Shown here piece by piece: positions 1 through 64,000 of a DNA stretch of 64,000 nt; position 1 is the first letter of the stretch, and each line of letters starts with the position of its first letter. Both the position numbers and the translations under genes were made by a program. Below the pieces are notes generated by a model. That model made no database searches. It saw nothing but the letters and a program-made list of their open reading frames with translations, and was not told the DNA's origin. The DNA is from Nostoc favosum CHAB5714 (lineage in GTDB: Bacteria; Cyanobacteriota; Cyanobacteriia; Cyanobacteriales; Nostocaceae): assembly GCF_020829495.1 (NCBI RefSeq), contig NZ_JAIVFQ010000007.1, forward strand, positions 62,001 through 126,000. Direction: 5' to 3'.

Positions 1-583
1 AAGCTTTCAAGTATGCGTATAGATGTATAAATTTTTCGTCTGCTGAAGTTTCTATAGGTATTCCGATACGCTTAAGAGCTGTAAAAGTTATTGTATCGAG
101 TAGGTTTACATTTATGCCATTTTTTTTTCTACTAGAAAGTAATCCATTTAAAGCTTGTTGTGAATTTTTAATTCTTTCTAAATTATCTCTAATTCTAGAT
201 TTAAATTGTTTTGGATTTTCCTTTTTACGTAATAATGATTCATCAATTTTCTCAAAAGTTATTTCTTCAGACACTAAAGATATAAAATCCATTCTGTGTT
301 TTTCCGCAAGTTGATTACTATCATATTGTTGCTTTAGTCTCTCTTTTTCTTCCTCTGTTTCGGTTTTAATTTGCCAATCTATAAAATAATTAAGCAAATT
401 TACACCACCAGTAGTAAGACCTAAGAAAATACTTATGTACGTTAATATTGTCGAACTAGTAACTCTATTTGTTCTACCTATTTCATAACCAATATAAGCA
501 ACTAAGCTAATAAAAATCAAAAAAACAATTAAGATATTAGGACGCTTAAGCATACCCTTAAACATATTTGCCAAAAGCTTCAT
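1..583 (-). CDS. Hypothetical two-helix membrane protein, cut by the left window edge
   Basis: Reading from an ATG at 583 gives an uninterrupted frame of about 194 codons to the window edge, so the 3' end is missing. I do not recognise the family. The N-terminus starts MKLLANMFKGML and has two hydrophobic segments (about residues 17-33 and 46-60). A highly charged, probably helical cytosolic stretch follows, rich in K, E and R (about residues 72-150). The layout suggests a small membrane anchor with a cytoplasmic coiled-coil region. The DNA is very AT-rich compared with neighbouring housekeeping genes, which fits acquired DNA. Function is unknown. Confidence 0.6.
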   Translation of the reverse strand, partial: MKLLANMFKGMLKRPNILIVFLIFISLVAYIGYEIGRTNRVTSSTILTYISIFLGLTTGGVNLLNYFIDWQIKTETEEEKERLKQQYDSNQLAEKHRMDFISLVSEEITFEKIDESLLRKKENPKQFKSRIRDNLERIKNSQQALNGLLSSRKKNGINVNLLDTITFTALKRIGIPIETSADEKFIHLYAYLKA

Positions 584-703
584 TCAACTGCCTCAAAAAA
601 ATACTTACTAACCTTTTTTAAAAGAAATATCACGTTACTCTCAGCCCTTAGCTTTACAACAAGCTGACAGAACAAGAAAGAGTTAAAAAAGCCTCAGTAA
701 TTC

Positions 704-1078
704 CTAAGACTTATCAGTTCCTACAATCCTCTGTAGGAGTCCCCGTTCCTCAGCCATCGCGTTACGAATACGCGCAATCATGTAACTGGCTGTATTCTTA
801 TTAACCCCAATTTCCTTAGCAAGCTGACGCACACTAATACCCCCTGGTGAATTAAGCACAAGGTGAATCGCTACAAACCACTTTTGTAATTCTACATGAG
901 TCTTGTGAAAAAGTGTACCGACTGTAACACTGTATGAAGTAAAGCATTCATTACAGTGATATCTACGCTCATTCTTGTATGCAGTAGCGTTGGTTGATTC
1001 GCAATATGGGCATTTTGGCTTTCCACCCCAGCGAATTTGCTCAAGTAGGGCAAGGCATTCTTCGTGATTTCGTGACAT
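704..1078 (-). pseudogene. Truncated IS1595-type transposase (zinc ribbon plus HTH only)
   Basis: The ORF opens with MSRNHEECLALLEQIRWGG, then a zinc ribbon with two CxxC pairs (CPYC and CNEC). An HTH-like segment with ISVRQLAKEIGVNKNTASYM follows. This is the N-terminal architecture of IS1595/ISXO2-family transposases. Those proteins continue into a DDE domain of about 150 residues; here the frame stops right after GIVGTDKS-type sequence, where the first catalytic Asp region should begin. It is therefore a remnant, or at best a DNA-binding regulator. An upstream in-frame ATG at 1108 would add ten residues, but these are encoded entirely by a perfect hairpin, so I prefer the ATG at 1078. Confidence 0.65.
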
Positions 1079-1079
1079 A

Positions 1080-1105
1080 GTTATTCTCAGAACTCTGAGA
1101 ATAAC
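1080..1105. repeat. Perfect 12-bp inverted repeat abutting the transposase start
   Basis: GTTATTCTCAGA and its exact reverse complement TCTGAGAATAAC are separated by 2 bp (AC). On the minus-strand transcript the hairpin ends one nucleotide before the ATG at 1078, so it would cover the ribosome-binding region. Fold-back hairpins of this kind limit translation of transposases from read-through mRNA in some insertion sequences; that role here is inference. Confidence 0.75.
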
Positions 1106-1217
1106 CATGTCAAAAATTACTCTTTAATTTTTTAGAAATATGTATCAAGCGTTAAGGAAAAACCGAGGTAATATTGCGATCGCATAAATATATACTTATA
1201 ATTCACAGTATTTTGAG

Positions 1218-2003
1218 TTACCGTAAACCCTTGTGCTGCAACAGTGCATCCGCCCAAGCTGCATCTGCTTCTGACAACGCTGGTACGGGATCTTGACTGT
1301 AATCTATTACTAAGTCATAACTTGCGCGGTCATAAATCCCAGCTAATAAACTCTGCAAATCTACCAAAGGTTCACTATCATCAGTTCGCAAAGGTAATGG
1401 AAATGAAGGAATTACATCTTGCAAATTAAAGGCATATAAATCAGATTGGGGACGATTTTCTGCCCGACTTACCAAAATCCGATAATCATTTTGCGTACCA
1501 TCCCCAAAAACTAACATTGGTTCCCCAATACGTAATAAATCAATTTCCAGCAAATGTGTTGAACTTCCCAATACTCGCTGTCGCTTAATTTCGTATGCGT
1601 TCCGTCCTTCTCCTGTACGTTTATTTTTAGGTGATAAAATTTCAATTACTGTTACTACTTCTTTTGTTCCTACCTTTCGCACCTCTAAATATCTTTCCTT
1701 TACTATCTCAGGTACGGGAACAGTCACCGTTTTAGGTTGAACGGCAGGTGTAGCTACAGCTATATTCGGTATTTTAGGATTTATTGCTGTCTGTGAATTT
1801 TGTACTATTACATCAGGAATACCAACCAAGAGTTTATCATCACCAGTAGTTTGATAAATTCGTTCTTCAATGGCGACAAAATATTTAGGACGTAGTTGAG
1901 GAGATAGATAATCTGCGATCGCAACTATTAGTCTCCCATGTACTCCTGGCCATAATTCAGGATCTTCTAAATACGGATTCATCCCTGGAAATGGATAAGC
2001 CAT
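1218..2003 (-). CDS. DUF4058 family protein
   Basis: 261 residues starting MAYPFPGMNPYLEDPELWPG, the signature N-terminus of the DUF4058 family, which is common in multiple copies in cyanobacteria. The middle contains ERYLEVRKVGTKEVVTVIEI followed by LSPKNKR. This E-x-L-S-P-x-K pattern resembles the PD-(D/E)xK nuclease-like core of Uma2 proteins, so a distant nuclease fold is possible. Biochemical function is not established. It stands alone between the transposase remnant and the SH3 protein; length is normal for the family. Confidence 0.8.
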   Translation of the reverse strand: MAYPFPGMNPYLEDPELWPGVHGRLIVAIADYLSPQLRPKYFVAIEERIYQTTGDDKLLVGIPDVIVQNSQTAINPKIPNIAVATPAVQPKTVTVPVPEIVKERYLEVRKVGTKEVVTVIEILSPKNKRTGEGRNAYEIKRQRVLGSSTHLLEIDLLRIGEPMLVFGDGTQNDYRILVSRAENRPQSDLYAFNLQDVIPSFPLPLRTDDSEPLVDLQSLLAGIYDRASYDLVIDYSQDPVPALSEADAAWADALLQHKGLR

Positions 2004-2084
2004 AACAAATATCCCAAAACCAAAATTCTAGAAATAATTCTCATAGCCCCTCTCGAAGAGCGGGGAGGGGTTGGGGGTGGGGTT

Positions 2085-2624
2085 CTAAGAACAACTAGTA
2101 AGGGCTGCACCACATTGATCTTCTTTTTTCAACCAACCCTTAACACCTTCATATTCTATCTGCGCCCAATCTCTCTGACAGCCTAACAATTTGACAGGCA
2201 TATTAGCAGGAATTCTTCCCACTTTTCGGCTTTGTTCATTGCTACTAGCATAAACATCCACGCCATTAGTACCATAGCCCTGAGTTGATAAACCTAACTT
2301 TGTCACAAACACCCATCCAGTTCCTTTAAAACCATCACTAGCATTAGTAATCTGCACCCAATCTTTAGCAGCAGCAACAACTTGAACTGTTTCATTAATG
2401 GGTATTTGCCCTAAAATTCTCTTTTTCGTACTTCTACCACTCCGCACATTTAAAGCTTGCGGATCTGTATCAGTAACATAGGCAAAAATATCACACTTTT
2501 GTATTTTTCTTGATTCCGCTAAAGCTATTTGATTAGCTATACCACTATTGAGCATTACACTAATACAACTGAATACCAATCCGATTGCTAACTTGTTCGC
2601 CGAATTTTTGACTTTTTTGGTCAT
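2085..2624 (-). CDS. Secreted protein with two bacterial SH3 domains
   Basis: 179 residues. Residues 1-37 form a signal peptide (basic start MTKKVKNSANK, hydrophobic core, ALA-type cleavage near 36). Two SH3b-like modules follow. The first, about residues 45-110, carries ALNVRSGRS and WVQI. The second, about 115-175, carries VDVYASSNEQSRKVGRIP and WAQIEYEGVKGWL. Such domains bind peptidoglycan or cell-wall peptides, and the protein is probably periplasmic. Four Cys (three in the last 32 residues: CQRDW, DQCGAALTSCS) could form disulfides. No enzymatic domain is visible. Confidence 0.75.
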   Translation of the reverse strand: MTKKVKNSANKLAIGLVFSCISVMLNSGIANQIALAESRKIQKCDIFAYVTDTDPQALNVRSGRSTKKRILGQIPINETVQVVAAAKDWVQITNASDGFKGTGWVFVTKLGLSTQGYGTNGVDVYASSNEQSRKVGRIPANMPVKLLGCQRDWAQIEYEGVKGWLKKEDQCGAALTSCS

Positions 2625-2671
2625 AATTTCTTCAATGTGCTGCCATCATTACTCTTGCTTTTCTCACTCGT

Positions 2672-2919
2672 AAACCAGCTTTTGCGACATTAAAACTAAC
2701 TTTTGCGACATTGAAACTAACTTTTGCGACATTAAAACCAGCTTTTGCGACATTAAAACCAGCTTTTGCGACATTGAAACTAACTTTTGCGACATTGAAA
2801 CTAACTTTTGCAACATTGAAACTAACTTTTGCAACATTGAAACTAACTTTTGCAACATTGAAACTAACTTTTGCAACATTGAAACTAACTTTTGCAACAT
2901 TGAAACCAGCTTTTGCGAC
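2672..2919. repeat. 21-bp tandem repeat array, about 12 units
   Basis: The unit TTTTGCGACATTRAAACTAAC repeats from 2680 at an exact 21-bp period until it decays at about 2920. Variants are gcgac/gcaac, TTA/TTG and CTAAC/CCAGC. Because 21 is a multiple of 3, both strands stay open and produce spurious heptapeptide frames (MLQKLVS on minus, FATLKLT on plus). Each unit contains an ATG on the minus strand. I read this as non-coding repeat DNA, since no ribosome site or unique flanking coding sequence is evident. Confidence 0.85.
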
Positions 2920-3080
2920 TCTGCTGATTGCCTATCAAGTACGATAGCAACGAAGCGGGAAATTTACCAGTTAAAAAAGGGGCTTTAAAAGTTCCCCCCA
3001 ATTTATCGGGCGGCTAGGGGAGATTTAGGTTTCAGGCTTGAGTGCGTAAGTCACAGCGTAACGCACGGCGATACAAAATA

Positions 3081-4589
3081 CTACTTCATATCGTAGCCAA
3101 ATAAATTCGGGTCAACGTCTCCTAACTGTAATTCTGCCAAACCATATTCCGCCCATCGTCTCTCTACCATCGCCGCCACATCTGGATCTGATTCTAAAGG
3201 CGAACCCCATTCATGGTCTGTTTCCGGCGGAATTTTAGTAGTCGCATCAATTCCCATGCGTCCACCTAAGCCAATCTTTTCACTGGCAAAATCCAAGGTA
3301 TCAAAAGGTGTATTCGGCAGAATAAAGACATCTCGCACTGGGTCAACTTTGGAACTAATCGCCCACACAACTTGACGCGGATCACGAATATTTATGTCTT
3401 TATCGACAACAATTACAAACTTTGTGTATGTAAATTGTGGTAAAGCACTCCAGAACGCTAAAGCTGCTCGTCGCGCTTGTCCCGGATATGCCTTATCAAT
3501 GGAAATAATCGCCGCTTTGTAACTCAAAGCTTCCATTGGTAGGAAGAAATCGACAATTTCTGATACTTGTTGCCGCAGAATGGGAGTATAAATGCGATTT
3601 AGTGCGATCGCCATCATCGCTTCTTCTTTAGGTGGACGACCGCTAAATGTTGTTAAGTAAATCGGATTTTTCCGGTGCGTCATACACTCAAAACGGATTA
3701 ACGGCGAATCTTCCACGCCGCCGTAATAACCCATGTGGTCGCCAAAAGGCCCATCTGGTAAGACTTCCCCTGGTGTAATCGTTCCTTCTAAGACAAATTC
3801 GGAATCTGCGGGAACTTCCAAATCGACAGTTTTACACTTTGCTAACTGCACACCAGAACCGCCGTAAAGTCCAGCAAACAGCCATTCTGATAAATCTACA
3901 GGGATGGGTGTAGCTGCTGCCATAATAATTAGAGGATCTACACCAAGTGCGATCGCAACTTCTAATTTCTTCCCACGTTCGGCCGCTTTTCGCAAATGTC
4001 TCGCCCCACCCCGCACTGATAACCAGTGAACCGTCATCGTATTCTTGGATTGCAGTTGCAAGCGATACACGCCCACATTTGGAGTACCAGTCTCACAATC
4101 CTTGGTAATTACTAGTCCCAGCGTGATAATCTTGCCAGCATCACCAATATAAGGACGTATCAAAGGCAACTTATTTAAATCTAAATCATTACCTTGAACC
4201 ACAACTTGCTGACAAGCAGGGAAAAAATCCCGTCCTGGTTTCGCCTTCACCACATCAAACAGTACTTTCCCAAAATCTATCGCTTGGGAAATCTTCTTCG
4301 GCGGTTTTGGCTGTTGCAGCATACTTAGTTTTTTCCCCAGAGTTTCCAACTCCTCTGGATGCTGCATATTCATCGCCCAGCAAATCCTTTCCACAGTTCC
4401 CATCAAATTCACCGCCACAGGGAAGGAAGCGCCTTTGACGTTTTCAAACAACAACCCTGGCCCACCTTTTTGCAGCATCCGGTTGGAAATCTCAGCAATT
4501 TCTAAATCTGGGTCAACTAAAGCTGAAATTCGCCGTAATTGTCCCTTATCTTCCAAAATTTTAATGAATCCCCGCAAGTCTCTTGCCAT
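3081..4589 (-). CDS. ubiD: UbiD family decarboxylase
   Basis: 502 residues starting MARDLRGFIKILEDKGQL, the typical UbiD N-terminus. Full-length family features are present: GVYRLQLQSKNTMTVHW, RHLRKAAERGKKLEVAIALG, GPFGDHMGYYGGVEDSPL with the E and D residues used with the prenylated-FMN cofactor, and a C-terminal WGSPLESDPDV. UbiD enzymes reversibly decarboxylate aromatic or unsaturated acids. In cyanobacteria the homologue is usually linked to plastoquinone or 4-hydroxybenzoate metabolism, but substrate cannot be read from sequence. No UbiX (prFMN synthase) gene is seen nearby. It is monocistronic, with a repeat array downstream and a large repeat-rich gap upstream. Confidence 0.9.
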   Translation of the reverse strand: MARDLRGFIKILEDKGQLRRISALVDPDLEIAEISNRMLQKGGPGLLFENVKGASFPVAVNLMGTVERICWAMNMQHPEELETLGKKLSMLQQPKPPKKISQAIDFGKVLFDVVKAKPGRDFFPACQQVVVQGNDLDLNKLPLIRPYIGDAGKIITLGLVITKDCETGTPNVGVYRLQLQSKNTMTVHWLSVRGGARHLRKAAERGKKLEVAIALGVDPLIIMAAATPIPVDLSEWLFAGLYGGSGVQLAKCKTVDLEVPADSEFVLEGTITPGEVLPDGPFGDHMGYYGGVEDSPLIRFECMTHRKNPIYLTTFSGRPPKEEAMMAIALNRIYTPILRQQVSEIVDFFLPMEALSYKAAIISIDKAYPGQARRAALAFWSALPQFTYTKFVIVVDKDINIRDPRQVVWAISSKVDPVRDVFILPNTPFDTLDFASEKIGLGGRMGIDATTKIPPETDHEWGSPLESDPDVAAMVERRWAEYGLAELQLGDVDPNLFGYDMK

Positions 4590-5026
4590 TGTTCTAATAA
4601 AGCTGATTATTTAAGAAGTGTGAAGCGCTTTCTTATATTATGGGGCATGGGGTATTAGGCACTGGAGATTGGGAAATATTTTTCTGTGTCCCTGTATTAC
4701 CATCTCCCCATGTGGGGAATTATTGATTTTAATTAGAAATTAACCTATTTAGTAACTTTTCTTAACTGTGTTTTCCAAAGGATTTAGTTATTGTATCTAG
4801 GGATACGCAATTATTTTTTATAAATAAGCGCTAACCTGATCAAACATGGCCAGAATATACTATACCTTCCTGGCGGGCGGCCTTGTTATATGGCCCCTGC
4901 CGGGTTTATTTGTTACAAGCTTCGACTGTGCCTTGCTTTTGAGTTTTTCTGAATTTTTGTGAGTTTGCGTTAGCGTAGACCAACCCAGGTATCGCCGCCC
5001 CTACCAATTTACGCAAACTCTACGAT
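4590..5026. other. Gene-free region with hairpins
   Basis: I see no convincing gene. An imperfect GC-rich hairpin lies around 4871-4903 (TGGCGGGCGGCC against GGCCCCTGCCGGG). A second inverted pair, GAGTTTGCGT with ACGCAAACTC, flanks about 40 bp at roughly 4960-5021. Both resemble dispersed repeats common in Nostoc-type genomes. Confidence 0.5.
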
Positions 5027-5436
5027 TCTAGGACTTACGCACTGTACAAATGCATCGTGATGTGCATTACCTATCTTGAGGAAGTTTTCAGGCTTTTCTT
5101 AATTATCCTGCGATCGGAAATAGACCATGCTGTAGGGGCTAAGCTTTGCTCATAGGTGTCAACTTAACGTAAAAGTCATGTCCCGCAAGGAACTTCAGTT
5201 CCTTGCTAATAGCAAAAGTCTTCTGTTGATGACTAAATATACCCAAAATCTTTAGTCTACTTCAGTAGACTTTAGCTGAAAGCCAAAGAACTTCAGTTCA
5301 GGGCGGGTGAGTCAGCCAACAGTTAAGCCATTTCTAGCTTAAGTTGACACCAATGAGCAATGCTTAGCCCTTACGAAAGATATGGTTTTTAACTTAATCC
5401 ATATTTGGTATTTCTTGTCAATGCGTAAGTCCTAGA
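5027..5436. mobile_element. MITE-like element with nested inverted repeats
   Basis: The outer ends CTAGGACTTACGCA (near 5028-5041) and TGCGTAAGTCCTAG (near 5422-5435) are inverted. Inside them an imperfect pair matches: TAGGGGCTAAGCTTTGCTCA (from 5132) and its reverse complement near 5345-5373, each adjoining GGTGTCAACTTAA or its complement. No ORF lies between, so this is a non-autonomous element of about 410 bp. A third GCGTAAGTCCTA sits at 5551. The left end also resembles GGACTTAACGTACTCTAC at about 63903. The core holds an AGTCTACTTCAGTAGACT palindrome. Confidence 0.6.
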
Positions 5437-5437
5437 T

Positions 5438-5530
5438 TCTTCTCTACGAGACGCTACGCGTTGGCGTTCTTCTTTAACTAGACGTTGCGCGTTGGCGGAA
5501 GCCTCTCGTAGAGATGGCGGTTCGATAAAT
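5438..5530. repeat. Dispersed palindromic repeat (TCTCTACGAGA family)
   Basis: TTCTCTACGAGACGCTACGC at about 5441 and CTCTCGTAGAGATGGCGG at about 5502 form an inverted pair around GTTGCGCGTTGGCGG sequence. The same GAGACGCT/GCGCGAACGC family recurs at about 11581-11665, 51045-51075 and 61472-61503, and inside xisI at 57380-57475. Confidence 0.7.
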
Positions 5531-5722
5531 TAAGCTTTTTAGCACTTTTTGCGTAAGTCCTATATGTAACAAATACTTTGTTAAATGGTATAAGGAATAT
5601 TTTTGAAGTTGAGCAATGAATTTGATTAATTTTCAAGATTATCAATAAAAAATCTTTTATAACTAAGAATTTTTTGCAACATCATTAAACTAAAAATCTT
5701 ACACCTTTTAGGCATAGAATTT

Positions 5723-6445
5723 TCAAGTAATAATGTTGACTTTACCAGTGTCAATATCGTAACAAGCGCCGACAATTTTTAGTTTGCCTTCACGGATCAA
5801 TTTGTCTAAAATTGTTGAGCTTTCCTGCAATTTTTCAGCCTGGTACTGGATATTGGCTATAACTGCATTCTGCATATTATCACCCGTTCTTAACTTTACC
5901 CTTTCTACAGATGGTTTGATACCCTCAATAATCAAACCAATTCTGCCAGGAAGTGGTTCGTTTTTGATTGCTTCTGCTACTGCACCGCATCTTTTATGAC
6001 CCAAAATCACAATCAACTGCGAACCTAATACTGCTGTAGAATATTCCAAACTACCTATAACCGTGTCACTGACGACATTACCAGCAACTCGAACGACAAA
6101 TAAATCTCCAACTCCTTGATCGAAGACGATTTCCGCAGGGACTCTGGAATCTGCACAGCCCAATATGGCGGCAAAAGGATACTGAGCTTTAGCAACTAAT
6201 CGCAGACGTTCTAGTGATTGATCGGGATATTTACGTTTTTGATGGATAAATCTTTGATTACCATCCAGTAAGCGTCTGATAGCTTCATTAGGGCTAACTG
6301 GATTAGGGTTGTCTGGATGAATATCAGCAACAGCAGTTTGCTCTGTATTCCAAAAACTATCACCAAAAGCAGTAGCTGCAAGACCTAGTACACTGGCAAA
6401 TTTTAATAAATCACGTCGCCCTACAAATCCATTAATTCGACTCAT
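5723..6445 (-). CDS. Beta-class carbonic anhydrase with Tat-like signal
   Basis: Interconverts CO2 and bicarbonate. The beta-class zinc site is intact: GCADSR (Cys97, Asp99, Arg101 from my start) and HKRCG (His150, Cys153). The start at 6445 is chosen because CAGGTAG lies 6-7 nt upstream and because residues 1-28 then form a twin-arginine signal (GRRDLLKFASVLGLAATA). A longer frame to 6502 would bury that signal. Export suggests a thylakoid-lumenal or periplasmic enzyme, as proposed for cyanobacterial EcaB-type proteins; that assignment is inference. The protein has 240 residues, normal for a beta-CA with leader. Confidence 0.88.
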   Translation of the reverse strand: MSRINGFVGRRDLLKFASVLGLAATAFGDSFWNTEQTAVADIHPDNPNPVSPNEAIRRLLDGNQRFIHQKRKYPDQSLERLRLVAKAQYPFAAILGCADSRVPAEIVFDQGVGDLFVVRVAGNVVSDTVIGSLEYSTAVLGSQLIVILGHKRCGAVAEAIKNEPLPGRIGLIIEGIKPSVERVKLRTGDNMQNAVIANIQYQAEKLQESSTILDKLIREGKLKIVGACYDIDTGKVNIIT

Positions 6446-6701
6446 CAATCTACCTGAAAACAACAAAGCTGTTCTCAGGAATATATCAGCCTTAAGCAAC
6501 ATACAAGAGTACCCTTTTACACGATTTAAGAGTCATTTAATCTTCAGATGACATCGTGATTTAGAACTTAAGTAGGTAGGCATAATTAAACATACAAGAA
6601 AATCTTAGTTCGTAGTGAGCTATTCATCGCTCATAGCAAGTTTTATCAGGACTAAAGTTCTTACTATAGCAGTCCTAAATCATTCGTGAAAATTATATCT
6701 C

Positions 6702-6749
6702 TCTTTCTTCTTTCCTTTGTGTCCTTTGCGTCCTTGGCGGTTCGTTTCC
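6702..6749. repeat. Dispersed repeat, CTTTGTGTCCTTTGCG family
   Basis: CTTTGTGTCCTTTGCGTCCT followed by TGGCGGTTCGTTTCC. A near-identical copy lies at 40021-40070 (TTTGTGTCCTTTGCGCCCTT then TGCGGTTCGTTT). The 74-codon frame at 6686-6910 starts inside this repeat and is not considered a gene. Confidence 0.7.
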
Positions 6750-6869
6750 TAATCATATTTTTCACAACTCAAATAGGATTGCTATACAAATTTTTAATTA
6801 TTTCCGCCTATGTATATATTTTCTATGTTTTTTTGGCAATATTTAACACAGAACTAACTATCTATATTT

Positions 6870-7019
6870 ATGGCTTTTTTAGACAAAATAAACTGGAATT
6901 TTCTAGGTAAAAATTCTCAAAATAGCTCTGGAATAGATCCGTCTGCCCCTGTCCAACAATCTATAACACCATCAACCCCCAAAAACCTTGCTGAATTGCA
7001 TATTACAAGCTACATATAA
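6870..7019 (+). CDS. Small ORF, 49 residues, possibly an N-terminal gene remnant
   Basis: ATG at 6870, stop TAA at 7017-7019. The peptide starts MAFLDKINWNFLGKNSQNSS and continues polar and proline-rich (SAPVQQSITPSTPKN). It reads like a soluble protein N-terminus rather than random sequence, but no Shine-Dalgarno is apparent and I do not recognise it. It may be what is left of a longer gene. Confidence 0.3.
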   Translation: MAFLDKINWNFLGKNSQNSSGIDPSAPVQQSITPSTPKNLAELHITSYI

Positions 7020-7166
7020 TCTAATCATTAGCTCTATGGTAAGCGATCGCCAGAAAGCATCTGCCAGATAAAATGCTGGGACGTTAGTGCTTGGTCAGGG
7101 TAGCAATAAAGAGAATGCCCTTTTTTCGCTATCCTAAATAAAGTGAATCATTAAGAGATCGCGCCG

Positions 7167-7769
7167 ATGGTTGCTTTACCCGATCGCATTTTGATGAGTG
7201 CAGAGGAATATCTGGTTTGGGAACCCACCCAAGAGGAACGCTACGAGTATTGGGATGGCGAAGTTGTGATGATGAGTGGTGCTACACGCAACCATAATCG
7301 GATTTCTGCAAATTTCTTTAAGCTTCTAGATGATGCCCTAGCCGATCGCTCCTGTGAAGTATACATTGTAGATGTGAAGGTGCAGGTAGAACCTGGGCAA
7401 AAGTATTTTTATCCAGATGTGGTGGTGACTTGCGATGAGCGCGATGATGATCCACAATTGGTACAATTTCCCTGCTTAATTATCGAAGTGCTATCACCTT
7501 CAACAGAAGCAGCCGATAGGGGGAAAAAGTTTGCCAAATATCGCCAATCTCCAACCTTGCAAGAATATGTGTTAGTACAAGTAGCTCAACCAGGTGTGGA
7601 AGTGTTTCGGCGCAACGAACAGGGAAAATGGGTGCTGTCGGAGTATAATTTGCATGAAATATTGCGACTGGAATCGGTGGATGTGGAAATAGCGATGTCT
7701 ACGACGGGCTATGCCTACGCTGATTTGTACAGACAAGTGCAGTTTGAAACCGAAGTAACAGATGCGTAG
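7167..7769 (+). CDS. Uma2 family endonuclease (DUF820)
   Basis: 200 residues with the Uma2 PD-(D/E)xK-like core: EYLVWEPTQEERYEYWDGE near the N-terminus, YPDVVVTCDE, then LIIEVLSPSTEAADRGKKFA supplying the acidic and Lys residues. It ends with a YADLYRQVQFETE-type tail. Uma2 proteins form a very expanded cyanobacterial family with predicted nuclease fold and no settled role. This is one of four intact copies here. A fragment matching its last codons lies 620 bp downstream (8388-8435), pointing to local duplication. Confidence 0.88.
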   Translation: MVALPDRILMSAEEYLVWEPTQEERYEYWDGEVVMMSGATRNHNRISANFFKLLDDALADRSCEVYIVDVKVQVEPGQKYFYPDVVVTCDERDDDPQLVQFPCLIIEVLSPSTEAADRGKKFAKYRQSPTLQEYVLVQVAQPGVEVFRRNEQGKWVLSEYNLHEILRLESVDVEIAMSTTGYAYADLYRQVQFETEVTDA

Positions 7770-7838
7770 CAAATAAGAGTCTACATGGAGGATAAATAAC
7801 ATATATCCTGAGCCAGACGGATGTGAAAAAATAGTTAT

Positions 7839-8171
7839 ATGACCTCACTTATTGAAGAAATCCGTCAGAAAGTTGCTGATGAACAATTTGAGTTTTCCAA
7901 GCACGCCGTTGATCAATCTATCTTGCGGCAAGTTCAGGTTCAAGAAATCAGAGAGGTAATTGCCAATGGACAAGTTATTGAAGACTATCCAAATGATAAG
8001 TACGGCCCAAGCTGTCTCATTAGTGGTTTGACCCAAACTCGAAGACCCATTCACGTTCAATGTAGCTATCCCTCTCGTCCATTAGTCAGAATTATTACTC
8101 TGTATCAACCTAACCCACAGAAATGGGATGAAGACTTTACACAAAGGAGAAACCGTGGCGATGACTCATGA
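7839..8171 (+). CDS. DUF4258 protein, probable toxin of a TA pair
   Basis: 110 residues. The core FEFSKHAVDQSILRQVQVQE, then IEDYPNDKYGPSCLISG and RPIHVQCSY with RIITLYQPNPQKW, matches the DUF4258 pattern (a RelE/BrnT-like small fold). DUF4258 genes usually precede a YgiT/MqsA-like gene, as here. The coding end overlaps the next gene's start region (stop TGA at 8169-8171), which suggests translational coupling. Toxicity is inferred from the gene pairing only. Confidence 0.78.
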   Translation: MTSLIEEIRQKVADEQFEFSKHAVDQSILRQVQVQEIREVIANGQVIEDYPNDKYGPSCLISGLTQTRRPIHVQCSYPSRPLVRIITLYQPNPQKWDEDFTQRRNRGDDS

Positions 8172-8382
8172 GCAAGAAACGTTAGTTGAAAAAAAGGTAA
8201 CTTACACGTTAGAGCTAAATGGACAGGTCTTCATGATTGAGAACGTACCTGCTCGCGTGAATGAAGAAACAGGAGAACAATTTTTTTCTCCATCAACTGT
8301 AGAGCATTTACAGCAAATTATCCTCAGTGGGCAACAGCCGGATCACTTCACTGAAGTTCCTGTGTACAACTATGCAGCATAA
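8155..8382 (+). CDS. YgiT/MqsA-like small protein, probable antitoxin partner
   Basis: About 75 residues: THEQETLVEKKVTYTLELNG followed by FMIENVPARVNEETGEQFFS. This beta-rich segment resembles the part of YgiT-type proteins that follows the zinc finger, but the usual CxxC zinc pairs are absent. The start is ambiguous: AAAGGAG at 8143-8149 fits GTG at 8155 (5-nt gap) better than ATG at 8161. It overlaps the DUF4258 gene. No DNA-binding HTH is visible, so autoregulation may be lacking. Confidence 0.65.
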   Translation: MAMTHEQETLVEKKVTYTLELNGQVFMIENVPARVNEETGEQFFSPSTVEHLQQIILSGQQPDHFTEVPVYNYAA

Positions 8383-8387
8383 TTATT

Positions 8388-8435
8388 GAAGATGCCCATT
8401 TGTACCACCAAATGCAGTTTGAAACCGAAGCTTAA
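8388..8435 (+). pseudogene. Duplicated 3' tail of an Uma2 gene
   Basis: The codons read EDAHLYHQMQFETEA-stop and match the end of the upstream Uma2 gene (YADLYRQVQFETEV). The DNA block CAGTTTGAAACCGAAG is identical in both. Only the tail survives. Confidence 0.65.
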
Positions 8436-8458
8436 GGATTACCCCTGGCATTAAGCAG

Positions 8459-8659
8459 TTGGAGCAAACTAAACCAACCGCCACTGAGTCTGAACAAATT
8501 GCTTACATCAATGATGAAACCACTCCTAGCTTCAAGCGTCGTGTAGTTGGTACTTTACAGGCAGGTAGTGAAGCAGCGATTAATGAGTTTATCCTGGAAA
8601 ACAAGTATCTGAAAGTTGCAAAAGCAGCTGTAAAAGGCTGGTTACAACCAGGTAGTTAG
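8459..8659 (+). CDS. Hypothetical protein, probably a 3' gene fragment
   Basis: 66 residues from a weak TTG start. The frame is open further upstream with no ATG or GTG and no ribosome site. The C-terminal part FKRRVVGTLQAGSEAAINEF then ENKYLKVAKAAVKGWLQPGS looks like a helical domain end. I think it is the tail of a larger gene joined to the Uma2 fragment at about 8435. I do not recognise the family. Confidence 0.4.
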   Translation: MEQTKPTATESEQIAYINDETTPSFKRRVVGTLQAGSEAAINEFILENKYLKVAKAAVKGWLQPGS

Positions 8660-9156
8660 GTTTGTTGGTGTTGCCAGCAGCATAACAAGTCGATGCACCA
8701 GAACGCTTCAATCTTGTGGGTTGAGTCGCAAAGGTTATTTACAGCCGCTTAACCGGAACGTTAGCTAGCTTAGGTTATCTGTTGAGGCACGACCGGAAAG
8801 TTTTTTTTTCGAGGCGATCGCCTAATTTGCTAGCATCTGAAAAGCACATACCACTTATAACCCAATACGCTTGGGTTAAGGCTAAAACCCTTTGTGAAAT
8901 CAAATTTTTTAACGAACCTTATTAGGCGCAGAGAAGCCAGTGCGCCCTTGCGGTTAAGAGACTTGAAGCAACTGGCGCGACACAGAGAGAAGGAAAAAAT
9001 GCTTAACTGAACTGTATTGACTTATAACCAGCATCATCGCCTACAATAGCGATTTTGACATAGTGTGCGATCGCCCAATCCATAAGCGGAATTGACCGAG
9101 ACATCACTTGTAATTTTCCCTTTCGATAACGCTTAATTTATTTACTATTAAGCAAA
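8660..9156. other. Gene-free region with small hairpin
   Basis: No convincing gene. AACCCAATACGCTTGGGTT at 8859-8877 is a 7-bp stem hairpin. A copy of GCTTAACTGAACTGTATTG is at 9001-9019; the same family occurs at 55470, 55553 and 60943. HIP1-like GCGATCGC occurs twice. Confidence 0.5.
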
Positions 9157-9777
9157 TCAAAACCATCCTCGCAGAGTTTTATGTACCTGTGCCAGATACC
9201 ACATATAATCATCAATTTTGTAATTATCAGCAGCTTTAACTATATATTCTTGAGCCAAATCAAGATTATTCTCGACTTCGTAATATAATCCCAAGTAAAG
9301 ATGACTGTAAAAATTTCCCTTTATCCCTTCTGATTGACCAACAGTTAAAACATCATCTTCTGTACAATCTCCCGCATACAAATCATATACGCCCTGCATA
9401 ACACGTCGAGGGTCATTTTTCACTGTTAATAAAGAATTACGCGCCTCTTCAACACCTAACAAACGAGTTATGCAGAGATATCGCCATACTGTTTCTTCTA
9501 CATCTTGAGCATTCACTGTCAAATCTATTTCAAACTGTTGAGCGCCCTCTGCAAATCTTTCTGCATAATAATACGATAATCCCCGTTGCCAGAGGTAAGG
9601 TTTAATACTGGCATCTAATTGCTCTGCCATGTCAAAATCTTCAATAGATTCATCAATCTTGGCTAGTTGAAAGTTAACCATGCCTCGGCGAATGTAAGCA
9701 TTAGGATTTTTCGGCTGATTGCGAATGGTTTCGTTCCAACGCTGGAGTTGGTTTTCCAGAGAATTTGAAAAAAACAT
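9157..9777 (-). CDS. Tetratricopeptide-repeat protein
   Basis: 206 residues. Two clear TPR-like helix pairs span about residues 10-80 (NPNAYIRRGMVNFQLAKIDE, then KPYLWQRGLSYYYAERFAEG). A third lies near the C-terminus (FYSHLYLGLYYEVENNLDLA). Lengths and spacing resemble NlpI-like TPR proteins, though no signal peptide or lipobox is seen, so it is probably soluble. TPRs mediate protein contacts; the partner is unknown. It is divergently oriented from the rhomboid genes. Confidence 0.75.
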   Translation of the reverse strand: MFFSNSLENQLQRWNETIRNQPKNPNAYIRRGMVNFQLAKIDESIEDFDMAEQLDASIKPYLWQRGLSYYYAERFAEGAQQFEIDLTVNAQDVEETVWRYLCITRLLGVEEARNSLLTVKNDPRRVMQGVYDLYAGDCTEDDVLTVGQSEGIKGNFYSHLYLGLYYEVENNLDLAQEYIVKAADNYKIDDYMWYLAQVHKTLRGWF

Positions 9778-9994
9778 GAGTTGCCAAGCCTATATAGATA
9801 GATTAACTAGAATATTTTCAGCTTTGGGGAGAGTACGTCAATCCTTTTTCAAATCTTCCAGATATTAAGCGTTGCTAAGATATGATTACTAATTATTTAC
9901 TTAGTTAAACCGAGATCCATCCACGAGGTAGAAGAAACTACTTGCATTATTCAGTATTGTGTAACTGGTGTCTTAAAATCAGGAAAAAACGCCC

Positions 9995-10714
9995 GTGGTA
10001 CCCATTAGAGATAATAATCCGACAACAATCACGCCTTATGTAACTTATGGACTGATTGCTGCTAATGTCCTCGCTTTTCTTTATGAGGCAAATCTTCCTC
10101 CCCAAGCATTAAATGGGTTTCTACACCTTGCGGCTGTAGTTCCACGAGAACTGACTTTAAGCTTTGGTGGTGTCTCTTTACATCAACCAGTGCCAGAGTG
10201 GGCAACTTTAATTACCTCACAATTTTTACACGGTGGTTTCTTGCACTTAGCAGGTAATATGTTGTTTCTGTGGATTTTTGGTAACAACGTTGAAGATAAG
10301 TTAGGTCATGCCAAATATTTACTGTTTTATTTATCTTGTGGTGTTTTGGCATCCTTGACACAGTGGTTCTTCGCTCAAGATTCTAGCATTCCTTCTTTGG
10401 GTGCAAGTGGTGCGATCGCAGGCGTTTTGGGAGCGTATATTCTCCGCTTTCCCAACGCCGAAGTTCTCGGCATAGTGCCTTTAGGGTTTTTCTTCCCGAC
10501 TTTCCGCGTCCCAGCATATTTCTTTTTGGGATTTTGGTTTCTCGAACAAGCTTTCTACGGGCTTGCTAGTCTGCAAACACGTACCAACATCGGTATGGAA
10601 AGCGGCGGTATTGCCTACTGGGCCCACGCAGGCGGGTTTATCTTTGGGGCAATTCTCGGCCCACTGTTGGGTTTGTTTAACGATAAATCACAGGAAGAAG
10701 CTTGGTATCAGTAA
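9995..10714 (+). CDS. Rhomboid family intramembrane serine protease, copy 1
   Basis: 239 residues from GTG at 9995, with AGGAAA about 10 nt upstream. Six or more hydrophobic segments. The active site is complete: GASG with Ser138, AHAGG with His211, and HLAGN with oxyanion Asn88 (my numbering). Rhomboids cleave transmembrane helices of substrate proteins within the membrane. A close paralogue follows 126 bp downstream. Confidence 0.88.
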   Translation: MVPIRDNNPTTITPYVTYGLIAANVLAFLYEANLPPQALNGFLHLAAVVPRELTLSFGGVSLHQPVPEWATLITSQFLHGGFLHLAGNMLFLWIFGNNVEDKLGHAKYLLFYLSCGVLASLTQWFFAQDSSIPSLGASGAIAGVLGAYILRFPNAEVLGIVPLGFFFPTFRVPAYFFLGFWFLEQAFYGLASLQTRTNIGMESGGIAYWAHAGGFIFGAILGPLLGLFNDKSQEEAWYQ

Positions 10715-10840
10715 TTCTTCAGCGTATCATCAGGGCTTTCAATCAGGCTAATTAATTAAATAGGTGAAATTGCCTAAGCTTCGCAACTGCTAGCCTTACA
10801 AGCTATATTGCAGTTAGTCAATAAATTAGGAAAAACATTT

Positions 10841-11512
10841 GTGTTTCCCCTCTACGACGAAAATCCGACGCGAATCACCCCGTATTTCACCTACGGGTTA
10901 ATTGGCATGAATATTTTAGTTTTTCTTCACGAGGTAAGCCTGCCAAATGCACAATTGAATCAGTTTTTAAGTCAGTATGCAGTAATACCTCAAGAGTTAA
11001 CCACCAATTTGAGTGGAGAGTGGATAACATTATTTACGTCGCAATTCTTACACGGCGGTTGGTGGCACTTAATCTCGAATATGGTGTTTCTCTGGGTTTT
11101 TGGCAACAATATTGAAGACCGATTGGGTCATGCTAAATATCTGATTTTTTATTTAGCGTGTGGTGCTTTAGCTGCCTTGTGTCAATGGTTTATTGGCATG
11201 AATTCTGAGATTCCTTCCTTGGGAGCAAGTGGTGCAATTTCTGGTGTTTTAGGTGCGTACATTATCCGCTTTCCCCAGACTAGAGTCATGACCTTAATAT
11301 TTTTGGGGTTTTTCATCACCACAATCAGAGTGCCAGCACTAGTAATAATTGGACTTTTCTTTGTGCAAAATGTAATTTCCGGTGTTGCTACCCTGCAAAC
11401 AGCCGCTAACATGAGCGTGCAAACTGGTGGAGTTGCCTACTGGGCGCACATCGGTGGTTTTGCTTTTGGGGTAATTCTCGCTCCCCTATTTGGATTGTTT
11501 AGGCAGGACTAA
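10841..11512 (+). CDS. Rhomboid family intramembrane serine protease, copy 2
   Basis: 223 residues. I place the start at GTG 10841 by comparison with copy 1: both have AGGAAAAA and then GTG, and the proteins align from FPLYDENPTRITPY against VPIRDNNPTTITPY. A longer TTG start at 10808 is less likely. Catalytic GASGA Ser, AHIGG His and HLISN Asn are intact. The two proteins are clearly paralogues from an old tandem duplication. Confidence 0.87.
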   Translation: MFPLYDENPTRITPYFTYGLIGMNILVFLHEVSLPNAQLNQFLSQYAVIPQELTTNLSGEWITLFTSQFLHGGWWHLISNMVFLWVFGNNIEDRLGHAKYLIFYLACGALAALCQWFIGMNSEIPSLGASGAISGVLGAYIIRFPQTRVMTLIFLGFFITTIRVPALVIIGLFFVQNVISGVATLQTAANMSVQTGGVAYWAHIGGFAFGVILAPLFGLFRQD

Positions 11513-11580
11513 GTACAAAATTTCCGAAATTATTAGCGAAACAATTGCAACCTATCAATCCTCAGCGTATCCTCTGCGCT

Positions 11581-11665
11581 AACCTTCTCTGCGAGACGCT
11601 GACGCTCCTAACGTCGCTACCGCTTCTCTACGAGACGCTGCGCGAACGCTAATGCGAATGCGATA
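11581..11665. repeat. Dispersed GAGACGCT-type palindromic repeat
   Basis: TCTGCGAGACGCTGACGCTC and TCTCTACGAGACGCTGCGCG followed by GAACGCTAATGCGAATGCG. It is the same family as 5438-5530 and fills the gap between the rhomboid genes and the exopolysaccharide cluster. Confidence 0.65.
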
Positions 11666-11774
11666 CTCTGCGTTGAAATTTCCACCCTTGATTCACCACA
11701 GTTTTACCCAAAGCTGTACTAAGCAATTCAAAATTAGGAGATGCTATCTTAGCAATCCCCTATTTGGGAAACTA

Positions 11775-13949
11775 TTAGTTTTTGCTGGCACCGGCTGAAA
11801 GTTCTTCTGATTCTTCTGCCCTAGATGTAAACGTTGATGATTCTACAACTTGTTCAGGTAAAGAAACAATGATGTCAGCGCCATTGATAATTGCTCCCAA
11901 TAATCCCAGTTCCGATTCAACTAATTGATCAATAGCTTCACCTAACATGTTTTCTTGTGTATAGTGTGGTCGCGCCACAAGTACCATGCCATCGCTGTAG
12001 GGTTGAATTAACAAAGGGTCATTGGATATGCTGAGTGGGCTAGTATCTAAAATAACTAAATCAAAACGTTCGCGGACATCCTCCATCAGCCGCCGCATTT
12101 CGCTAGATTCAAGAATAGCAGCTGATTGCCGCACAGGGCCAGGGCTGGGTAGGATGTATAAATTTTCTACATCAGGAACTAAACGAATACATTCACTTAA
12201 GTTAGCGTAATAACGCAGGGGTTCAATAGTGGCGTCGGGGTCAGGAATTACATTCAGGGATGTACAACGAGAAGGCGATCGCAAATCTGTTTCGATAATC
12301 AAAGTTCTTTTACCAGCACGGGCTGAAGCTATACCCAAGTTATAAGCACTTGCCGTTTTACCCTCTAGGCTACTGGTGCTAGTAATCAACACCACCTTTA
12401 AGGCTTTACCACCAACCCGGCGCAGATTACTACGGAATTTCTCATAAAATTCTAAATAAGGAGAATCCGCAGAAAGTACCACCGGCACTGCTTCTTGAGG
12501 CAAATCATCAACTGGCATTAAAGGCAATTCTCCCAACAGTGCCACTTCCCGTTGCTTGAGGCTCTCGCGGATATCCTCCCTGGTTTTGAAAGTACCTTCC
12601 AGCGCTCCCAACAAAAATACCACTCCGCCACCAATCAAGACACCTAAGAAACCACCCACAGCGAGGGTAATAGGTACACTCTTAGGGGGTTTGACGTCCG
12701 CAGCCGCTGTGGGGCGTCTGGCAACGCTGAGGCTGCTGGTAGTTTCTGCCTCTGCGGTTCTAGCATCGGTTAGCTTCACCTGCATTTGGTCATAGATGGC
12801 TTTTTTAAGTCCAACCTCTTGTTCTAAACGCGATCGCTCTAATTGCTTATTGGGTATCAGAGAATACTCTCGCCGTAGTCGCGCTTCTTGTTGGATCTCT
12901 TGAGTTAGTTGTTGTTCCAGCGTCTCCCGTTGAGTTTGCAAAGACACCATTTGGTTTGCCAACTGCTGGCGGGCTGGATCTAAGCTACTTTGGGCGCGAA
13001 TACCTGCAACGCTACCCTGAAGCGGAGCCGCCGTTCCATCACCACCTAATACCTCCGCAGCCCGTTGTTGCAGCAATTCCTCAGCAGATTCTTTCTGACG
13101 CTGCAACTGAACCATTGTTGGGTGTTCCGGTCGCAAATCTTTTCTGAGTAAGGCGATTTGGGACTCACTTTGATAAATTTGCGATCGCAAGTTACCAATA
13201 ATTGGATCGGCACTTAAAGCAGAAGAAATATAAGCCTGCCCGACTGTTAAGCCTAACTTATTTTGTAAACTGCGAACTTGACCATCAACCCCAGAAATAG
13301 TCAATTGCATTTGCCGTTGTAGATTTTGGCTGGCAGTAATAGCGCTTAACAAGCTGCCATTCTCCGCTGCTAATATTGCCGTTCGCTCTATGCGATCGTA
13401 CTGTTCCAGCTTCTTTTCGGCAATTTGCAATTCCCGTTTAGCTTGTGGTAAGCGCTCGTTAATCTTTTGAATAATTGCTTGTAATCGCCCAGTATTAATG
13501 TCACTGCTCAACTTAATCATTGATTGCATCAATGCCGTCAAGACCTCTATGGCTCGTTTGGGGTCTGTATCTACATATTTAAGTTCAAAAGTACTCGTTT
13601 CTAAATCTCCAGTCCTGGGATTTTTTTTAGGTAAAGAAAGGACAATACTTGAACCGAGTTGTTTCGGTTTGATATTTACTTTTTCTGCCACAGTCGCAAT
13701 TATCTGGTTTGATAATAAAACATCCTCATTTAGTTCTTTTCCTTGCTGTTGGATTTGACTACCAGTGGCTGAGAAAGAAACTGGTGGGCCAGCATAAGTA
13801 AGTGCCGCAGATGCTATGTAGTTAGTAGGTGGCTCTGGCTGCATAGCCACTACCGTTGACCCCACTACAACTAAACCAAAACTAGCTAGTCCAATCCACT
13901 TATATTTTTCAAAAGCAATAAGATAGCGTTTAACAATTGGTGGAGTCAT
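11775..13949 (-). CDS. Wzc-like polysaccharide co-polymerase with BY-kinase-type domain
   Basis: 724 residues. The N-terminus has a Wzz-type chain-length region with a TM near 18-36, a long coiled coil (about 150-400) and a second TM near 430-450. The C-terminal half is a MinD/BY-kinase fold: Walker A-like STSSLEGKT, A' motif LIIETDLRSP, and Walker B VILDTSP. The Walker A keeps GKT but lacks the usual small residue at its first position. The C-terminal tail (ending EELSAGASKN) has no tyrosine cluster, so classic autophosphorylation looks unlikely. It is last in the minus-strand exosortase cluster and probably works with the SLBB exporter just upstream. Confidence 0.85.
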   Translation of the reverse strand: MTPPIVKRYLIAFEKYKWIGLASFGLVVVGSTVVAMQPEPPTNYIASAALTYAGPPVSFSATGSQIQQQGKELNEDVLLSNQIIATVAEKVNIKPKQLGSSIVLSLPKKNPRTGDLETSTFELKYVDTDPKRAIEVLTALMQSMIKLSSDINTGRLQAIIQKINERLPQAKRELQIAEKKLEQYDRIERTAILAAENGSLLSAITASQNLQRQMQLTISGVDGQVRSLQNKLGLTVGQAYISSALSADPIIGNLRSQIYQSESQIALLRKDLRPEHPTMVQLQRQKESAEELLQQRAAEVLGGDGTAAPLQGSVAGIRAQSSLDPARQQLANQMVSLQTQRETLEQQLTQEIQQEARLRREYSLIPNKQLERSRLEQEVGLKKAIYDQMQVKLTDARTAEAETTSSLSVARRPTAAADVKPPKSVPITLAVGGFLGVLIGGGVVFLLGALEGTFKTREDIRESLKQREVALLGELPLMPVDDLPQEAVPVVLSADSPYLEFYEKFRSNLRRVGGKALKVVLITSTSSLEGKTASAYNLGIASARAGKRTLIIETDLRSPSRCTSLNVIPDPDATIEPLRYYANLSECIRLVPDVENLYILPSPGPVRQSAAILESSEMRRLMEDVRERFDLVILDTSPLSISNDPLLIQPYSDGMVLVARPHYTQENMLGEAIDQLVESELGLLGAIINGADIIVSLPEQVVESSTFTSRAEESEELSAGASKN

Positions 13950-14059
13950 GGCAGGGGCAGATAGAATCAGTTATCAGTTATCAGTTTTATATTTGTCACC
14001 TTCATCTCCCCCTCTTTCATATCTGGTAATAATCGGTGAAGAGGTGAGAGTCACTAATT

Positions 14060-15412
14060 TCACCTACGACCGAAGTCGTCAAAAAATCGGAGAAAGGACT
14101 GGACATTGAAGAAGGGTTGGGTAATGGTAGTCAAGAAATTAGTAATTTTACCGATGAGGTTTCGACCAACAACAAGAACATCATTATCTTGAAGGGCCAC
14201 ATTTTGAGATGCATCGCCACCTAGAGCTTTTTTAGCATCAAGTTTCTGGGTAACAGCTTGACCTCGTTCAGGATCAAAGCGAACCAGAGCGATATCTCGG
14301 AGATTAGCAGTATCGAGATTTACTCCTCCCAAAGCATCTACAAATGTACTCCCGTTAGGTAGTGCTTGAATGGCAAGACCTCCAGCAGCGTAGTTTAAAA
14401 CCCGGACTCTAATCTGTGGTGTGGACAAGGATGAACGTGCTACCAAATTGCGGTCATAACCGTCATTATTACCAACTTCACGACGGGGGACGAGTATCGC
14501 ATCTCCGTCTTGTAAGCGTAAATTAGGAATTGAACCACCATTTTGCAGTGTTGCATATAAATCAATAGTTTGTGAAATCACAGAACCATCGATTAACTTC
14601 CGGCGTACTTGCACTTGTCGCAGGTCTGCATTTAAAGTTGAACCACCAGATATTAGCAAGGCATCAGCAACGCGGGGTGTTGGTGAATTAATCGGATAAA
14701 TTCCTGGTCGAAAAATTTCCCCGCTAACGGTAACTTGAACTGGTCGCGTCCCTGCTAAGGATACTACTACGATTGGATCGGGGAAAATGTTGCTTAAACC
14801 CAAGCGAATTTTTTCTTGAGCTTCTTCCAAAGTTAAGCCTTGTAATGACACCGTTCCCACTTGTGGCACTACGATGTTGCCTTCTGGACTAATTACAGCT
14901 TGAAAACTTAAGTCTTGACGCTGCGTTGCTAAGGCTAAAACTATTACTGGATCAACTACATAACGATTTAAACCCAAGCGAATTTTTTCTTGAGCTTCTT
15001 CCAAAGTCAAACCTTGTAAGGAAACTTTTCCCAGTAGCGGCACCACAATGTTACCTTCTGGGTTGATTAAAGCTTGAAAGCTCAAATCTGGAAAACGCTG
15101 CACCGAAACGCTAATTCCATCTCCTATTCCTAAGCGGTACGGGCCAGGAGGACGCTGAAGCACAACACCAATTGCATCTCCTGGCCCCAAGAGATAGCGG
15201 CTGAGTTGGGGAGAAATTTCCTCATTTGCACCTAGAGGTACAACCTCAGTACCTGGCACAGGCGCAGGGGGTTGCCTTGGTGATTGTCCTTGAGGTGGAA
15301 AAGGCAGGGCAACAACAAGCTGGATAGGTGTTGTTAAGAAAACTCCTATTTGAAGACTGACAAAACACAGGGCGCTGAATGCACGCATATAAGAACTTGT
15401 ATCTATGAACAT
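14060..15412 (-). CDS. SLBB-domain polysaccharide export protein (Wza-like)
   Basis: 450 residues with an N-terminal hydrophobic signal (about residues 9-36, start at 15412 or 15388), then a Pro-rich linker and LLGPGDAIGV. The poly-export domain is tandemly duplicated: DLSFQALINPEGNIVVP and DLSFQAVISPEGNIVVP are each followed by SLQGLTLEEAQEKIRLGL. SLBB modules come next (VTVSGEIFRPGIYPI and RVRVLNYAAGGLAIQALP). Such proteins form outer-membrane or periplasmic conduits for exopolysaccharide. Confidence 0.87.
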   Translation of the reverse strand: MFIDTSSYMRAFSALCFVSLQIGVFLTTPIQLVVALPFPPQGQSPRQPPAPVPGTEVVPLGANEEISPQLSRYLLGPGDAIGVVLQRPPGPYRLGIGDGISVSVQRFPDLSFQALINPEGNIVVPLLGKVSLQGLTLEEAQEKIRLGLNRYVVDPVIVLALATQRQDLSFQAVISPEGNIVVPQVGTVSLQGLTLEEAQEKIRLGLSNIFPDPIVVVSLAGTRPVQVTVSGEIFRPGIYPINSPTPRVADALLISGGSTLNADLRQVQVRRKLIDGSVISQTIDLYATLQNGGSIPNLRLQDGDAILVPRREVGNNDGYDRNLVARSSLSTPQIRVRVLNYAAGGLAIQALPNGSTFVDALGGVNLDTANLRDIALVRFDPERGQAVTQKLDAKKALGGDASQNVALQDNDVLVVGRNLIGKITNFLTTITQPFFNVQSFLRFFDDFGRR

Positions 15413-15623
15413 CGGTGCAGGAAAACTGAGATAAAAATTAGTCGCGCCGAGTGGTGATTTTACTCTAAAAATGTCCTAAATGTATCTTTTATCTGCAAGT
15501 ATTTTAGCAATAAAAAGTAGAAAAATTTTGCCAATTTTAATTTATAACATCATATTTTTAACCTGAACGCGATTATAGAGATACAACTGAAGAATCTCTG
15601 CACAAATTCATCTGTAACAGACT

Positions 15624-16346
15624 CTATAAAGAGTCTGCCATCAATTTAGCTTGTACTGTTTCTCCAATAGACTGTGCTAAAGGCCAAGATGTTTCTACCT
15701 GCCCCAAAGGTTCCATTGGAATCAGAATACTCACCCCTACCCAAGAAGTGCGTTGCTTACGCCACTGGGCCAATTGATCCGCCAAGAACCAGTGGAAAGG
15801 TGATGGATTTCCGCCGTCTGGCATAGCGTACCATTGCAAGACAGCGAAGGTTTGCTGTGGTGTGGCGGCGCGAAAGAACCTAGCTTCTATTTTAGTTTCA
15901 ACCTTAGATGTCAACTTTGCAGGCGGTTTCACAGTAAATTCAGCAGAACGATATTGAGCTATATCCCACTTTCCCCAGCGTGACCTTCCCCAGCCGTTAA
16001 CGTCTGTCCACTCTACTTCTGGTTGATCCATAGGCCCATTTTGCGGCAGCAAAAGCAGGATTGCCTGGGATTCGGAACCTTCTTTTTTAATTACCTGCAA
16101 AGACCATTTATGTTCGCCAATTTGCTGTTCTGCTTGTTCAATAGTTTGCCAACCAGGAAGGGCTAACCCAGTCTTGCGGATCTGTCTTAACTCCTTGAGG
16201 GTGGTAACAGGTGGCGGCTGTTTCCATTGCCAGTGTCCTGTCAGGTATCCGGGAACCCCGCCTATTGCCAACAAGAGTAGCAATAACAAAAGTGCTGCCA
16301 CCTGACTCAATTGGTTTTCCTTAAAAAACTTGGAGAAAGAAATCAT
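15624..16346 (-). CDS. Cyanoexosortase B system-associated protein
   Basis: 240 residues with one N-terminal membrane anchor (LLLLLLLAIGGVPGYLTG, about 18-35) and a soluble extracytoplasmic domain containing LPGWQTIEQAEQQIGEHKWS and LPQNGPMDQPEVEWTD. This is the pattern of the small protein always found next to cyanoexosortase. It follows the exosortase in transcription order with about 150 bp between. Its exact role (substrate or peptide handling) is not established. Confidence 0.8.
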   Translation of the reverse strand: MISFSKFFKENQLSQVAALLLLLLLLAIGGVPGYLTGHWQWKQPPPVTTLKELRQIRKTGLALPGWQTIEQAEQQIGEHKWSLQVIKKEGSESQAILLLLPQNGPMDQPEVEWTDVNGWGRSRWGKWDIAQYRSAEFTVKPPAKLTSKVETKIEARFFRAATPQQTFAVLQWYAMPDGGNPSPFHWFLADQLAQWRKQRTSWVGVSILIPMEPLGQVETSWPLAQSIGETVQAKLMADSL

Positions 16347-16432
16347 CAGTAAAATTTATAATACTTAGGCAAAATTTTACTTCATAAAATCACACCATGA
16401 GTTCAGTAATATTTATCAGTACAGAAAAAGCA

Positions 16433-16503
16433 GGGGAAGCAGGGGAAGCAAGAATGACTAATGACAAATGACTAATGACAAATGACAAATGACTAATGAC
16501 TAA
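16433..16503. repeat. Short tandem repeats between exosortase genes
   Basis: GGGGAAGCA occurs twice, then ATGACTAATGACAAATGACT in several copies of a 7-bp-based unit. The same TGACTAATGAC family occurs at 17421-17456, 25678-25727, 31388-31440 and 34390-34510. Confidence 0.75.
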
Positions 16504-17423
16504 TGACTTTCGCCTTCTTGGTGAGTTTCTGATGCTGAAAAATAGCTATTAATCCAATTCAGTAAGGGCACTAATGACACCAGCATACAAGCTGAATAGA
16601 GATCACCACCCCAACCCTCATGCAGCCATTTAAAAGCCGCTTCTTGACCTGTGCCGTGAAAGAAAGTCAGTAATGTATTACGAATGATATTGGCACAAAT
16701 ACTAATTATTACAGCAAAAGATAAAAACGATATAACTGTGCGGCGTGAAGACAAAGCATCTGTCCAATAAAGCAGCATCAAGCCGACGTAGAGAGTAGTA
16801 AACAACATTTTCAGCCCTGCACAATAGGGGGCAACTTCTACAATCCGTCCTCCCACGTAGAGATTGATTTCATCTACGGTTACGTCCATACCAAATTGAT
16901 TCAGTATAAAGCCTGCTGTGCCAGCGATGAAGCTTTGAAGAGGCAGTGTATAGGGAGCAATGAGATAGGGTACTGCCGTTGGGGTTGCCAAAAATACTAG
17001 TAGCAGGGGGAATCCTTGCGATCGCAAACCTGGTATTCCCTTAAACCACAAGCATAATCCTGCTAGTATAACGGGCAAGGAAAGGTTAACCCACTCTGTA
17101 ACACCGCTAAGATAAAACACTGCCCCGAATAACAAGAAAACAGGGCCCAAAGGATGGATGGTATCTGGTAAACGTTTCCACTTTTTCCGGTTCATCCAGC
17201 CCAGATAAGCCGCAAATGGTAAGCCAATAATCCCGTGGCTGAAATATTCGTGTTCTGTACTGATATTTTTGTTCAGCCAACCATCTAACCAGTGAAGCAA
17301 TATAGGTGCATAAAGCAGCAGCAAAACGCCTAAAATAGCTAGATTTAATAAGCCTGATGCGTTTCTGTTTTTAACCTGTTGCTGGAGTGCCATGATTTTC
17401 AGTAATTCAAAAACTTTGGTCAT
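16500..17423 (-). CDS. crtB: Cyanoexosortase B
   Basis: 307 residues, polytopic (eight or so hydrophobic segments). The exosortase/archaeosortase catalytic residues are present: Cys in APYCAGLKM, Arg in NIIRNTLL, and His in LHEGWGGDLYS. Exosortases recognise C-terminal PEP-CTERM-type sorting tails, cleave them and coordinate export with exopolysaccharide production. The first ATG (17423) lies in repeat sequence; an ATG at 17393 (MALQQQ) is an alternative start. Note that crtB is also used for phytoene synthase, which this is not. Confidence 0.85.
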   Translation of the reverse strand: MTKVFELLKIMALQQQVKNRNASGLLNLAILGVLLLLYAPILLHWLDGWLNKNISTEHEYFSHGIIGLPFAAYLGWMNRKKWKRLPDTIHPLGPVFLLFGAVFYLSGVTEWVNLSLPVILAGLCLWFKGIPGLRSQGFPLLLVFLATPTAVPYLIAPYTLPLQSFIAGTAGFILNQFGMDVTVDEINLYVGGRIVEVAPYCAGLKMLFTTLYVGLMLLYWTDALSSRRTVISFLSFAVIISICANIIRNTLLTFFHGTGQEAAFKWLHEGWGGDLYSACMLVSLVPLLNWINSYFSASETHQEGESH

Positions 17424-17517
17424 TAGTCATTGGTCATTAGTCATTGGTCATTGGTTTTAGATAAAGCACAAATGACAAATGTCTAATTGTTAGATGCACA
17501 TTAGGTATGAATTAACT

Positions 17518-18711
17518 TTAGGCTACCACGCTGCCAAGGTCAGCAGGAGAGGGTTCATCTGCTTTAGGAGTTGTTGAGACTGCATGAGCGATCGCAGCTA
17601 CAACTTCTTTAACTTGGCTACTGCTCAAACCGGGATACATCGGTAATGATAATATTTCTTTTGAGAGTTTTTCTGCTTGGGGAAAATCTCCAGGCTGATA
17701 GCCTAAGTTGGTGAATGCTGGTTGAAGATGACAAGGAATTGGGTAGTGAATGCCAGTTTGAATTCCTACTGCTGTGAGTTTTTCCTGGAGTTGCTGGCGT
17801 TCTATGGGGCAAGAATCATCAACTCTAATCACATAAAGATGATACACATGCCCTGTATCACTTTGGTTTTCCATAGGGATAATACCAGCAGTTGCCAAGG
17901 GTGCTAGTTCACTATCATACTGTTGGGCAATAGTCAAGCGATCGCTATTCCACTGTGACAAATATGGTAGTTTCTGGTGCAAGACTGCTGCTTGTAAAGT
18001 ATCCAAACGGCTATTTGTACCTGGTTCAGTATGAAAATACTTTTGCGATGCACCATAATTTCGCAAGCGTCCCATCTTCTGGGCTACATCTGAATCTTGT
18101 GTCAGCAGCATTCCTCCATCCCCAAATGCTCCCAGATTCTTGCTGGGATAGAAACTAAAAGCTGCTGCTATTCCTACTGAACCAGCGTGATATCCATCTC
18201 TTTGGGCAAGGTGTGCTTGTGCAGCATCTTCAAAAATTAGTAGTTTGTAGGTATCGGCAAAGTTCAATAGTTCACGTGGTGATACCATTTGACCATAGAG
18301 ATGCACAGGGATAATAGCTTTAGTCTTAGGCGTAATTGCCTTTGCTGCTTTTCTCAAGTCAATTAAAGCTGTTTGGCGATCGCAATCTACCAGAATTGGC
18401 TTCGCGCCAGCCCGTTGTACCCCAATCAAGGTTGCTATAAAAGTGTTTGCTGGTAAAATCACTTCATCGCCAGCACCAATATTACACGCTTGCAATCCCA
18501 GAGCGATCGCATCTGTTCCTGATGCAACACCAACTCCATAAGCTGCCCCAGACGCTGCCGCAAATGCTGCTTCAAAATCTGAGACTGCTTGCCCTAAAAT
18601 AAAATCTCCCTGTTCCAATACAGATTGGATTGCATGTTGCAATTGCATTTGAATTGGTTCATGTTGTAACTTCAGGTCTACAAAAGGAACTCTAATGGTC
18701 ATTTTATTCAT
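17518..18711 (-). CDS. DegT/DnrJ/EryC1/StrS aminotransferase
   Basis: 397 residues. Typical PLP fold: VPFVDLKLQHEPI start, GVASGTDAIALGL, EDAAQAH, and SFYPSKNLGAFGDGG carrying the PLP Lys. These enzymes aminate nucleotide-keto sugars, so it likely supplies an amino sugar to the polysaccharide. I place the start at ATG 18711 because GAGGA lies 9 nt upstream; TTG 18717 and ATG 18702 are alternatives. It is first in the minus-strand cluster. Confidence 0.87.
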   Translation of the reverse strand: MNKMTIRVPFVDLKLQHEPIQMQLQHAIQSVLEQGDFILGQAVSDFEAAFAAASGAAYGVGVASGTDAIALGLQACNIGAGDEVILPANTFIATLIGVQRAGAKPILVDCDRQTALIDLRKAAKAITPKTKAIIPVHLYGQMVSPRELLNFADTYKLLIFEDAAQAHLAQRDGYHAGSVGIAAAFSFYPSKNLGAFGDGGMLLTQDSDVAQKMGRLRNYGASQKYFHTEPGTNSRLDTLQAAVLHQKLPYLSQWNSDRLTIAQQYDSELAPLATAGIIPMENQSDTGHVYHLYVIRVDDSCPIERQQLQEKLTAVGIQTGIHYPIPCHLQPAFTNLGYQPGDFPQAEKLSKEILSLPMYPGLSSSQVKEVVAAIAHAVSTTPKADEPSPADLGSVVA

Positions 18712-18889
18712 TACCAATTGTCCTCAAAAAAATATTTCCTCGGATGGGAAAAATAAAAAAGCCTGTACAATTTTCAGCATGAAATTGTAATAAGTTTAAT
18801 CTATTGGATCGAGACTTATATAAACTATCTAGGATTGTCAGCCATTAATGCTAGCTGTTCTAGGTAAGAATTACACTACAATAATTACA

Positions 18890-18907
18890 TTACAATAATT
18901 ATTGTAA
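18890..18907. promoter_or_regulatory. 18-bp perfect palindrome between divergent genes
   Basis: TTACAATAATTATTGTAA is fully symmetric, preceded by a partial direct copy (CTACAATAATTACAT at 18876-18890). It lies about 180 bp upstream of the aminotransferase and 350 bp upstream of the kinase gene, so it could be an operator for the exopolysaccharide cluster. The regulator is unknown. Confidence 0.45.
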
Positions 18908-19259
18908 GTAAATTTACTTTGAAGATGGAAGTAAGAATTTTTGCTTCTGTACATAAATAATTACAGCCCTTTTGTATTGTATCCTTAGCATTAGCTTACC
19001 CTGGCTGAATCCAAATCTAACGCAGTCTGGCTGTAAAATTCCAAGCAATAAAGGCTACACCAGCGCTAACTAAAGAAGATTCAGCAGCAGTAAATAGTAA
19101 CTTGTGGATACCGCGTGGCCGACTTAATGTAAGGGATAAAAAATTTTTGCCCCAAATTTGTTTGTCAGAGACAAAATTAGGGAATGCTTAAAATAGCAAT
19201 TGATAACCCAGAAATAGGGATTATATCAATTACAGTATCGAGAAATTATTAAGGTAGCA

Positions 19260-20819
19260 GTGGCAATGATGGAGCCTGAAAATAAATTATTTGCCCTAAA
19301 GGATGGTTGGGACTCTCATGAATCAAGAGAACAACAACGCCTGAAAGCTTTGTCAGATTTAGGTTTGCGGCAACCAGAGACGATTCCAGTTTTTGAAGAG
19401 GCTACACAAACTGCTGCCCACTTTTTGGAAGCACCAATTTCCATATTGGGATTTGTGGATCAAGAACGCCACTGGTTCAAGTCGGCGGTGGGCTTATCTA
19501 GGTTGGGACTAATGAATCATTTGGCACAAAGCCGCCAACTGTCACGTCGGGAATCCTTTTGCACTCAAGTAGTAGAGAGTCTCCAAATATTTGTAATTAA
19601 TGATACAGAAAACCTTAAAAACCCAGTACTTGCTAGCAGCAAGTTGGTGCAGGATTATGGTATTCGTGCTTACTTAGGAGCGCCACTGATTGATGCTGAG
19701 GGACATTGTTTGGGTGCATTGGCGGTGATGGATTTAGTACCGCGCAATTTTACAAACCGAGACATTGAGTTTTTACAAATAATAGCTCGTTGGAGCATGA
19801 GTGAATTTGAACGTAACCGACTCCTGCAACGGAGACTCGAATCAAGCACTCCCGCGATCGCTCCAATATTTTCACTCAATGACGAACGTAATACTGAGAT
19901 TAAAATCACCCCAGCCATTAAAGATAGCGGCTCTGTTTCTACCAAGCAACTGAAACTGGAACTTTTGGATCAGCTAACTCAGGAGTTACGCACGCCCTTA
20001 ACATCTGTACTCGGTATGGCTAGTGTTTTAGGACGTGAAATTTATGGGCCTTTGACGACTAAGCAGAGAGAATATTTGGAAATTATCCAACACAGTGGTC
20101 GGTACTTACTTTCCTTAGTAAACGAAATTACCGAACTAGGAGCTATGGATGAAAATTCAACTGTGCTAAATATAGCTCCTGTGGATATCGAAATGCTGTG
20201 TCAACAAGCTATCAATACCCTTGAAGAAGCAGCTAATCGCCGTGAACAAGATATTCGCCTCTCTATAGAACCGGGACGCAATCGCATTTGGCCTTTAGAT
20301 AAAGACAAGGTGCGGCAAATTCTCTATCACCTGGTTTTCAGTGTGATTCAACTTTCAGCTACAGGTAGCATTGTTCGCATTCATGTTTCTTACAAAGAAG
20401 ATACGCTCAACATTACTATTTGGGTTTCCCATCCTTGGCTAGGGGATGGTATTACTGAAGTTGATCCCTACTTCCGTCTCAATTCTTTGTCGCTGCTGGA
20501 GCTAACAGGTGAAGTAGCAAGTTACAATACTCATGCACAAAGCCAGGAGCAAGAAGATATTTCATCAGTAGCAGTGGATAATTCAAATAACTTGAGTGCG
20601 AATCACTCAAATTTCTTTGCTGCTAGTTCAGGTATAAATTTAGCTAAATCACATGGAAATATCTCTCGTGAAAGTTTGGGTCTGTTGCTAAGTTGTCAAC
20701 TGGCAGAATTGCATAGTGGACAAATTTTGATTCAAGGTTCACCAGAATCAGGATATCGTTATGTGCTTTCTTTGCCACTGCAATTAGCAACTCCTTCGCA
20801 AGCAATTAGCGATGTTTGA
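19260..20819 (+). CDS. GAF-domain histidine kinase-like protein, degenerate
   Basis: 519 residues. A GAF domain spans about 45-190 (FLEAPISILGFVDQERHWFK, YLGAPLIDAEGHCLGALAVM). A HisKA-like helix follows at about 232-290, LLDQLTQELRTPLTSVLGM. The phosphoacceptor His of the H-box (normally HELRTPL) is Gln241, codon CAG at 19980-19982. The ATPase region is also altered: the N-box reads VRQILYHLVFSVIQ without the usual Asn, and no DxGxG motif is found. It is probably a non-catalytic sensor or scaffold. GTG 19260 has AAGG 5 nt upstream; ATG 19266 is an alternative start. Confidence 0.8.
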   Translation: MAMMEPENKLFALKDGWDSHESREQQRLKALSDLGLRQPETIPVFEEATQTAAHFLEAPISILGFVDQERHWFKSAVGLSRLGLMNHLAQSRQLSRRESFCTQVVESLQIFVINDTENLKNPVLASSKLVQDYGIRAYLGAPLIDAEGHCLGALAVMDLVPRNFTNRDIEFLQIIARWSMSEFERNRLLQRRLESSTPAIAPIFSLNDERNTEIKITPAIKDSGSVSTKQLKLELLDQLTQELRTPLTSVLGMASVLGREIYGPLTTKQREYLEIIQHSGRYLLSLVNEITELGAMDENSTVLNIAPVDIEMLCQQAINTLEEAANRREQDIRLSIEPGRNRIWPLDKDKVRQILYHLVFSVIQLSATGSIVRIHVSYKEDTLNITIWVSHPWLGDGITEVDPYFRLNSLSLLELTGEVASYNTHAQSQEQEDISSVAVDNSNNLSANHSNFFAASSGINLAKSHGNISRESLGLLLSCQLAELHSGQILIQGSPESGYRYVLSLPLQLATPSQAISDV

Positions 20820-21077
20820 TTACAGCTAGTAGGGAACATACAGGTTACAGATAATAGGGAAATACAAATTAATGCTTTCTTATGTACTAACTAGGTGAAG
20901 GGTTAATCTACGGCTATCTTCACTTAGTATTAGCTGAAGTGCTTTAGATTACAGGTGGTGCCTGAGCGTTATGAGTCAGAGCATTATCACTAAATTGCAA
21001 TTTACGTTATTACCTTTTTATAGCCATAGGCATTATGATCAATTCCAAGTTCTGCGTCGGCAGGCTAATTGATTGCA

Positions 21078-22505
21078 ATGTTTTTTATGAATTTAGTCTG
21101 GCAACGATTTACTTTATCATCTTTACCGCTCAAAGAATACCTTGCTACCAGTTACGTACATCGTTCTCTGGTGGGACTGTTAAGTTCTTGGCGGCAAACC
21201 AGCGTCTTGATTCAGTGGGGAGATGCGACAGCAGCTGCTTTACTCAGTTTAGTATATGCGCTTGCACCTTTTGCTTCGAGTACATTGGTGGGCTTGTTGC
21301 TGGTGGCTTGTGTAGCATTTTGGCTGTTGTTGACTTTATCTGATGAAGTAACACCAGCAAATGTCTCCTCAGTCACTCCCATTCACCTGCTGGTATTGCT
21401 CTACTGGGGAATTGCCGCAGTCGCAACGGCATTGTCACCAGTGAAAAAGGCGGCACTTAACGACTTGGCAACGTTGACCTTGTATTTGCTGCTATTTGCC
21501 CTTTGTGCCAGGATACTGAGGTCGCCTCGCCTCCGGTCTTGGATTATCATCCTTTACCTACACGTATCGTTAATTGTCAGCGTATATGGGTTGCGGCAAT
21601 GGTTTTTTGGAGCCACAGCACTAGCAACTTGGGTTGATCCAGAATCTCCCCTGTCTAAAACTACCAGAGTCTACAGTTATTTAGGCAATCCCAACTTATT
21701 GGCTGGATACCTCTTACCAGCAGTAATTTTTAGCTTAGTGGCAATTTTTGCATGGCAAGGCTGGATCAAAAAACTATTAGCATTAACAATGTTAATTGTC
21801 AATACTGCCTGCCTGATCCTCACTTTTAGTCGTGGGGGTTGGATTGGATTAGTGGTGGCAATTTTGGCTGTGATGGCATTGCTAGTTTATTGGAAAAGCG
21901 TAGAAATGCCTCGTTTTTGGCGAACTTGGTCGCTACCGATTGTCTTGGGAGGTTTGATTGCGGTATTGGTGCTAGCAGTGATATTTGTAGAGCCAGTACG
22001 CCTACGAGTGTTCAGTATTTTTGCTGACCGTCAAGATAGCAGTAATAATTTTCGCCGAAATGTGTGGGATGCTGTTTTTGAGATGATTCGGGATCGCCCG
22101 ATTTTCGGCATTGGCCCTGGTCACAACTCTTTTAATAAAGTTTATCCTCTCTACCAACGCCCTCGTTACACTGCTTTGAGTGCCTATTCGATTTTGTTTG
22201 AAGTGACTGTAGAAACTGGCTTTGTTGGTTTAGCCTGCTTTCTCTGGCTAATAATTGTCACATTTAATACGGCATTTCTACAAATGCGACGACTACGACA
22301 ATTCAGAAGTGTAGAGGGATTTTGGTTAATTGGAGCGATCGCTATTTTGTTGGGGATGCTAGCTCATGGAACCGTAGATACTGTCTGGTATCGTCCTGAA
22401 GTTAATACCCTCTGGTGGCTCATTGTTGGCTTAATTGCTAGCTACTGGACACCTTTAGCTCAAAATCAGACAAATTCATCTAACTTAGAACCAACAGTAA
22501 ATTAA
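21078..22505 (+). CDS. ictB: IctB-family membrane protein (O-antigen ligase-like)
   Basis: About 475 residues with ten or more TM segments. LSSLPLKEYLATSYVHRSLV at the N-terminus and YSYLGNPNLLAGYLLPAVIF, FSRGGWIGLVVA and RDRPIFGIGPGHNSFNKVYP fit IctB, originally named as a bicarbonate transporter. The same Wzy_C/O-antigen-ligase fold also occurs in polymerases, so transport is uncertain. The start is ambiguous between ATG 21078 and ATG 21087 (MNLVWQRF). A strong terminator follows the stop. Confidence 0.82.
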   Translation: MFFMNLVWQRFTLSSLPLKEYLATSYVHRSLVGLLSSWRQTSVLIQWGDATAAALLSLVYALAPFASSTLVGLLLVACVAFWLLLTLSDEVTPANVSSVTPIHLLVLLYWGIAAVATALSPVKKAALNDLATLTLYLLLFALCARILRSPRLRSWIIILYLHVSLIVSVYGLRQWFFGATALATWVDPESPLSKTTRVYSYLGNPNLLAGYLLPAVIFSLVAIFAWQGWIKKLLALTMLIVNTACLILTFSRGGWIGLVVAILAVMALLVYWKSVEMPRFWRTWSLPIVLGGLIAVLVLAVIFVEPVRLRVFSIFADRQDSSNNFRRNVWDAVFEMIRDRPIFGIGPGHNSFNKVYPLYQRPRYTALSAYSILFEVTVETGFVGLACFLWLIIVTFNTAFLQMRRLRQFRSVEGFWLIGAIAILLGMLAHGTVDTVWYRPEVNTLWWLIVGLIASYWTPLAQNQTNSSNLEPTVN

Positions 22506-22515
22506 GATAATTAAG

Positions 22516-22553
22516 TTGTCAGTTGTTTTTCTACTCAACAACTGACAATTTTT
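22516..22553 (+). terminator. Rho-independent terminator after ictB
   Basis: TTGTCAGTTGTT and its exact complement AACAACTGACAA (22537-22548) form a 12-bp stem with a 9-nt loop, followed by TTTTT. It lies 11 bp after the ictB stop. Confidence 0.85.
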
Positions 22554-22659
22554 AAATTTTGAATCGTCTAGTAACAGGTCGGCGGAAATAAACCTACCAT
22601 TTCATTACAGTCAGAAAGCCCAAAATTAAAGCCTTTTAACTTTTGACTTTTTAGAGCCA

Positions 22660-22740
22660 GTCGCTCATGGGGAAAACCCCTTGGCGCTAGCCTCTCCCTT
22701 TGGGAGAAGACCGCGCTAGCTCCCAACGCACTGGCTGCTT
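22660..22740. repeat. Dispersed repeat (CAGTCGCTCATGGGG family)
   Basis: CCAGTCGCTCATGGGGAAAA then CCTCTCCCTTTGGGAGAAGA and CCGCGCTAGC. A close copy is at 55625-55690 and a partial one at 51045-51065. Frames through it are spurious. Confidence 0.75.
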
Positions 22741-22760
22741 TTGACTTCAGGCTTGCAGTA

Positions 22761-23051
22761 CTAGTCCCTATAGGTAGTGGTTCCTGGAGCATTAGGGTCG
22801 CGGTAAGCGGTGGGTTGGTTCTCACTCTTTTTACCACCCAAACCAGCCAAACCAGCTAGACCAATTAATCCTAGCCAACCCCAATCAAAACCGTTGCGAT
22901 CGTCGGAAGTGGTCGTTGTGGTCGTTCCTGAAGTAGTATTTGCCCCGGGGTCAGTTGTTGTCTGAGCTTGTGCGGATAGAGTTAAGGGTAAAACTCCTAT
23001 ACTCAAGGTGAGAACGCCAGCACTAACAGCTGTAATGAAATTACTTTTCAT
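22761..23051 (-). CDS. Secreted WGxxGxxG-type small protein
   Basis: 96 residues from ATG 23051 (MKSNFITAVSAGVLTLSIGV), which gives a signal peptide ending near AQAQ at 28-30. A Thr/Ser-rich stretch follows, then WGWLGLIGLAGLAGLGGKK, the WGxxGxxG glycine-zipper motif known in cyanobacterial small proteins, and a polar tail. A longer frame to 23123 would hide the signal. The glycine-rich hydrophobic segment followed by KK resembles sorting signals, but 20 or so residues follow it, unlike classic PEP-CTERM tails. Function unknown. Confidence 0.68.
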   Translation of the reverse strand: MKSNFITAVSAGVLTLSIGVLPLTLSAQAQTTTDPGANTTSGTTTTTTSDDRNGFDWGWLGLIGLAGLAGLGGKKSENQPTAYRDPNAPGTTTYRD

Positions 23052-23232
23052 AAGTTGTGACAATTCCTTATGCCATCCGAAGTTACTCACCACTTTATCG
23101 ATTCCCAACTTTAAGAAAATCAATCTGCGGCTATAAACTAGGAATTTTCACAACTCACGCTGTGGACATACAACATACTTTTTACAGACATCCATTTCTC
23201 ACTCTGGTGTGGTAGTTTGGCGACACTGACGC

Positions 23233-23718
23233 TCAATAGTTTTTCATTGCCCGTTGAATGTCACGCTGGTCTTGGCGTCGTTTCAGGTCTTCTCGCTTAT
23301 CGTGGAGCTTTTTACCTTTGCCAAGGGCTATACTCACTTTTACCCAGCCGCGTTTGAGATACATTTTCAAAGGGATTAAAGTTAAACCCTGCTGTTCTAC
23401 TGTGCCAATTAGCTTGCGGAGTTCTTTGCGATGCAACAGCAGCTTGCGTGTACGCCGTGGTTCATGATTAAAATATTGCCCACTAGCGTTATAAGGCGAG
23501 ATATGCACATTGATCAACCATGCTTCACCATTGCGAAGCAAAGCATAGCCATCTTGGAGATTGACTTTACCCGCACGAATCGACTTCACCTCGGTTCCTG
23601 TCAACTCAATTCCAGCTTCGTAAGTTTCTAGAATTTCATACAAATAACGGGCTTGGCGGTTGTCGCTAATAACTTTGTAACTGTCGCTCTTGTCGCTCTT
23701 GTCGCTCTTGTCGCTCAT
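23233..23718 (-). CDS. smpB: SsrA-binding protein SmpB
   Basis: 161 residues. It binds tmRNA and delivers it to stalled ribosomes. Core motifs are intact: NRQARYLYEILETYEAGIEL, GTEVKSIRAGKVNLQDGYA, NVHISPYNASGQYFNHEPRR, and the C-terminal GKGKKLHDKREDLKRRQ with basic tail. The N-terminus is extended by SDK repeats (MSDKSDKSDKSDS) encoded by a 9-bp tandem repeat, so the true core starts at about residue 13. Confidence 0.95.
   Translation of the reverse strand: MSDKSDKSDKSDSYKVISDNRQARYLYEILETYEAGIELTGTEVKSIRAGKVNLQDGYALLRNGEAWLINVHISPYNASGQYFNHEPRRTRKLLLHRKELRKLIGTVEQQGLTLIPLKMYLKRGWVKVSIALGKGKKLHDKREDLKRRQDQRDIQRAMKNY
23683..23718. repeat. 9-bp coding microsatellite in smpB
   Basis: Four tandem copies of GTCGCTCTT (last one GTCGCTCAT, which includes the start codon on the minus strand), giving the SDK repeat at the SmpB N-terminus. 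Slippage here would change length in frame. Confidence 0.85.
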
Positions 23719-23897
23719 TGATAATTTGGTGTGCTTGAAATGTACCTAAAAAATTATTTGGATTGGCTTGTTAATTATAGGCTGTATCTTAGAATCGCTA
23801 TAAATTATGAACTGTATATCACTAATTTAGCTTTTATCAGTTCACAATTAAGAGTTTTCTGGCAACTTTAAGTTATATGATACCGATTACCTGTGAG

Positions 23898-23937
23898 CTA
23901 GGTAAGACTTGAGGCTTAAGCCCTAAGTCTTACCTAG
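23898..23937. promoter_or_regulatory. 40-bp near-perfect palindrome in a divergent intergenic region
   Basis: CTAGGTAAGACTT (23898-23910) pairs exactly with AAGTCTTACCTAG (23925-23937). The loop itself contains the palindrome GGCTTAAGCC. No T-tract follows and both flanking genes point away, so it is not a simple terminator. The rest of 23938-24405 shows only AT-rich sequence and a dispersed repeat at about 24145-24225. Confidence 0.55.
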
Positions 23938-24411
23938 TTTGATTTTGTGTAGTTTCATAAAGAATTGGTATGATGCCAATAATCATTAGTGATTAGCTAA
24001 GAATTAATTACAAAAGGCAAAAAATAAAAAATATTTATTCCTACTTAGCTTTCGGTAAATTATTAATTAAGTTAATATTAATTTACACAGGTGAGTATTT
24101 ACTGTGCTTTATTGATGAGTTGTTACAAACTACAAAGCTCTCTATGCCTCCCAAGCAGAGGGAGTCAGCCCCTTCCCTACGGGACGCTGTTCGCGTTCGG
24201 GGAAGTCAAAAGTCAAAAGTCAAATGTGAGTTACACTTCTTTAACCCTTTTTAAGGATTTAAGATTTTCTTTATAAATCATCCTTAGAGACATCATTAGC
24301 TGGTAATCCTGTCATAGTATGAAACATAAGAACACTATTATTGCCTGTGTTCACTGATCAAGCGCGTAAAAGCAAATTTCTGAGTAAAAAAATGCTAGGG
24401 GTGTATTGTCC

Positions 24412-25095
24412 ATGCCCTTGACGATCCTTGTAGTGGATGATGATTTGGGAACTCGTCTGTCTGTTAGCGACTATCTTGAACTGTCTGGCTACTCAGTGAT
24501 CACGGCTAATGACGGTCAAGAGGCTTTGGTTATGGTGGATGAGCATCATCCAGATTTGATTGTCACGGATATCGTGATGCCGCAGATGAATGGCTACGAA
24601 CTAGTGCGCCGGGTGCGTCAACAACCAGTGTTTCGGTTATTACCTGTTATTTTATTAACAGCTCGAACTAAGACCCAGGAAAGAATTTTGGGCTACCAGT
24701 CAGGGTGCGATTTATTCTTACCCAAGCCTTTTGAACTGGAAGAGTTAGCAGCAGCAATCCGCAATCTTTTGGAGCGATCGCAAATTATTCAATCAGAGTA
24801 TCGATTTTCTCATAAAGAGAGTTTGGGCATTTCCGCCTCGACAAAAGTGGTGGATGCTTATAATTCTTTGTCCACTCAAATTCAGAAATCCCACCTGCAC
24901 TCATCCCTAACTCATAGAGAACAGGAAGTCTTAGAGTTATTGACTCATGGTCTTTCTAATGCCGAAATGGGTCATCAGCTACACCTGAGTCCTCGCACAG
25001 TAGAAAAGTACGTTAGCAGTTTATTGAGAAAAACCTCAACCAGCAACCGAGCGGAATTGGTGCGTTTTGCCATAAAGCATGGTTTGGTGGAATAA
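24412..25095 (+). CDS. Two-component response regulator, REC plus LuxR-type HTH
   Basis: 227 residues. The receiver domain (2-118) has the acidic pair in VVDDD, the phospho-Asp in DLIVTDIVMPQMNGYE, LLTART, and the Lys in FLPKPFE. A LuxR-type HTH lies at about 160-220: LTHREQEVLELLTHGLSNAE and LSPRTVEKYVSSLLRKT. This NarL/FixJ-type layout activates or represses transcription on phosphorylation. I choose ATG 24412 (MPLTILVV) over TTG 24406. No partner kinase is adjacent. Confidence 0.9.
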   Translation: MPLTILVVDDDLGTRLSVSDYLELSGYSVITANDGQEALVMVDEHHPDLIVTDIVMPQMNGYELVRRVRQQPVFRLLPVILLTARTKTQERILGYQSGCDLFLPKPFELEELAAAIRNLLERSQIIQSEYRFSHKESLGISASTKVVDAYNSLSTQIQKSHLHSSLTHREQEVLELLTHGLSNAEMGHQLHLSPRTVEKYVSSLLRKTSTSNRAELVRFAIKHGLVE

Positions 25096-25112
25096 AAAAA
25101 GTTAGGAGGAGA

Positions 25113-25130
25113 GACGCGATTAATCGCGTC
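25113..25130. repeat. GACGCGATTAATCGCGTC palindrome, copy 1
   Basis: Perfect 18-bp palindrome just after the response regulator. Other copies are at 33137, 36285, 36314, 46388 (x4) and 60974 (variant). It is flanked by GTTAGGAG-type short repeats up to about 25198. Confidence 0.9.
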
Positions 25131-25184
25131 TGTACAGGAGTGAGGAATTAAAACTCCTAATTTTTAACTCTTAACTCATAACTC

Positions 25185-25655
25185 CTAACTCCTAACTTTT
25201 GTCAGCAGACCTTCACAAGCATCGATCAGTAAATCAATAACCCGATTAAATCCCTCTTGACCACCGTAATAGGGATCTGGAACTTCCTTCAGGGTGTGTC
25301 GAGAGCAAAACTCGCACATCAAACGCACTTTATGCTGATACTGCTTAGTTTGATCAAGAGTGAGGATGTTCTCATAATTTTCTTGATCCATCGCTAAAAT
25401 TAAATCAAAGTCTTGAAAGTCTGACTTTTGAAACTGGCGTGCTCGACCACGCAGTTTAATTCCCAACTTTGTAGCAGCCGCAGCACTCATGCGTCTGTCA
25501 GGTGGGCTACCAACGTGATAACTAGATGTACCAGCTGAGTCACAGAGGATACGTTCGCTCAAGCCAGCCTGCTCAATTAGATGATTCATAATGTTTTCTG
25601 CCGATGGCGATCGGCAGATGTTACCTAAGCAGACAAATAGCAACTTGTAAGCCAT
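25185..25655 (-). CDS. Low-molecular-weight protein-tyrosine phosphatase
   Basis: 156 residues from ATG 25655 (MAYKLLFVCLGNICRSPSAE). The C-x5-R-S P-loop is CLGNICRS and the general-acid loop is VPDPYYGG. A longer frame to 25700 runs into repeat DNA. LMW-PTPs dephosphorylate protein tyrosines, often BY-kinases of capsule systems; no direct link to the 12-kb cluster is shown. It is 112 bp upstream of nothing in its own direction: ebfC starts separately at 26072. Confidence 0.88.
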   Translation of the reverse strand: MAYKLLFVCLGNICRSPSAENIMNHLIEQAGLSERILCDSAGTSSYHVGSPPDRRMSAAAATKLGIKLRGRARQFQKSDFQDFDLILAMDQENYENILTLDQTKQYQHKVRLMCEFCSRHTLKEVPDPYYGGQEGFNRVIDLLIDACEGLLTKVRS

Positions 25656-25724
25656 AGATATGTTTTGTCCTTTGTCAATAGTCATTTGTCCTTTGTCCAA
25701 TGACCAATGACTAATGACTAATGA

Positions 25725-26072
25725 CTAAAATCCAGGAAGTTCTAGTCCACTGGTCAATTCTTCCATACGTTCCCGCATTGTTGCTGTGGATTTGTTGTAG
25801 GCTTCTTTCATTGCCACTGTCACCAGATCAGAAAGTACTTCTGCACCTTCCCCTAGAGCATCTGGAGAAATTTCTACTCGCTTGGGTTCTTGGTTTCCAC
25901 TGACAATCACCTTCACCAGACCACCGCCAGATTCTCCTAGAATCTCCATTTGCTCCAATTCTTCTTGGAGTCGCTTTGCGCCTTCTTGAACTTGCTGCGC
26001 TTTCTTAAAAGCGTCAGCCAATTCTTTCATTTTTCCTAAGCCAAAGCCAAATCCCTGTCCTTTTCCTGTCAT
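25725..26072 (-). CDS. YbaB/EbfC family nucleoid-associated protein
   Basis: 115 residues. [20 protein letters not shown] is followed by a coiled-coil helix ([20 protein letters not shown]) and [20 protein letters not shown], the family hallmark. YbaB dimers bind DNA as small nucleoid proteins. The next minus-strand gene (the phosphatase) lies 69 bp away, so co-transcription is possible. Confidence 0.9.
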
Positions 26073-26078
26073 AATTAT

Positions 26079-26454
26079 TTGTACGCCTGTGCGCTGAATA
26101 ACAAATCAAATTCAATTATAGATGCGGTAAGTAATTTGCCTGCTACACAAAACTTGACTAAACTTTTTAAAAGCTAGTTATTCAACTAAAGTTTCCTTTA
26201 GAGGGTCTGCTTCTTGCTTCAACCAAGGGAGTCGGCTCCTTCTTGTCCACAAGCGTAAATTTGGGTGTAGCCCACCCTATCTTTGTTTTACTAAGCAACT
26301 TGTTGAAACTTTTAGCCATTGGACACCCATTATTTTTAGCAAATTTAACAAACCGTGGACTCCCGTTTGACCTTTTTACAGGCTCGCTAGTTTTGACTCG
26401 ACCGTGGTTTACAAACCAGATATTTAAAGCCTTGGTTTTCAGCTTTAATTATAT
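26079..26454. other. Unexplained structured gap
   Basis: No gene recognised. The stretch contains GGAGTCGGCTCC, CTTGTCCACAAG and a GGGTGTAGCCC...GGACACCC inverted pair (26271-26329). The minus strand is open over much of it without a start codon. It could be a decayed mobile-element RNA region. Confidence 0.35.
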
Positions 26455-26489
26455 TTAACCACTAATTTTACCAATAATTAATGTGTCAC

Positions 26490-26640
26490 AGAATGGGGAG
26501 TAGGGAGTAGGGAATAGGGCATTGGGCATTGGGCACTTGTACTGAGCGAAGTCGAAGTATTGCACATTGGTTATTAATTCTTCTTCCTCATCTTCCTCAT
26601 CTCCCTCATCTTTCCCACTCCCCACTCCCCACTCCCCATT
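26490..26640. repeat. Short tandem repeats (GGGCATTGGGCATT, CCCCACTCC)
   Basis: GGGAGTAGGGAGTAGGGAAT, ATTGGGCATTGGGCA, GAGCGAAGTCGAAGTA and repeated TCTTCCTCATC/CTCCCCACT units. Low-complexity intergenic DNA downstream of murB. Confidence 0.75.
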
Positions 26641-26642
26641 TT

Positions 26643-27644
26643 TTATCCACAAGCACCTTGAAACTCTCCGAGCATTTTGACTTCTGGCTCTAAATTAATA
26701 GACCAACGTTCTTGTACTTGATGTTGGATGTGGCGAATGAGACAGAAGATATCACTAGCTTTTGCTCCACCACGGTTAACGATAAAATTAGCATGGAGTA
26801 GTGCTACTTGCGCTCCACCAATTTGGTAGCCTTTGAGACCAGTTTGTTCAATTAACCAGCCAGCACTGTAAGGTTTGGGATTGCGGAACACACTACCACA
26901 ACTGGGGAAGTTGTATGGTTGGGTGCTTAACCGATGCTTTTTGTGTTCTTTGGTGATTGCCACAACTTTTGCTGGGTCTGCACCTGGCGCGAGTTGTAAT
27001 GTGGCTTGGGTGACTATGCGATCGCCACCTTGCAATAATGAAGTTCGGTAGCTATAACCTAACTGATCGGGGGTAAGAGTTTCCAATGTGCCATCGGGTG
27101 AAAGTACCTGGGCACTAACTAACATATCTGCGATACAGCTATTATGTGCCCCTGCATTCATCACCACGGCACCTCCGGCTGTTCCAGGGATGCCAACAGC
27201 CCACTCCAATCCTTGCCATCCTAATTCTGCTGCCGCCAATGCCAAGCTAGGAATTGATTCTCCAGCAGCAACGGTTAATTGACCTGTCTCTGGGTCAAAG
27301 TTGCTGAAGCGGAGATGACGAGTAGCAATGACTAAGCCTGATATACCGCGATCGCTCACTAGCAAGTTAGAACCTGCTCCCAGTGTTGTCACCTTTAAAT
27401 TACGTTCTTTTGCGTATTTAAGACTTGCTTGCAGTGCTTCTATGTTTCGGGGAGCAACGTATAAATCAGCTGCTCCCCCAACTCGATAGGAAGTAAACGC
27501 TGACAAGGAAGCCTGGGACTTAATCGCACAATCAGTATTGGGTAAGTAAATTACTTCACTGTCCACCGAATTAGTTGTTTGATGTTTCTTTGTATTCAAA
27601 GCAGAAACTGTGCAGACGTTTCCAGCTGCCTGGTAAATGGTCAT
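26643..27644 (-). CDS. murB: UDP-N-acetylenolpyruvoylglucosamine reductase MurB
   Basis: 333 residues. Reduces UDP-GlcNAc-enolpyruvate to UDP-MurNAc using NADPH and FAD. FAD-binding features: [40 protein letters not shown], and the proton-donor Ser in [12 protein letters not shown]-terminal [20 protein letters not shown] matches the family. The N-terminal extension of about 40 residues before [18 protein letters not shown] is typical of cyanobacteria. It follows murC by 123 bp on the same strand, a common order. Confidence 0.95.
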
Positions 27645-27767
27645 TTTTACTTTTTTTGGTAAAATTTTTACATTTATTTACCGCAAAGATACGGTAATAG
27701 AGTTAACTTATGGAACCGTTGCTAGACGGGTGCTTTGCTGAGAAATAAAACTTCGCAAAGCCTCCAC

Positions 27768-29231
27768 TTAAGATGTGGCTTTAGCAGGTTCGCAAAGTGT
27801 CGTAATTATTTCAGGAATCACCTGATTCAAGTTCCCAGCCCCCAAAAACAGCGCCAAGTCTCCTGGGCGTAGTGTTTGCAGCAAGAACTCACACACTGAG
27901 GGTAAAGTTGGTTGATAAACTACAGGAGAATGCTGTTTAGCAATTTCCGCCGCTAGATGTTCACCAGTAATTTGCCCTAAATTGGGTTCACCTGCACTGT
28001 AAATATCAGTCAGTACAACCAAATCAGCATGGGTAAAGGAATCGGCAAATTCTTCTAAAAAAGTGAGTGTACGGCTATAGCGATGGGGTTGGAAGATGGC
28101 AACCACTCTTTGCCCTGGTCTTGCCTGTAAGCGTGCTGCAGCAAGAGTAGCGCGAATCTCGCTAGGATGATGAGCATAGTCATCGATGAAGGTAATACCA
28201 TCGACTTCACCCCGGAACTCAAAGCGGCGTCTTGCTCCTTCAAAGGTGGCGATACCTTTGGCAATTTCTCCAAATTCTAAGCCCAAGAGACGACCAACAG
28301 CTACTGCTGCTAAGGCATTACTGAGATTGTGCCGACTTAGCAGGCGTAACTTCAACACGCCCAAAGCTTTGCCTCTTTCCCAAACTAGAGCCGTGGTGCC
28401 ATCAGCACGATAATCAATATTAGTAACGCTGTAATCAGCGTCGGTATCTGAGTATAAGCTGTAGCTAATTGTGGGTTGCAAGCGATCGCGCACTGTGGCA
28501 CAGTCAATGCTACCTATTAATGTTTTACAACCCTTAGCAAATGTCTGGAAGATGTCAATTACTTCTTCTAATGTATCGTAATGGTCTGGATGATCGAGTT
28601 CAATATTGGTGATGATGCCGATCTCTGGAGCGTGTTTTACCAAGGAACCATCAGATTCATCTGCTTCGGCTACCAAATATTGGCTTTGTCCCAATCGAGC
28701 ATTACCTTCCCAAGCATTGACTTCGCCACCTACTAAAATCGTTGGGTCTAGACCTGCTTCTAGAAGCATATAGCCAATCATGCTACTGGTTGTAGTTTTG
28801 CCGTGTGTTCCTGCGACTGCAATACTGTGGTAATCGGCAATTAAAGCTGCTAGTACATCTGAACGGTGTAAAATTGGGCAACCTAATTCCAGCGCTGCTT
28901 TGTATTCTAAATTATTCGTGTTAATTGCTGTTGAACAAATGACTTGAGGCAGTTTTGAGTTAGTAGCAGTAGGTAATTCTTCTTGTGAATTTAATACTAC
29001 TGCATTGGCTAATACCTGAGGGTGAAAGAATTCGAGATTGCTTGCCTCTTGTCTACCAAAAATATGAGCGCCGATAGATTCCAACTTGTGCGTAATGTGG
29101 TTAGGACGAAGATCCGAACCTGATACTGGAAATTGACGCTTGGCGAGAACGTATGCCAGAGCAGACATACCTATGCCACCGATGCCAATGAAATGAAATG
29201 GTCTACCACTAAAATCTACAGAATTAGTCAT
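27768..29231 (-). CDS. murC: UDP-N-acetylmuramate--L-alanine ligase MurC
   Basis: 487 residues. Adds L-Ala to UDP-MurNAc in the cytosol. N-terminal FHFIGIGGIGMSALAYVLA dinucleotide-like fold, ATP loop VAGTHGKTTTSSMIG, EADESDGSL, and FIDDYAHHPSEIRATL, all diagnostic of MurC. Length is normal. It is upstream of murB in transcription order, so the two early peptidoglycan steps are likely co-expressed. Confidence 0.96.
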   Translation of the reverse strand: MTNSVDFSGRPFHFIGIGGIGMSALAYVLAKRQFPVSGSDLRPNHITHKLESIGAHIFGRQEASNLEFFHPQVLANAVVLNSQEELPTATNSKLPQVICSTAINTNNLEYKAALELGCPILHRSDVLAALIADYHSIAVAGTHGKTTTSSMIGYMLLEAGLDPTILVGGEVNAWEGNARLGQSQYLVAEADESDGSLVKHAPEIGIITNIELDHPDHYDTLEEVIDIFQTFAKGCKTLIGSIDCATVRDRLQPTISYSLYSDTDADYSVTNIDYRADGTTALVWERGKALGVLKLRLLSRHNLSNALAAVAVGRLLGLEFGEIAKGIATFEGARRRFEFRGEVDGITFIDDYAHHPSEIRATLAAARLQARPGQRVVAIFQPHRYSRTLTFLEEFADSFTHADLVVLTDIYSAGEPNLGQITGEHLAAEIAKQHSPVVYQPTLPSVCEFLLQTLRPGDLALFLGAGNLNQVIPEIITTLCEPAKATS

Positions 29232-29629
29232 TTCTTGCTCCTCTTACACCACACCATAATCACAAATGACACGCGTATCATAACAGGAATTTGATTTTTA
29301 CCGTAACTGCCCCTTAATCATGTTTATGTTTGATGGTCAGATGATATTTCTGCTCTGGTTTTGCTTGTTCAGAATGATTTTACCTTGGTTAGAGGTTTTT
29401 CCTATTTCTGAACTGTTTTTAAGATTATTCTGAAAATTTTGGTCGCATCGGGAAAGAAATTCTTGTAATGTCAAATACATCTTTTTGGCTATCTTACTGG
29501 AATTGGCTACATCATACATTGTTAGTGAAGCTGATTTTAAATTGCATCCAGTTTAGGCATGAATTGACTACAATAGTACATTGGTAATGAAACTATTTTT
29601 CTAATTGCATAAAATCCACGCATAACTGG
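29232..29629. other. Divergent murC/nadD intergenic region
   Basis: Nothing firm seen. A 60-codon minus-strand frame at 29337-29519 (MYDVANSSKIAKK) has no ribosome site or recognised family. The promoters of murC and nadD must lie here. Confidence 0.4.
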
Positions 29630-30256
29630 ATGCAGCAACTAGCAATTTTTGGTGGCACATTTGATCCAATTCATTGGGGACACCTGCTCGTAGCCGAGAC
29701 AGCTTTGCATCAAGTATCCCTTGAAAAGGTAATTTGGGTGCCATCCCTAAATCCTCCACACAAACAAGCAGCTTTGTTTGAGCATCGTGTGGGTATGCTG
29801 CAATTAGCCATAGAAGATAACCCAGCGTTTACTGTCTCACTAGTGGAGGCAAATCGCTCTGGGACTTCCTATGCCATTAACACCCTGATAGACTTATCTG
29901 CTTCTTACCCAAATACTCACTGGTACTGGATCGTAGGCTTGGATACTTTCCAAACTTTACCCCGTTGGTACCGTGGACACGAACTAGCACAAATGTGTGA
30001 TTGGTTAATAGCACCCCGACTGCTAGGTGGTGAGACTATAACTCAAAGCAAATTAATCTGCAAGCAGGTGGAGCAACAACTGAGGGAGCAGTTAATTACC
30101 ATTCACTGGCAACTCTTAGATATACCTTTAGTAGGAGTTTCGTCAAGTCTAATCCGCAAATTCTGCCGCGATCGCCAGTCAATTCGTTATTTAGTCCCGG
30201 AATCGGTCAGATCATATATCACTAACAACAATCTCTACTCGAACAAATCTGAATAA
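29630..30256 (+). CDS. nadD: Nicotinate-nucleotide adenylyltransferase
   Basis: 208 residues. Transfers AMP from ATP to nicotinate mononucleotide in NAD synthesis. The nucleotidyltransferase motif GGTFDPIHWGH (HxGH) is at residues 8-18 and the second motif SSSLIRKFCRD near the C-terminus. WVPSLNPPHK matches NadD rather than NadM. The start is the ATG at 29630. Confidence 0.9.
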   Translation: MQQLAIFGGTFDPIHWGHLLVAETALHQVSLEKVIWVPSLNPPHKQAALFEHRVGMLQLAIEDNPAFTVSLVEANRSGTSYAINTLIDLSASYPNTHWYWIVGLDTFQTLPRWYRGHELAQMCDWLIAPRLLGGETITQSKLICKQVEQQLREQLITIHWQLLDIPLVGVSSSLIRKFCRDRQSIRYLVPESVRSYITNNNLYSNKSE

Positions 30257-30372
30257 ATTATGTGTTTTTTTATTGATCTAACACTTTATCGTTATGAGTG
30301 CCCCCCCCCTTTGCGATATGATTGGGGTCAACGATATCAACATATAAGCATAAATACAGAGGGCAAGACACT

Positions 30373-31386
30373 GTGATTAGAGTTGCAATCAACGGTTTCG
30401 GGCGGATTGGACGTAACTTTGCGCGTTGCTGGGTGGGTAGAGAGAATAGTAAAATCGATCTTGTCGCTATTAATGACACATCAGACCCTAGAACCAATGC
30501 TCATCTGCTGAAGTATGACTCGATGCTGGGGAAGATCAAAGGTGCTGAGATTAGTGCCGATGATAACTCTATCATCGTTAACGGTAAGACCATTAAGTGC
30601 GTATCCGATCGCAACCCAGAAAACTTGCCCTGGAAAGATTGGGGAATTGACCTAATTATCGAAGCAACCGGGGTATTTACTAGCAAAGAAGGAGCGCTCA
30701 AGCATGTAAATGCTGGAGCCAAGAAAGTTCTGATTACCGCTCCTGGTAAAAACGAGGATGGCACTTTTGTGGTTGGTGTGAATCATCACGATTATGACCA
30801 CAACATACACCACATTATCAGTAACGCTAGCTGTACTACCAACTGCTTGGCACCGATTGCCAAGGTGTTGAACGATAAGTTTGGCATCATCAAAGGCACG
30901 ATGACCACTACCCATAGCTATACAGGTGACCAACGCTTGCTAGACGCTTCTCACCGAGATTTGCGACGGGCGAGGGCAGCAGCAATCAACATTGTACCCA
31001 CCTCTACTGGTGCAGCAAAAGCAGTGGCGCTGGTTATCCCAGACCTCAAAGGCAAACTAAATGGCGTTGCCTTGCGTGTACCTACTCCGAACGTCTCAAT
31101 GGTAGATTTCGTAGTTCAGGTTGAGAAGCGTACTATTACTGAAGAAGTTAACCAAGCTCTCAAAGATGCTTCCGAAGGGCCACTCAAAGGCATTTTGGAC
31201 TATAGCCAACTAGAACTGGTATCTTCCGATTATCAAGGTAGTGATGCTTCTTCGATTGTTGATGCTAGCTTGACTTTGGTTATGGGCAATGACCTAGTAA
31301 AAGTTATGGCGTGGTATGACAACGAGTGGGGTTACAGCCAACGAGTTTTGGATTTGGCAGAATTAGTAGCCGAGAAGTGGCAATAA
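30373..31386 (+). CDS. gap2: Glyceraldehyde-3-phosphate dehydrogenase, Calvin-cycle type
   Basis: 337 residues from GTG 30373 ([20 protein letters not shown]), with AGAGGG about 9 nt upstream. The Rossmann GFGRIGR and the catalytic [10 protein letters not shown] (Cys) are intact. The exact 337-residue length and the sequence style match the cyanobacterial Gap2 type, which serves photosynthetic carbon fixation with NADP(H). An upstream frame to 30322 is not the start. A run of nine or ten C at about 30301-30310 is in the leader. Confidence 0.94.
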
Positions 31387-31447
31387 TTTGTCATTAGTCA
31401 TTGGTCGTTGGTCATTAGAAAAATAACAAAGGACAAATGATAAAGGA

Positions 31448-32491
31448 CTATTGACCAAAATGTTGAAATCCCTGGCTAAGACTCAGAACTTGGTCAGGGA
31501 ATTTTTTTTGTTCATCGTGCAATAGTACTGTTGATCCAGATGTAATGCTGCCTATGATCGCAGCACCTTGACCAAGATGTTGTACGAAGGCTGATGCTAA
31601 CTCTTGTGGTAAGCACAGCACTAATTCAAAGTCTTCGCCACCGTATAGAGCATATTGCAAGGCTTGCTCTTGTGTCAGCCAATGGTCAAAAGCTGCTGGA
31701 ATGGAAATTTGTCTGCGTTCTAGCACAGCGCCAACACCACTGGCGCGGGAAATTTGAATAATCGCATCTGCCAAACCATCGCTGCTATCCATACCAGCAG
31801 GGGGGAGTTGGGAATCAGGAGTTAAAATTTTCCAAAGGATTGGTAAGACATCTAATCGTGGCTGTGGGCGTTGGTGTGCGCGGATTAGAGCCATCTTTTC
31901 CACGTGATTGAGGTCTTGTCCTAATTCGGGGTGCAAGAGCAGTTCTAAGCCAGCTCTTGAGGCTCCATGAACGCCTGTAACGACGATCGCATCTCCCACA
32001 ACAGCAGTAGAACGGCGGATAATTTGATGAGGGGAAACTTGACCAAAAGCAGTAATTGCCAGAGTAGTCACAGGCGATCGCACAATATCACCCCCAACAA
32101 TTGAGGTATTGTATTTTTGCAGGCATTCTGTGATTCCCTGGTATAGTCGCTCAACCCAACTTACCTTAACTTCACCGGGGAGTCCCAACCCAACAGTAAT
32201 TCCCAATGGGGAAGCACCCATTGCTGCTAAATCTGATAAATTGGCAGCAGCAGCCCGCCAACCAGCATCTTCTGGGGAAGTGGTGACATTGCTAAAATGT
32301 ACGCCATCAACCAGTACATCTGTAGTCACTACTAAAGATTGTCCTGGTGCAGTCACAAGTACTGCTGCATCATCGCCGATAATTTCTGGAGGGCAAAAGC
32401 GCTGCAATTTTTCTAAAAGACCTTGTTCACCAATGTCTTTTACTTGTTGAGAAGATAACTCACTGTTCACAATCGGTTTTCCGTGTTGCAA
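31448..32491 (-). CDS. thiL: Thiamine-monophosphate kinase
   Basis: 347 residues. Phosphorylates thiamine monophosphate to the diphosphate. ThiL features: GDDAAVLVTAPGQSLVVTTD, DVLVDGVHF, LSDLAAMGASPLGITVGLGL, IVGGDIVRSP and MDSSDGLADAI. Convergent with gap2, whose terminator overlaps the 3' coding end of this gene. Confidence 0.93.
   Translation of the reverse strand: MQHGKPIVNSELSSQQVKDIGEQGLLEKLQRFCPPEIIGDDAAVLVTAPGQSLVVTTDVLVDGVHFSNVTTSPEDAGWRAAAANLSDLAAMGASPLGITVGLGLPGEVKVSWVERLYQGITECLQKYNTSIVGGDIVRSPVTTLAITAFGQVSPHQIIRRSTAVVGDAIVVTGVHGASRAGLELLLHPELGQDLNHVEKMALIRAHQRPQPRLDVLPILWKILTPDSQLPPAGMDSSDGLADAIIQISRASGVGAVLERRQISIPAAFDHWLTQEQALQYALYGGEDFELVLCLPQELASAFVQHLGQGAAIIGSITSGSTVLLHDEQKKFPDQVLSLSQGFQHFGQ
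31469..31509 (+). terminator. gap2 terminator embedded in thiL 3' coding end
   Basis: TCCCTG (31469-31474) pairs with CAGGGA (31495-31500) and is followed by a run of eight T on the plus strand. It is 80 bp after the gap2 stop and lies within the last codons of thiL on the opposite strand. Confidence 0.55.
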
Positions 32492-32559
32492 AATTACGAA
32501 GAAAACTGATGATTTGCTTTACTGTTTAAGATAAGGGTATCGTCTAGGAGTCAGTTGGG

Positions 32560-33147
32560 ATGGTAACAGCACCAGTAACCAGCATCACGTTTGAGGAGTA
32601 CTTAACCTATGATGATGGTAACGGTTTTCATTATGAATTGGTGGATGGCAAGCTAGAGCTAATGAACCCACCAACTATTGAACATTTTCTGATTGCCAAA
32701 TTTCTTGAGCAATTACTAGATGGAGAAATCAAACGTTGCAGCTCACCTTGGCTGTGTTTTCGGGAAAGTGGGGTGAGAACGGGTAGAAATAAATCTAGGT
32801 TGACTGATTTGTGTGTAGTGACAGTGGAACAAGCCAGAGAATTGTTGAATGCCTCAGCAGTATTTCAGTCACCGCCGTTACTAATTGTAGAGGTGGTCAG
32901 TCCAGAGTCGGTGAAACGGGACTATCGCCATAAGCGATCTGAATATGCGGCCTTAGAGGTTCCTGAATATTGGATTGTAGATCCGCTAGAAGGGAAGATT
33001 TCAGTGTTATTACTGGAAGATGGATTTTACGAAGAAACACTTTTTACAGCCACTCAAGAAATTGTATCACGGACTTTTCCAGAATTAGCAATCACAGTTG
33101 ATCAGATATTCACCGCCGGAAATCTGAATCAGGGGAGACGCGATTAA
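32560..33147 (+). CDS. Uma2 family endonuclease (DUF820)
   Basis: 195 residues. TSITFEEYLTYDDGNGFHYE, then RLTDLCVVTVEQ, LIVEVVSPESVKRDYRHKRS and PEYWIVDPLEGKISV give the full Uma2 core. The last residues GRRD and the stop codon come from the start of a GACGCGATTAATCGCGTC repeat, so the native C-terminus may have been replaced. Confidence 0.87.
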   Translation: MVTAPVTSITFEEYLTYDDGNGFHYELVDGKLELMNPPTIEHFLIAKFLEQLLDGEIKRCSSPWLCFRESGVRTGRNKSRLTDLCVVTVEQARELLNASAVFQSPPLLIVEVVSPESVKRDYRHKRSEYAALEVPEYWIVDPLEGKISVLLLEDGFYEETLFTATQEIVSRTFPELAITVDQIFTAGNLNQGRRD

Positions 33148-33154
33148 TCGCGTC
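33137..33154. repeat. GACGCGATTAATCGCGTC palindrome, copy 2
   Basis: Exact copy. Its TAA supplies the stop codon of the Uma2 gene ending at 33147. Confidence 0.9.
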
Positions 33155-33209
33155 TGTACAGGAGTTAAGAGTTAGTAATTGTTCTCCCCCTGCTCCCTCT
33201 ACTCTCTTC

Positions 33210-34337
33210 TTATGCAGTTTGTGGCTCAACCAGATTTTCTATTCCTTGAATCACAGTTGCCGATTCAATTTTGTCACCTGCCTTCAGTTTATCCAAAACT
33301 TCTTTGCCTTCGGTGAGATAGCCAAACACGGCATAGCGACCATCTAATAGGTTGCGTCCGGCGGGGGTGAGTTCTGGTTCAAAGAGGAAGAAGAAGAATT
33401 GCGAAGATCCACCATTTACTTCACTTTCGGGACGAGCCATCACCACTGCCCCAAAAGCAGAGAAAGGTAGAACTGGCATATCGATGTAACGACCAGCTTC
33501 TTCTAGTGTAATGCCATAGGTAGGTGCTTTATCACCTTCAACTAATACTTCTAAGGGAATAGCACGATATTTGCCCGTTTTTGGGTCAATAAAACCTACG
33601 TCTTTGCCAGCAGGATCTCCAGTTTGCAGAAAGTAAGATTCTTCAGAACGGGTAAATTCTAAGCCATTATAAAAACCCCTCTGCACCAAATCTACAAAAT
33701 TACCAGCAGTGACAGGGGCGCTATAACCATCTACTACAAGGGTCAAATCGCCTTTGTTAGTTTTGATTTCTACAGTGGCACGACCTTTAAGTTGTGGCAG
33801 GTTACTGTACTCAGTAGGGACTTCAAAGGGGAATTGTTTCACCATTGACTCTTCTAACTGAGTAACGAGATTCAGAAGTTTGCCTCTCTCTTCCAGAATT
33901 TGTTCTTTATCTTTGTTCTTCGCCAATTCTTCCAATTTACCCACCCCAGATTTCAACTCGGTAATCCAAGCTTCGGCTTGGGGTTGGCGTTCTGCGGGAA
34001 CGCTTGTTAAGATTTGGGAGGGTTTATCGAGAACGCGGGATGCTTTGCTGATGTCCTTGGAAATAGCACTCCACCGCCGATTCGCCCGTAGTTGGGCAGA
34101 GATGTCCTCTAAACTGGCTTGTAGTTGCCGTACAGGTTTGTTATCTATCGGGAGTGCATACCGCAACAAAGCCTTGCCGTCGGTAATTGCGTTGCCGGCT
34201 GGCAGCGCGGCGCTACTGGAGGGAGTCCACCCAGCTGTAGTTATGCCTAAAAATATTGTTACCAGCAGTATTGCCATTAGGCTGTTCTTCAGCCAGGATT
34301 TTAATAAGTTAAGCATGGGATAACTCAAATGCAGCAT
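33210..34337 (-). CDS. Cyclophilin-type peptidyl-prolyl isomerase, CYP38/TLP40-like
   Basis: 375 residues. N-terminal signal (LLVTIFLGITTAGW, about residues 20-34), a helical region (about 50-160, like the CYP38 bundle), then a cyclophilin barrel with AVVMARPESEVNGGSSQFFF and GRYAVFGYLTEGKEVLDKL. In plants CYP38 is thylakoid-lumenal and supports photosystem II assembly; the cyanobacterial location is inferred from the signal. An ATG at 34316 (MLNLLKSW) is an alternative start. Confidence 0.87.
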   Translation of the reverse strand: MLHLSYPMLNLLKSWLKNSLMAILLVTIFLGITTAGWTPSSSAALPAGNAITDGKALLRYALPIDNKPVRQLQASLEDISAQLRANRRWSAISKDISKASRVLDKPSQILTSVPAERQPQAEAWITELKSGVGKLEELAKNKDKEQILEERGKLLNLVTQLEESMVKQFPFEVPTEYSNLPQLKGRATVEIKTNKGDLTLVVDGYSAPVTAGNFVDLVQRGFYNGLEFTRSEESYFLQTGDPAGKDVGFIDPKTGKYRAIPLEVLVEGDKAPTYGITLEEAGRYIDMPVLPFSAFGAVVMARPESEVNGGSSQFFFFLFEPELTPAGRNLLDGRYAVFGYLTEGKEVLDKLKAGDKIESATVIQGIENLVEPQTA

Positions 34338-34389
34338 TAGATTGTTGACTGGACGTAACCCATCAATAATCTTCCCACGTTAAGGGCGG

Positions 34390-34510
34390 AGGATAAATGA
34401 CTAATGACTAATACTTCGGCTTACCTCGGCTTCGCTACCTCGACTTCGCTCGGCACAAGTCGGCACAAGTCGCTCAGTACAAGTGACAAATGACTAATGA
34501 CTAATGAGAA
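34390..34510. repeat. Short repeats between cyclophilin and efp
   Basis: TGACTAATGACTAAT units flank CTTCGGCTTACCTCGGCTTC and GTCGGCACAAGTCG direct repeats. No gene. Confidence 0.65.
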
Positions 34511-34575
34511 ATGCCCAATGACGACCCTAGAAGGGTACAATAAATGCCGATTGTCTTCCAAAATTTGAAAGTTTC

Positions 34576-35133
34576 ATGATCTCCAGTAACGACTTTCGAC
34601 CCGGTGTTTCAATTGTATTAGATGGGTCTGTATGGCGAGTGCTAGAATTCTTGCACGTCAAGCCAGGCAAAGGTTCCGCTTTTGTACGAACTAAGTTAAA
34701 AAATGTCCAGAGTGGCAGCGTGATGGAAAAAACGTTCCGAGCCGGGGAAACAGTTCCGCAAGCCACTCTAGAAAAAAGTACGATGCAGCATACCTATAAA
34801 GAGGGCGATGAGTTCGTCTTTATGGATATGGAAACCTACGAAGAAGGCAGATTGACCCGTGCACAAATTGGCGATCGCGTCAAATACCTCAAGGAAGGTA
34901 TGGAAGCCGAAGTTATTCGGTGGGGCGACCAGGTGCTAGGAGTAGAATTGCCTAAGTCTGTGGTTCTGGAAATTGTACAAACAGATCCAGGTTTAAAAGG
35001 TGACACTGCTACCGGTGGCTCAAAACCAGCAACTCTGGAAACTGGTGCAGTTGTGATGGTTCCTTTGTTTATTTCCCAAGGAGAACGCATCAAAGTTGAT
35101 ACTCAGGAAGATAAGTATATCAGCAGGGAATAA
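34576..35133 (+). CDS. efp: Elongation factor P
   Basis: 185 residues. Promotes peptide-bond formation at polyproline stretches. Three OB-like domains; the loop tip is [13 protein letters not shown] with Lys at the modifiable position. [20 protein letters not shown] and [19 protein letters not shown] match the family. It is followed by accB 108 bp downstream, a conserved bacterial order. Confidence 0.96.
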
Positions 35134-35241
35134 CTTTCATCTCTATGGAGATGCAAGTCCCGATTGAAATCCCTACATCTGGATTTAATCCCTGCCACAC
35201 TTAAGATGCTAATTTACGGATAGGTCGAGGTAATAAAAACT

Positions 35242-35799
35242 GTGCCATTGGACTTTAATGAAATCCGCCAACTACTGGCAACTATCGCCCAAACAGATAT
35301 TGCAGAAGTGACGCTCAAAAGCGATGATTTTGAACTAACAGTCCGTAAGGCTGTGAGCGTCAGCAATCAGATGTTGTCGGTAGGTCAAGCGACCTTCGGC
35401 GGTGTGGTGGGTTCTGGCTCGACATCGGGTTCATCTGGGGGAAACCAGGTGAACACGAGTCAGGTAACGGAGGTGTCCACATCTCGTGTATTTGAGAATA
35501 CTGGTACTAGCACACAATTGCAGTTGTCAGTAAGTCCTCCCTCAATCATTGACCAGAGATTAGTAGAAGTGCCTTCCCCAATGGTGGGAACGTTTTATCG
35601 CGCTCCTGCGCCGGGGGAAGCGGCATTTGTGGAAGTGGGCGATCGCATCCGCAAGGGTCAAACTGTCTGTATCATTGAAGCCATGAAGCTGATGAATGAA
35701 ATCGAAGCCGAAGTCTCTGGACAAGTAATGGAAATTCTTCTCCAAAATGGTGACGCTGTAGAATATGGTCAACCTTTGATGCGAATTAACCCTGATTAA
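35242..35799 (+). CDS. accB: Biotin carboxyl carrier protein of acetyl-CoA carboxylase
   Basis: 185 residues from GTG 35242 (PLDFNEIRQLLATIAQTDIA). A Ser/Thr/Gly-rich linker (about 55-95) leads to the biotinyl domain with the biotin Lys in IIEAMKLMNEIEAEV. Carries CO2 for fatty-acid synthesis. Likely co-transcribed with efp. Confidence 0.95.
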   Translation: MPLDFNEIRQLLATIAQTDIAEVTLKSDDFELTVRKAVSVSNQMLSVGQATFGGVVGSGSTSGSSGGNQVNTSQVTEVSTSRVFENTGTSTQLQLSVSPPSIIDQRLVEVPSPMVGTFYRAPAPGEAAFVEVGDRIRKGQTVCIIEAMKLMNEIEAEVSGQVMEILLQNGDAVEYGQPLMRINPD

Positions 35800-35874
35800 G
35801 TATTAATCTATATATGAAATGAGTCATCCCAAATGAGTCATCGTTAAAACTTCAGTCCTTGCGGGTTAATCCTG

Positions 35875-36222
35875 ATGAAACAAACGTTGCCTTTACCGCC
35901 AGAAGTGGTGCAACAAGTAGCTGAATACTTCAGTCTGTTAAGTGAGCCGATGCGCCTGCGGCTGCTCCACTTATTACGGGATGAAGAAAAATGCGTGCAA
36001 GAGTTGGTAGAGGCAACACAGACTTCTCAGGCAAATGTGTCAAAACACCTGAAGGTAATGTGGCAAGCAGGTATCCTTAGCCGCCGCAGTGAAGGAACTT
36101 GCGCCTATTACCGGGTGGAAGATGAAATGATTTTTGATTTGTGTAATCGGGTTTGCGATCGCCTTGCCACAAGGTTAGAAGAACAAGCCCGTAATTTTCG
36201 TGTGTTAAATAGCAAACGGTAA
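35875..36222 (+). CDS. ArsR/SmtB family transcriptional regulator
   Basis: 115 residues. Winged HTH: LLSEPMRLRLLHLLRDEEKC, VQELVEATQTSQANVSKHLK, then RSEGTCAYYRVEDEMIFDLC. Cys residues at EEKC, GTC and LC could take part in metal or redox sensing, but no canonical ELCVCDL site is present. Target genes are unknown; it is 75 bp after accB. Confidence 0.87.
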   Translation: MKQTLPLPPEVVQQVAEYFSLLSEPMRLRLLHLLRDEEKCVQELVEATQTSQANVSKHLKVMWQAGILSRRSEGTCAYYRVEDEMIFDLCNRVCDRLATRLEEQARNFRVLNSKR

Positions 36223-36284
36223 TTCTAAAAAAGTTATGAGTTATGAGTTATGAGTTATGAGTTAAAACTTCTCACTCCTGCACA

Positions 36285-36331
36285 GACGCGATTAATCGCG
36301 TCTCTCTTGCACAGACGCGATTAATCGCGTC
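36285..36331. repeat. GACGCGATTAATCGCGTC palindrome, two copies
   Basis: Copies at 36285-36302 and 36314-36331, 29 bp apart, between the convergent ArsR and GerMN genes. TTATGAG heptamer repeats precede them (36233-36263). Confidence 0.9.
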
Positions 36332-36347
36332 TCTACTCCTAACTTCT

Positions 36348-36965
36348 TTAAAGCGAATAATTTTTCTGAAAGCTTTCACGAGTTAGTGGCTGTTGTAACT
36401 CTACACCTTCACCACCTAAAACATCCAACGGTTTGCCGTTCACGTCAATGTACACTTTGGCTTTGGGATTTAAAGTTGTCGCAGTATAAACAACTTGTCC
36501 TACGCGGCCCATCATTGATGTGCTTCCACCACCACTGGTAAAATCTTCAGATAAATTAACGTGAACTTCGTCATTTTCTGACTTCAGCCCCAAAAGTTTG
36601 GTTCCTTTGGGGATAGTTGTGGAATCTGTCCCTTCTGTTGGGCCTGCCAACAAACTTTGGAAAGCTGCTTCTAATGGCTGATTAGGTCGTATTGAAGCGA
36701 CTCTAACAGGCTGGGGGACTAAAGTAACATTTTTGTCCGTTGGTTTTAGCCAATAAACGTTAGGGGTTTGCTCATTAGCTGGCTGCCTAGTTGATGGCTG
36801 TGCTGGCTGTTCGATGCGCCCAGAAGGGTTTGATGGTGTGGGAGTATTGCTGGAATGTGTAGTAAACCAAGCCACACCGCCACCTACGGCTACAACCACT
36901 GCTGAGACGGCTGCAATTGCGCCTGAAGAAATACGATTAGATCCTTGTTGGCCTTTCATGTTCAA
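36348..36965 (-). CDS. GerMN domain lipoprotein-like secreted protein
   Basis: 205 residues. An N-terminal helix (AIAAVSAVVVAVGGGVAWFT, about 16-36) anchors or exports it. A Pro/Ser/Thr linker (40-70) leads to a GerMN domain (about 75-190): VRVASIRPNQPLEAAFQSLL, AGPTEGTDSTTIPKGTKLLG, and VHVNLSEDFTSGGG. GerMN domains are found in cell-wall and sporulation-type envelope proteins; the exact role is unknown. No lipobox Cys is seen. Confidence 0.8.
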   Translation of the reverse strand: MNMKGQQGSNRISSGAIAAVSAVVVAVGGGVAWFTTHSSNTPTPSNPSGRIEQPAQPSTRQPANEQTPNVYWLKPTDKNVTLVPQPVRVASIRPNQPLEAAFQSLLAGPTEGTDSTTIPKGTKLLGLKSENDEVHVNLSEDFTSGGGSTSMMGRVGQVVYTATTLNPKAKVYIDVNGKPLDVLGGEGVELQQPLTRESFQKNYSL

Positions 36966-37248
36966 AACCTTCCTGACTGAGGGCTGATATGGTAGTTATG
37001 TGAGGAGCAGCCTGGTTAAGGACGATACTTATAACTGAAGAGTTTCCCGCTACCTGGAGGAGGCGATTATTTTTAATTCTGCAAGTCCCTGATTTAATTT
37101 TAGAATTTCTATTTGTAATTCGTCACCTACCAAATTATGTAAATCTCTTTCTTTTTGGAGATGATTAAATTTACAACGCAGAGGAACGCTGAGTAAAACG
37201 CAGAGGAACGCAAAGTAAAGTATTGATTCCTCTGCGAAAATTGGGTGT

Positions 37249-39063
37249 TTAATTTTTTACCTGAATGGCGGCGGTAATCCACTGTTTGAGTGTAGTTGTA
37301 ACTTCCTCAATGACTATTTCTTGAGAGTTGCGGGTTGCTCTTTCTACAACTTCTACTTTGCCATTGGCGATCGCTCGTCCGGTTACAATTCGATAAGGTA
37401 TGCCTATCAAGTCAGCATCTTTAAATTTAACTCCAGCCCGTTCGTCGCGGTCATCTAGTAGGGTTTCAATTCCCGCTTGATTGAGTTCTGTGTAAAGTTT
37501 TTGGGCGATTTCGATTTGTTGAGCATCCTTAATGTTAGGAATTGTGACGATCGCGTGGTAAGGTGTGATCGCAACTGGCCAAATAATCCCATCTTTATCG
37601 TAAGATTGCTCTACGGCAGCTTGTGCTAGTCGTGATACACCTACACCAAAACAACCCATCAATAGCGGCTTTTCTTCACCCTGTTCATTGGTATAAGTTG
37701 CTCCCATCGCTTGGGAATATTTAGTACCTAATTGGAAGATGTGACCTGCTTCAATTCCACGGGCGCTGAAGAGAGTTTGTTCTGGGTTATGGATGGCGCG
37801 ATCGCCTGGTCTTGCTTTACGTATATCTACTACTAACCTTGGCAGCTTAAAATGCTCACCCCAATTAGCACCAACTACGTGATAGCCAGCTTCATTCGCA
37901 CCTGTAACAAAGTTTTTTAAATCAACGGCTGTTTGATCCACTAAGCGCAAAAACTTGGGATGGATCTGTTTATTGGCGTTAATATACTCATCTGCGATGT
38001 CTGGCGCAATGTAGCCTAAAGGTAGAGATTTAGCTGTCCATGCTTGCTGGGCTTCTACATTTGGTACATTCAAACTAATAATAGTTTTAGCGCCATACTC
38101 AGGAGCTAATTTGGTCAATTCATTTTGCAATTTGACTTCATTAACTTCCTGATCGCCTCGAATGCTCACCAGAACTAATACCGTTATACCATTATCATAA
38201 ACTGTCTGATAAAGGACATTTTTCACTAATTGAGTGGGAGAACAGTTGAGGAGTTGACAAACCTTTTCAATCGTCTCTGTTCCAGGTGTATCGCGTTTCT
38301 CGTAGGTTGTAAACCGTGAGGTTTCGGCGTCAATTGGTAAAGAAACAGCTTTTTCTACGTTAGCGGCATATTTACCATCTTCAGTGTAGAGAACTTCATC
38401 TTCACCAGCTTCTGCCAAAACCATAAATTCTGTGGAACCAGAACCGCCAATTGCACCAGAATCAGCTTCCACTGCCCGAAAAGCTAAACCAGAACGCCGC
38501 AGAATATTACTGTACGCTTTATACATATCCTGGTAAGTTTCTTTGAGGCTGGCTTCATCGGCATGGAAGGAGTAGCCGTCCTTCATGATAAACTCCCGTC
38601 CGCGCATTAAACCAAAGCGGGGACGAATTTCATCACGGAATTTGGTTTGAATTTGGTAGAGGTGCAGTGGTAGCTGGCGATAAGAGCGAATCATATCACG
38701 AGCGATCGCTGTGATTACTTCTTCATGAGTTGGGCCTAATCCTAATTGTTGCTCACGGCGGTCAATTAGGGAAAACATGATCCCCTCAGCTTTCGTGTAA
38801 GTGTCCCAGCGTCCCGATTCTTTCCATAAATCAGCCGGTTGTAATTGTGGTAGGAGACATTCTTGTGCGCCTGTAGCGTTCATTTCTTCCCGCACAATCT
38901 GGGAAACTTTTTGTAATACCCGCCACATCAAAGGCAAATAAGCATAAATACCACTACCGATGCGACGAATGTAACCTGCACGGAGTAATAACTTATGGCT
39001 AGGAATCTCAGCATCAGCCGGATCATCCCGCAGTGTAACAAATAACATTTGTGAAAGTCGCAT
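37249..39063 (-). CDS. proS: Proline--tRNA ligase
   Basis: 604 residues. Charges tRNA-Pro. Class II motifs: motif 1 [15 protein letters not shown], motif 2 [20 protein letters not shown], motif 3 [16 protein letters not shown]. The insertion (editing) domain is present between motifs 2 and 3 (about residues 225-400), and the anticodon-binding domain is at the C-terminus. Standard bacterial-type length. Confidence 0.96.
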
Positions 39064-39265
39064 CGTTTAATCCCTTTCCATAATCACTAATTTGTTTATA
39101 AACCACTTGGCGATTAGAAATCGCGGCCACACAAACTCTCGTCTGCCTGTGCGGACTAAGAAGGCATCTTAGTTTTTGAACTTGCGTGGTGTGCGATCGG
39201 CATCTTACAGCCGTTAAGATGTGGCATGATATAATCTTTGCAACTATTTAATCTAGGTCTAGGTT

Positions 39266-39835
39266 ATGAGTGCTTTGACATTAAAACTAGACACCGTTCA
39301 CCTGAGTGACGAACAATTTTATCACTTATGTCAAAATAACCGCGAATTGAAATTTGAACGCACTGCCAAGGGAGAATTAATCATCATGTCCCCCGTTGGA
39401 GGTGAAAGCGGCAATCGAGAAGCAGATTTAATTATTGATCTGGGAATCTGGAATCGGCAAACTGGCCTCGGTTACACTTTCAGTTCTTCTACTATATTCA
39501 AATTACCCAATGGTGCTGACCGTTCCCCAGATGCCGCTTGGATTCAACGAGAACGTTGGCAAACACTCACACCTGAACAAAGACGCAAATTTCCCCCCAT
39601 TGCACCCGATTTTGTCATTGAATTAAGGTCAGCAACAGATGATTTGGAAATGTTGCGTTCCAAAATGCAAGAATATATGGATGCAGGCGTGCAATTGGCA
39701 TGGTTAATAAATCCCCAACAACAGCAAGTGGAAATTTATCGCCAAAAACAAGATGTGGAAGTGCGAAATCTGCCCACACAATTATCGGGTGAAAATGTAT
39801 TACCAGGATTTAGCTTGAGTCTATCCTGTTATTAA
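39266..39835 (+). CDS. Uma2 family endonuclease (DUF820)
   Basis: 189 residues: VHLSDEQFYHLCQNNRELKF, IIMSPVGGESGNREADLIID, GADRSPDAAWIQRERW, PDFVIELRSATDDLEMLRSK and QLAWLINPQQQQVEIYRQKQ. This is the MSPTG-type branch of Uma2 and is distinct from the EYLxWE branch seen in the other copies. It is monocistronic, with a terminator about 100 bp downstream. Confidence 0.87.
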   Translation: MSALTLKLDTVHLSDEQFYHLCQNNRELKFERTAKGELIIMSPVGGESGNREADLIIDLGIWNRQTGLGYTFSSSTIFKLPNGADRSPDAAWIQRERWQTLTPEQRRKFPPIAPDFVIELRSATDDLEMLRSKMQEYMDAGVQLAWLINPQQQQVEIYRQKQDVEVRNLPTQLSGENVLPGFSLSLSCY

Positions 39836-39930
39836 GATTTGCAAGTGCCGCTAAACCTCCACTATCTGCCCATACTTTCCATAGCAGCAGAAAATACTCT
39901 ATAAGTATGCGTAGGTGCGCTTCGTTAAAA

Positions 39931-39956
39931 AAACCTGCTTAGGCAGGTTTTGTTTG
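39931..39956 (+). terminator. Hairpin terminator
   Basis: AAACCTGCTTAGGCAGGTTT forms a stem with a 4-nt loop (TTAG), followed by TGTTTG. An A-run on the other side could make it bidirectional. Confidence 0.6.
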
Positions 39957-40020
39957 TGTAGCTGCGACTTCAATCGTCAGGGTATCTTATACCATTTCTT
40001 TGTGAGGCTGCGCCAAATTT

Positions 40021-40070
40021 TCTTTCTTTCTTTGTGTCCTTTGCGCCCTTTGCGGTTCGTTTTTCTTCCT
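40021..40070. repeat. Dispersed repeat, CTTTGTGTCCTTTGCG family
   Basis: Second copy of the sequence at 6702-6749. Confidence 0.7.
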
Positions 40071-40194
40071 TATACTTCAGTCCTAATATGGTTTAGCGCA
40101 TCTTCATACAGAATTGGTATTACAGCCGCTAAGATATCTTAAAAGAAATAACCACCAGGCGATTAAAATTGCAGCCTCTTTAGGAGAAACTACC

Positions 40195-41577
40195 TTGGCA
40201 GATGTAATTTATCAAGCACAGCCACCCTTAGAATTTATTCCTCCGGCGTTTAACCCCTTATTTTTACGAGTTGTGCATCTGTTGCTACCCAGTTGGATAA
40301 ACTGGCAAACAGCTATTACCCAAATTGAAGCAGACAACGTAGAGGTTCTGGTGGATCTCTATCGCCAATTTCAAGAGGGTAAGATCCGTTTTATGCTGGC
40401 ATTTCGCCATCCTAAAACAGACGATCCGTTTTGTTTGACCTACTTGCTGTCTCAACTCGTGCCAAAGGTAGCACGATCGCAAGGTACAGCACTACAACTT
40501 CCGATTCACGCTCATTTTATCTACGATCGCGGCATTCCTCTATGGGCAGGTTCCTACGTCGGCTGGATTGCTTCTCGTTTAGGTGGGACTCCGATTCAGC
40601 GAGGTAAGGCTGACTGGACGGGGTTACGTTCGGCGCGTGACTTGTTTGCCAATGGGAAATTTCCGATGGCTGCTGCGCCAGAGGGTGCAACCAATGGTTT
40701 ATCAGAGAATATTAGCCCCCTAGAACCTGGTATCGCCCAATTAGGCTTTTGGTGTGCTGAAGATTTGCACAAAGCTGGACGCGACCAACAGGTACTAATT
40801 GTACCAGTTGGGATTAAATATAGTTACGTTGATGCTCCTTGGGATGCAATCGCAAATCTTTTAAGCGAATTGGAAGCGGCTAGTGGTTTACCTGTGAATG
40901 CACCAGAAAATGCTTCTATAGAGTCGCTTTATCCGAGGTTGTTGACTTTGGCAGAACATTTACTTTCGTTGATGGAAAAATTTTACACGCGCTTTTATCA
41001 TCTAAAGCTGCCAGATATGAAAACAGTAGTAGGTAAAATTGAAGATAGAAATGAAGCGTTGGCAGTTCGTTTGCAAGCTTTATTGAATGCGGCGCTATTA
41101 ATATCAGAACAATATTTTGATTTGCACTCAAAAGGTACTTTGAGTGACCGATGTCGGCGGGTAGAACAAGCTGGGTGGAATTATATATTTAGAGAAGATT
41201 TTAAGGATGTAAAAGGAGTATCTGCTGTAGAGAAAGCTTTAGGCGATCGCGTTGCAGAAGAAGCGAATGCGCGAATGTGGCACATGCGGTTAGTAGAAAG
41301 TTTTGTGGCAGTTTCTGGTAATTATATTCGGGAAAATCCCACAGCAGAAAGGTTTGCTGAGACGACTTTAATTTTATGGCAAATGATTGCTAAAATTAAA
41401 GGCAATAAAACTGTACAGCGTCCACAATTGGGTAAGCAAAAAGTCAAAATTACTGTGGGTGAACCCATATCTATTTCTGAGCATTACCCGGCGTATAAGC
41501 AAAATCGTTTGGGTGCTAGACAAGCTGTTGCTGATGTAACGAATGATTTACAGCACGCATTGGAAGCATTGATTTGA
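40195..41577 (+). CDS. 1-acyl-glycerol-3-phosphate acyltransferase-like (PlsC)
   Basis: About 460 residues. HX4D motif FRHPKTDDP, then GGTPIQRGKADWTG and the acyltransferase APEGATNG block. The family transfers acyl chains to lysophosphatidic acid; the C-terminal 200 residues are a cyanobacterial extension of unknown role. The start is uncertain: TTG 40195 has GGAG 8 nt upstream and is preferred; a longer frame to TTG 40114 adds 27 residues. Confidence 0.78.
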   Translation: MADVIYQAQPPLEFIPPAFNPLFLRVVHLLLPSWINWQTAITQIEADNVEVLVDLYRQFQEGKIRFMLAFRHPKTDDPFCLTYLLSQLVPKVARSQGTALQLPIHAHFIYDRGIPLWAGSYVGWIASRLGGTPIQRGKADWTGLRSARDLFANGKFPMAAAPEGATNGLSENISPLEPGIAQLGFWCAEDLHKAGRDQQVLIVPVGIKYSYVDAPWDAIANLLSELEAASGLPVNAPENASIESLYPRLLTLAEHLLSLMEKFYTRFYHLKLPDMKTVVGKIEDRNEALAVRLQALLNAALLISEQYFDLHSKGTLSDRCRRVEQAGWNYIFREDFKDVKGVSAVEKALGDRVAEEANARMWHMRLVESFVAVSGNYIRENPTAERFAETTLILWQMIAKIKGNKTVQRPQLGKQKVKITVGEPISISEHYPAYKQNRLGARQAVADVTNDLQHALEALI

Positions 41578-41712
41578 TTAAGAGGGTAATATTTCAAGTT
41601 CCTGGATCAGCTTGCTTCAGAAATAATTAAATTATCTTCTTGAAAAATGATTTTCTTAAGTTTGTAAGATTGCATCATCTACCTCATTATATTTGTCTGT
41701 CTTACACGGATA

Positions 41713-41886
41713 TTACTCAGGCAATTCGTCAAAGCGTTCGCGGTAATGCTGTAACAGATGTTCTGCTAATTCGTGTTGTTATCGTTCCTGTTCAGCACGA
41801 ATACTTTCCTGTTGTGCAAGTTTTTCTGGAGTGGGAAATCTATTACCTTGCTCATCAAATATGAATAAACTTCCTCTGACTTCACA
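41713..41886 (-). pseudogene. Uma2 3' remnant with internal stop
   Basis: The minus strand reads EVRGSLFIFDEQGNRFPTPE then a KLAQQESIRAEQER coiled tail, a stop codon, and QHELAEHLLQHYRERFDELPE. This is the C-terminal tail of an Uma2 protein (the xxQGNxxPTPEE motif with Gln/Glu-rich helix). No 5' part remains. Confidence 0.7.
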
Positions 41887-42015
41887 TTAAGAGAATACCA
41901 GTATCAGTATCAGAGGTAAACTAGCAAAAATACTCAATTCTATTTAATATAAAAAATCATTATAGCACGTATACTCGCTATAATAGGCTTGACATAAAAA
42001 TGCTATTGATTGATT

Positions 42016-42264
42016 ATGAATAATATTAGTATATCTAATCTTGATGATGATATTAAATCTCGTTTAAAAAAACGAGCCGAAAAACATGGTCGTTCCCTCG
42101 AAGAAGAAGCCAAAGAAATTCTTCGTATGGCTCTAATAGAAAATCACGAACAGCCCTTAAACTTAGCTAATATGATTGAGCAGCGTTTTGCAAATTTGGG
42201 AGACTTTGAATTACCAGAAATTCCTAGAGAACCTATTCGCACCGTATCAACATTTGAAGAATGA
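42016..42264 (+). CDS. FitA-like ribbon-helix-helix antitoxin
   Basis: 82 residues from ATG 42016 (MNNISISNLDDDIKSRLKKR). N-terminal RHH fold, AEKHGRSLEEEAKEILR, as in FitA/VapB antitoxins; the C-terminal tail binds the toxin. The stop overlaps the toxin ATG (ATGA at 42261-42264), the usual coupling. Confidence 0.85.
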   Translation: MNNISISNLDDDIKSRLKKRAEKHGRSLEEEAKEILRMALIENHEQPLNLANMIEQRFANLGDFELPEIPREPIRTVSTFEE

Positions 42265-42690
42265 TTATTCTTGATACAAATGTTTTGTCAGAATTAATGA
42301 AGCCTAAAAAGCCTGAACTAGTTCGTAGTTGGGCTGCTCAACAATCGTTAATGAGTCTGTTTACCACAACAATCACTCAAGCAGAAATTCTGTATGGTAT
42401 CGCCTTACTCCCTCCCGGAAAACGGCGAGAAGAACTTAGTCAAGCAGCACAATTGATGTTCTCAGAAGATTTTGCTGGGCGTGTTCTTCCTTTTGATCAA
42501 GCTGCTGGCTGTAGCTTTTGCTAATATTGCGTCTCAAAGAAGACACAATGGTACTCCTATTTCCCAAGCTGATGCTCAGATTGCAGCTATTTGTTACACC
42601 CATAGAGCAACCATAGCAACACGCAATTTCTCTGACTTTGAAGGGTGTGGTATTTCTATTATTAATCCTTGGGAATTTCCAAGGAGATAG
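42261..42690 (+). pseudogene. FitB/VapC PIN-domain toxin, frameshifted
   Basis: The first frame gives MIILDTNVLSELMKPKKPEL with the PIN Asp, TITQAEILYG with the Glu, up to LPFDQAA, then runs to a stop at 42524. A second frame continues exactly where the family would: VAFANIASQRRHNGTPIS and QADAQIAAICYTHRATIATR then NFSDFEGCG. One extra G in GCTGCTGGCTGTAGC (near 42503) explains it. Either the toxin is dead or this is a sequencing error. The antitoxin is intact. Confidence 0.88.
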
Positions 42691-42917
42691 AAGCTATACT
42701 CGATAATTGGGGTGGAGCGTAGACGCGCAGTGCCTTACAGCTACGGAAATTTTTATAAGTGCTGCTTATATTTGGTATTACTAGCAGTGCAGCAGTTATA
42801 ACTTAGCCGATCGCAGTTTGACAAGGGTGCTATATAGATGATACTTACAACAAATAGGGGTAAAAATTTTACCCCTACAAACTTGCGTATTATTTTAAGA
42901 ATAGCTAGAGAAGATTA

Positions 42918-43460
42918 TTACTCTGTTAAGTGACTTTCTAGCAAAGATGCGATCGCTTCAGGGTGAATATTCTTGTATTTCTTTTTACCAAGGTGTAAAA
43001 CACAGTTGGGGGCGCTGCTACAGCATTTTTGGCAACTAGTATGTTCAATGGTAACTTTGTCTAACAAACCGCGATCGCACAAAGTTTTTTCTAATTCTGA
43101 TAATAACCCTTTACCACCACGCTTGAGGCAACCGCCCTTTTGACATACCATAATCCTCGCTTTGGTTTGAGGCGGTAAATCTTGCTTTGGACACGCATCA
43201 ATTGGTGTCACCCGATAGGCTTTAATTTTTATTTTACTTGTGCGCGAATCTACCTTACTATGGCCACAAACGCGAATTTGCTGGCCAGGAACTAAGGATG
43301 AACTTAGTAAACGGCGTAACTCTTTAGGCAGTTTAATTTCCACATTTCCAGATGGAACCGCCAATTGTAAGTACTTATATTTTCCTGGTTCACCACCAAT
43401 AAAACCTAGTAACTGTCCCTCAAGATTCAATTCTGATAACGTCAAATACTTGTCACCCAT
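42918..43460 (-). CDS. (2Fe-2S) ferredoxin domain-containing protein
   Basis: 180 residues. The N-terminal half looks OB-like (YLTLSELNLEGQLLGFIGGE, GQQIRVCGHSKVDSRTSKIK). The C-terminal half is a thioredoxin-like [2Fe-2S] domain with CQKGGCLKRGGK and CQKCCSSAPNC supplying the Cys ligands. It lies downstream of nifT on the same strand, 150 bp away across a repeat, so read-through from the nif operon is possible; a role in electron transfer to nitrogenase is inference. Confidence 0.8.
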   Translation of the reverse strand: MGDKYLTLSELNLEGQLLGFIGGEPGKYKYLQLAVPSGNVEIKLPKELRRLLSSSLVPGQQIRVCGHSKVDSRTSKIKIKAYRVTPIDACPKQDLPPQTKARIMVCQKGGCLKRGGKGLLSELEKTLCDRGLLDKVTIEHTSCQKCCSSAPNCVLHLGKKKYKNIHPEAIASLLESHLTE

Positions 43461-43469
43461 GATTGATAA

Positions 43470-43608
43470 AAAGTTAGGAATTAGGAGTTAGGAGTTAGGA
43501 GTTAGGAGTTAGGAGTGAGAAGTTAAGAATGAGGAGTTAGGAGTTAAAATTCATAACTCATAACTCATAACTTACAACTCATAACTCTTAACTCTTAACT
43601 CCTAACTA
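43470..43608. repeat. Heptanucleotide short tandem repeats
   Basis: GTTAGGA repeats (about 43471-43540), then complementary TAACTCATAACTCA-type units (to 43608). Typical STRR between nifT and the ferredoxin-domain gene. Confidence 0.88.
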
Positions 43609-43611
43609 TTT

Positions 43612-43815
43612 TTATGCGAGTCGTTTAGCTTCTACAGTTTGGGGTAAATTTGCTGTGTCTGGCAAATCACGAAATTCTAATTCCCAACCATTTGCTAGGG
43701 TGAGAACCTTGCCATCATTTCCATCGGTTTGTTTGACGACTTCTTCTTCAAGGTCTTTTTTCGCAACGTAAACTACTAAAGTACCGGCGTCATTCATGCG
43801 TAGCATTACTTTCAT
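43612..43815 (-). CDS. nifT: Nitrogen fixation protein NifT
   Basis: 67 residues. [20 protein letters not shown] then DLEEEVVK, LANGWELEFRDLPDTANLPQ and TVEAKRLA match NifT/FixU. I place the start at ATG 43815, with GAGGA 6 nt upstream; a longer ATG at 43827 is weaker. The start lies inside the nifZ end (26-bp overlap), so translation is coupled. NifT's role is still unclear. Confidence 0.88.
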   Translation of the reverse strand: MKVMLRMNDAGTLVVYVAKKDLEEEVVKQTDGNDGKVLTLANGWELEFRDLPDTANLPQTVEAKRLA

Positions 43816-44077
43816 GAGATTCCTCAACAGATTCTAGTTCTTTTTTCTTACAGCCGACGACGAACCCTGTTTCTAAGAAATGCACAGCATATATATAGGA
43901 AGTCTGCAAATATGTGCCTATACTCGCTATGTAGCCGATATCTCCTTTGTTCACTAAAACTTGCCCAACTTCTTTACCAGGAAAAGTACCATCGTTCTTG
44001 AGCAGTTTCCGAACTCTGACTTTTTCACCAATTTCAAAAGCAGGTGGTAAGTTTAGCTCTAATTCATCACGTTGCAT
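43790..44077 (-). CDS. nifZ: Nitrogen fixation protein NifZ
   Basis: 95 residues. [20 protein letters not shown] then [19 protein letters not shown] and [20 protein letters not shown] are typical NifZ. NifZ helps mature the second P-cluster of the MoFe protein. Its start overlaps the nifV stop by 11 bp and its end overlaps nifT. Confidence 0.92.
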
Positions 44078-45197
44078 GAGAGTACCTCTGTTCTCTGACC
44101 AAATTCAATAGTTCTTCTGTCGTCAAACTGCGTTTTTTCTGTACCGATTGATGGCGCACTGCGTCTAAAACAGATTGGGTTTCTTGGGAGTTCAAGAAAA
44201 TGCCATGCTGTTCTAGCAAGTTTGCAACCAAATGCCGTCCAGAATGTTTACCTACTACTAAACGTCGTTCCCAACCCACTTCTTCAGGAGCAAATGGTTC
44301 ATAGGTGATGGGGTTTTGCATTACTCCGTGAGCATGGATGCCAGATTCGTGAGCAAAGGTATTTTCGCCAACGATCGCTTTCCAGGGTGGTACACTAGCA
44401 CCTGATGCATCAGCAACTAGTTGAGACAGTTCCAGCAAACTGGGAGTGTCGATGCCCAAATCAACGCCATAGATGCGTTTGATAGCCATGACAACTTCTT
44501 CTAAAGCTGCATTTCCCGCTCTTTCACCCAATCCGTTGACTGTGGTATTCACTGATAAGGCTCCGGCTTTGATACCCGCAAGGGCATTAGCAGTTGCCAT
44601 ACCAAAATCATTGTGGGTGTGGATTTCTAGGGGAATCATCAAAGCTGAAACCAGCCGTTTGACCTTGGTGTAGGTGCTGAAAGGGTCGAGAACTCCTACG
44701 GTGTCGCAGAAGCGGAACCGGGATGCACCCCATTCTTGGGCATAAAGCGCTACATCTAAAAGGAAATTTTCATCAGCCCTGGAAGAATCTTCTCCGCCGA
44801 CTGCTACCCAAAGACCTTGATCGACGGCGAAGCTGATACAGTCTTTGAGTTTTTGCAAACTGACTCGCCATTGACCGTGGAATTTAGCGGCGATTTGGAT
44901 ACCAGAGACGGGAATGGCAATATGCACCCGGTTCAGTCCGCAAGCGATAGAAGCCTTAATATCTGAGATGACAGCGCGGTTCCAGCCCAGGAGTTTTGCT
45001 TGTAAACCCAAGGCAGAAATTGCGGCGATCGCTCGTGTTTCTTCATCACCCATTGCCGGTATACCGACTTCTAATTCGGGTATACCAATGGCATCGAGAA
45101 ATTTAGCGATCGCAACTTTTTCTTCTAGGGTGAATGCAACACCTGCTGCTTGTTCGCCATCACGTAAGGTAGTGTCATTAATTATGATTTGATTCAT
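44067..45197 (-). CDS. nifV: Homocitrate synthase NifV
   Basis: 376 residues. Condenses acetyl-CoA and 2-oxoglutarate to homocitrate, the organic ligand of FeMo-co. [20 protein letters not shown] metal-binding start, [39 protein letters not shown] and GIHAHGVM are diagnostic of the family. Nif context argues for NifV over LeuA. Confidence 0.94.
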
Positions 45198-45370
45198 TGC
45201 AAATATCCCTCTCTTGGAAGTATTCTTAATAACCTTTCTCTCTACAATTCCCAGCGATGGTAAATGCTAAAAATATCACAATTCATAATCTAGGATACAT
45301 GATCCTTAATTATTGACCGATTAGTAGCATCACATCTGTATGGCAGGGAACTAAAAACATGTATAATTTA

Positions 45371-45487
45371 CTAATCGTTTTTACCGATGTCATTTGAAAT
45401 TTCTTCGATTAGCAATGAACTGATATAGCTATTAGCAAATCCTGAACAAAGTAAAACACAGAATCCAGCAATTAAGGATGTAATCAT
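45371..45487 (-). CDS. Small membrane ORF, 38 residues, in the nif operon
   Basis: ATG 45487, stop TAG at 45371-45373. GAGG lies 9 nt upstream of the start. MITSLIAGFCVLLCSGFANS is a hydrophobic helix, followed by an acidic tail ending ISNDIGKND. It is between the DUF2949 gene and nifV on the same strand. I know no named family; it could be a membrane peptide of the operon. Confidence 0.5.
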   Translation of the reverse strand: MITSLIAGFCVLLCSGFANSYISSLLIEEISNDIGKND

Positions 45488-45568
45488 CTTAGTAACCTCA
45501 GATTTTTTAGAGCATTGGTGTGTAATTTCGGCAGGTAATGGTACTCAAAGCTAAAGGGTTCAAATAAG

Positions 45569-45766
45569 CTAACTTTGTTCTGCTAGCCAGTCAAAAATCT
45601 TTCCTAGCTGCTCCAAGTCAACTAAACCATACTGCCAGAGGAGCATCGGTAGTGGCCCATTTTCTAATTCACGGTGTCGCAGAGCTACAGCAATATCAGC
45701 ATTTGAAAGTTCAAGTTCATTGTGCAAAAAATTCAGAAGTTTTATATCTCTGTTACGAGTCGCCAT
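45569..45766 (-). CDS. DUF2949 family protein (Asr1406-like)
   Basis: 65 residues from ATG 45766 (MATRNRDIKLLNFLHNELEL). The pattern SNADIAVALRHRELENGPLP, MLLWQYGLVDLEQLGKIFDW is the DUF2949 signature. The same gene sits in the nifP-nifVZT cluster of Anabaena. Function unknown; probably a soluble helical protein. A TTG at 45784 is a weaker start. Confidence 0.78.
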   Translation of the reverse strand: MATRNRDIKLLNFLHNELELSNADIAVALRHRELENGPLPMLLWQYGLVDLEQLGKIFDWLAEQS

Positions 45767-46037
45767 AATTGATTGAACTTTCAATTTCTTAATTTGGAAA
45801 GGAATTAAAAATCAGAAATTCCCAGTCTTGTTTGCTAATTTAACCTTTGTAATTGTCGCTAGATGTCAGGAAAATTTTAGATTTAGCAGACTGGATAAAA
45901 TCTAAAACTCGGTTAATCTCCCTCAGTCTGCAACAAATTCTGTTAGCGTACAGTAGCTTCAACTTCTAAAGCTATTCGAGCTTTGTGCATCTATGAACAA
46001 AGAGGGGAGTGGGGTATGAAAAACTTTTCATTTGTAC

Positions 46038-46307
46038 TCAGGACTCATCACTGTAAAGCCAGCAACGCTCTAGCCACTCTAATAATTCGTGACGAGAAGC
46101 AAGAAATTGCATAACTGTACTGCGAATTAGAATTACTTCGAGCAAATTGTTGACTTGCACTCGTAAAGAACCATCGGGGGGACAGGAACTCTTAATTTTT
46201 AACTCTTGCAAACGGTGGTAGATTCGCCAGCGATCGCTCAAAGGAATCTGCAAAACTTGATCACCTAAAGGGTCGGAATTAAGTTGTGAGCCGTTTAATT
46301 TTCTCAT
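46038..46307 (-). CDS. Asr1405/Asl0597-type conserved protein
   Basis: 89 residues: QLNSDPLGDQVLQIPLSDRW, RIYHRLQELKIKSSCPPDGS and VIRSTVMQFLASRHELLEWL-type helices. It is recognisable from its place between nifP and the DUF2949 gene, as in other heterocystous strains. Function unknown. It starts about 60 bp after nifP, across a GATGAGG repeat. Confidence 0.72.
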   Translation of the reverse strand: MRKLNGSQLNSDPLGDQVLQIPLSDRWRIYHRLQELKIKSSCPPDGSLRVQVNNLLEVILIRSTVMQFLASRHELLEWLERCWLYSDES

Positions 46308-46366
46308 TTTGGCAGTGGGTAGATGAGGGGGATGAGGAAGATGAGGGAGATGAGGGAGAATAATTA

Positions 46367-47287
46367 CTAACTTCTAACTCTTGTACAGACGCGATTAATC
46401 GCGTCTCTACTCCTAACTCTTGTACAGACGCGATTAATCGCGTCTCTACTCCTAACTCTTGTACAGACGCGATTAATCGCGTCTCTACTCCTAACTCTTG
46501 TACAGACGCGATTAATCGCGTCTCTACTCCTAACTCTTGGTCTTAAAGCTTGCAGTTGTTTTTCGAGTTCTTCAATGCGCGAGAGCAAAGAACGAATCAC
46601 GGTTGCTTCCATATCAGGTAGCTTTCCATGTTCTAAAGGAGAAAGGCTGGCGTTTTCATTCCGGGAAATAATTCGACCGGGAACTCCCACAACTGTGCGA
46701 TCGCTGGGGACATTCTGCAAGACAATGGAACCTGCACCAATACGGACGCGATCGCCAATTTGCAGATTACCCAAAACTTTCGCACCCGCCCCAATCACTG
46801 CATTTTTTCCCACTGTGGGATGACGCTTACCAGTTTCTTTACCAGTTCCGCCAAGGGTGACGCCTTGGTAAATCAGTGTATAGTCGCCGATGATCGCAGT
46901 TTCGCCAATGACAACGCCCATTCCGTGGTCGATAAACACGCCCTGACCAATCTCTGCACCTGGGTGAATTTCAATTCCCGTCAAAAATCGCCCCAAATGA
47001 GAAATTAAGCGGGGGATAAAACTTACACCTCGACAATGTAACCAGTGAGCAAGACGATGCAAACATAGCGCGTGCAATCCAGGGTAGCAAAACACCACTT
47101 CTAGCCAATTACGTGCTGCTGGGTCGCGCTCAAAAATAATGCGAAAATCACTCAATAATGGCTCTAAAAAAACGCCAGAGAGGAAATTTTTCAGCATGGA
47201 TGTATGGGCAGAATCCTGCGTTTTGGTAGTCTGGCGTAGGCGCAGCCCGTCGTAGACATCGCTAATACTATCTAAAGACTGTTGCAT
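46367..47287 (-). CDS. nifP: Serine O-acetyltransferase NifP (CysE-type) with repeat-derived tail
   Basis: 306 residues. Makes O-acetylserine, the precursor of cysteine for Fe-S cluster sulfur. Left-handed hexapeptide repeats: [75 protein letters not shown]. The normal end is near [11 protein letters not shown]; after it comes [13 protein letters not shown] repeated four times, encoded by 39-bp tandem copies. First gene of the nifVZT cluster and preceded by the conserved nif cis-module. Confidence 0.9.
46388..46522. repeat. Four tandem 39-bp units with GACGCGATTAATCGCGTC palindromes, inside nifP
   Basis: Palindromes begin at 46388, 46427, 46466 and 46505, exactly 39 bp apart; linkers read TCTACTCCTAACTCTTGTACA. 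Being 13 codons long each, the units stay in frame with nifP. The four copies look identical, so amplification is recent. Confidence 0.92.
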
Positions 47288-47998
47288 CGGTAATGTCTAT
47301 CTGGTAAAAGAGCCATCTGCTATTTTTATGCTTATATCAGGCGACTTCCAACTCGATAGAAAACCCAATGCTGATTGGATTTATTGGATTGATTAAGGTT
47401 GTACTCAAACGCCACAACCCCGACTCAAGATAAACTTAAAATTTGTCTTGGGTTAGGGGCGCTAGTATTTAATGATAGGGGTACTAGTATTTTTGGGGTA
47501 GGGTTTAAGAATTTCTGTGTTCGCTACAAGAAACTTTACCTGTAAGCTTTCGCAAATATTTCATCAAAATATTTTGCAATATATTAAGCTGTACTCAGAT
47601 GCACTCAAATATAATTTGGATGAGGCTACAAATCAATATTCTGTATCTCCTATTACTATTAGTATCTTATTATTTGGATAGGCGAATGACAGGTTTCTTT
47701 ATTTTCTTTTAGGATTTCCTGTCTGTATGTATATATACCTTTCAAAATATAGTTATCGCTCATAGTGAATATCTTATTATATAGATGTGTTGAAAAAAAG
47801 CATTTCAATAAGTGCAAATATACCTGCTTGCCGAATTGATAATTACTAAACTGTTTCCTGTTAATAATGACTCATTACTAACTTTGGCTACTTTCATTAT
47901 TTTTTTAATTGTTCTAAATAAACAGCAACCTCTATCATAATGCTGTTACATCTTTGTTAAGAATAGTTACAACTTCTTAACACAAGGAAATTTTTCTT
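47288..47998. other. Divergent nifP / NADH dehydrogenase intergenic region
   Basis: Besides the nif cis-module, the stretch 47515-47998 is AT-rich with no gene seen; it must hold the promoter of the NADH dehydrogenase. No terminator is needed since both genes diverge. Confidence 0.5.
47373..47514 (-). promoter_or_regulatory. nifP upstream cis-module: three 22-bp-phased motifs plus TGAGTACAA block
   Basis: Reading the minus strand toward nifP: AAATTCTTAAACCCTACC at 47514, AAATACTAGTACCCCTA at 47492, AAATACTAGCGCCCCTAACC at 47470, each 22 bp apart. Sixty-three bp on, at 47407, a block starting TGAGTACAACCTTAATCAAT and continuing CCAATAAATCCAATC to about 47373 matches the nifB upstream region closely. 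The ATG is 120 bp further. The same order occurs before nifB (58914-59065). Confidence 0.65.
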
Positions 47999-49345
47999 AT
48001 GGCAGTCTCACTTGAGAATAATGCATCACATCAGGTTGTTATCGTTGGTGGTGGTTTTGGTGGACTGTATGCAGCAAAGGCTCTGAATGCAGCGAATGTA
48101 AATGTTACTCTCATTGATAAACGTAACTTTCACCTATTTCAGCCGCTTTTATATCAAGTTGCCACAGGTACACTATCACCTTCTGATATTTCCGCACCAT
48201 TGCGATCTGTATTTAGCAAAAGCAAGAATACAAAGGTATTGTTGGGAGAAGTAAATAATATTGATCCAAAAGCGCAACAAGTTATTTTGGGTGATGAAGT
48301 AGTACCTTATGATACATTAATTGTCGCCACAGGTGCGAACCATTCCTATTTTGGTAAGGATAACTGGGAAAAAGTAGCTCCTGGCTTGAAAACTGTGGAA
48401 GATGCCATAGAAATGCGTCGCCGGATATTTGGCGCATTTGAAGCAGCAGAAAAAGAAACTGATCCAGAAATTCGCCGTGCTTGGTTGAGTTTTGTGATTG
48501 TAGGGGGTGGCCCGACTGGTGTAGAATTAGCAGGTGCGATCGCCGAGTTGGCATACAAAACTCTCAAAGAAGATTTCCGCAGCATCAACACTTCAGAAAC
48601 GAAAATTTTACTATTACAAGGGGGCCCTCGCATCCTCCCACACATTGCGCCAGAGTTATCGAAATCAGCAGCAGTATCTTTGCAAAAGTTGGGTGTGGAA
48701 CTCCACACTCACACCAGGGTGACAAATATTGAAGGTGATATCGTTACTTTCAAGCAAGGCAATGAATTTACAGAAATTACCTCAAAAACTATATTGTGGG
48801 CAGCAGGTGTCCAAGGTTCCCCAATGGGGAAAGTCTTAGCAGAAAGTACAGGTGTAGAGTGCGATTACTCTGGGCGTGTAATTGTAGAACCTGACTTGTC
48901 TATCGAGGGTTATGACAACATTTTCGTAATTGGAGATTTAGCTAACTTCTCCCACCAAGATAGTAAACTCTTACCTGGTGTTGCACCCGTAGCTAAACAA
49001 CAAGGAGAGTATGTAGGTAAACTAATTCAACGACGGCTTAAAGGTCAGACTTTGCCACAATTTCATTACAACGATGTGGGTAGTTTGGCGATGATTGGGC
49101 AAAATTTAGCTGTTGTAGATTTAGGCTTCCTCAAACTCACAGGTTTCCTTGCTTGGGCATTTTGGCTATTAGTTCACATCTACTTCTTAATCGAGTTTGA
49201 CACCAAATTACTAGTTGTATTTCAGTGGGCGTGGAATTACATCACTCGTAATCGTCGCTCTAGATTGATTACAGGTCGAGAAGCTATTGTAGAACCAAAA
49301 ACTGTTAACAATAGGGTGCAACAGCCTTCTGTGACACCTCTGTAA
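47999..49345 (+). CDS. Type II NADH dehydrogenase (NDH-2)
   Basis: 448 residues. Oxidises NADH and reduces quinone without proton pumping. FAD-binding VVIVGGGFGGLYAAKALNAA (10-30), quinone-site-like NFHLFQPLLYQVATG, NAD-binding FVIVGGGPTGVELAGAIAEL, and C-terminal membrane-association helix (FLAWAFWLLVHIYFLIEF, about 385-402). A CnfR/nif link is not implied. ACAAGGAAA lies before the start. In cyanobacteria such proteins act as redox sensors or regulators of the plastoquinone pool. Confidence 0.92.
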   Translation: MAVSLENNASHQVVIVGGGFGGLYAAKALNAANVNVTLIDKRNFHLFQPLLYQVATGTLSPSDISAPLRSVFSKSKNTKVLLGEVNNIDPKAQQVILGDEVVPYDTLIVATGANHSYFGKDNWEKVAPGLKTVEDAIEMRRRIFGAFEAAEKETDPEIRRAWLSFVIVGGGPTGVELAGAIAELAYKTLKEDFRSINTSETKILLLQGGPRILPHIAPELSKSAAVSLQKLGVELHTHTRVTNIEGDIVTFKQGNEFTEITSKTILWAAGVQGSPMGKVLAESTGVECDYSGRVIVEPDLSIEGYDNIFVIGDLANFSHQDSKLLPGVAPVAKQQGEYVGKLIQRRLKGQTLPQFHYNDVGSLAMIGQNLAVVDLGFLKLTGFLAWAFWLLVHIYFLIEFDTKLLVVFQWAWNYITRNRRSRLITGREAIVEPKTVNNRVQQPSVTPL

Positions 49346-49350
49346 CTTCA

Positions 49351-49476
49351 GGTATCACAGCATTACTCAACGATGGTACAAGGGGCTATTGGAGTGATGA
49401 GTGCCGTGTGGTGGCAAATCTTGGGCGAAGATTAGCTGTTCCAGGAAAAGAATATGGGGATGAGATACCGCCCTAA
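49351..49476 (+). pseudogene. Protein-like 3' remnant of unknown family
   Basis: A 41-codon open stretch after the NADH dehydrogenase reads GITALLNDGTRGYWSDECRV then VANLGRRLAVPGKEYGDEIP-P-stop. Composition and rhythm look like a real C-terminus, but no start codon precedes it. A further frame at 49523 (MEISTQNKIVIEPGDLYHVR) also looks like a gene beginning, cut by a repeat at about 49593. Confidence 0.35.
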
Positions 49477-49592
49477 GCAATTTTGGCAATTTGGCATTTC
49501 ATGACTTCGAGTTGCAGTTTCAATGGAGATATCAACACAAAACAAAATTGTTATTGAACCGGGGGACTTATATCATGTCCGACTTAATACTT

Positions 49593-49645
49593 ATGTCATT
49601 GCGAGCGGAGCGTGGCAATCCCAAACCGCAAGCGAATTGCTTCAT
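49593..49645. repeat. Dispersed GCGAGCGGAGCGTGGC repeat
   Basis: TCATTGCGAGCGGAGCGTGG followed by CAATCCCAAACCGCAAGCGA, a common bacterial intergenic repeat type. It borders the iscB element on its 3' side. Confidence 0.6.
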
Positions 49646-49725
49646 TTCACCAGATACCTCTCGCCGTGGAAGCCCCCGGATTTATCCGTGGGGGAAAGGC
49701 GTAGGCGAATTTATTCGCCGTCAAA

Positions 49726-51015
49726 TTAATCTGAAACACTGTATGAATATCCATCTTTTTTGTGAATTGATGTACAAAATCTGTGACTGATGCCAGCAAC
49801 TCTCCCCCCCTTAGTAGCAATATCAAAACTACCTGTTGCCCGACATAAGACACGCCCAACATATTGCCCAACCTTTTTTCCAGAAGTGACAACAGCTTTA
49901 ACAATATCGCCAGTGCTAAAGCCAAAATGGATTTGTTTATTTGTGCGATGACGACAAGGAATCCCGAATTTATCCGTGCCACACATCTGTCTATTACCAT
50001 GACCATTTGCTGTAATTAACAATGACTTAATCCCTTTAATAATCAATTTAGGTGTTGATTTACCAACACACGCTGCATCTATCCAATGCTTCTTTTCTAA
50101 CTTCTGCTGACTTCGATTGAATTTAGTTAATCCGCCGGAGCCTATTTCTACTGGTAGCCCAGTTGCTTTTAAAACTTCCAGCAATGCAAGTCTGGTTGTG
50201 TTTACTGCGGCTGCATCAGCTAATGGTCTTTTTGCTTGTTTGAAGATTTTTTCTAACCTTGTAAGGTCTTTTTTAAGGAAATCTTTGATATCTTTAGTCC
50301 CTTTTTTCGTATTACATTTCTCGCAACTTAAGGTCAAATTTGTAATGGAATTGCTACCCCCTTTGGCTCTAGCATGAATGTGTTCTACCTGTAGTGGAAT
50401 ATCCTTTATCCCACAATATGCACATTGTCTATCCCACTTTTCTAGCAAGTATTCTCTAGTTTCATAACCAGCAAGTGTGCCTTGTTGATACTCTTTACCT
50501 TGGATATCTGGATTACACATTAATTGCATATCAAAGCGTACTAATTCTTGGCTGATAGCTCCAATTGGTGAAAGTCTACATAACCTTTCAACCCATGTCT
50601 TGATATTTTCAATCCGACTTTGTAGACTCGGTACTAACCATCCTTTTGGACGTATTCGATTTAAAAATCTGGGTTGTCTGTAACGAGTTTTACGGTTCCT
50701 TCTGCTACGTCTTAATTGTCTTCTAGAGGTTAAAGCATCTCTAATAGCAGACCCTCTATGCTTTAATTCTGCTGCAAAAACTACTTCCCCAGTATTATCG
50801 TTAACTAATGCAACTCCTGTATATTTTGCACCTGGGTCAAGCTTTAATCTAAATGGTTCTATTGTTGCATCCGGTCTAGATTTTTTGAGAATAATAGTGA
50901 ACGGAAATTGGCAATATATTGCGGCTTTTTTGTTTCTTAGTAATTGTCTAGCTTGTGCTGAGTGGATTGGGTTTAATGGTCTTTTGTCTGTATCCAAAAC
51001 GAATACTTTGCACAT
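49726..51015 (-). CDS. iscB: IscB-type RNA-guided nuclease (RRXRR / HNH)
   Basis: 429 residues from ATG 51015, which has AAAGGAGG 5 nt upstream; a longer frame to 51105 adds repeat-encoded residues. PLMP-type N-terminus (VFVLDTDKRPLNPIHSAQAR), RuvC-I FRLKLDPGAKYTG (Asp60), Arg-rich bridge helix RRQLRRSRRNRKTRYRQ (98-114), RuvC-II SQELVRFDMQ (Glu157), HNH domain with CAYC, VEHIHARAKGG (His212), NLTLSCEKCN (Asn226, Cys231/234), and RuvC-III KKHWIDAACVG (His310, Asp313). All catalytic residues are present. IscB is the ancestor-like relative of Cas9 and is guided by omega-RNA to cut DNA. Confidence 0.92.
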   Translation of the reverse strand: MCKVFVLDTDKRPLNPIHSAQARQLLRNKKAAIYCQFPFTIILKKSRPDATIEPFRLKLDPGAKYTGVALVNDNTGEVVFAAELKHRGSAIRDALTSRRQLRRSRRNRKTRYRQPRFLNRIRPKGWLVPSLQSRIENIKTWVERLCRLSPIGAISQELVRFDMQLMCNPDIQGKEYQQGTLAGYETREYLLEKWDRQCAYCGIKDIPLQVEHIHARAKGGSNSITNLTLSCEKCNTKKGTKDIKDFLKKDLTRLEKIFKQAKRPLADAAAVNTTRLALLEVLKATGLPVEIGSGGLTKFNRSQQKLEKKHWIDAACVGKSTPKLIIKGIKSLLITANGHGNRQMCGTDKFGIPCRHRTNKQIHFGFSTGDIVKAVVTSGKKVGQYVGRVLCRATGSFDIATKGGRVAGISHRFCTSIHKKDGYSYSVSD

Positions 51016-51268
51016 AAGTGCCTCCTTTCGGGTAATGTTAGCTTCTCCCAAGGGGAGACGCTGCGCGAACGACAATGTTAGAGGTCGGTACTTTCCAAAC
51101 AGCACTTCTTTAACCCATTAGAGATGTTTAACTGTTCGGTTTTAGAGCAGAGAACTAGCTACGCATTCTCTGGTAAGTCTTTCAACACTTGCCTCTAACG
51201 TAGTTCGGTTAAGAACTTAGTCTGGTCAGATAAGCTTTTTCAAGCCTCCGGCTTTAGCCGTGGGGTTT
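51016..51268 (-). ncRNA. Omega-RNA (HEARO) region of the iscB element
   Basis: The minus strand immediately upstream of iscB starts with GTCAGAAACCCCACGGCTAA and the hairpin GGCTAAAGCC, then several further inverted segments. This is the typical place and 5' hairpin of IscB omega-RNA. The guide would be the ~16-20 nt just 5' of it (51269-51290), in flanking DNA. The 3' end is uncertain: a dispersed repeat (GTTCGCGCAGCGTCTCCCCT on the minus strand) sits at 51052-51072. Confidence 0.65.
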
Positions 51269-51271
51269 CTG

Positions 51272-51337
51272 ACAAATATACTCGGCGCGATCGGCAACTA
51301 AACGCCGCAATTCTGCATTAATATATGGACGAGACAT
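51272..51337 (-). pseudogene. HNH endonuclease 5' fragment interrupted by iscB element
   Basis: From ATG 51337 the minus strand encodes MSRPYINAELRRLVADRAEY-IC, the start of a common cyanobacterial HNH endonuclease family. At Cys22, where family members continue into the zinc/HNH region, the frame enters the iscB element (QKPHG-stop). The 3' half was not found on the far side of the element. Confidence 0.72.
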
Positions 51338-51346
51338 TTTGAATAC

Positions 51347-51601
51347 TTACTCCGCGCTGATATACTGACGAGCTTTTGCTTTTGCTAGTAGCATAATATG
51401 CTCTAGCGTGAGGAAATGATCTAATTCTCGCTGGTCACTTCCTGTAAGACCCTCAGTTTTTGCCCGATAAACGAGATCCTCTAAACGGTCTTTGGCTGCA
51501 TCCGAGAGTTTAAAATCGATAACGCTTTGGGGAGTGGTGCCAGCAGCAATAAAGTCTATAATTTCGTCGTAGACTTTGGTAGTATTTACAGATGTAGTCA
51601 T
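51347..51601 (-). CDS. Small conserved protein, partner of the HNH gene
   Basis: 84 residues: TTKVYDEIIDFIAAGTTPQS, VIDFKLSDAAKDRLEDLVYR and ELDHFLTLEHIMLLAKAKAR. Its stop is 9 bp before the HNH start and it reads in the same direction, the pairing I remember from other cyanobacteria. Helical, acidic; possibly an antitoxin or immunity-type partner (inference). Confidence 0.65.
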   Translation of the reverse strand: MTTSVNTTKVYDEIIDFIAAGTTPQSVIDFKLSDAAKDRLEDLVYRAKTEGLTGSDQRELDHFLTLEHIMLLAKAKARQYISAE

Positions 51602-51633
51602 GAGATTACCTCTTTTTATTTAATTTTACTGAT

Positions 51634-51852
51634 TTACAACGCCACTTTTAATGACTTTCCTAATGTTTTTGGCTCTGGTAGAGTTTCATCGTCAGCCAAA
51701 GACGATTCAATCAGCATCTCTAGCACTTGTTGAGCATTTTTTAGAGCGCCTTTGTAAGTCTCCCGGTGAGTGTGGCAAAATTCTCCCCATTCAGTAAGAC
51801 TGACAACAAAACACTCATTTTCATCAGACCATTGAATAATTATCGTGAATAT
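51634..51852 (-). pseudogene. HicB-like antitoxin remnant lacking a start codon
   Basis: 73 codons. TIIIQWSDENECFVVSLTEW then ETYKGALKNAQQVLEMLIES and a C-terminal PEPKTLGKSLKVAL match the HicB N-terminal fold. Upstream there is a stop (TAA 51853-51855) and no ATG, GTG or TTG before the conserved core. HicA is not seen. Probably dead, unless a non-standard start is used. Confidence 0.6.
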
Positions 51853-51919
51853 TTAGCTAGAAACAGAAAAAGTAACCTAAACTAAAATGAAAATAACCTG
51901 CTACTAAATCTGAAAAAGT

Positions 51920-52150
51920 ATGGTTAACACCTATGATGAAATCTTCGATGCTGCATTGTCATTACCTCCAGGATTAAGAGCAATGCTTGCTGAACATTTG
52001 TTTAAAAGTCTGGATGCTGAAAATCAACTAGAAATTGATCCTCTGTGGGCGGAGGAAGCAGAGAAAAGATTTCAAGCTGTTGAACAAGGCGAAGTTACTC
52101 TAATTTCTGGTGAACAGGTGTTGCGAGAACTGCGTTCCAGGAGTAAGTAA
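51920..52150 (+). CDS. Addiction-module antitoxin (ParD/TIGR02574-like)
   Basis: 76 residues: VNTYDEIFDAALSLPPGLRA, MLAEHLFKSLDAEN, IDPLWAEEAEKRFQAVEQGE. This is the putative addiction-module component family. Its stop TAA shares the A with the toxin ATG at 52150. Confidence 0.85.
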   Translation: MVNTYDEIFDAALSLPPGLRAMLAEHLFKSLDAENQLEIDPLWAEEAEKRFQAVEQGEVTLISGEQVLRELRSRSK

Positions 52151-52440
52151 TGGCTTATGATTTTCATCCTGATGCCAAACAAGAATTAGATGATGCTGTT
52201 GCTTACTATGACAATATCAGCCGCGAGATGGGGGACGCATTTCTTGCCGAAGTTGAACGCGCTATCAGTCGTATTGAACAGTTTTCAGAAGCATGGACTC
52301 AATTATCAAAGAATACAAGACGCTGCCGCGTAGCTAGTTTTCCTTATGGAATAATTTATGGCATCAGAGAGCAGCAAATTTTGATAGTTGCAGTCATGCA
52401 CCTTCAGCGTCAACCAAATTACTGGACTAATAGAATCTGA
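52150..52440 (+). CDS. ParE/RelE family toxin
   Basis: 96 residues: YDFHPDAKQELDDAVAYYDN, LAEVERAISRIEQFSEAWTQ, RRCRVASFPYGIIYGIREQQ and ILIVAVMHLQRQPNYW. This is the typical ParE core with the Arg-rich strand and YGI/RxxP-like ending. Intact and coupled to the upstream antitoxin. Confidence 0.88.
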   Translation: MAYDFHPDAKQELDDAVAYYDNISREMGDAFLAEVERAISRIEQFSEAWTQLSKNTRRCRVASFPYGIIYGIREQQILIVAVMHLQRQPNYWTNRI

Positions 52441-52663
52441 TATGCCGAATTGTTCTCCAGTTTTTTACCCGACCTTCAGCAATATCTTTTTTACCTCTTT
52501 CAAAAGATTCAATAAATCCAGGGATATCAAGCAACTCTTGGGTAGCGTCTTCGCTATCTTTATCTGCTAGATATGCTAAAAAGTCAGCAACCAGTTGTAG
52601 GCGTTATGAAGATAATACATCTAGATATTGGTTTATTTGCTGACGAACTTCTGTGTTGTTCAT
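52427..52663 (-). pseudogene. Antitoxin-like gene with nonsense codon
   Basis: From ATG 52663: MNNTEVRQQINQYLDVLSS, then TAA, then RLQLVADFLAYLADKDSEDA, TQELLDIPGFIESFERGKKD and NWRTIRHIRFY. Related cyanobacterial proteins read SPERL at the stop, so one codon (probably GAA) mutated. It overlaps the toxin end by 14 bp, tail to tail. Confidence 0.72.
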
Positions 52664-52686
52664 AATTTTTAGCCCATCTTTTATTC

Positions 52687-52932
52687 TTAACTTTGAGAAT
52701 CTTGCTTGCTTTGATTTGCTTGCTCAATGCGTTGCCTAATTGCTTCTTCTGCAATGCGAATATTTTCTTCTATTGGTGTACCATCTTCAGCTACCATTGG
52801 CCCGTACCATGTTGCTTCTGAATCAGGAGTGCGGCGACCATACAAAACACGCAAAGGCTCTACATCTTCCCGGTGTGCAAGTGCGTAAGCTATTAGTTCT
52901 TTGTTAGTCATTGCTTCAAAATTCGGTCGCAT
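52687..52932 (-). CDS. DUF6887-type protein
   Basis: 81 residues: MRPNFEAMTNKELIAYALAH then REDVEPLRVLYGRRTPDSEA. This opening is the one I associate with DUF6887, a small cyanobacterial family usually paired with DUF6888, as here. The preceding gene overlaps its start by 17 bp (52916-52932). Possibly a TA-like pair; unproven. Confidence 0.68.
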   Translation of the reverse strand: MRPNFEAMTNKELIAYALAHREDVEPLRVLYGRRTPDSEATWYGPMVAEDGTPIEENIRIAEEAIRQRIEQANQSKQDSQS

Positions 52933-53137
52933 TTAAAAACCTCCAGTTTCCATTAGCGGGTACAATGATTTGGAGTTCTTCATTGACAAAAATAAATACA
53001 ACTCCGGTTTGGTCGTCAAAGCGATATAGCTCAATACTCCGATAGGTGTTAGACAACATCTGGCAAACACGGACACAGGCTAAGGCTTGTTCGTTAGTTG
53101 GGTTGATCGTCTGTTCCTCAATTGTGACATAGATAAT
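52916..53137 (-). CDS. DUF6888-type protein, no canonical start codon
   Basis: About 73 residues. TIEEQTINPTNEQALACVRV, CQMLSNTYRSIELYRFDDQT and IIVPANGNWRFLNATEF match DUF6888. The frame is open upstream to a stop near 53180 but contains no ATG, GTG or TTG before the core. ATT 53137 with AAAGG 6 nt upstream is the only plausible start. Either AUU initiation or a mutated start (pseudogene). Confidence 0.55.
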   Translation of the reverse strand: MIYVTIEEQTINPTNEQALACVRVCQMLSNTYRSIELYRFDDQTGVVFIFVNEELQIIVPANGNWRFLNATEF

Positions 53138-53194
53138 AGTAAGCCTTTCTTTTGCGGTTTCTACTGTTAATAGTAAATCAGCTTACATTTACCC

Positions 53195-53266
53195 TTACCA
53201 CTGCTTTAACTTCTTCTGAGCAAATTCCCGCACTTGCTCATCTGGGTCATTCTCTGTGCGATCGCA
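53195..53266 (-). pseudogene. HEAT-repeat-like C-terminal fragment
   Basis: Minus strand: CDRTENDPDEQVREFAQKKL-KQW-stop. This ending is common in HEAT-repeat or NACHT ATPase proteins of cyanobacteria. Only the tail remains. Confidence 0.5.
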
Positions 53267-53279
53267 CTTAACCCCACAT

Positions 53280-53399
53280 CCCGCCAGAGAATAAATTCTC
53301 TAGCTAATAGCTCAAGTCCACTGAAGCGGACTAAAACTTTGGTTCAGTCTTCAATAGATAGACTTTAGCTATGAGACTGGGAATTCATTCCCAGGCGGT
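53280..53399. mobile_element. 120-bp palindromic MITE-like repeat
   Basis: The left arm CGCCAGAGAATAAATTCTCT plus AGCTAATAGCTCAAGTCC matches, imperfectly and inverted, the right arm AGACTTTAGCTATGAGACT plus GGGAATTCATTCCCAGGCGG. Central GTCCACTGAAGCGGACT. Similar to the core of the 5027-5436 element. Confidence 0.6.
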
Positions 53400-53543
53400 T
53401 GTTGGGATTGGCGAAATTGCTAACCGCGATGTCTACAATGGTCACTGAGCGGCTGGTGAGCGGCTTGCCCTGAGCGTAGCCGTTCGCGTTAGCGTCTCCG
53501 ACAGGAGAAGGGAGTCGAACCATGTCGAAGTGCGGGCTGCGCG

Positions 53544-53860
53544 ATCGCAATTTCCCCCATAGCACATTCACTTTTGCTACAACCATGAGCCGCTGCTAGT
53601 TCTTGTAAGGGATATGTGCGATCAATCACCATAGCAATTTTGCTAGATTCAATTTATTCTTTAAGAAAAACCAAGTTCTCAGTGTTGGGTTTTTTAAACA
53701 CCAATTTGGCTTTTTGACGGGGAAATAACGCTGTTAAGGCTTTCTGCACAATGCTTTTGCGGCTAGATAGGGTGGTGATAATTCCGTTAAGTTTGAGGAA
53801 TTTTTTGGTTTGAAAGAGCGATCGCTGTGCCTTTGTTTGTAACTTTCGCTTCACCCATTT
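53544..53860 (-). pseudogene. Degenerate 3' copy of a quinone oxidoreductase gene
   Basis: Minus-strand sequence matches the 3' third of the intact gene at 55755-56699, including AAGGGATATGTGCGATCAAT and GTGTTGGGTTTTT on the plus strand. The readable part is KLNGIITTLSSRKSIVQKAL, TALFPRQKAKLVFKKPNTEN. Stops and frameshifts break it. It suggests an old local duplication. Confidence 0.78.
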
Positions 53861-54016
53861 TTTGAGGAGTTAAGAAAAATAATAGTACATAAAGATATTT
53901 GAAGTATTTTAAAAAACTAGTACCTCTGAGTTAACTTTGTTCAAACTCCGGCTACAATCGGCTAGCCGAGAGTTACGTGTAATATAAATCACTACAAAGC
54001 TAGAGGGAACTTTAAA

Positions 54017-55366
54017 ATGGTTGCATTTGCTTTAAAACCAACACAGATAATTGGAGGCATATTATCCACATGGCTACTGAGTCTGATGTCCTTAGAGGTT
54101 CTTACCACCGCAGCCTTCGGCATCCCGCCAGCTGCGTCTGTTCAAACTAAGCTGAAAGTGCCTAGTACAATGACCTTTGCGCCCTTTAATACTAACCGTT
54201 ACTTGAAAGTGCCGCCCAATTTCTCTGTCTCTGTTTATGCTCGCATTAACAAAGCTCGCTTTATGGCAGTTGCTCCCAATGGGGATCTTCTCGTGTCACA
54301 GCCCAGTACAGGTAAAGTGTTAATTGTCCGACCCAATGGCAGCAAAGACCCAATTATTTCTGACTTCGTGACGGGTCTACGCAAACCACACGACATTGTG
54401 TTTCATAAGATTGGCAACACCACATACGTTTATATCTCTGAGACTCATCAAATTAACCGCTTCATCTACAAATCTGGAGATCGAATCGCCAAAAATCGTC
54501 AAATCGTTGTAATTGGTTTACCAGACAACAGCACATCGGAACTCAAAGGCTCCTATGGGCATGAACTAAAAAATATCGCACTTGATTCCAACCACAAACT
54601 GTACGTGTCAATCGCCTCTACGTGCAATGCCTGCAAGGAAGATACTGTCAGTACCCCAAAGCGTGGTGCAATTTACCAGTACAACGCCAATGGAACCAAT
54701 CAACGGCTTTTTGCCCAAGGTTTACGTAATGCCGAAGGATTAGCATTCTTACCTGGCACAAATGACCTTTGGGTAGTCGTTAATAATCGAGATAACATCG
54801 CCTATCCTTTCAAGGATAGCAGTGGCAATTACGGTAAGATTATTCCCTCTTACGTAGACAATCACCCGCCAGAGGAGTTTACGAAAGTCCGAGATGGCGG
54901 CAACTACGGTTGGCCATTCTGCAACCCCAATCCTGACACGTCAACTGGCCTCAACAATATGCCGTTTAACCGCGACTATGAGTTCAATGCTGATGGAAGT
55001 GTTAATTGCAATGCAATGGACAGAATTAACAAGGGTATTCAAGCCCATTCGGCTCCCTTGGGACTAACATTCTTACAAAATACCAAATTTCCCAGCCTGT
55101 ACTTAAGTGGGGCAGTGGTGGGGCTGCATGGTTCATGGAATCGGCGGAGGAAAACGGGCTACAAAATAGCTTACTTTCCCTGGAACAGTACAACAAAGAC
55201 TCTAGGACAGGAGATAGATTTAGTCAACGGTTGGCTAGTTCCAACAACGCAAGAAGTCTGGGGACGACCGGTGGATATGGTAGTTGATAACCAAGGTAAT
55301 TTGTTAATTTCGGATGACTACAGCGGCACTATCTACAAGCTCTCCTATTTATTATCCAACATCTAA
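54017..55366 (+). CDS. PQQ-type sugar/sorbosone dehydrogenase-like secreted protein
   Basis: 449 residues. N-terminal signal (IIGGILSTWLLSLMSLEVLT, about 11-30). A six-bladed propeller follows: FMAVAPNGDLLVSQPSTGKV, KPHDIVFHKIGNTTYVYISE, GLRNAEGLAFLPGTNDLWVV, DGGNYGWPFCNP, HSAPLGLTFL and GRPVDMVVDNQGNLLISDDY. This is the GSDH/L-sorbosone dehydrogenase family (glucose/sorbosone dehydrogenases using PQQ). Substrate unknown. Periplasmic location expected. Confidence 0.85.
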   Translation: MVAFALKPTQIIGGILSTWLLSLMSLEVLTTAAFGIPPAASVQTKLKVPSTMTFAPFNTNRYLKVPPNFSVSVYARINKARFMAVAPNGDLLVSQPSTGKVLIVRPNGSKDPIISDFVTGLRKPHDIVFHKIGNTTYVYISETHQINRFIYKSGDRIAKNRQIVVIGLPDNSTSELKGSYGHELKNIALDSNHKLYVSIASTCNACKEDTVSTPKRGAIYQYNANGTNQRLFAQGLRNAEGLAFLPGTNDLWVVVNNRDNIAYPFKDSSGNYGKIIPSYVDNHPPEEFTKVRDGGNYGWPFCNPNPDTSTGLNNMPFNRDYEFNADGSVNCNAMDRINKGIQAHSAPLGLTFLQNTKFPSLYLSGAVVGLHGSWNRRRKTGYKIAYFPWNSTTKTLGQEIDLVNGWLVPTTQEVWGRPVDMVVDNQGNLLISDDYSGTIYKLSYLLSNI

Positions 55367-55469
55367 AATTGAGTTACCTGTGCTGCTTTTGGCTTATTGG
55401 GGACTTCCAAATAAAAAAATACTCAAAAAACTGGCGAAAAAACTCTCTCCTCCTTATTCCTCTGTGTTC

Positions 55470-55571
55470 CAATACAGTTCAGTTAAGCTTTTTTTCTCCC
55501 CCTGCTTCCTCTGCCTCCCCTGCTCCCCCTGCCTGCCTTAACAGATAAATTTGCTTAACTGAACCGTATTG
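55470..55571. repeat. Inverted repeat pair CAATACAGTTCAGTTAAGC
   Basis: CAATACAGTTCAGTTAAGC at 55470-55488 and GCTTAACTGAACCGTATTG at 55553-55571, with C-rich low-complexity DNA between. A 102-bp hairpin element; single arms recur at 9001 and 60943. Confidence 0.75.
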
Positions 55572-55619
55572 CTCTGTGTTCTCTGTGTCTGGAGTGGTAG
55601 CCTGCGGCAAGCCCTCCGG

Positions 55620-55690
55620 CTTGGTGCAGTCGCTCATGGGGGAAACCCCCATGCGCTAAAGCGTCTCCCCTTGGGAGAAGACCGCGCTGC
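55620..55690. repeat. Dispersed repeat (CAGTCGCTCATGGGG family), copy 2
   Basis: CAGTCGCTCATGGGGGAAAC, CCCCATGCGCTAAAGCGTCT, CCCCTTGGGAGAAGACCGCG. Compare 22660-22740. Confidence 0.75.
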
Positions 55691-55754
55691 TTCACCGCTT
55701 TGCGTCTACGTTTATTTGGATAATTTATTTCTTGGAAAGTCCCTTGTCCTCCAA

Positions 55755-56699
55755 TCAACTAGAAACAGCGATCGCAATTTTCCCCATTGCACGCCCAGTT
55801 TCGCTATAAGCATGAGCCGCCGCTAGTTCTGGTAAGGGATATGTGCGATCAATCACCACACGAATTTTACCCGCTTCAATCAATTCTTTGAGATAAACCA
55901 AATCTTGAGTGTTGGGTTTTTCTAGGATAAATTTCGCTTTTTGTCCGGGAAGAAACGCTGTTAAGACGCTCTCTAACAAAACTTTGGGGCTGGGTAACGT
56001 GGTGATATAAATTCCGTTTGGTTTGAGGACTCTTTTGGTTTGAGAGAGCGATCGCTTACCCACTGCATCAAAGATAATGTCATACTGCACTGTATCTTGG
56101 CTGAAATCTTGCTGCGTATAATCAATCACGCGGTCTGCTCCCAAAGATTTCACTAAATCCAAATTTTTAGTACTGCTAACTCCCGTCACTACTGCCCCTA
56201 AAGCTTTAGCAATTTGCACTGCAAAAATCCCTACACCGCCCGCAGCACCATTAATTAAAACTGTTTGTCCTGTTTTAATATTTCCTTCATTTCGCAGCGA
56301 TTGCAAAGCCGTAAGTGCTGCTAATGGCACAACAGCAGCTTCTTCATAGTTTAGATTTGTTGGTTTGAGAGCCACCAAATTTTCTGGAACGGCTGCAAAT
56401 TCGGCATAACCTCCTCCAGGGAAGCTAGTACTGCCATAAATAGCATCTCCAGGTTTAAAGCGCGTGACACCAGAGCCAACCTCTACAACTTCTCCCGCCA
56501 CATCAAACCCCAGAATCTTTGGGAATTTGCTGCCGCTAATCAAACTCAACATCCCTTGGCGAATTTTCCAATCAATGGGATTAACGCTACTAGCACGAAC
56601 TTTCACAAGTAACTGCGTTGGCTCAATTTTTGGCTGCTCTACGTCTTGGTACTGCAACACTTCAGCCGCGCCATACCGACGGATAACCACTGCTTTCAT
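55755..56699 (-). CDS. NADPH:quinone oxidoreductase-like (zinc-type ADH superfamily)
   Basis: 314 residues. GroES-like N-terminal domain (VIRRYGAAEVLQYQDVEQPK, RASSVNPIDWKIRQGM, GFDVAGEVVEVGSGVTRFKP), Rossmann AGGVGIFAVQIAKALGAVVT, and the QOR tail GKIRVVIDRTYPLPELAAAH. The catalytic zinc ligands of alcohol dehydrogenases are absent, so it is likely a zinc-free quinone or enone reductase. Confidence 0.87.
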   Translation of the reverse strand: MKAVVIRRYGAAEVLQYQDVEQPKIEPTQLLVKVRASSVNPIDWKIRQGMLSLISGSKFPKILGFDVAGEVVEVGSGVTRFKPGDAIYGSTSFPGGGYAEFAAVPENLVALKPTNLNYEEAAVVPLAALTALQSLRNEGNIKTGQTVLINGAAGGVGIFAVQIAKALGAVVTGVSSTKNLDLVKSLGADRVIDYTQQDFSQDTVQYDIIFDAVGKRSLSQTKRVLKPNGIYITTLPSPKVLLESVLTAFLPGQKAKFILEKPNTQDLVYLKELIEAGKIRVVIDRTYPLPELAAAHAYSETGRAMGKIAIAVSS

Positions 56700-56860
56700 C
56701 GCATTCCTCCTGCTACCCTGTTTTTGTGAATGAACTTAGACAGCTTATGACTATAGTGTAGCGATGTCTAGGGCTACGCCTACGCATGGGATTTAACGAA
56801 GACGCTAGCCGCAGTCAGAGATTTCCTAAAATAGAAATATCGGTCTAAGATTACACCTGT

Positions 56861-57283
56861 ATGCCAGCTAGAGACATCTATCACAATAATGTCAAAAATG
56901 CTTTGATTAAAGACAAATGGACAATTACTCATGACCCACTGACTCTTAAATTTGGTAAAAAAGATTTGTATATTGATTTAGGTGCTAGACAACTGTTAGC
57001 GGCGGAAAAAGCAGAATCAAAAATTGCAGTTGTGATTAAAAGTTTTACCGAAAGTTCGGATGTTGATGATTTAGAAAAAGCGTTAGGTCAGTATATTTTA
57101 TATCAGGATATATTAATTGAGTTGGAGCCAGAGCGAATGTTATATCTTGCAGTGCCTAACAGAGTTTTTGATGATTTGTTTAAAGAACCCATTGGCAAAC
57201 TTTTACTGAGAAATCATCGTTTAAAGCTGATTACCTTTGATCCAAAACAGGAGGTCATCAAACAATGGATTATACCCAATTAG
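56861..57283 (+). CDS. xisH: XisH family protein
   Basis: 140 residues: MPARDIYHNNVKNALIKDKW, DLYIDLGARQLLAAEKAESK, IAVVIKSFTESSDVDDLEKA, LGQYILYQDILIELEPERML. This matches XisH, a fdxN-element excision factor in Anabaena with a PD-(D/E)xK-like nuclease fold. The acidic D and E-x-K residues are present. Many copies exist in cyanobacterial genomes outside fdxN elements. It overlaps the xisI start by 19 bp. Confidence 0.87.
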   Translation: MPARDIYHNNVKNALIKDKWTITHDPLTLKFGKKDLYIDLGARQLLAAEKAESKIAVVIKSFTESSDVDDLEKALGQYILYQDILIELEPERMLYLAVPNRVFDDLFKEPIGKLLLRNHRLKLITFDPKQEVIKQWIIPN

Positions 57284-57652
57284 ACCACTATCGCCAAGTG
57301 ATTGAAACTATTCTTGGTGAATATGCTTCCTTGAGTTATTCCTATGCCGATATTCAATCAGAAGTGGTGTTTGATCGAAGCCGCGTTGGCGCAGCCTCTC
57401 TGAAAGAGACTCGCTATTTGTGGATGGATATAGGTTGGGATGGCGAATGCCTACGGCACGCTACGCGAACGCCGTATTCATGGCTGTCTGGTTCATATTG
57501 ACCTAATTAATGGCAAAATCTGGATTCAACGGGATGGCACGGAAGAAGGCATTGCCGCCGATTTAGAACGGGCTGGAATTCCTAAAGAACACATCGTCCT
57601 TGGCTTTCGTCCACCGGAGTTAAGACCCTACACTGGCTATGCAGTTGCTTAA
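57265..57652 (+). pseudogene. xisI: xisI disrupted by two palindromic-repeat insertions
   Basis: The N-terminus is MDYTQLDHYRQVIETILGEY, as in XisI. After VVFD about 12 extra codons (SRVGAASLKET-type) come from an insertion of GCCGCGTTGGCGCAGCCTCT and do not shift the frame. After MDIGWDG about 30 nt containing CTACGGCACGCTACGCGAAC shift it. The rest, RRIHGCLVHIDLINGKIWIQ to RPYTGYAVA, is intact in another frame (57440-57652). No functional protein is expected from either frame. Confidence 0.87.
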
Positions 57653-57692
57653 AGACATTAACTTTTTCGCTTTTCAAGAAAACCCATTTTCT

Positions 57693-58271
57693 TTATTCTT
57701 CAGTCGTAAATACAACATCTTGATACAGCAGTTCAATCGAACACTCAAATTCAATGCTCGATAGAGTGATGATATCTCCAGCCGTGTAGGGATAGTAAAG
57801 CCACATCCTACCCTCACCCCGACAGTAACGCTCGACTGAGATTTTTTCCGAGTCAATTAAGATATACTCTTGCAAACTAGGGATTGTCAGATAATAAGTG
57901 AATTTTTCATCCCGATCTTTAGCGCTTGTACCTGGGGAAAGAACTTCGACAATCAGCTTGGGATGTTGAATAAATTTGCGGGCATTGAGGTCTTCAGGGT
58001 CGCAACTGACAATAACATCAGGATAATAGTAGCGACTCTGGGGAGTGAGTTGCATTTTCACGTCTAACACATTCACTCGACAACCTTTAGGACGTAGATG
58101 GGGGTACAAAGCTCTGTAGAGATTTAGTGCAATGTCGTTATGGGGAATTGTACCGCCTGTCATGGCAAATACTTCGCCATTGGCATATTCGTAGCGAAGG
58201 TCTTGCTGAGGTTCCCATTCGAGATATTCCTCAACGGTCATTTTTGGCGGCTGTTGGGAGATGGCTATCAT
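57693..58271 (-). CDS. Uma2 family endonuclease (DUF820)
   Basis: 192 residues: MTVEEYLEWEPQQDLRYEYA, YYPDVIVSCDPEDLNARKF, HPKLIVEVLSPGTSAKDRDE and SLQEYILIDSEKISVERYCR. It belongs to the same branch as the copy at 7167. Confidence 0.88.
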   Translation of the reverse strand: MIAISQQPPKMTVEEYLEWEPQQDLRYEYANGEVFAMTGGTIPHNDIALNLYRALYPHLRPKGCRVNVLDVKMQLTPQSRYYYPDVIVSCDPEDLNARKFIQHPKLIVEVLSPGTSAKDRDEKFTYYLTIPSLQEYILIDSEKISVERYCRGEGRMWLYYPYTAGDIITLSSIEFECSIELLYQDVVFTTEE

Positions 58272-58913
58272 AACTAAGATTTTTCACGCTTGCTTTGATT
58301 GTAGCTAAATGACATTCTGACAATTCAGATTATCGGTAAAACCTCTCTCCTAGAAAGAGAGAGACTTTGAATTTTCCCCCTTAGAGCGTCGGGAAGGGGG
58401 TTAGGGGGTTAGGTTTTTCGCTAAGGTTTGTAGTGAGCAATTCCGAAAATTCATTGCGATCGCTCAATCATGTTAGATTATAGTTTGTTGTTTCTCTTAA
58501 ACACAAAATTCGAGACTTTCCTACCCATCTCCTCATTGTGGGAATGAAAAAAAAGAACTGAAAAGTTAAGTTTTTTGAAAATTATGTGCAGCAATACATC
58601 TATTCCCACTAGCTCATATAGCTTACCAGACAAGGCTTAAAGGCATAATTGAACATCATTGTCAAAGAAAAATTAAAAGAATATGAAGTGCATTTTTACC
58701 CTCAAAAAAATGATATGTTAGATACAGAATTCAATTTCGCGCGTTTATGGAGTAGAACAATATAGATTACTTCAGTTTTTCACCCTCAAACCCTTGGCAT
58801 TTCTTGCTTTTGACGCAAATTGAGGGCAATGTGAGTACACATTTAAATAACCAAAACCCAGTTGCAAGTAGATTAAAGTCTTTGCTGGGATTGTGTTGTG
58901 GCTGAGTACAAAG
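58272..58913. other. nifB far-upstream region
   Basis: No gene recognised. A TGAGTACA heptamer-like word occurs at 58832 and 58903, and again in the conserved block at 59031. Confidence 0.45.
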
Positions 58914-59065
58914 AAATCCTGAACCCCTATCTATAAACACTAGAACCCCAACCAAAAAATACTAGAACCCCTACCCGAAAAAAACTTTTTTAATTCTTGT
59001 AATGCTTGAAGAATTAGGGTTCTTATTATTTGAGTACAAACGTAATAAATCCAATAAATTCTATC
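58914..59065 (+). promoter_or_regulatory. nifB upstream cis-module: three phased motifs plus TGAGTACAA block
   Basis: AAATCCTGAACCCCTAT at 58914, AAACACTAGAACCCCAACC at 58935 and AAATACTAGAACCCCTACCC at 58957 are spaced 21 and 22 bp. At 59031, TGAGTACAAACGTAATAAAT followed by CCAATAAATTCTATC matches the block before nifP. The likely ATG is about 385 bp further. CnfR/PatB is the known activator of nifB in heterocystous cyanobacteria; equating this module with its sites is inference. Confidence 0.65.
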
Positions 59066-59415
59066 CTAGAGAGACGCACTGTTTGGCTAGGAGACGGCTG
59101 CTATAAATCTTATATCGCCAATCACCTAACGCTCTGAAACAAACGAAGCGAAAAGTGAGTGGAGGGATGACATAGCACCATGCCTGAAGTGAAGAGAAGT
59201 CGCGGCTGTAAGCACCAATTCTACCCAAGAACCGAACGTTGACACACACCAGCCGAACATCAGATATCTATTGCCTGCCTTACTTGAAAACAAGTCGCCC
59301 GAACCCAAGGGTTTGCAGGCAGTGTGAAAGACGCGACTTCAATTCCTGGGCATAGAGAGTGGCAACAGCATCTCCCACAGTGGCAGCCAAGTCCACCGAC
59401 CTTTTGCGAAACTCA
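59066..59415. other. nifB leader region
   Basis: About 350 bp between the conserved block and the chosen ATG. The plus frame is open from GTG 59359 but has no family match before residue 20. No known riboswitch recognised. Confidence 0.45.
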
Positions 59416-60867
59416 ATGACATCACCGTCTACACGACTCCTCAACTCCCCTGCTACGGAATCGACAACCCAAGCAAAATCCGGTGGTTGCGGCTGCGACA
59501 GCACCAGCAGCGCCACCGTGGAAAGGGACGAAAAGCTCCAAGAACGAATTGCTAAACATCCCTGCTACAGCGAAGACGCTCATCACCACTACGCCCGGAT
59601 GCACGTTGCAGTTGCTCCCGCTTGCAACATTCAATGCAACTATTGCAACCGCAAATATGATTGCGCTAACGAAAGCCGTCCTGGAGTAGTTAGCGAATTG
59701 CTAACACCAGAACAAGCAGCACACAAAGCTTTGGTCATTGGTGGAAAGATTCCCCAAATGACAGTTGTGGGAATTGCCGGCCCTGGCGACCCTTTGGCGA
59801 ACCCAGAAAAAACTTTCCGCACATTTGAGTTGATTGCAGAACAAGCACCAGACATCAAGCTGTGCTTATCAACCAATGGTTTAATGCTGCCAGACTACAT
59901 CGATCGCATTAAACAATTAAATATAGATCACGTTACGATCACCATTAACATGGTAGATCCAGAGATCGGTGCTAAGATTTATCCTTGGGTTCACTACAGA
60001 CGCAAGCGTTACAAGGGCATTGAAGGCGCAAGAATTCTCCACGAAAGACAGATGGAAGGATTGCAAGCCCTGAAAGATGCTGATATCTTGTGCAAAGTTA
60101 ACTCAGTGATGATTCCCGGAATTAATGACCATCACTTAGTCGAAGTGAATCGAGTCATTCGTGAAAAAGGTGCATTCTTGCACAACATCATGCCATTGAT
60201 TTCTGCACCAGAGCATGGCACACACTTCGGTTTAACCGGTCAACGCGGCCCCACACCCAAAGAACTCAAAGAAGTTCAAGACAATTGCTCCGGTAACATG
60301 AAAATGATGCGCCACTGTCGCCAGTGCCGCGCCGATGCAGTAGGATTATTGGGAGAAGATCGCAGCCAGGAATTTTCCAAAGAGAAATTCTTGGAAATGA
60401 CTCCAGAATATGACATGGAGAAACGTCAAGAAGTTCATGACGGTATTGAGAAGTTTAAAGAAGAACTTAAAGTAGCCAAAGACAAGGCGCTTGCCGGCAA
60501 GAAATTTGCCAACAGTCCTAAAGTCCTAGTTGCAGTAGCAACCAAAGGCGGCGGATTGGTTAACCAACACTTCGGTCATGCGAAAGAATTCCAAATTTAC
60601 GAAGTGGGTGGAGACGAAGTTCGCTTTGTCAGTCATCGCAAGATTGACCAATACTGCCAAGGTGGATACGGCGAAGAAGCTTCTTTTGAGCATATTATGA
60701 AAGCGATCGCAGATTGCAAAGCAGTTTTAGTCTCTAAGATTGGTAACTGTCCTCAAGAAAAATTGCAAGAAGCTGGAATACAGACTATTGAAGCTTACGA
60801 CGTGATTGAAAAGGTTGCTTTGGAGTTCTACGAGCAATACATTAAGGAATTAGAGAATAGGGAATAG
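59416..60867 (+). CDS. nifB: Nitrogenase cofactor biosynthesis protein NifB
   Basis: 483 residues from ATG 59416 ([20 protein letters not shown]); the GTG at 59359 adds 19 doubtful residues. Radical-SAM enzyme that builds the 8Fe-9S-C NifB-co. SAM motif [30 protein letters not shown], and additional Cys [15 protein letters not shown]. The C-terminal NifX/NafY-like domain ([20 protein letters not shown], about 375-480) is fused as usual in cyanobacteria. The end ENRE-stop reads into GAATAGGGCATGGGG repeats. Confidence 0.95.
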
Positions 60868-60910
60868 GGCATGGGGCATGGGGCATGGGGCATGGGGCAT
60901 AGGACAAGAA
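60862..60910. repeat. GGGGCAT tandem repeats after nifB
   Basis: GGGCATGGGGCATGGGGCAT: four heptamer units. Followed by CAATACAGTTCAGATAAGC at 60939-60957. Confidence 0.85.
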
Positions 60911-60973
60911 TTATCCTCAATGCCCTGCCCTAAACCCAATACAGTTCAGATAAGCCCAAAACATTGATGTAGA

Positions 60974-60991
60974 GACGCGATTTATCGCGTC
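60974..60991. repeat. GACGCGATTTATCGCGTC palindrome variant
   Basis: One-base variant of the 18-bp palindrome (TTT instead of TTA), between nifB and fdxN. Confidence 0.85.
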
Positions 60992-61108
60992 TTGAAAGAC
61001 CAATCATCTACACCAATCACCCTTAACCCAAGCGTATTGGCCCTAAACCCAAATCTCAATGCCCAATGCCCAATGCCCAATGCCCCATTCCCCAAAAGGA
61101 GAATAATC

Positions 61109-61459
61109 ATGGCTTACAAAATTACTAGCCAGTGTATTTCCTGCAATCTCTGTCTCTCTGTATGTCCCACAAATGCAGTTAAAGTGGTTGACGGACAGCA
61201 CTGGATTGACCCTGAACTTTGTACAAACTGTATTGGTAGCATTCATACCGTGCCTCAGTGTAAAGCTGGTTGTCCTACATGCGACGGTTGCGTTAAGCAG
61301 CCTAGCGATTACTGGGAAGGCTGGTTTGCCAATTACAACCACGTAGTTGCTAAATTAACAAATAAACAAGATTACTGGGAACGTTGGTTTAACTGCTATT
61401 CCCAGAAATACTCTGAGCAGTTGCAAAAGCGTCAACCCCAAATAATTCGTAATTCGTAA
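61109..61459 (+). CDS. fdxN: Ferredoxin FdxN (2[4Fe-4S]), uninterrupted
   Basis: 116 residues from ATG 61109 with AAAGGAGA 7 nt upstream. Cluster motifs CISCNLCLSVCP and CTNCIGSIHTVPQCKAGCPT. In Anabaena PCC 7120 the fdxN gene is interrupted by a 55-kb element in vegetative cells; here it is contiguous. The last residues IIRNS-stop come from an AATTCGTAATTCGTAAT repeat. Confidence 0.92.
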   Translation: MAYKITSQCISCNLCLSVCPTNAVKVVDGQHWIDPELCTNCIGSIHTVPQCKAGCPTCDGCVKQPSDYWEGWFANYNHVVAKLTNKQDYWERWFNCYSQKYSEQLQKRQPQIIRNS

Positions 61460-61527
61460 TGGGCTACGCCCCGCTTCTCTACGAGACACTTCGTGAACGC
61501 TAACGTAATTCGTAATTGAAGACAACA

Positions 61528-62742
61528 ATGCAAAATAACTGCATCTATCTTGATAATAATGCCACGACTAAGGTAGACCCAGAAGTTATAGAGGTAATGC
61601 TACCTTACCTGACGGATTATTACGGCAATCCCTCCAGTATGCATACCTTTGGTGGGCAAGTCGGTAAAGCAGTGAGAACAGCAAGAGAACAACTTGCAGC
61701 CATCCTGGGAGCCGATGAGTCAGAAATTGTCTACACAAGTTGTGGAACTGAGGGAGATAACGCGGCGATTCGAGCCGCACTGTTGGCACAACCAGAAAAG
61801 CGACACATCATCACCACCCAAGTTGAACACCCAGCAGTACTCAATGTCTGCAAACAATTAGAAACCCAAGGTTACAGTGTTACCTATCTATCAGTAAATC
61901 ATCAAGGGCAGCTGGATCTAGATGAACTAGAAGCTTCCTTGACGGGTAACACCGCCCTGGTGACAATTATGTATGCTAATAATGAAACCGGCACGGTTTT
62001 CCCGATTGAGCAAATTGGGTTGCGCGTGAAAGAATATGGTGCTATCTTCCATGTAGATGCGGTGCAAGCAGTGGGAAAAATCCCCTTAAATATGAAGACT
62101 AGCACCGTGGATATGTTAACTCTGTCTGGTCACAAGCTGCACGGGCCGAAAGGAATTGGTGCTTTATATATTCGACGCGGAGTTCGGTTCCGTCCCTTCA
62201 TGATTGGCGGACACCAAGAACGTGGACGTAGGGCGGGAACTGAGAATGTTCCAGGAATTATTGCCTTGGGCAAAGCTGCGGAACTAGAACTGTTACACTT
62301 AGAAGAAGCGACCGCAAGAGAAAGAAAGCTGCGCGATCGCCTCGAACAAACTTTACTTGCGACAATTCCCGATTGTGTCGTTAACGGTGACGTTACGCAG
62401 AGATTGCCCAACACCACAAATATCGGCTTCAAGTATATTGAAGGTGAAGCTATCTTACTATCCTTGAATAAATACGGTATCTGTGCATCATCTGGTTCTG
62501 CTTGCACCTCCGGTTCACTGGAACCTTCCCACGTCCTTCGGGCTATGGGCTTACCCTACACAACTTTGCACGGTTCCATTCGCTTCAGTCTTTGTCGCTA
62601 CACAACAGTTGCAGAAATTGATCAAGTGATAGAGGTAATGCCCAGTATTGTGGAACGTTTACGCGCCCTCTCACCCTTCAAAAATGATGACGCGGGTTGG
62701 CTGCAAGAACAAGAACAAGCACTGTTAGGAGTTAGGAGTTAG
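61528..62742 (+). CDS. nifS: Cysteine desulfurase NifS
   Basis: 404 residues from ATG 61528 (MQNNCIYLDNNATTKVDPEV). PLP enzyme that releases sulfur from cysteine for nitrogenase clusters. VDAVQAVGKIPL, the PLP Lys in LSGHKLHGPKG, and the reactive Cys loop CASSGSACTSGSLEPSHV are present. The tail GVRS-stop is written in GTTAGGA repeat DNA. Confidence 0.96.
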   Translation: MQNNCIYLDNNATTKVDPEVIEVMLPYLTDYYGNPSSMHTFGGQVGKAVRTAREQLAAILGADESEIVYTSCGTEGDNAAIRAALLAQPEKRHIITTQVEHPAVLNVCKQLETQGYSVTYLSVNHQGQLDLDELEASLTGNTALVTIMYANNETGTVFPIEQIGLRVKEYGAIFHVDAVQAVGKIPLNMKTSTVDMLTLSGHKLHGPKGIGALYIRRGVRFRPFMIGGHQERGRRAGTENVPGIIALGKAAELELLHLEEATARERKLRDRLEQTLLATIPDCVVNGDVTQRLPNTTNIGFKYIEGEAILLSLNKYGICASSGSACTSGSLEPSHVLRAMGLPYTTLHGSIRFSLCRYTTVAEIDQVIEVMPSIVERLRALSPFKNDDAGWLQEQEQALLGVRS

Positions 62743-62985
62743 GAGTTAGGAATTAGGAATTAGGAGTTAGGAGTTAGGAGTTAGGAGTTAGGAATTAGGA
62801 GTTAGGAGTTAGGAGTTAGGAGTTAAGAAGTAGCTTTGGCTGACTATTAATGATTTCATAACTCATCACTCCTCACCCCTCACTCATCACTCCTCACTCC
62901 TCACTCCTCACTCCTCACTCATCACTCTTGCTCATAACTCTTGCTCATAACTCATCACTCCTAACTCATCACTCTTAACTAATAA
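62724..62985. repeat. Heptanucleotide repeats between nifS and nifU
   Basis: A run of GTTAGGAGTTAGGAATTAGG (62724-62825), then the complementary-type CACTCCTCACTCATCACTC run (62875-62985). The array overlaps the last codons of nifS. Heptamer repeats in this operon are known from Anabaena. Confidence 0.92.
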
Positions 62986-62990
62986 AAGTT

Positions 62991-63890
62991 ATGTGGGACT
63001 ACACTGATAAAGTATTAGAACTGTTTTACGATCCCAAAAATCAGGGAGCAATCGAAGAAACGAGCGAACCTGGAGTTAAGGTTGCAACGGGAGAAATCGG
63101 TAGCATTGCTTGCGGTGATGCTTTGAGACTACACCTCAAAGTTGAGGTAGAATCTGATAAGATTCTAGATGCTCGTTTTCAAACCTTTGGCTGTACTAGT
63201 GCGATCGCATCTTCTAGTGCATTAACCGAAATGATCAAAGGTTTAACCTTAGATGAAGCCTTGAAAGTGTCCAACAAAGACATTGCAGATTACCTTGGTG
63301 GTTTACCAGAAGCAAAGATGCATTGCTCTGTCATGGGACAAGAAGCGCTAGAAGCCGCTATCTATAATTATCGTGGCATTCCTCTAGCTACCCATGATGA
63401 TGACGACGAAGGCGCGTTAGTTTGCAGTTGCTTTGGCATCAGCGAGTCCAAAATTCGCCGTGTGATTCTAGAAAATCATCTCACGGATGCCGAACAAGTA
63501 ACAAATTATGTAAAAGCTGGTGGCGGATGCGGTTCCTGTCTGGCGAATATCGATGATATTATTAGATCAGTTCAACAGGAATACGCCTCACCTGCTCTCA
63601 ACAATTACGGCGTACAAGTTGCCACAGAAATTGTTACTTCAAAGCAACGATCGCTAACCAACGTGCAAAAGATTGCTCTAATTCAAAAAGTTCTCGATGA
63701 AGAAGTCAGACCCGTACTCATTGCAGACGGGGGAGATGTAGAACTCTATGATGTAGAAGGCGATCGCGTTAAAGTTGTGTTGCAAGGTGCTTGCGGTTCC
63801 TGTTCTAGTAGTACAGCAACTCTGAAAATTGCGATCGAAGCCAGATTACAAGATCGTGTCAGCAAGAGCCTTGTAGTCGAAGCAGTTTAG
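62991..63890 (+). CDS. nifU: Fe-S scaffold protein NifU
   Basis: 299 residues. Three modules: IscU-like N-terminus (CGDALRLHLKVEVESDKIL, FGCTSAIASSSALTEMIKG, MHCSVMGQEALEAA), central BFD-like [2Fe-2S] domain (CSCFGISESKIRRVI, GGGCGSC), and C-terminal Nfu domain (LIADGGDVELYDVEGDRVKV, GACGSCSSS). Works with NifS to build clusters for nitrogenase. nifH is expected to follow beyond the window. Confidence 0.95.
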   Translation: MWDYTDKVLELFYDPKNQGAIEETSEPGVKVATGEIGSIACGDALRLHLKVEVESDKILDARFQTFGCTSAIASSSALTEMIKGLTLDEALKVSNKDIADYLGGLPEAKMHCSVMGQEALEAAIYNYRGIPLATHDDDDEGALVCSCFGISESKIRRVILENHLTDAEQVTNYVKAGGGCGSCLANIDDIIRSVQQEYASPALNNYGVQVATEIVTSKQRSLTNVQKIALIQKVLDEEVRPVLIADGGDVELYDVEGDRVKVVLQGACGSCSSSTATLKIAIEARLQDRVSKSLVVEAV

Positions 63891-64000
63891 GAATTGCTGT
63901 AGGACTTAACGTACTCTACAAATACGCCCTAATATGCATCAGCCAGGAACAGAAAGTAGGATTTGAATCGAATCATTGTCTCCACTCAATGCTTCATACC

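Follow-up and report, generated by a model that had tools for sequence, protein, structure and literature searches.

The closest described relatives of the promoter elements considered here precede nif genes of Leptolyngbya boryana and Anabaena variabilis ATCC 29413. The nifB and nifP promoters of L. boryana are activated by CnfR and contain motifs designated I to IX, and in Synechocystis equipped with the nif cluster of this species, Nif proteins are made only once cnfR is added, according to the accessible portions of that report (PMC5943405). In A. variabilis, the regions upstream of nifB1 and nifB2 contain two conserved motifs, one of them TGAGTATA, together with a putative extended -10 (PMC4284476, accessible sections), and the available sections of a further study state that three conserved cis-acting elements found before nifB1, before nifB2, and before the nifB gene of L. 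boryana are putative CnfR sites, that site loss lowers nifB1 transcription, and that the promoter is an extended -10 without a -35 (PMC8510180).

The window, by which we mean the entire 64,000-nucleotide stretch of the Nostoc favosum CHAB5714 genome that was analyzed, contains nifB (59359–60867, +; NCBIfam TIGR01290, 678.8 bits; GTG start as listed) and a gene for a CysE-family serine O-acetyltransferase (46367–47287, -; NCBIfam TIGR01172, 247.1 bits against a cut-off of 210.65) that we name nifP by synteny and context; NCBIfam also confirms nifS, nifU, and nifV. Each of the two genes is preceded by an array of repeated units. Based on their sequence, both arrays are very probably instances of the module through which CnfR (PatB) activates cyanobacterial nif promoters, with binding by CnfR as the predicted part of that identification, and they are ordinary members of an already known element type. 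They resemble the L. boryana nifB/nifP element (Tsujimoto 2016, Mol Microbiol 101:411, as described in accessible parts of PMC5943405 and PMC8510180) in lying upstream of both nifB and nifP, in comprising several motifs, and in their predicted activation by CnfR, as judged from published descriptions. Unlike in L. boryana, where a single divergent intergenic region serves both genes, nifP and nifB are approximately 12 kb apart here and each has its own module. The A. variabilis nifB1 and nifB2 promoters share with the window the TGAGTATA-type motif, the second motif, the extended -10 without a -35, and three putative CnfR sites; the accessible portions of their descriptions (PMC4284476, PMC8510180) do not mention a 22-bp phasing, linker classes that differ by one helical turn, or modules preceding alr2522 or cox genes.

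The 12-kb separation of the divergent nifP and nifB genes in the window compares with roughly 1.0–1.6 kb in loci L086, L094, L130, and L138, and the intervening DNA includes a gene for an IscB RNA-guided endonuclease (49726–51105, -; NCBIfam, 448 bits). At its C-terminus (46367–46540, -), NifP ends in roughly four tandem repeats of 13 residues, which give the impression that a repeat array has extended into the coding sequence.

Phased Units Upstream of nifB and nifP

Inspection of both strands places three AAATACTnGnnCCCC-type units before nifB, starting at 58914, 58935, and 58957 (58914–58971, +), and three before nifP, starting at 47514, 47492, and 47470 (47514–47454, -). At nifB, copy 1 (AAATCCTGAACCCC, 58914–58927, +) is degenerate and one base short and is followed by copy 2 (AAACACTAGAACCCC, 58935–58949, +) and copy 3 (AAATACTAGAACCCC, 58957–58971, +); at nifP, copy 1 (47498–47514, -) starts with AAATTCTTAAACCC and is followed by copy 2 (AAATACTAGTACCCCTA, 47476–47492, -) and copy 3 (AAATACTAGCGCCCCTA, 47454–47470, -). 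At each promoter, the second and third units are better preserved than the first: the stretches 47454–47470 (-), 47476–47492 (-), and 58957–58973 match AAATACTAGNNCCCCTA without a mismatch and nifB copy 2 (58935–58951) has two mismatches, while the first copies at 58914 and 47514 are more degenerate, their more than three mismatches placing them outside the match list. Measured between the runs of C, each of the four intervals is 22 bp long.

The initial annotation had located the six copies at these positions, spaced those of nifP by exactly 22 bp, and described the two downstream copies as best conserved, all of which agrees with our inspection of the two strands. Its phasing of 21–22 bp at nifB holds insofar as three phased copies are present, but the apparent 21-bp step arises because one base is missing in copy 1, and the true step on the CCCC runs is 22 bp. 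Similarly, its proposal of a shared operator array stands, and the array recurs in relatives, but the label that it gave to the targets, cofactor-assembly operons, is too narrow because nifS and nifU come after nifB.

The units are more frequent in the window than expected by chance. Allowing up to three mismatches, AAATACTAGNNCCCCTA has seven matches in the window compared with a shuffle mean of 1.86, and none of 100 shuffles reaches seven. The pattern ACTAGNNCCCC occurs four times (mean 0.23 and largest count 2 in 200 first-order Markov simulations), and pairs of it stepped by exactly 22 bp occur twice in the window and in none of the 200 simulations. Over the whole genome, ACTAGNNCCCC is not enriched (37 matches, compared with 32 for the reversed pattern), and thus a single unit is uninformative. 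The combination of box and extended -10 described below, written as TGAGTACN{56,64}TGNTATAA, finds three sites in the genome, which are its three modules, each with an array; because the reversed pattern finds two, the array is needed to recognize modules. Relaxing this pattern adds four matches that lack an array, three in the window and one in the stretch around cnfR. A simpler detector, CCCCN18CCCC, was rejected, with 419 matches in this genome and equally many for the reversed control.

Organization of the Full Module

The layout of the module was read from an alignment on copy 3 of 37 nifB loci together with the remaining two modules of the N. favosum genome. It comprises, in order, a TGAGTACA box, three units, an A/T-rich linker, TTGAGTACA...TAATNAATYCAATAAAT, and an extended -10 TGNTATAA. 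In an alignment of 44 modules, in which L051 was shifted by one unit by hand and from which L054 was excluded, a TGAGTACA box with at most two mismatches is found 53–54 bp before copy 3, directly ahead of copy 1, in 37. In the nifB module, this upstream box is located at 58903–58910 (+), the downstream TTGAGTACA box with its conserved TAATAAATCCAATAAAT at 59030–59059 (+), 73 bp after copy 3 (the long linker class), and the extended -10 TGCTATAAA at 59099–59107 (+), 69 bp after the box start. In the nifP module, the upstream TGAGTACA box has three mismatches, the downstream box TTGAGTACA...TAATCAATCCAATAAAT occupies 47379–47408 (-), 62 bp after copy 3 (the short class), and the extended -10 TGATATAAG occupies 47331–47339 (-), also 69 bp after the box start. 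A pattern check for TTGAC was negative in both window modules, so that neither has a -35. The initial annotation did not mention the TGAGTACA boxes on either flank, the extended -10, the constancy of the geometry, or the further target operons.

The transcription start of nifB would lie near 59114, and with this predicted start the downstream box of nifB would end at about -76. In 2016, Tsujimoto, Kamiya and Fujita reportedly placed the element approximately 76 bp ahead of the points at which transcription begins.

Conservation among Cyanobacteria

NifB is present in 42 of 148 genomes sampled from the order, with 43 matches. A score of 30 or more, exceeding every reversed-sequence control (maximum 29.0), is reached by 37 of the 43 nifB upstream regions on a profile that was trained on 37 of the same nifB loci, and these scores are therefore not independent. 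Five further loci have degenerate arrays with scores of 8.1–17.5, which fall inside the control range, and the last, L054, has only 265 bp of upstream sequence and is too short to judge. In many genomes, the first of the three units is weak. An exact gapped pattern of the module matches in 33 of the 42 NifB-bearing genomes, missing nine, and in one of the 106 that lack NifB (G083, where the matching letters are unlike the units); the reversed pattern matches in two genomes.

A stricter pattern searched over named genomes returned at least 114 stretches, all of those listed being cyanobacterial, with at least 122 sites: 56 before nifB, 32 before nifP (two of which, L098 and L112, rest on weak matches of 37–38% identity), 19 before an operon of the alr2522 type, two before cox genes, and two before cnfR. 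Among the remaining listed sites, eight are cut by the edge of the locus and three uncut sites lack such a target (L088, L123 on the + strand, and L179 on the - strand). The order sample and the named-genome sample overlap, as is evident from contigs of identical length, and the two sets of counts are not independent. The initial annotation held that its reading would fall if the phased motif were missing from other nifB and nifP upstream regions; in the relatives surveyed here, the motif is found there. At L088 (5533–5670, -), the pattern match precedes an ORF with a ParB_N domain and has no relation to nif, cox, or cnfR.

Geometry and Linker Classes

Activator sites in bacterial promoters can form phased arrays in which the sites are spaced by whole helical turns and whole-turn insertions are tolerated. 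The modules described here have the same whole-turn spacing; they differ in that the presumed activator is an iron-sulfur XRE protein and the promoter lacks a -35. In 60 modules selected by unit pairs alone, three units are found in 49 and two in 11 (as set by the script threshold), and the steps between units are 22 bp in 94 cases, 23 bp in 10, and 21 bp in five. The distance from array to downstream box is 61–63 bp in 30 of 58 modules and 71–75 bp in 28, with none at 64–70 bp and the two class means 10.6 bp apart; the two modules excluded from this count have a poor box and lengths of 61 and 62 bp. Likewise, among the at least 122 sites of the named-genome scan, which allowed 60–76 bp, 71 have array-to-box distances of 60–64 bp, 51 have distances of 70–74 bp, and none falls at 65–69 bp. 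The distance from box to extended -10 is 67–70 bp in 42 of the 44 aligned modules and in 56 of the 58. As printed, L067 (50 bp) and L073 (40 bp) lie outside both classes, and they fit (at 73 and 61 bp) only after the third unit chosen by the script, which scores negatively in the profile, is dropped.

Repeated jumps of one helical turn, with no half-turn jump seen, are what a same-face requirement predicts, and this geometry suggests that the parts of the module must stay on one side of the DNA helix. The earlier guess that two-turn spacing would put the bound proteins on one face is thereby backed by separate evidence, namely the linker classes that differ by one turn. We consider it unlikely that the two linker classes were instead inherited from a few ancient insertions or deletions having little to do with helical phase. 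This explanation draws on the fact that nifB sites are mostly long and nifP sites mostly short, so that the rows are not independent, and on the quick construction of the NifB tree, in which 20 of 54 inner branches are open; it is opposed by the absence of intermediate lengths in the 58 modules and the at least 122 listed sites, by the occurrence of both classes within one genus code (L043 at 73 bp, L045 at 62 bp) and within the N. favosum genome itself (nifB 73 bp, nifP 62 bp, third module 62 bp), and by the number of class changes, at least seven on the quick NifB tree, which has 62 rows, and at least three on a NifP tree with 29 rows. Both trees were built from 80 of the at least 114 loci, and the numbers of changes are approximate because of weak tree branches.

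CnfR as the Predicted Activator

The N. favosum genome encodes a CnfR of 553 amino acids (G000:C11:112058–113716, -) with Fer4 and HTH_3 domains above the Pfam cut-offs and Fer4_9 and Fer4_7 below theirs. A CnfR match at E ≤ 1e-60 is found in all 42 NifB-bearing genomes (partial in G056) and also in 11 of the 106 that lack NifB, several of these matches being partial. The arrays fit a CnfR/PatB cis-element in their position upstream of nifB and nifP, here and in relatives; in the presence in the same genome of CnfR, with its 4Fe-4S motifs and C-terminal XRE helix–turn–helix; in their occurrence with nif genes (33 of 42 genomes with NifB, one of 106 without); and in the combination of TGAGTACA boxes of the TGAGTATA type with TGCTATAAA or TGATATAAG and no -35, as compared with the legend of figure 11 in the accessible part of PMC4284476. 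The suggestion of a CnfR/PatB site made in the initial annotation is thus supported by the co-occurrence of CnfR and NifB and by the available sections of PMC8510180 and PMC5943405, with binding itself as the predicted step.

The TGAGTACA box and the C-rich unit differ in sequence, so two proteins may be involved, and in principle another regulator such as NtcA, HetR, NrrA, or a further factor could bind the units while CnfR acts indirectly or at the TGAGTACA boxes only. We regard this as quite improbable. The module also occurs in genera that are not known to form heterocysts. The DIF1 site TCCGGA does not occur in the two window modules, and the NtcA site GTAN8TAC, named in the accessible part of PMC4284476, is absent from all modules scanned, that is, from the two in the window and from all 60 modules of 240 bp. 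The dependence of Nif proteins on added cnfR in Synechocystis, as given in the available sections of PMC5943405, also argues against this possibility. That the array is left over from a mobile element or is an iteron-like repeat that plays no part in regulation, as 22-bp phased repeats and the IscB gene between nifP and nifB might suggest, is hardly credible given that position, copy number (three in 49 of 60 modules, two in 11), and distance to the extended -10 have been maintained in many genera and that each of the three genomic matches to the box and -10 pattern has an array.

For activation by CnfR, we posit the following mechanism. Under nitrogen starvation combined with low oxygen, CnfR, with its ferredoxin-like iron-sulfur motifs and XRE helix–turn–helix, would fill all three units of 22 bp, lined up next to each other along a single DNA face, and the TTGAGTACA box would also be filled, by CnfR or by a partner. 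The bound complex could then hold RNA polymerase at the promoter, a contact that we propose to be possible because the box lies 67–70 bp before an extended -10 lacking a -35. The linker would vary only by a whole helical turn, since the array and the box would have to point in the same direction.

Predicted Targets beyond nif

The third module of the N. favosum genome (C11:123424–123498; locus L003) is a full module and precedes six ORFs whose sole Pfam match is a luciferase-like monooxygenase. The gene order in this region is cnfR; COX1 and COX3; a cupin; an ArsC-family protein; a PALP-family enzyme (cysK-like); and the six ORFs. By synteny, judged solely from gene order, the six-ORF operon corresponds to alr2522–alr2527 of Nostoc PCC 7120. 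In the accessible portions of the respective reports, strong induction of the patB–alr2524 region is described by 21 h into nitrogen step-down (PMC3141674), alr2522–alr2527 ("unknown proteins, luciferase-alpha subunit") are down in a cse mutant (PMC7065334), and asr2523 and alr2524 are included in a SigC table (PMC4390870) and in a table of nitrogen-fixation genes (PMC2821919). A module precedes the operon of the alr2522 type in all eight sampled genomes of the family to which N. favosum belongs; the arrays of G058 and G077 are weak (pair scores of 29.8 and 24.8), and the box of the G128 module has three mismatches. Outside the family, G067 alone of eight genomes with an alr2524 homolog has a module ahead of it within the DNA examined; none was found within the 3.6–4.2 kb examined for the alr2524-like genes of G139, G091, G027, G068, and G129 or within the approximately 1.5 kb examined for those of G049 and G114. 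At L061 (7863–11759), a full module is followed by small, mostly Pfam-less ORFs (140, 93, 103, 121, and 124 amino acids) and a luciferase-like monooxygenase, and genes of the hyp type (HypD, HypB/CobW, and AIRS domains) lie beyond this operon on the opposite strand.

Other modules precede cox genes and cnfR. In L276, the module is followed on one strand by an alr2522-like ORF, a coxB-like ORF, coxA, coxC, and genes resembling alr2523, alr2524, and alr2525; in L278 and L279, it is followed by a 4Fe-4S ferredoxin ORF, which from its resemblance we take to be fdxB, and then coxB and coxA; and in L280 it precedes an alr2523-like ORF. Between the module and cnfR lies an ORF of 56 amino acids (MKRFSLRLTEAE...) in L281 (618–788, +), L098 (5712–5882, +), and L120 (3332–3502, -), which in L281 matches the ribbon–helix–helix family RHH_1 of Pfam (21.9 bits, cut-off 20.5). 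The linker is 62 bp in all seven of these loci. The arrays before cnfR are weak, with pair scores of 28.0 and 24.1 and that of L098 under the script cut of 15, and in the N. favosum genome no module was found before cnfR or the cox genes in the 39 kb examined.

Based on these sequence comparisons, we somewhat favor the hypothesis that CnfR directly commands genes beyond nif through an array in helical phase with a promoter-proximal box: the operon of the alr2522–alr2527 type in heterocyst formers and, in other cyanobacteria, the cox2 oxidase (behind a ferredoxin gene, or together with genes resembling alr2522, alr2523, and alr2524) and, in some, the ribbon–helix–helix ORF and cnfR itself, which would constitute autoactivation. 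Among the papers listed in searches of the open literature, none was seen to report the one-turn linker classes or the added CnfR targets; because key subscription papers lie outside a search of this scope, we do not claim priority for either.

CnfR is the activator employed when nif clusters are transferred into other organisms, according to the accessible portions of PMC5943405, and the geometry described here provides candidate design rules for nif promoters: three 22-bp units, a linker of 62 or 73 bp, and 68–69 bp to the -10. The modules beyond nif predict a wider direct CnfR regulon, in which an orphan operon would be tied to nitrogen fixation and a protective oxidase placed on the same switch. 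If this hypothesis is correct, one low-oxygen switch would control nitrogenase, the oxygen-consuming oxidase that accompanies it, and the sensor.
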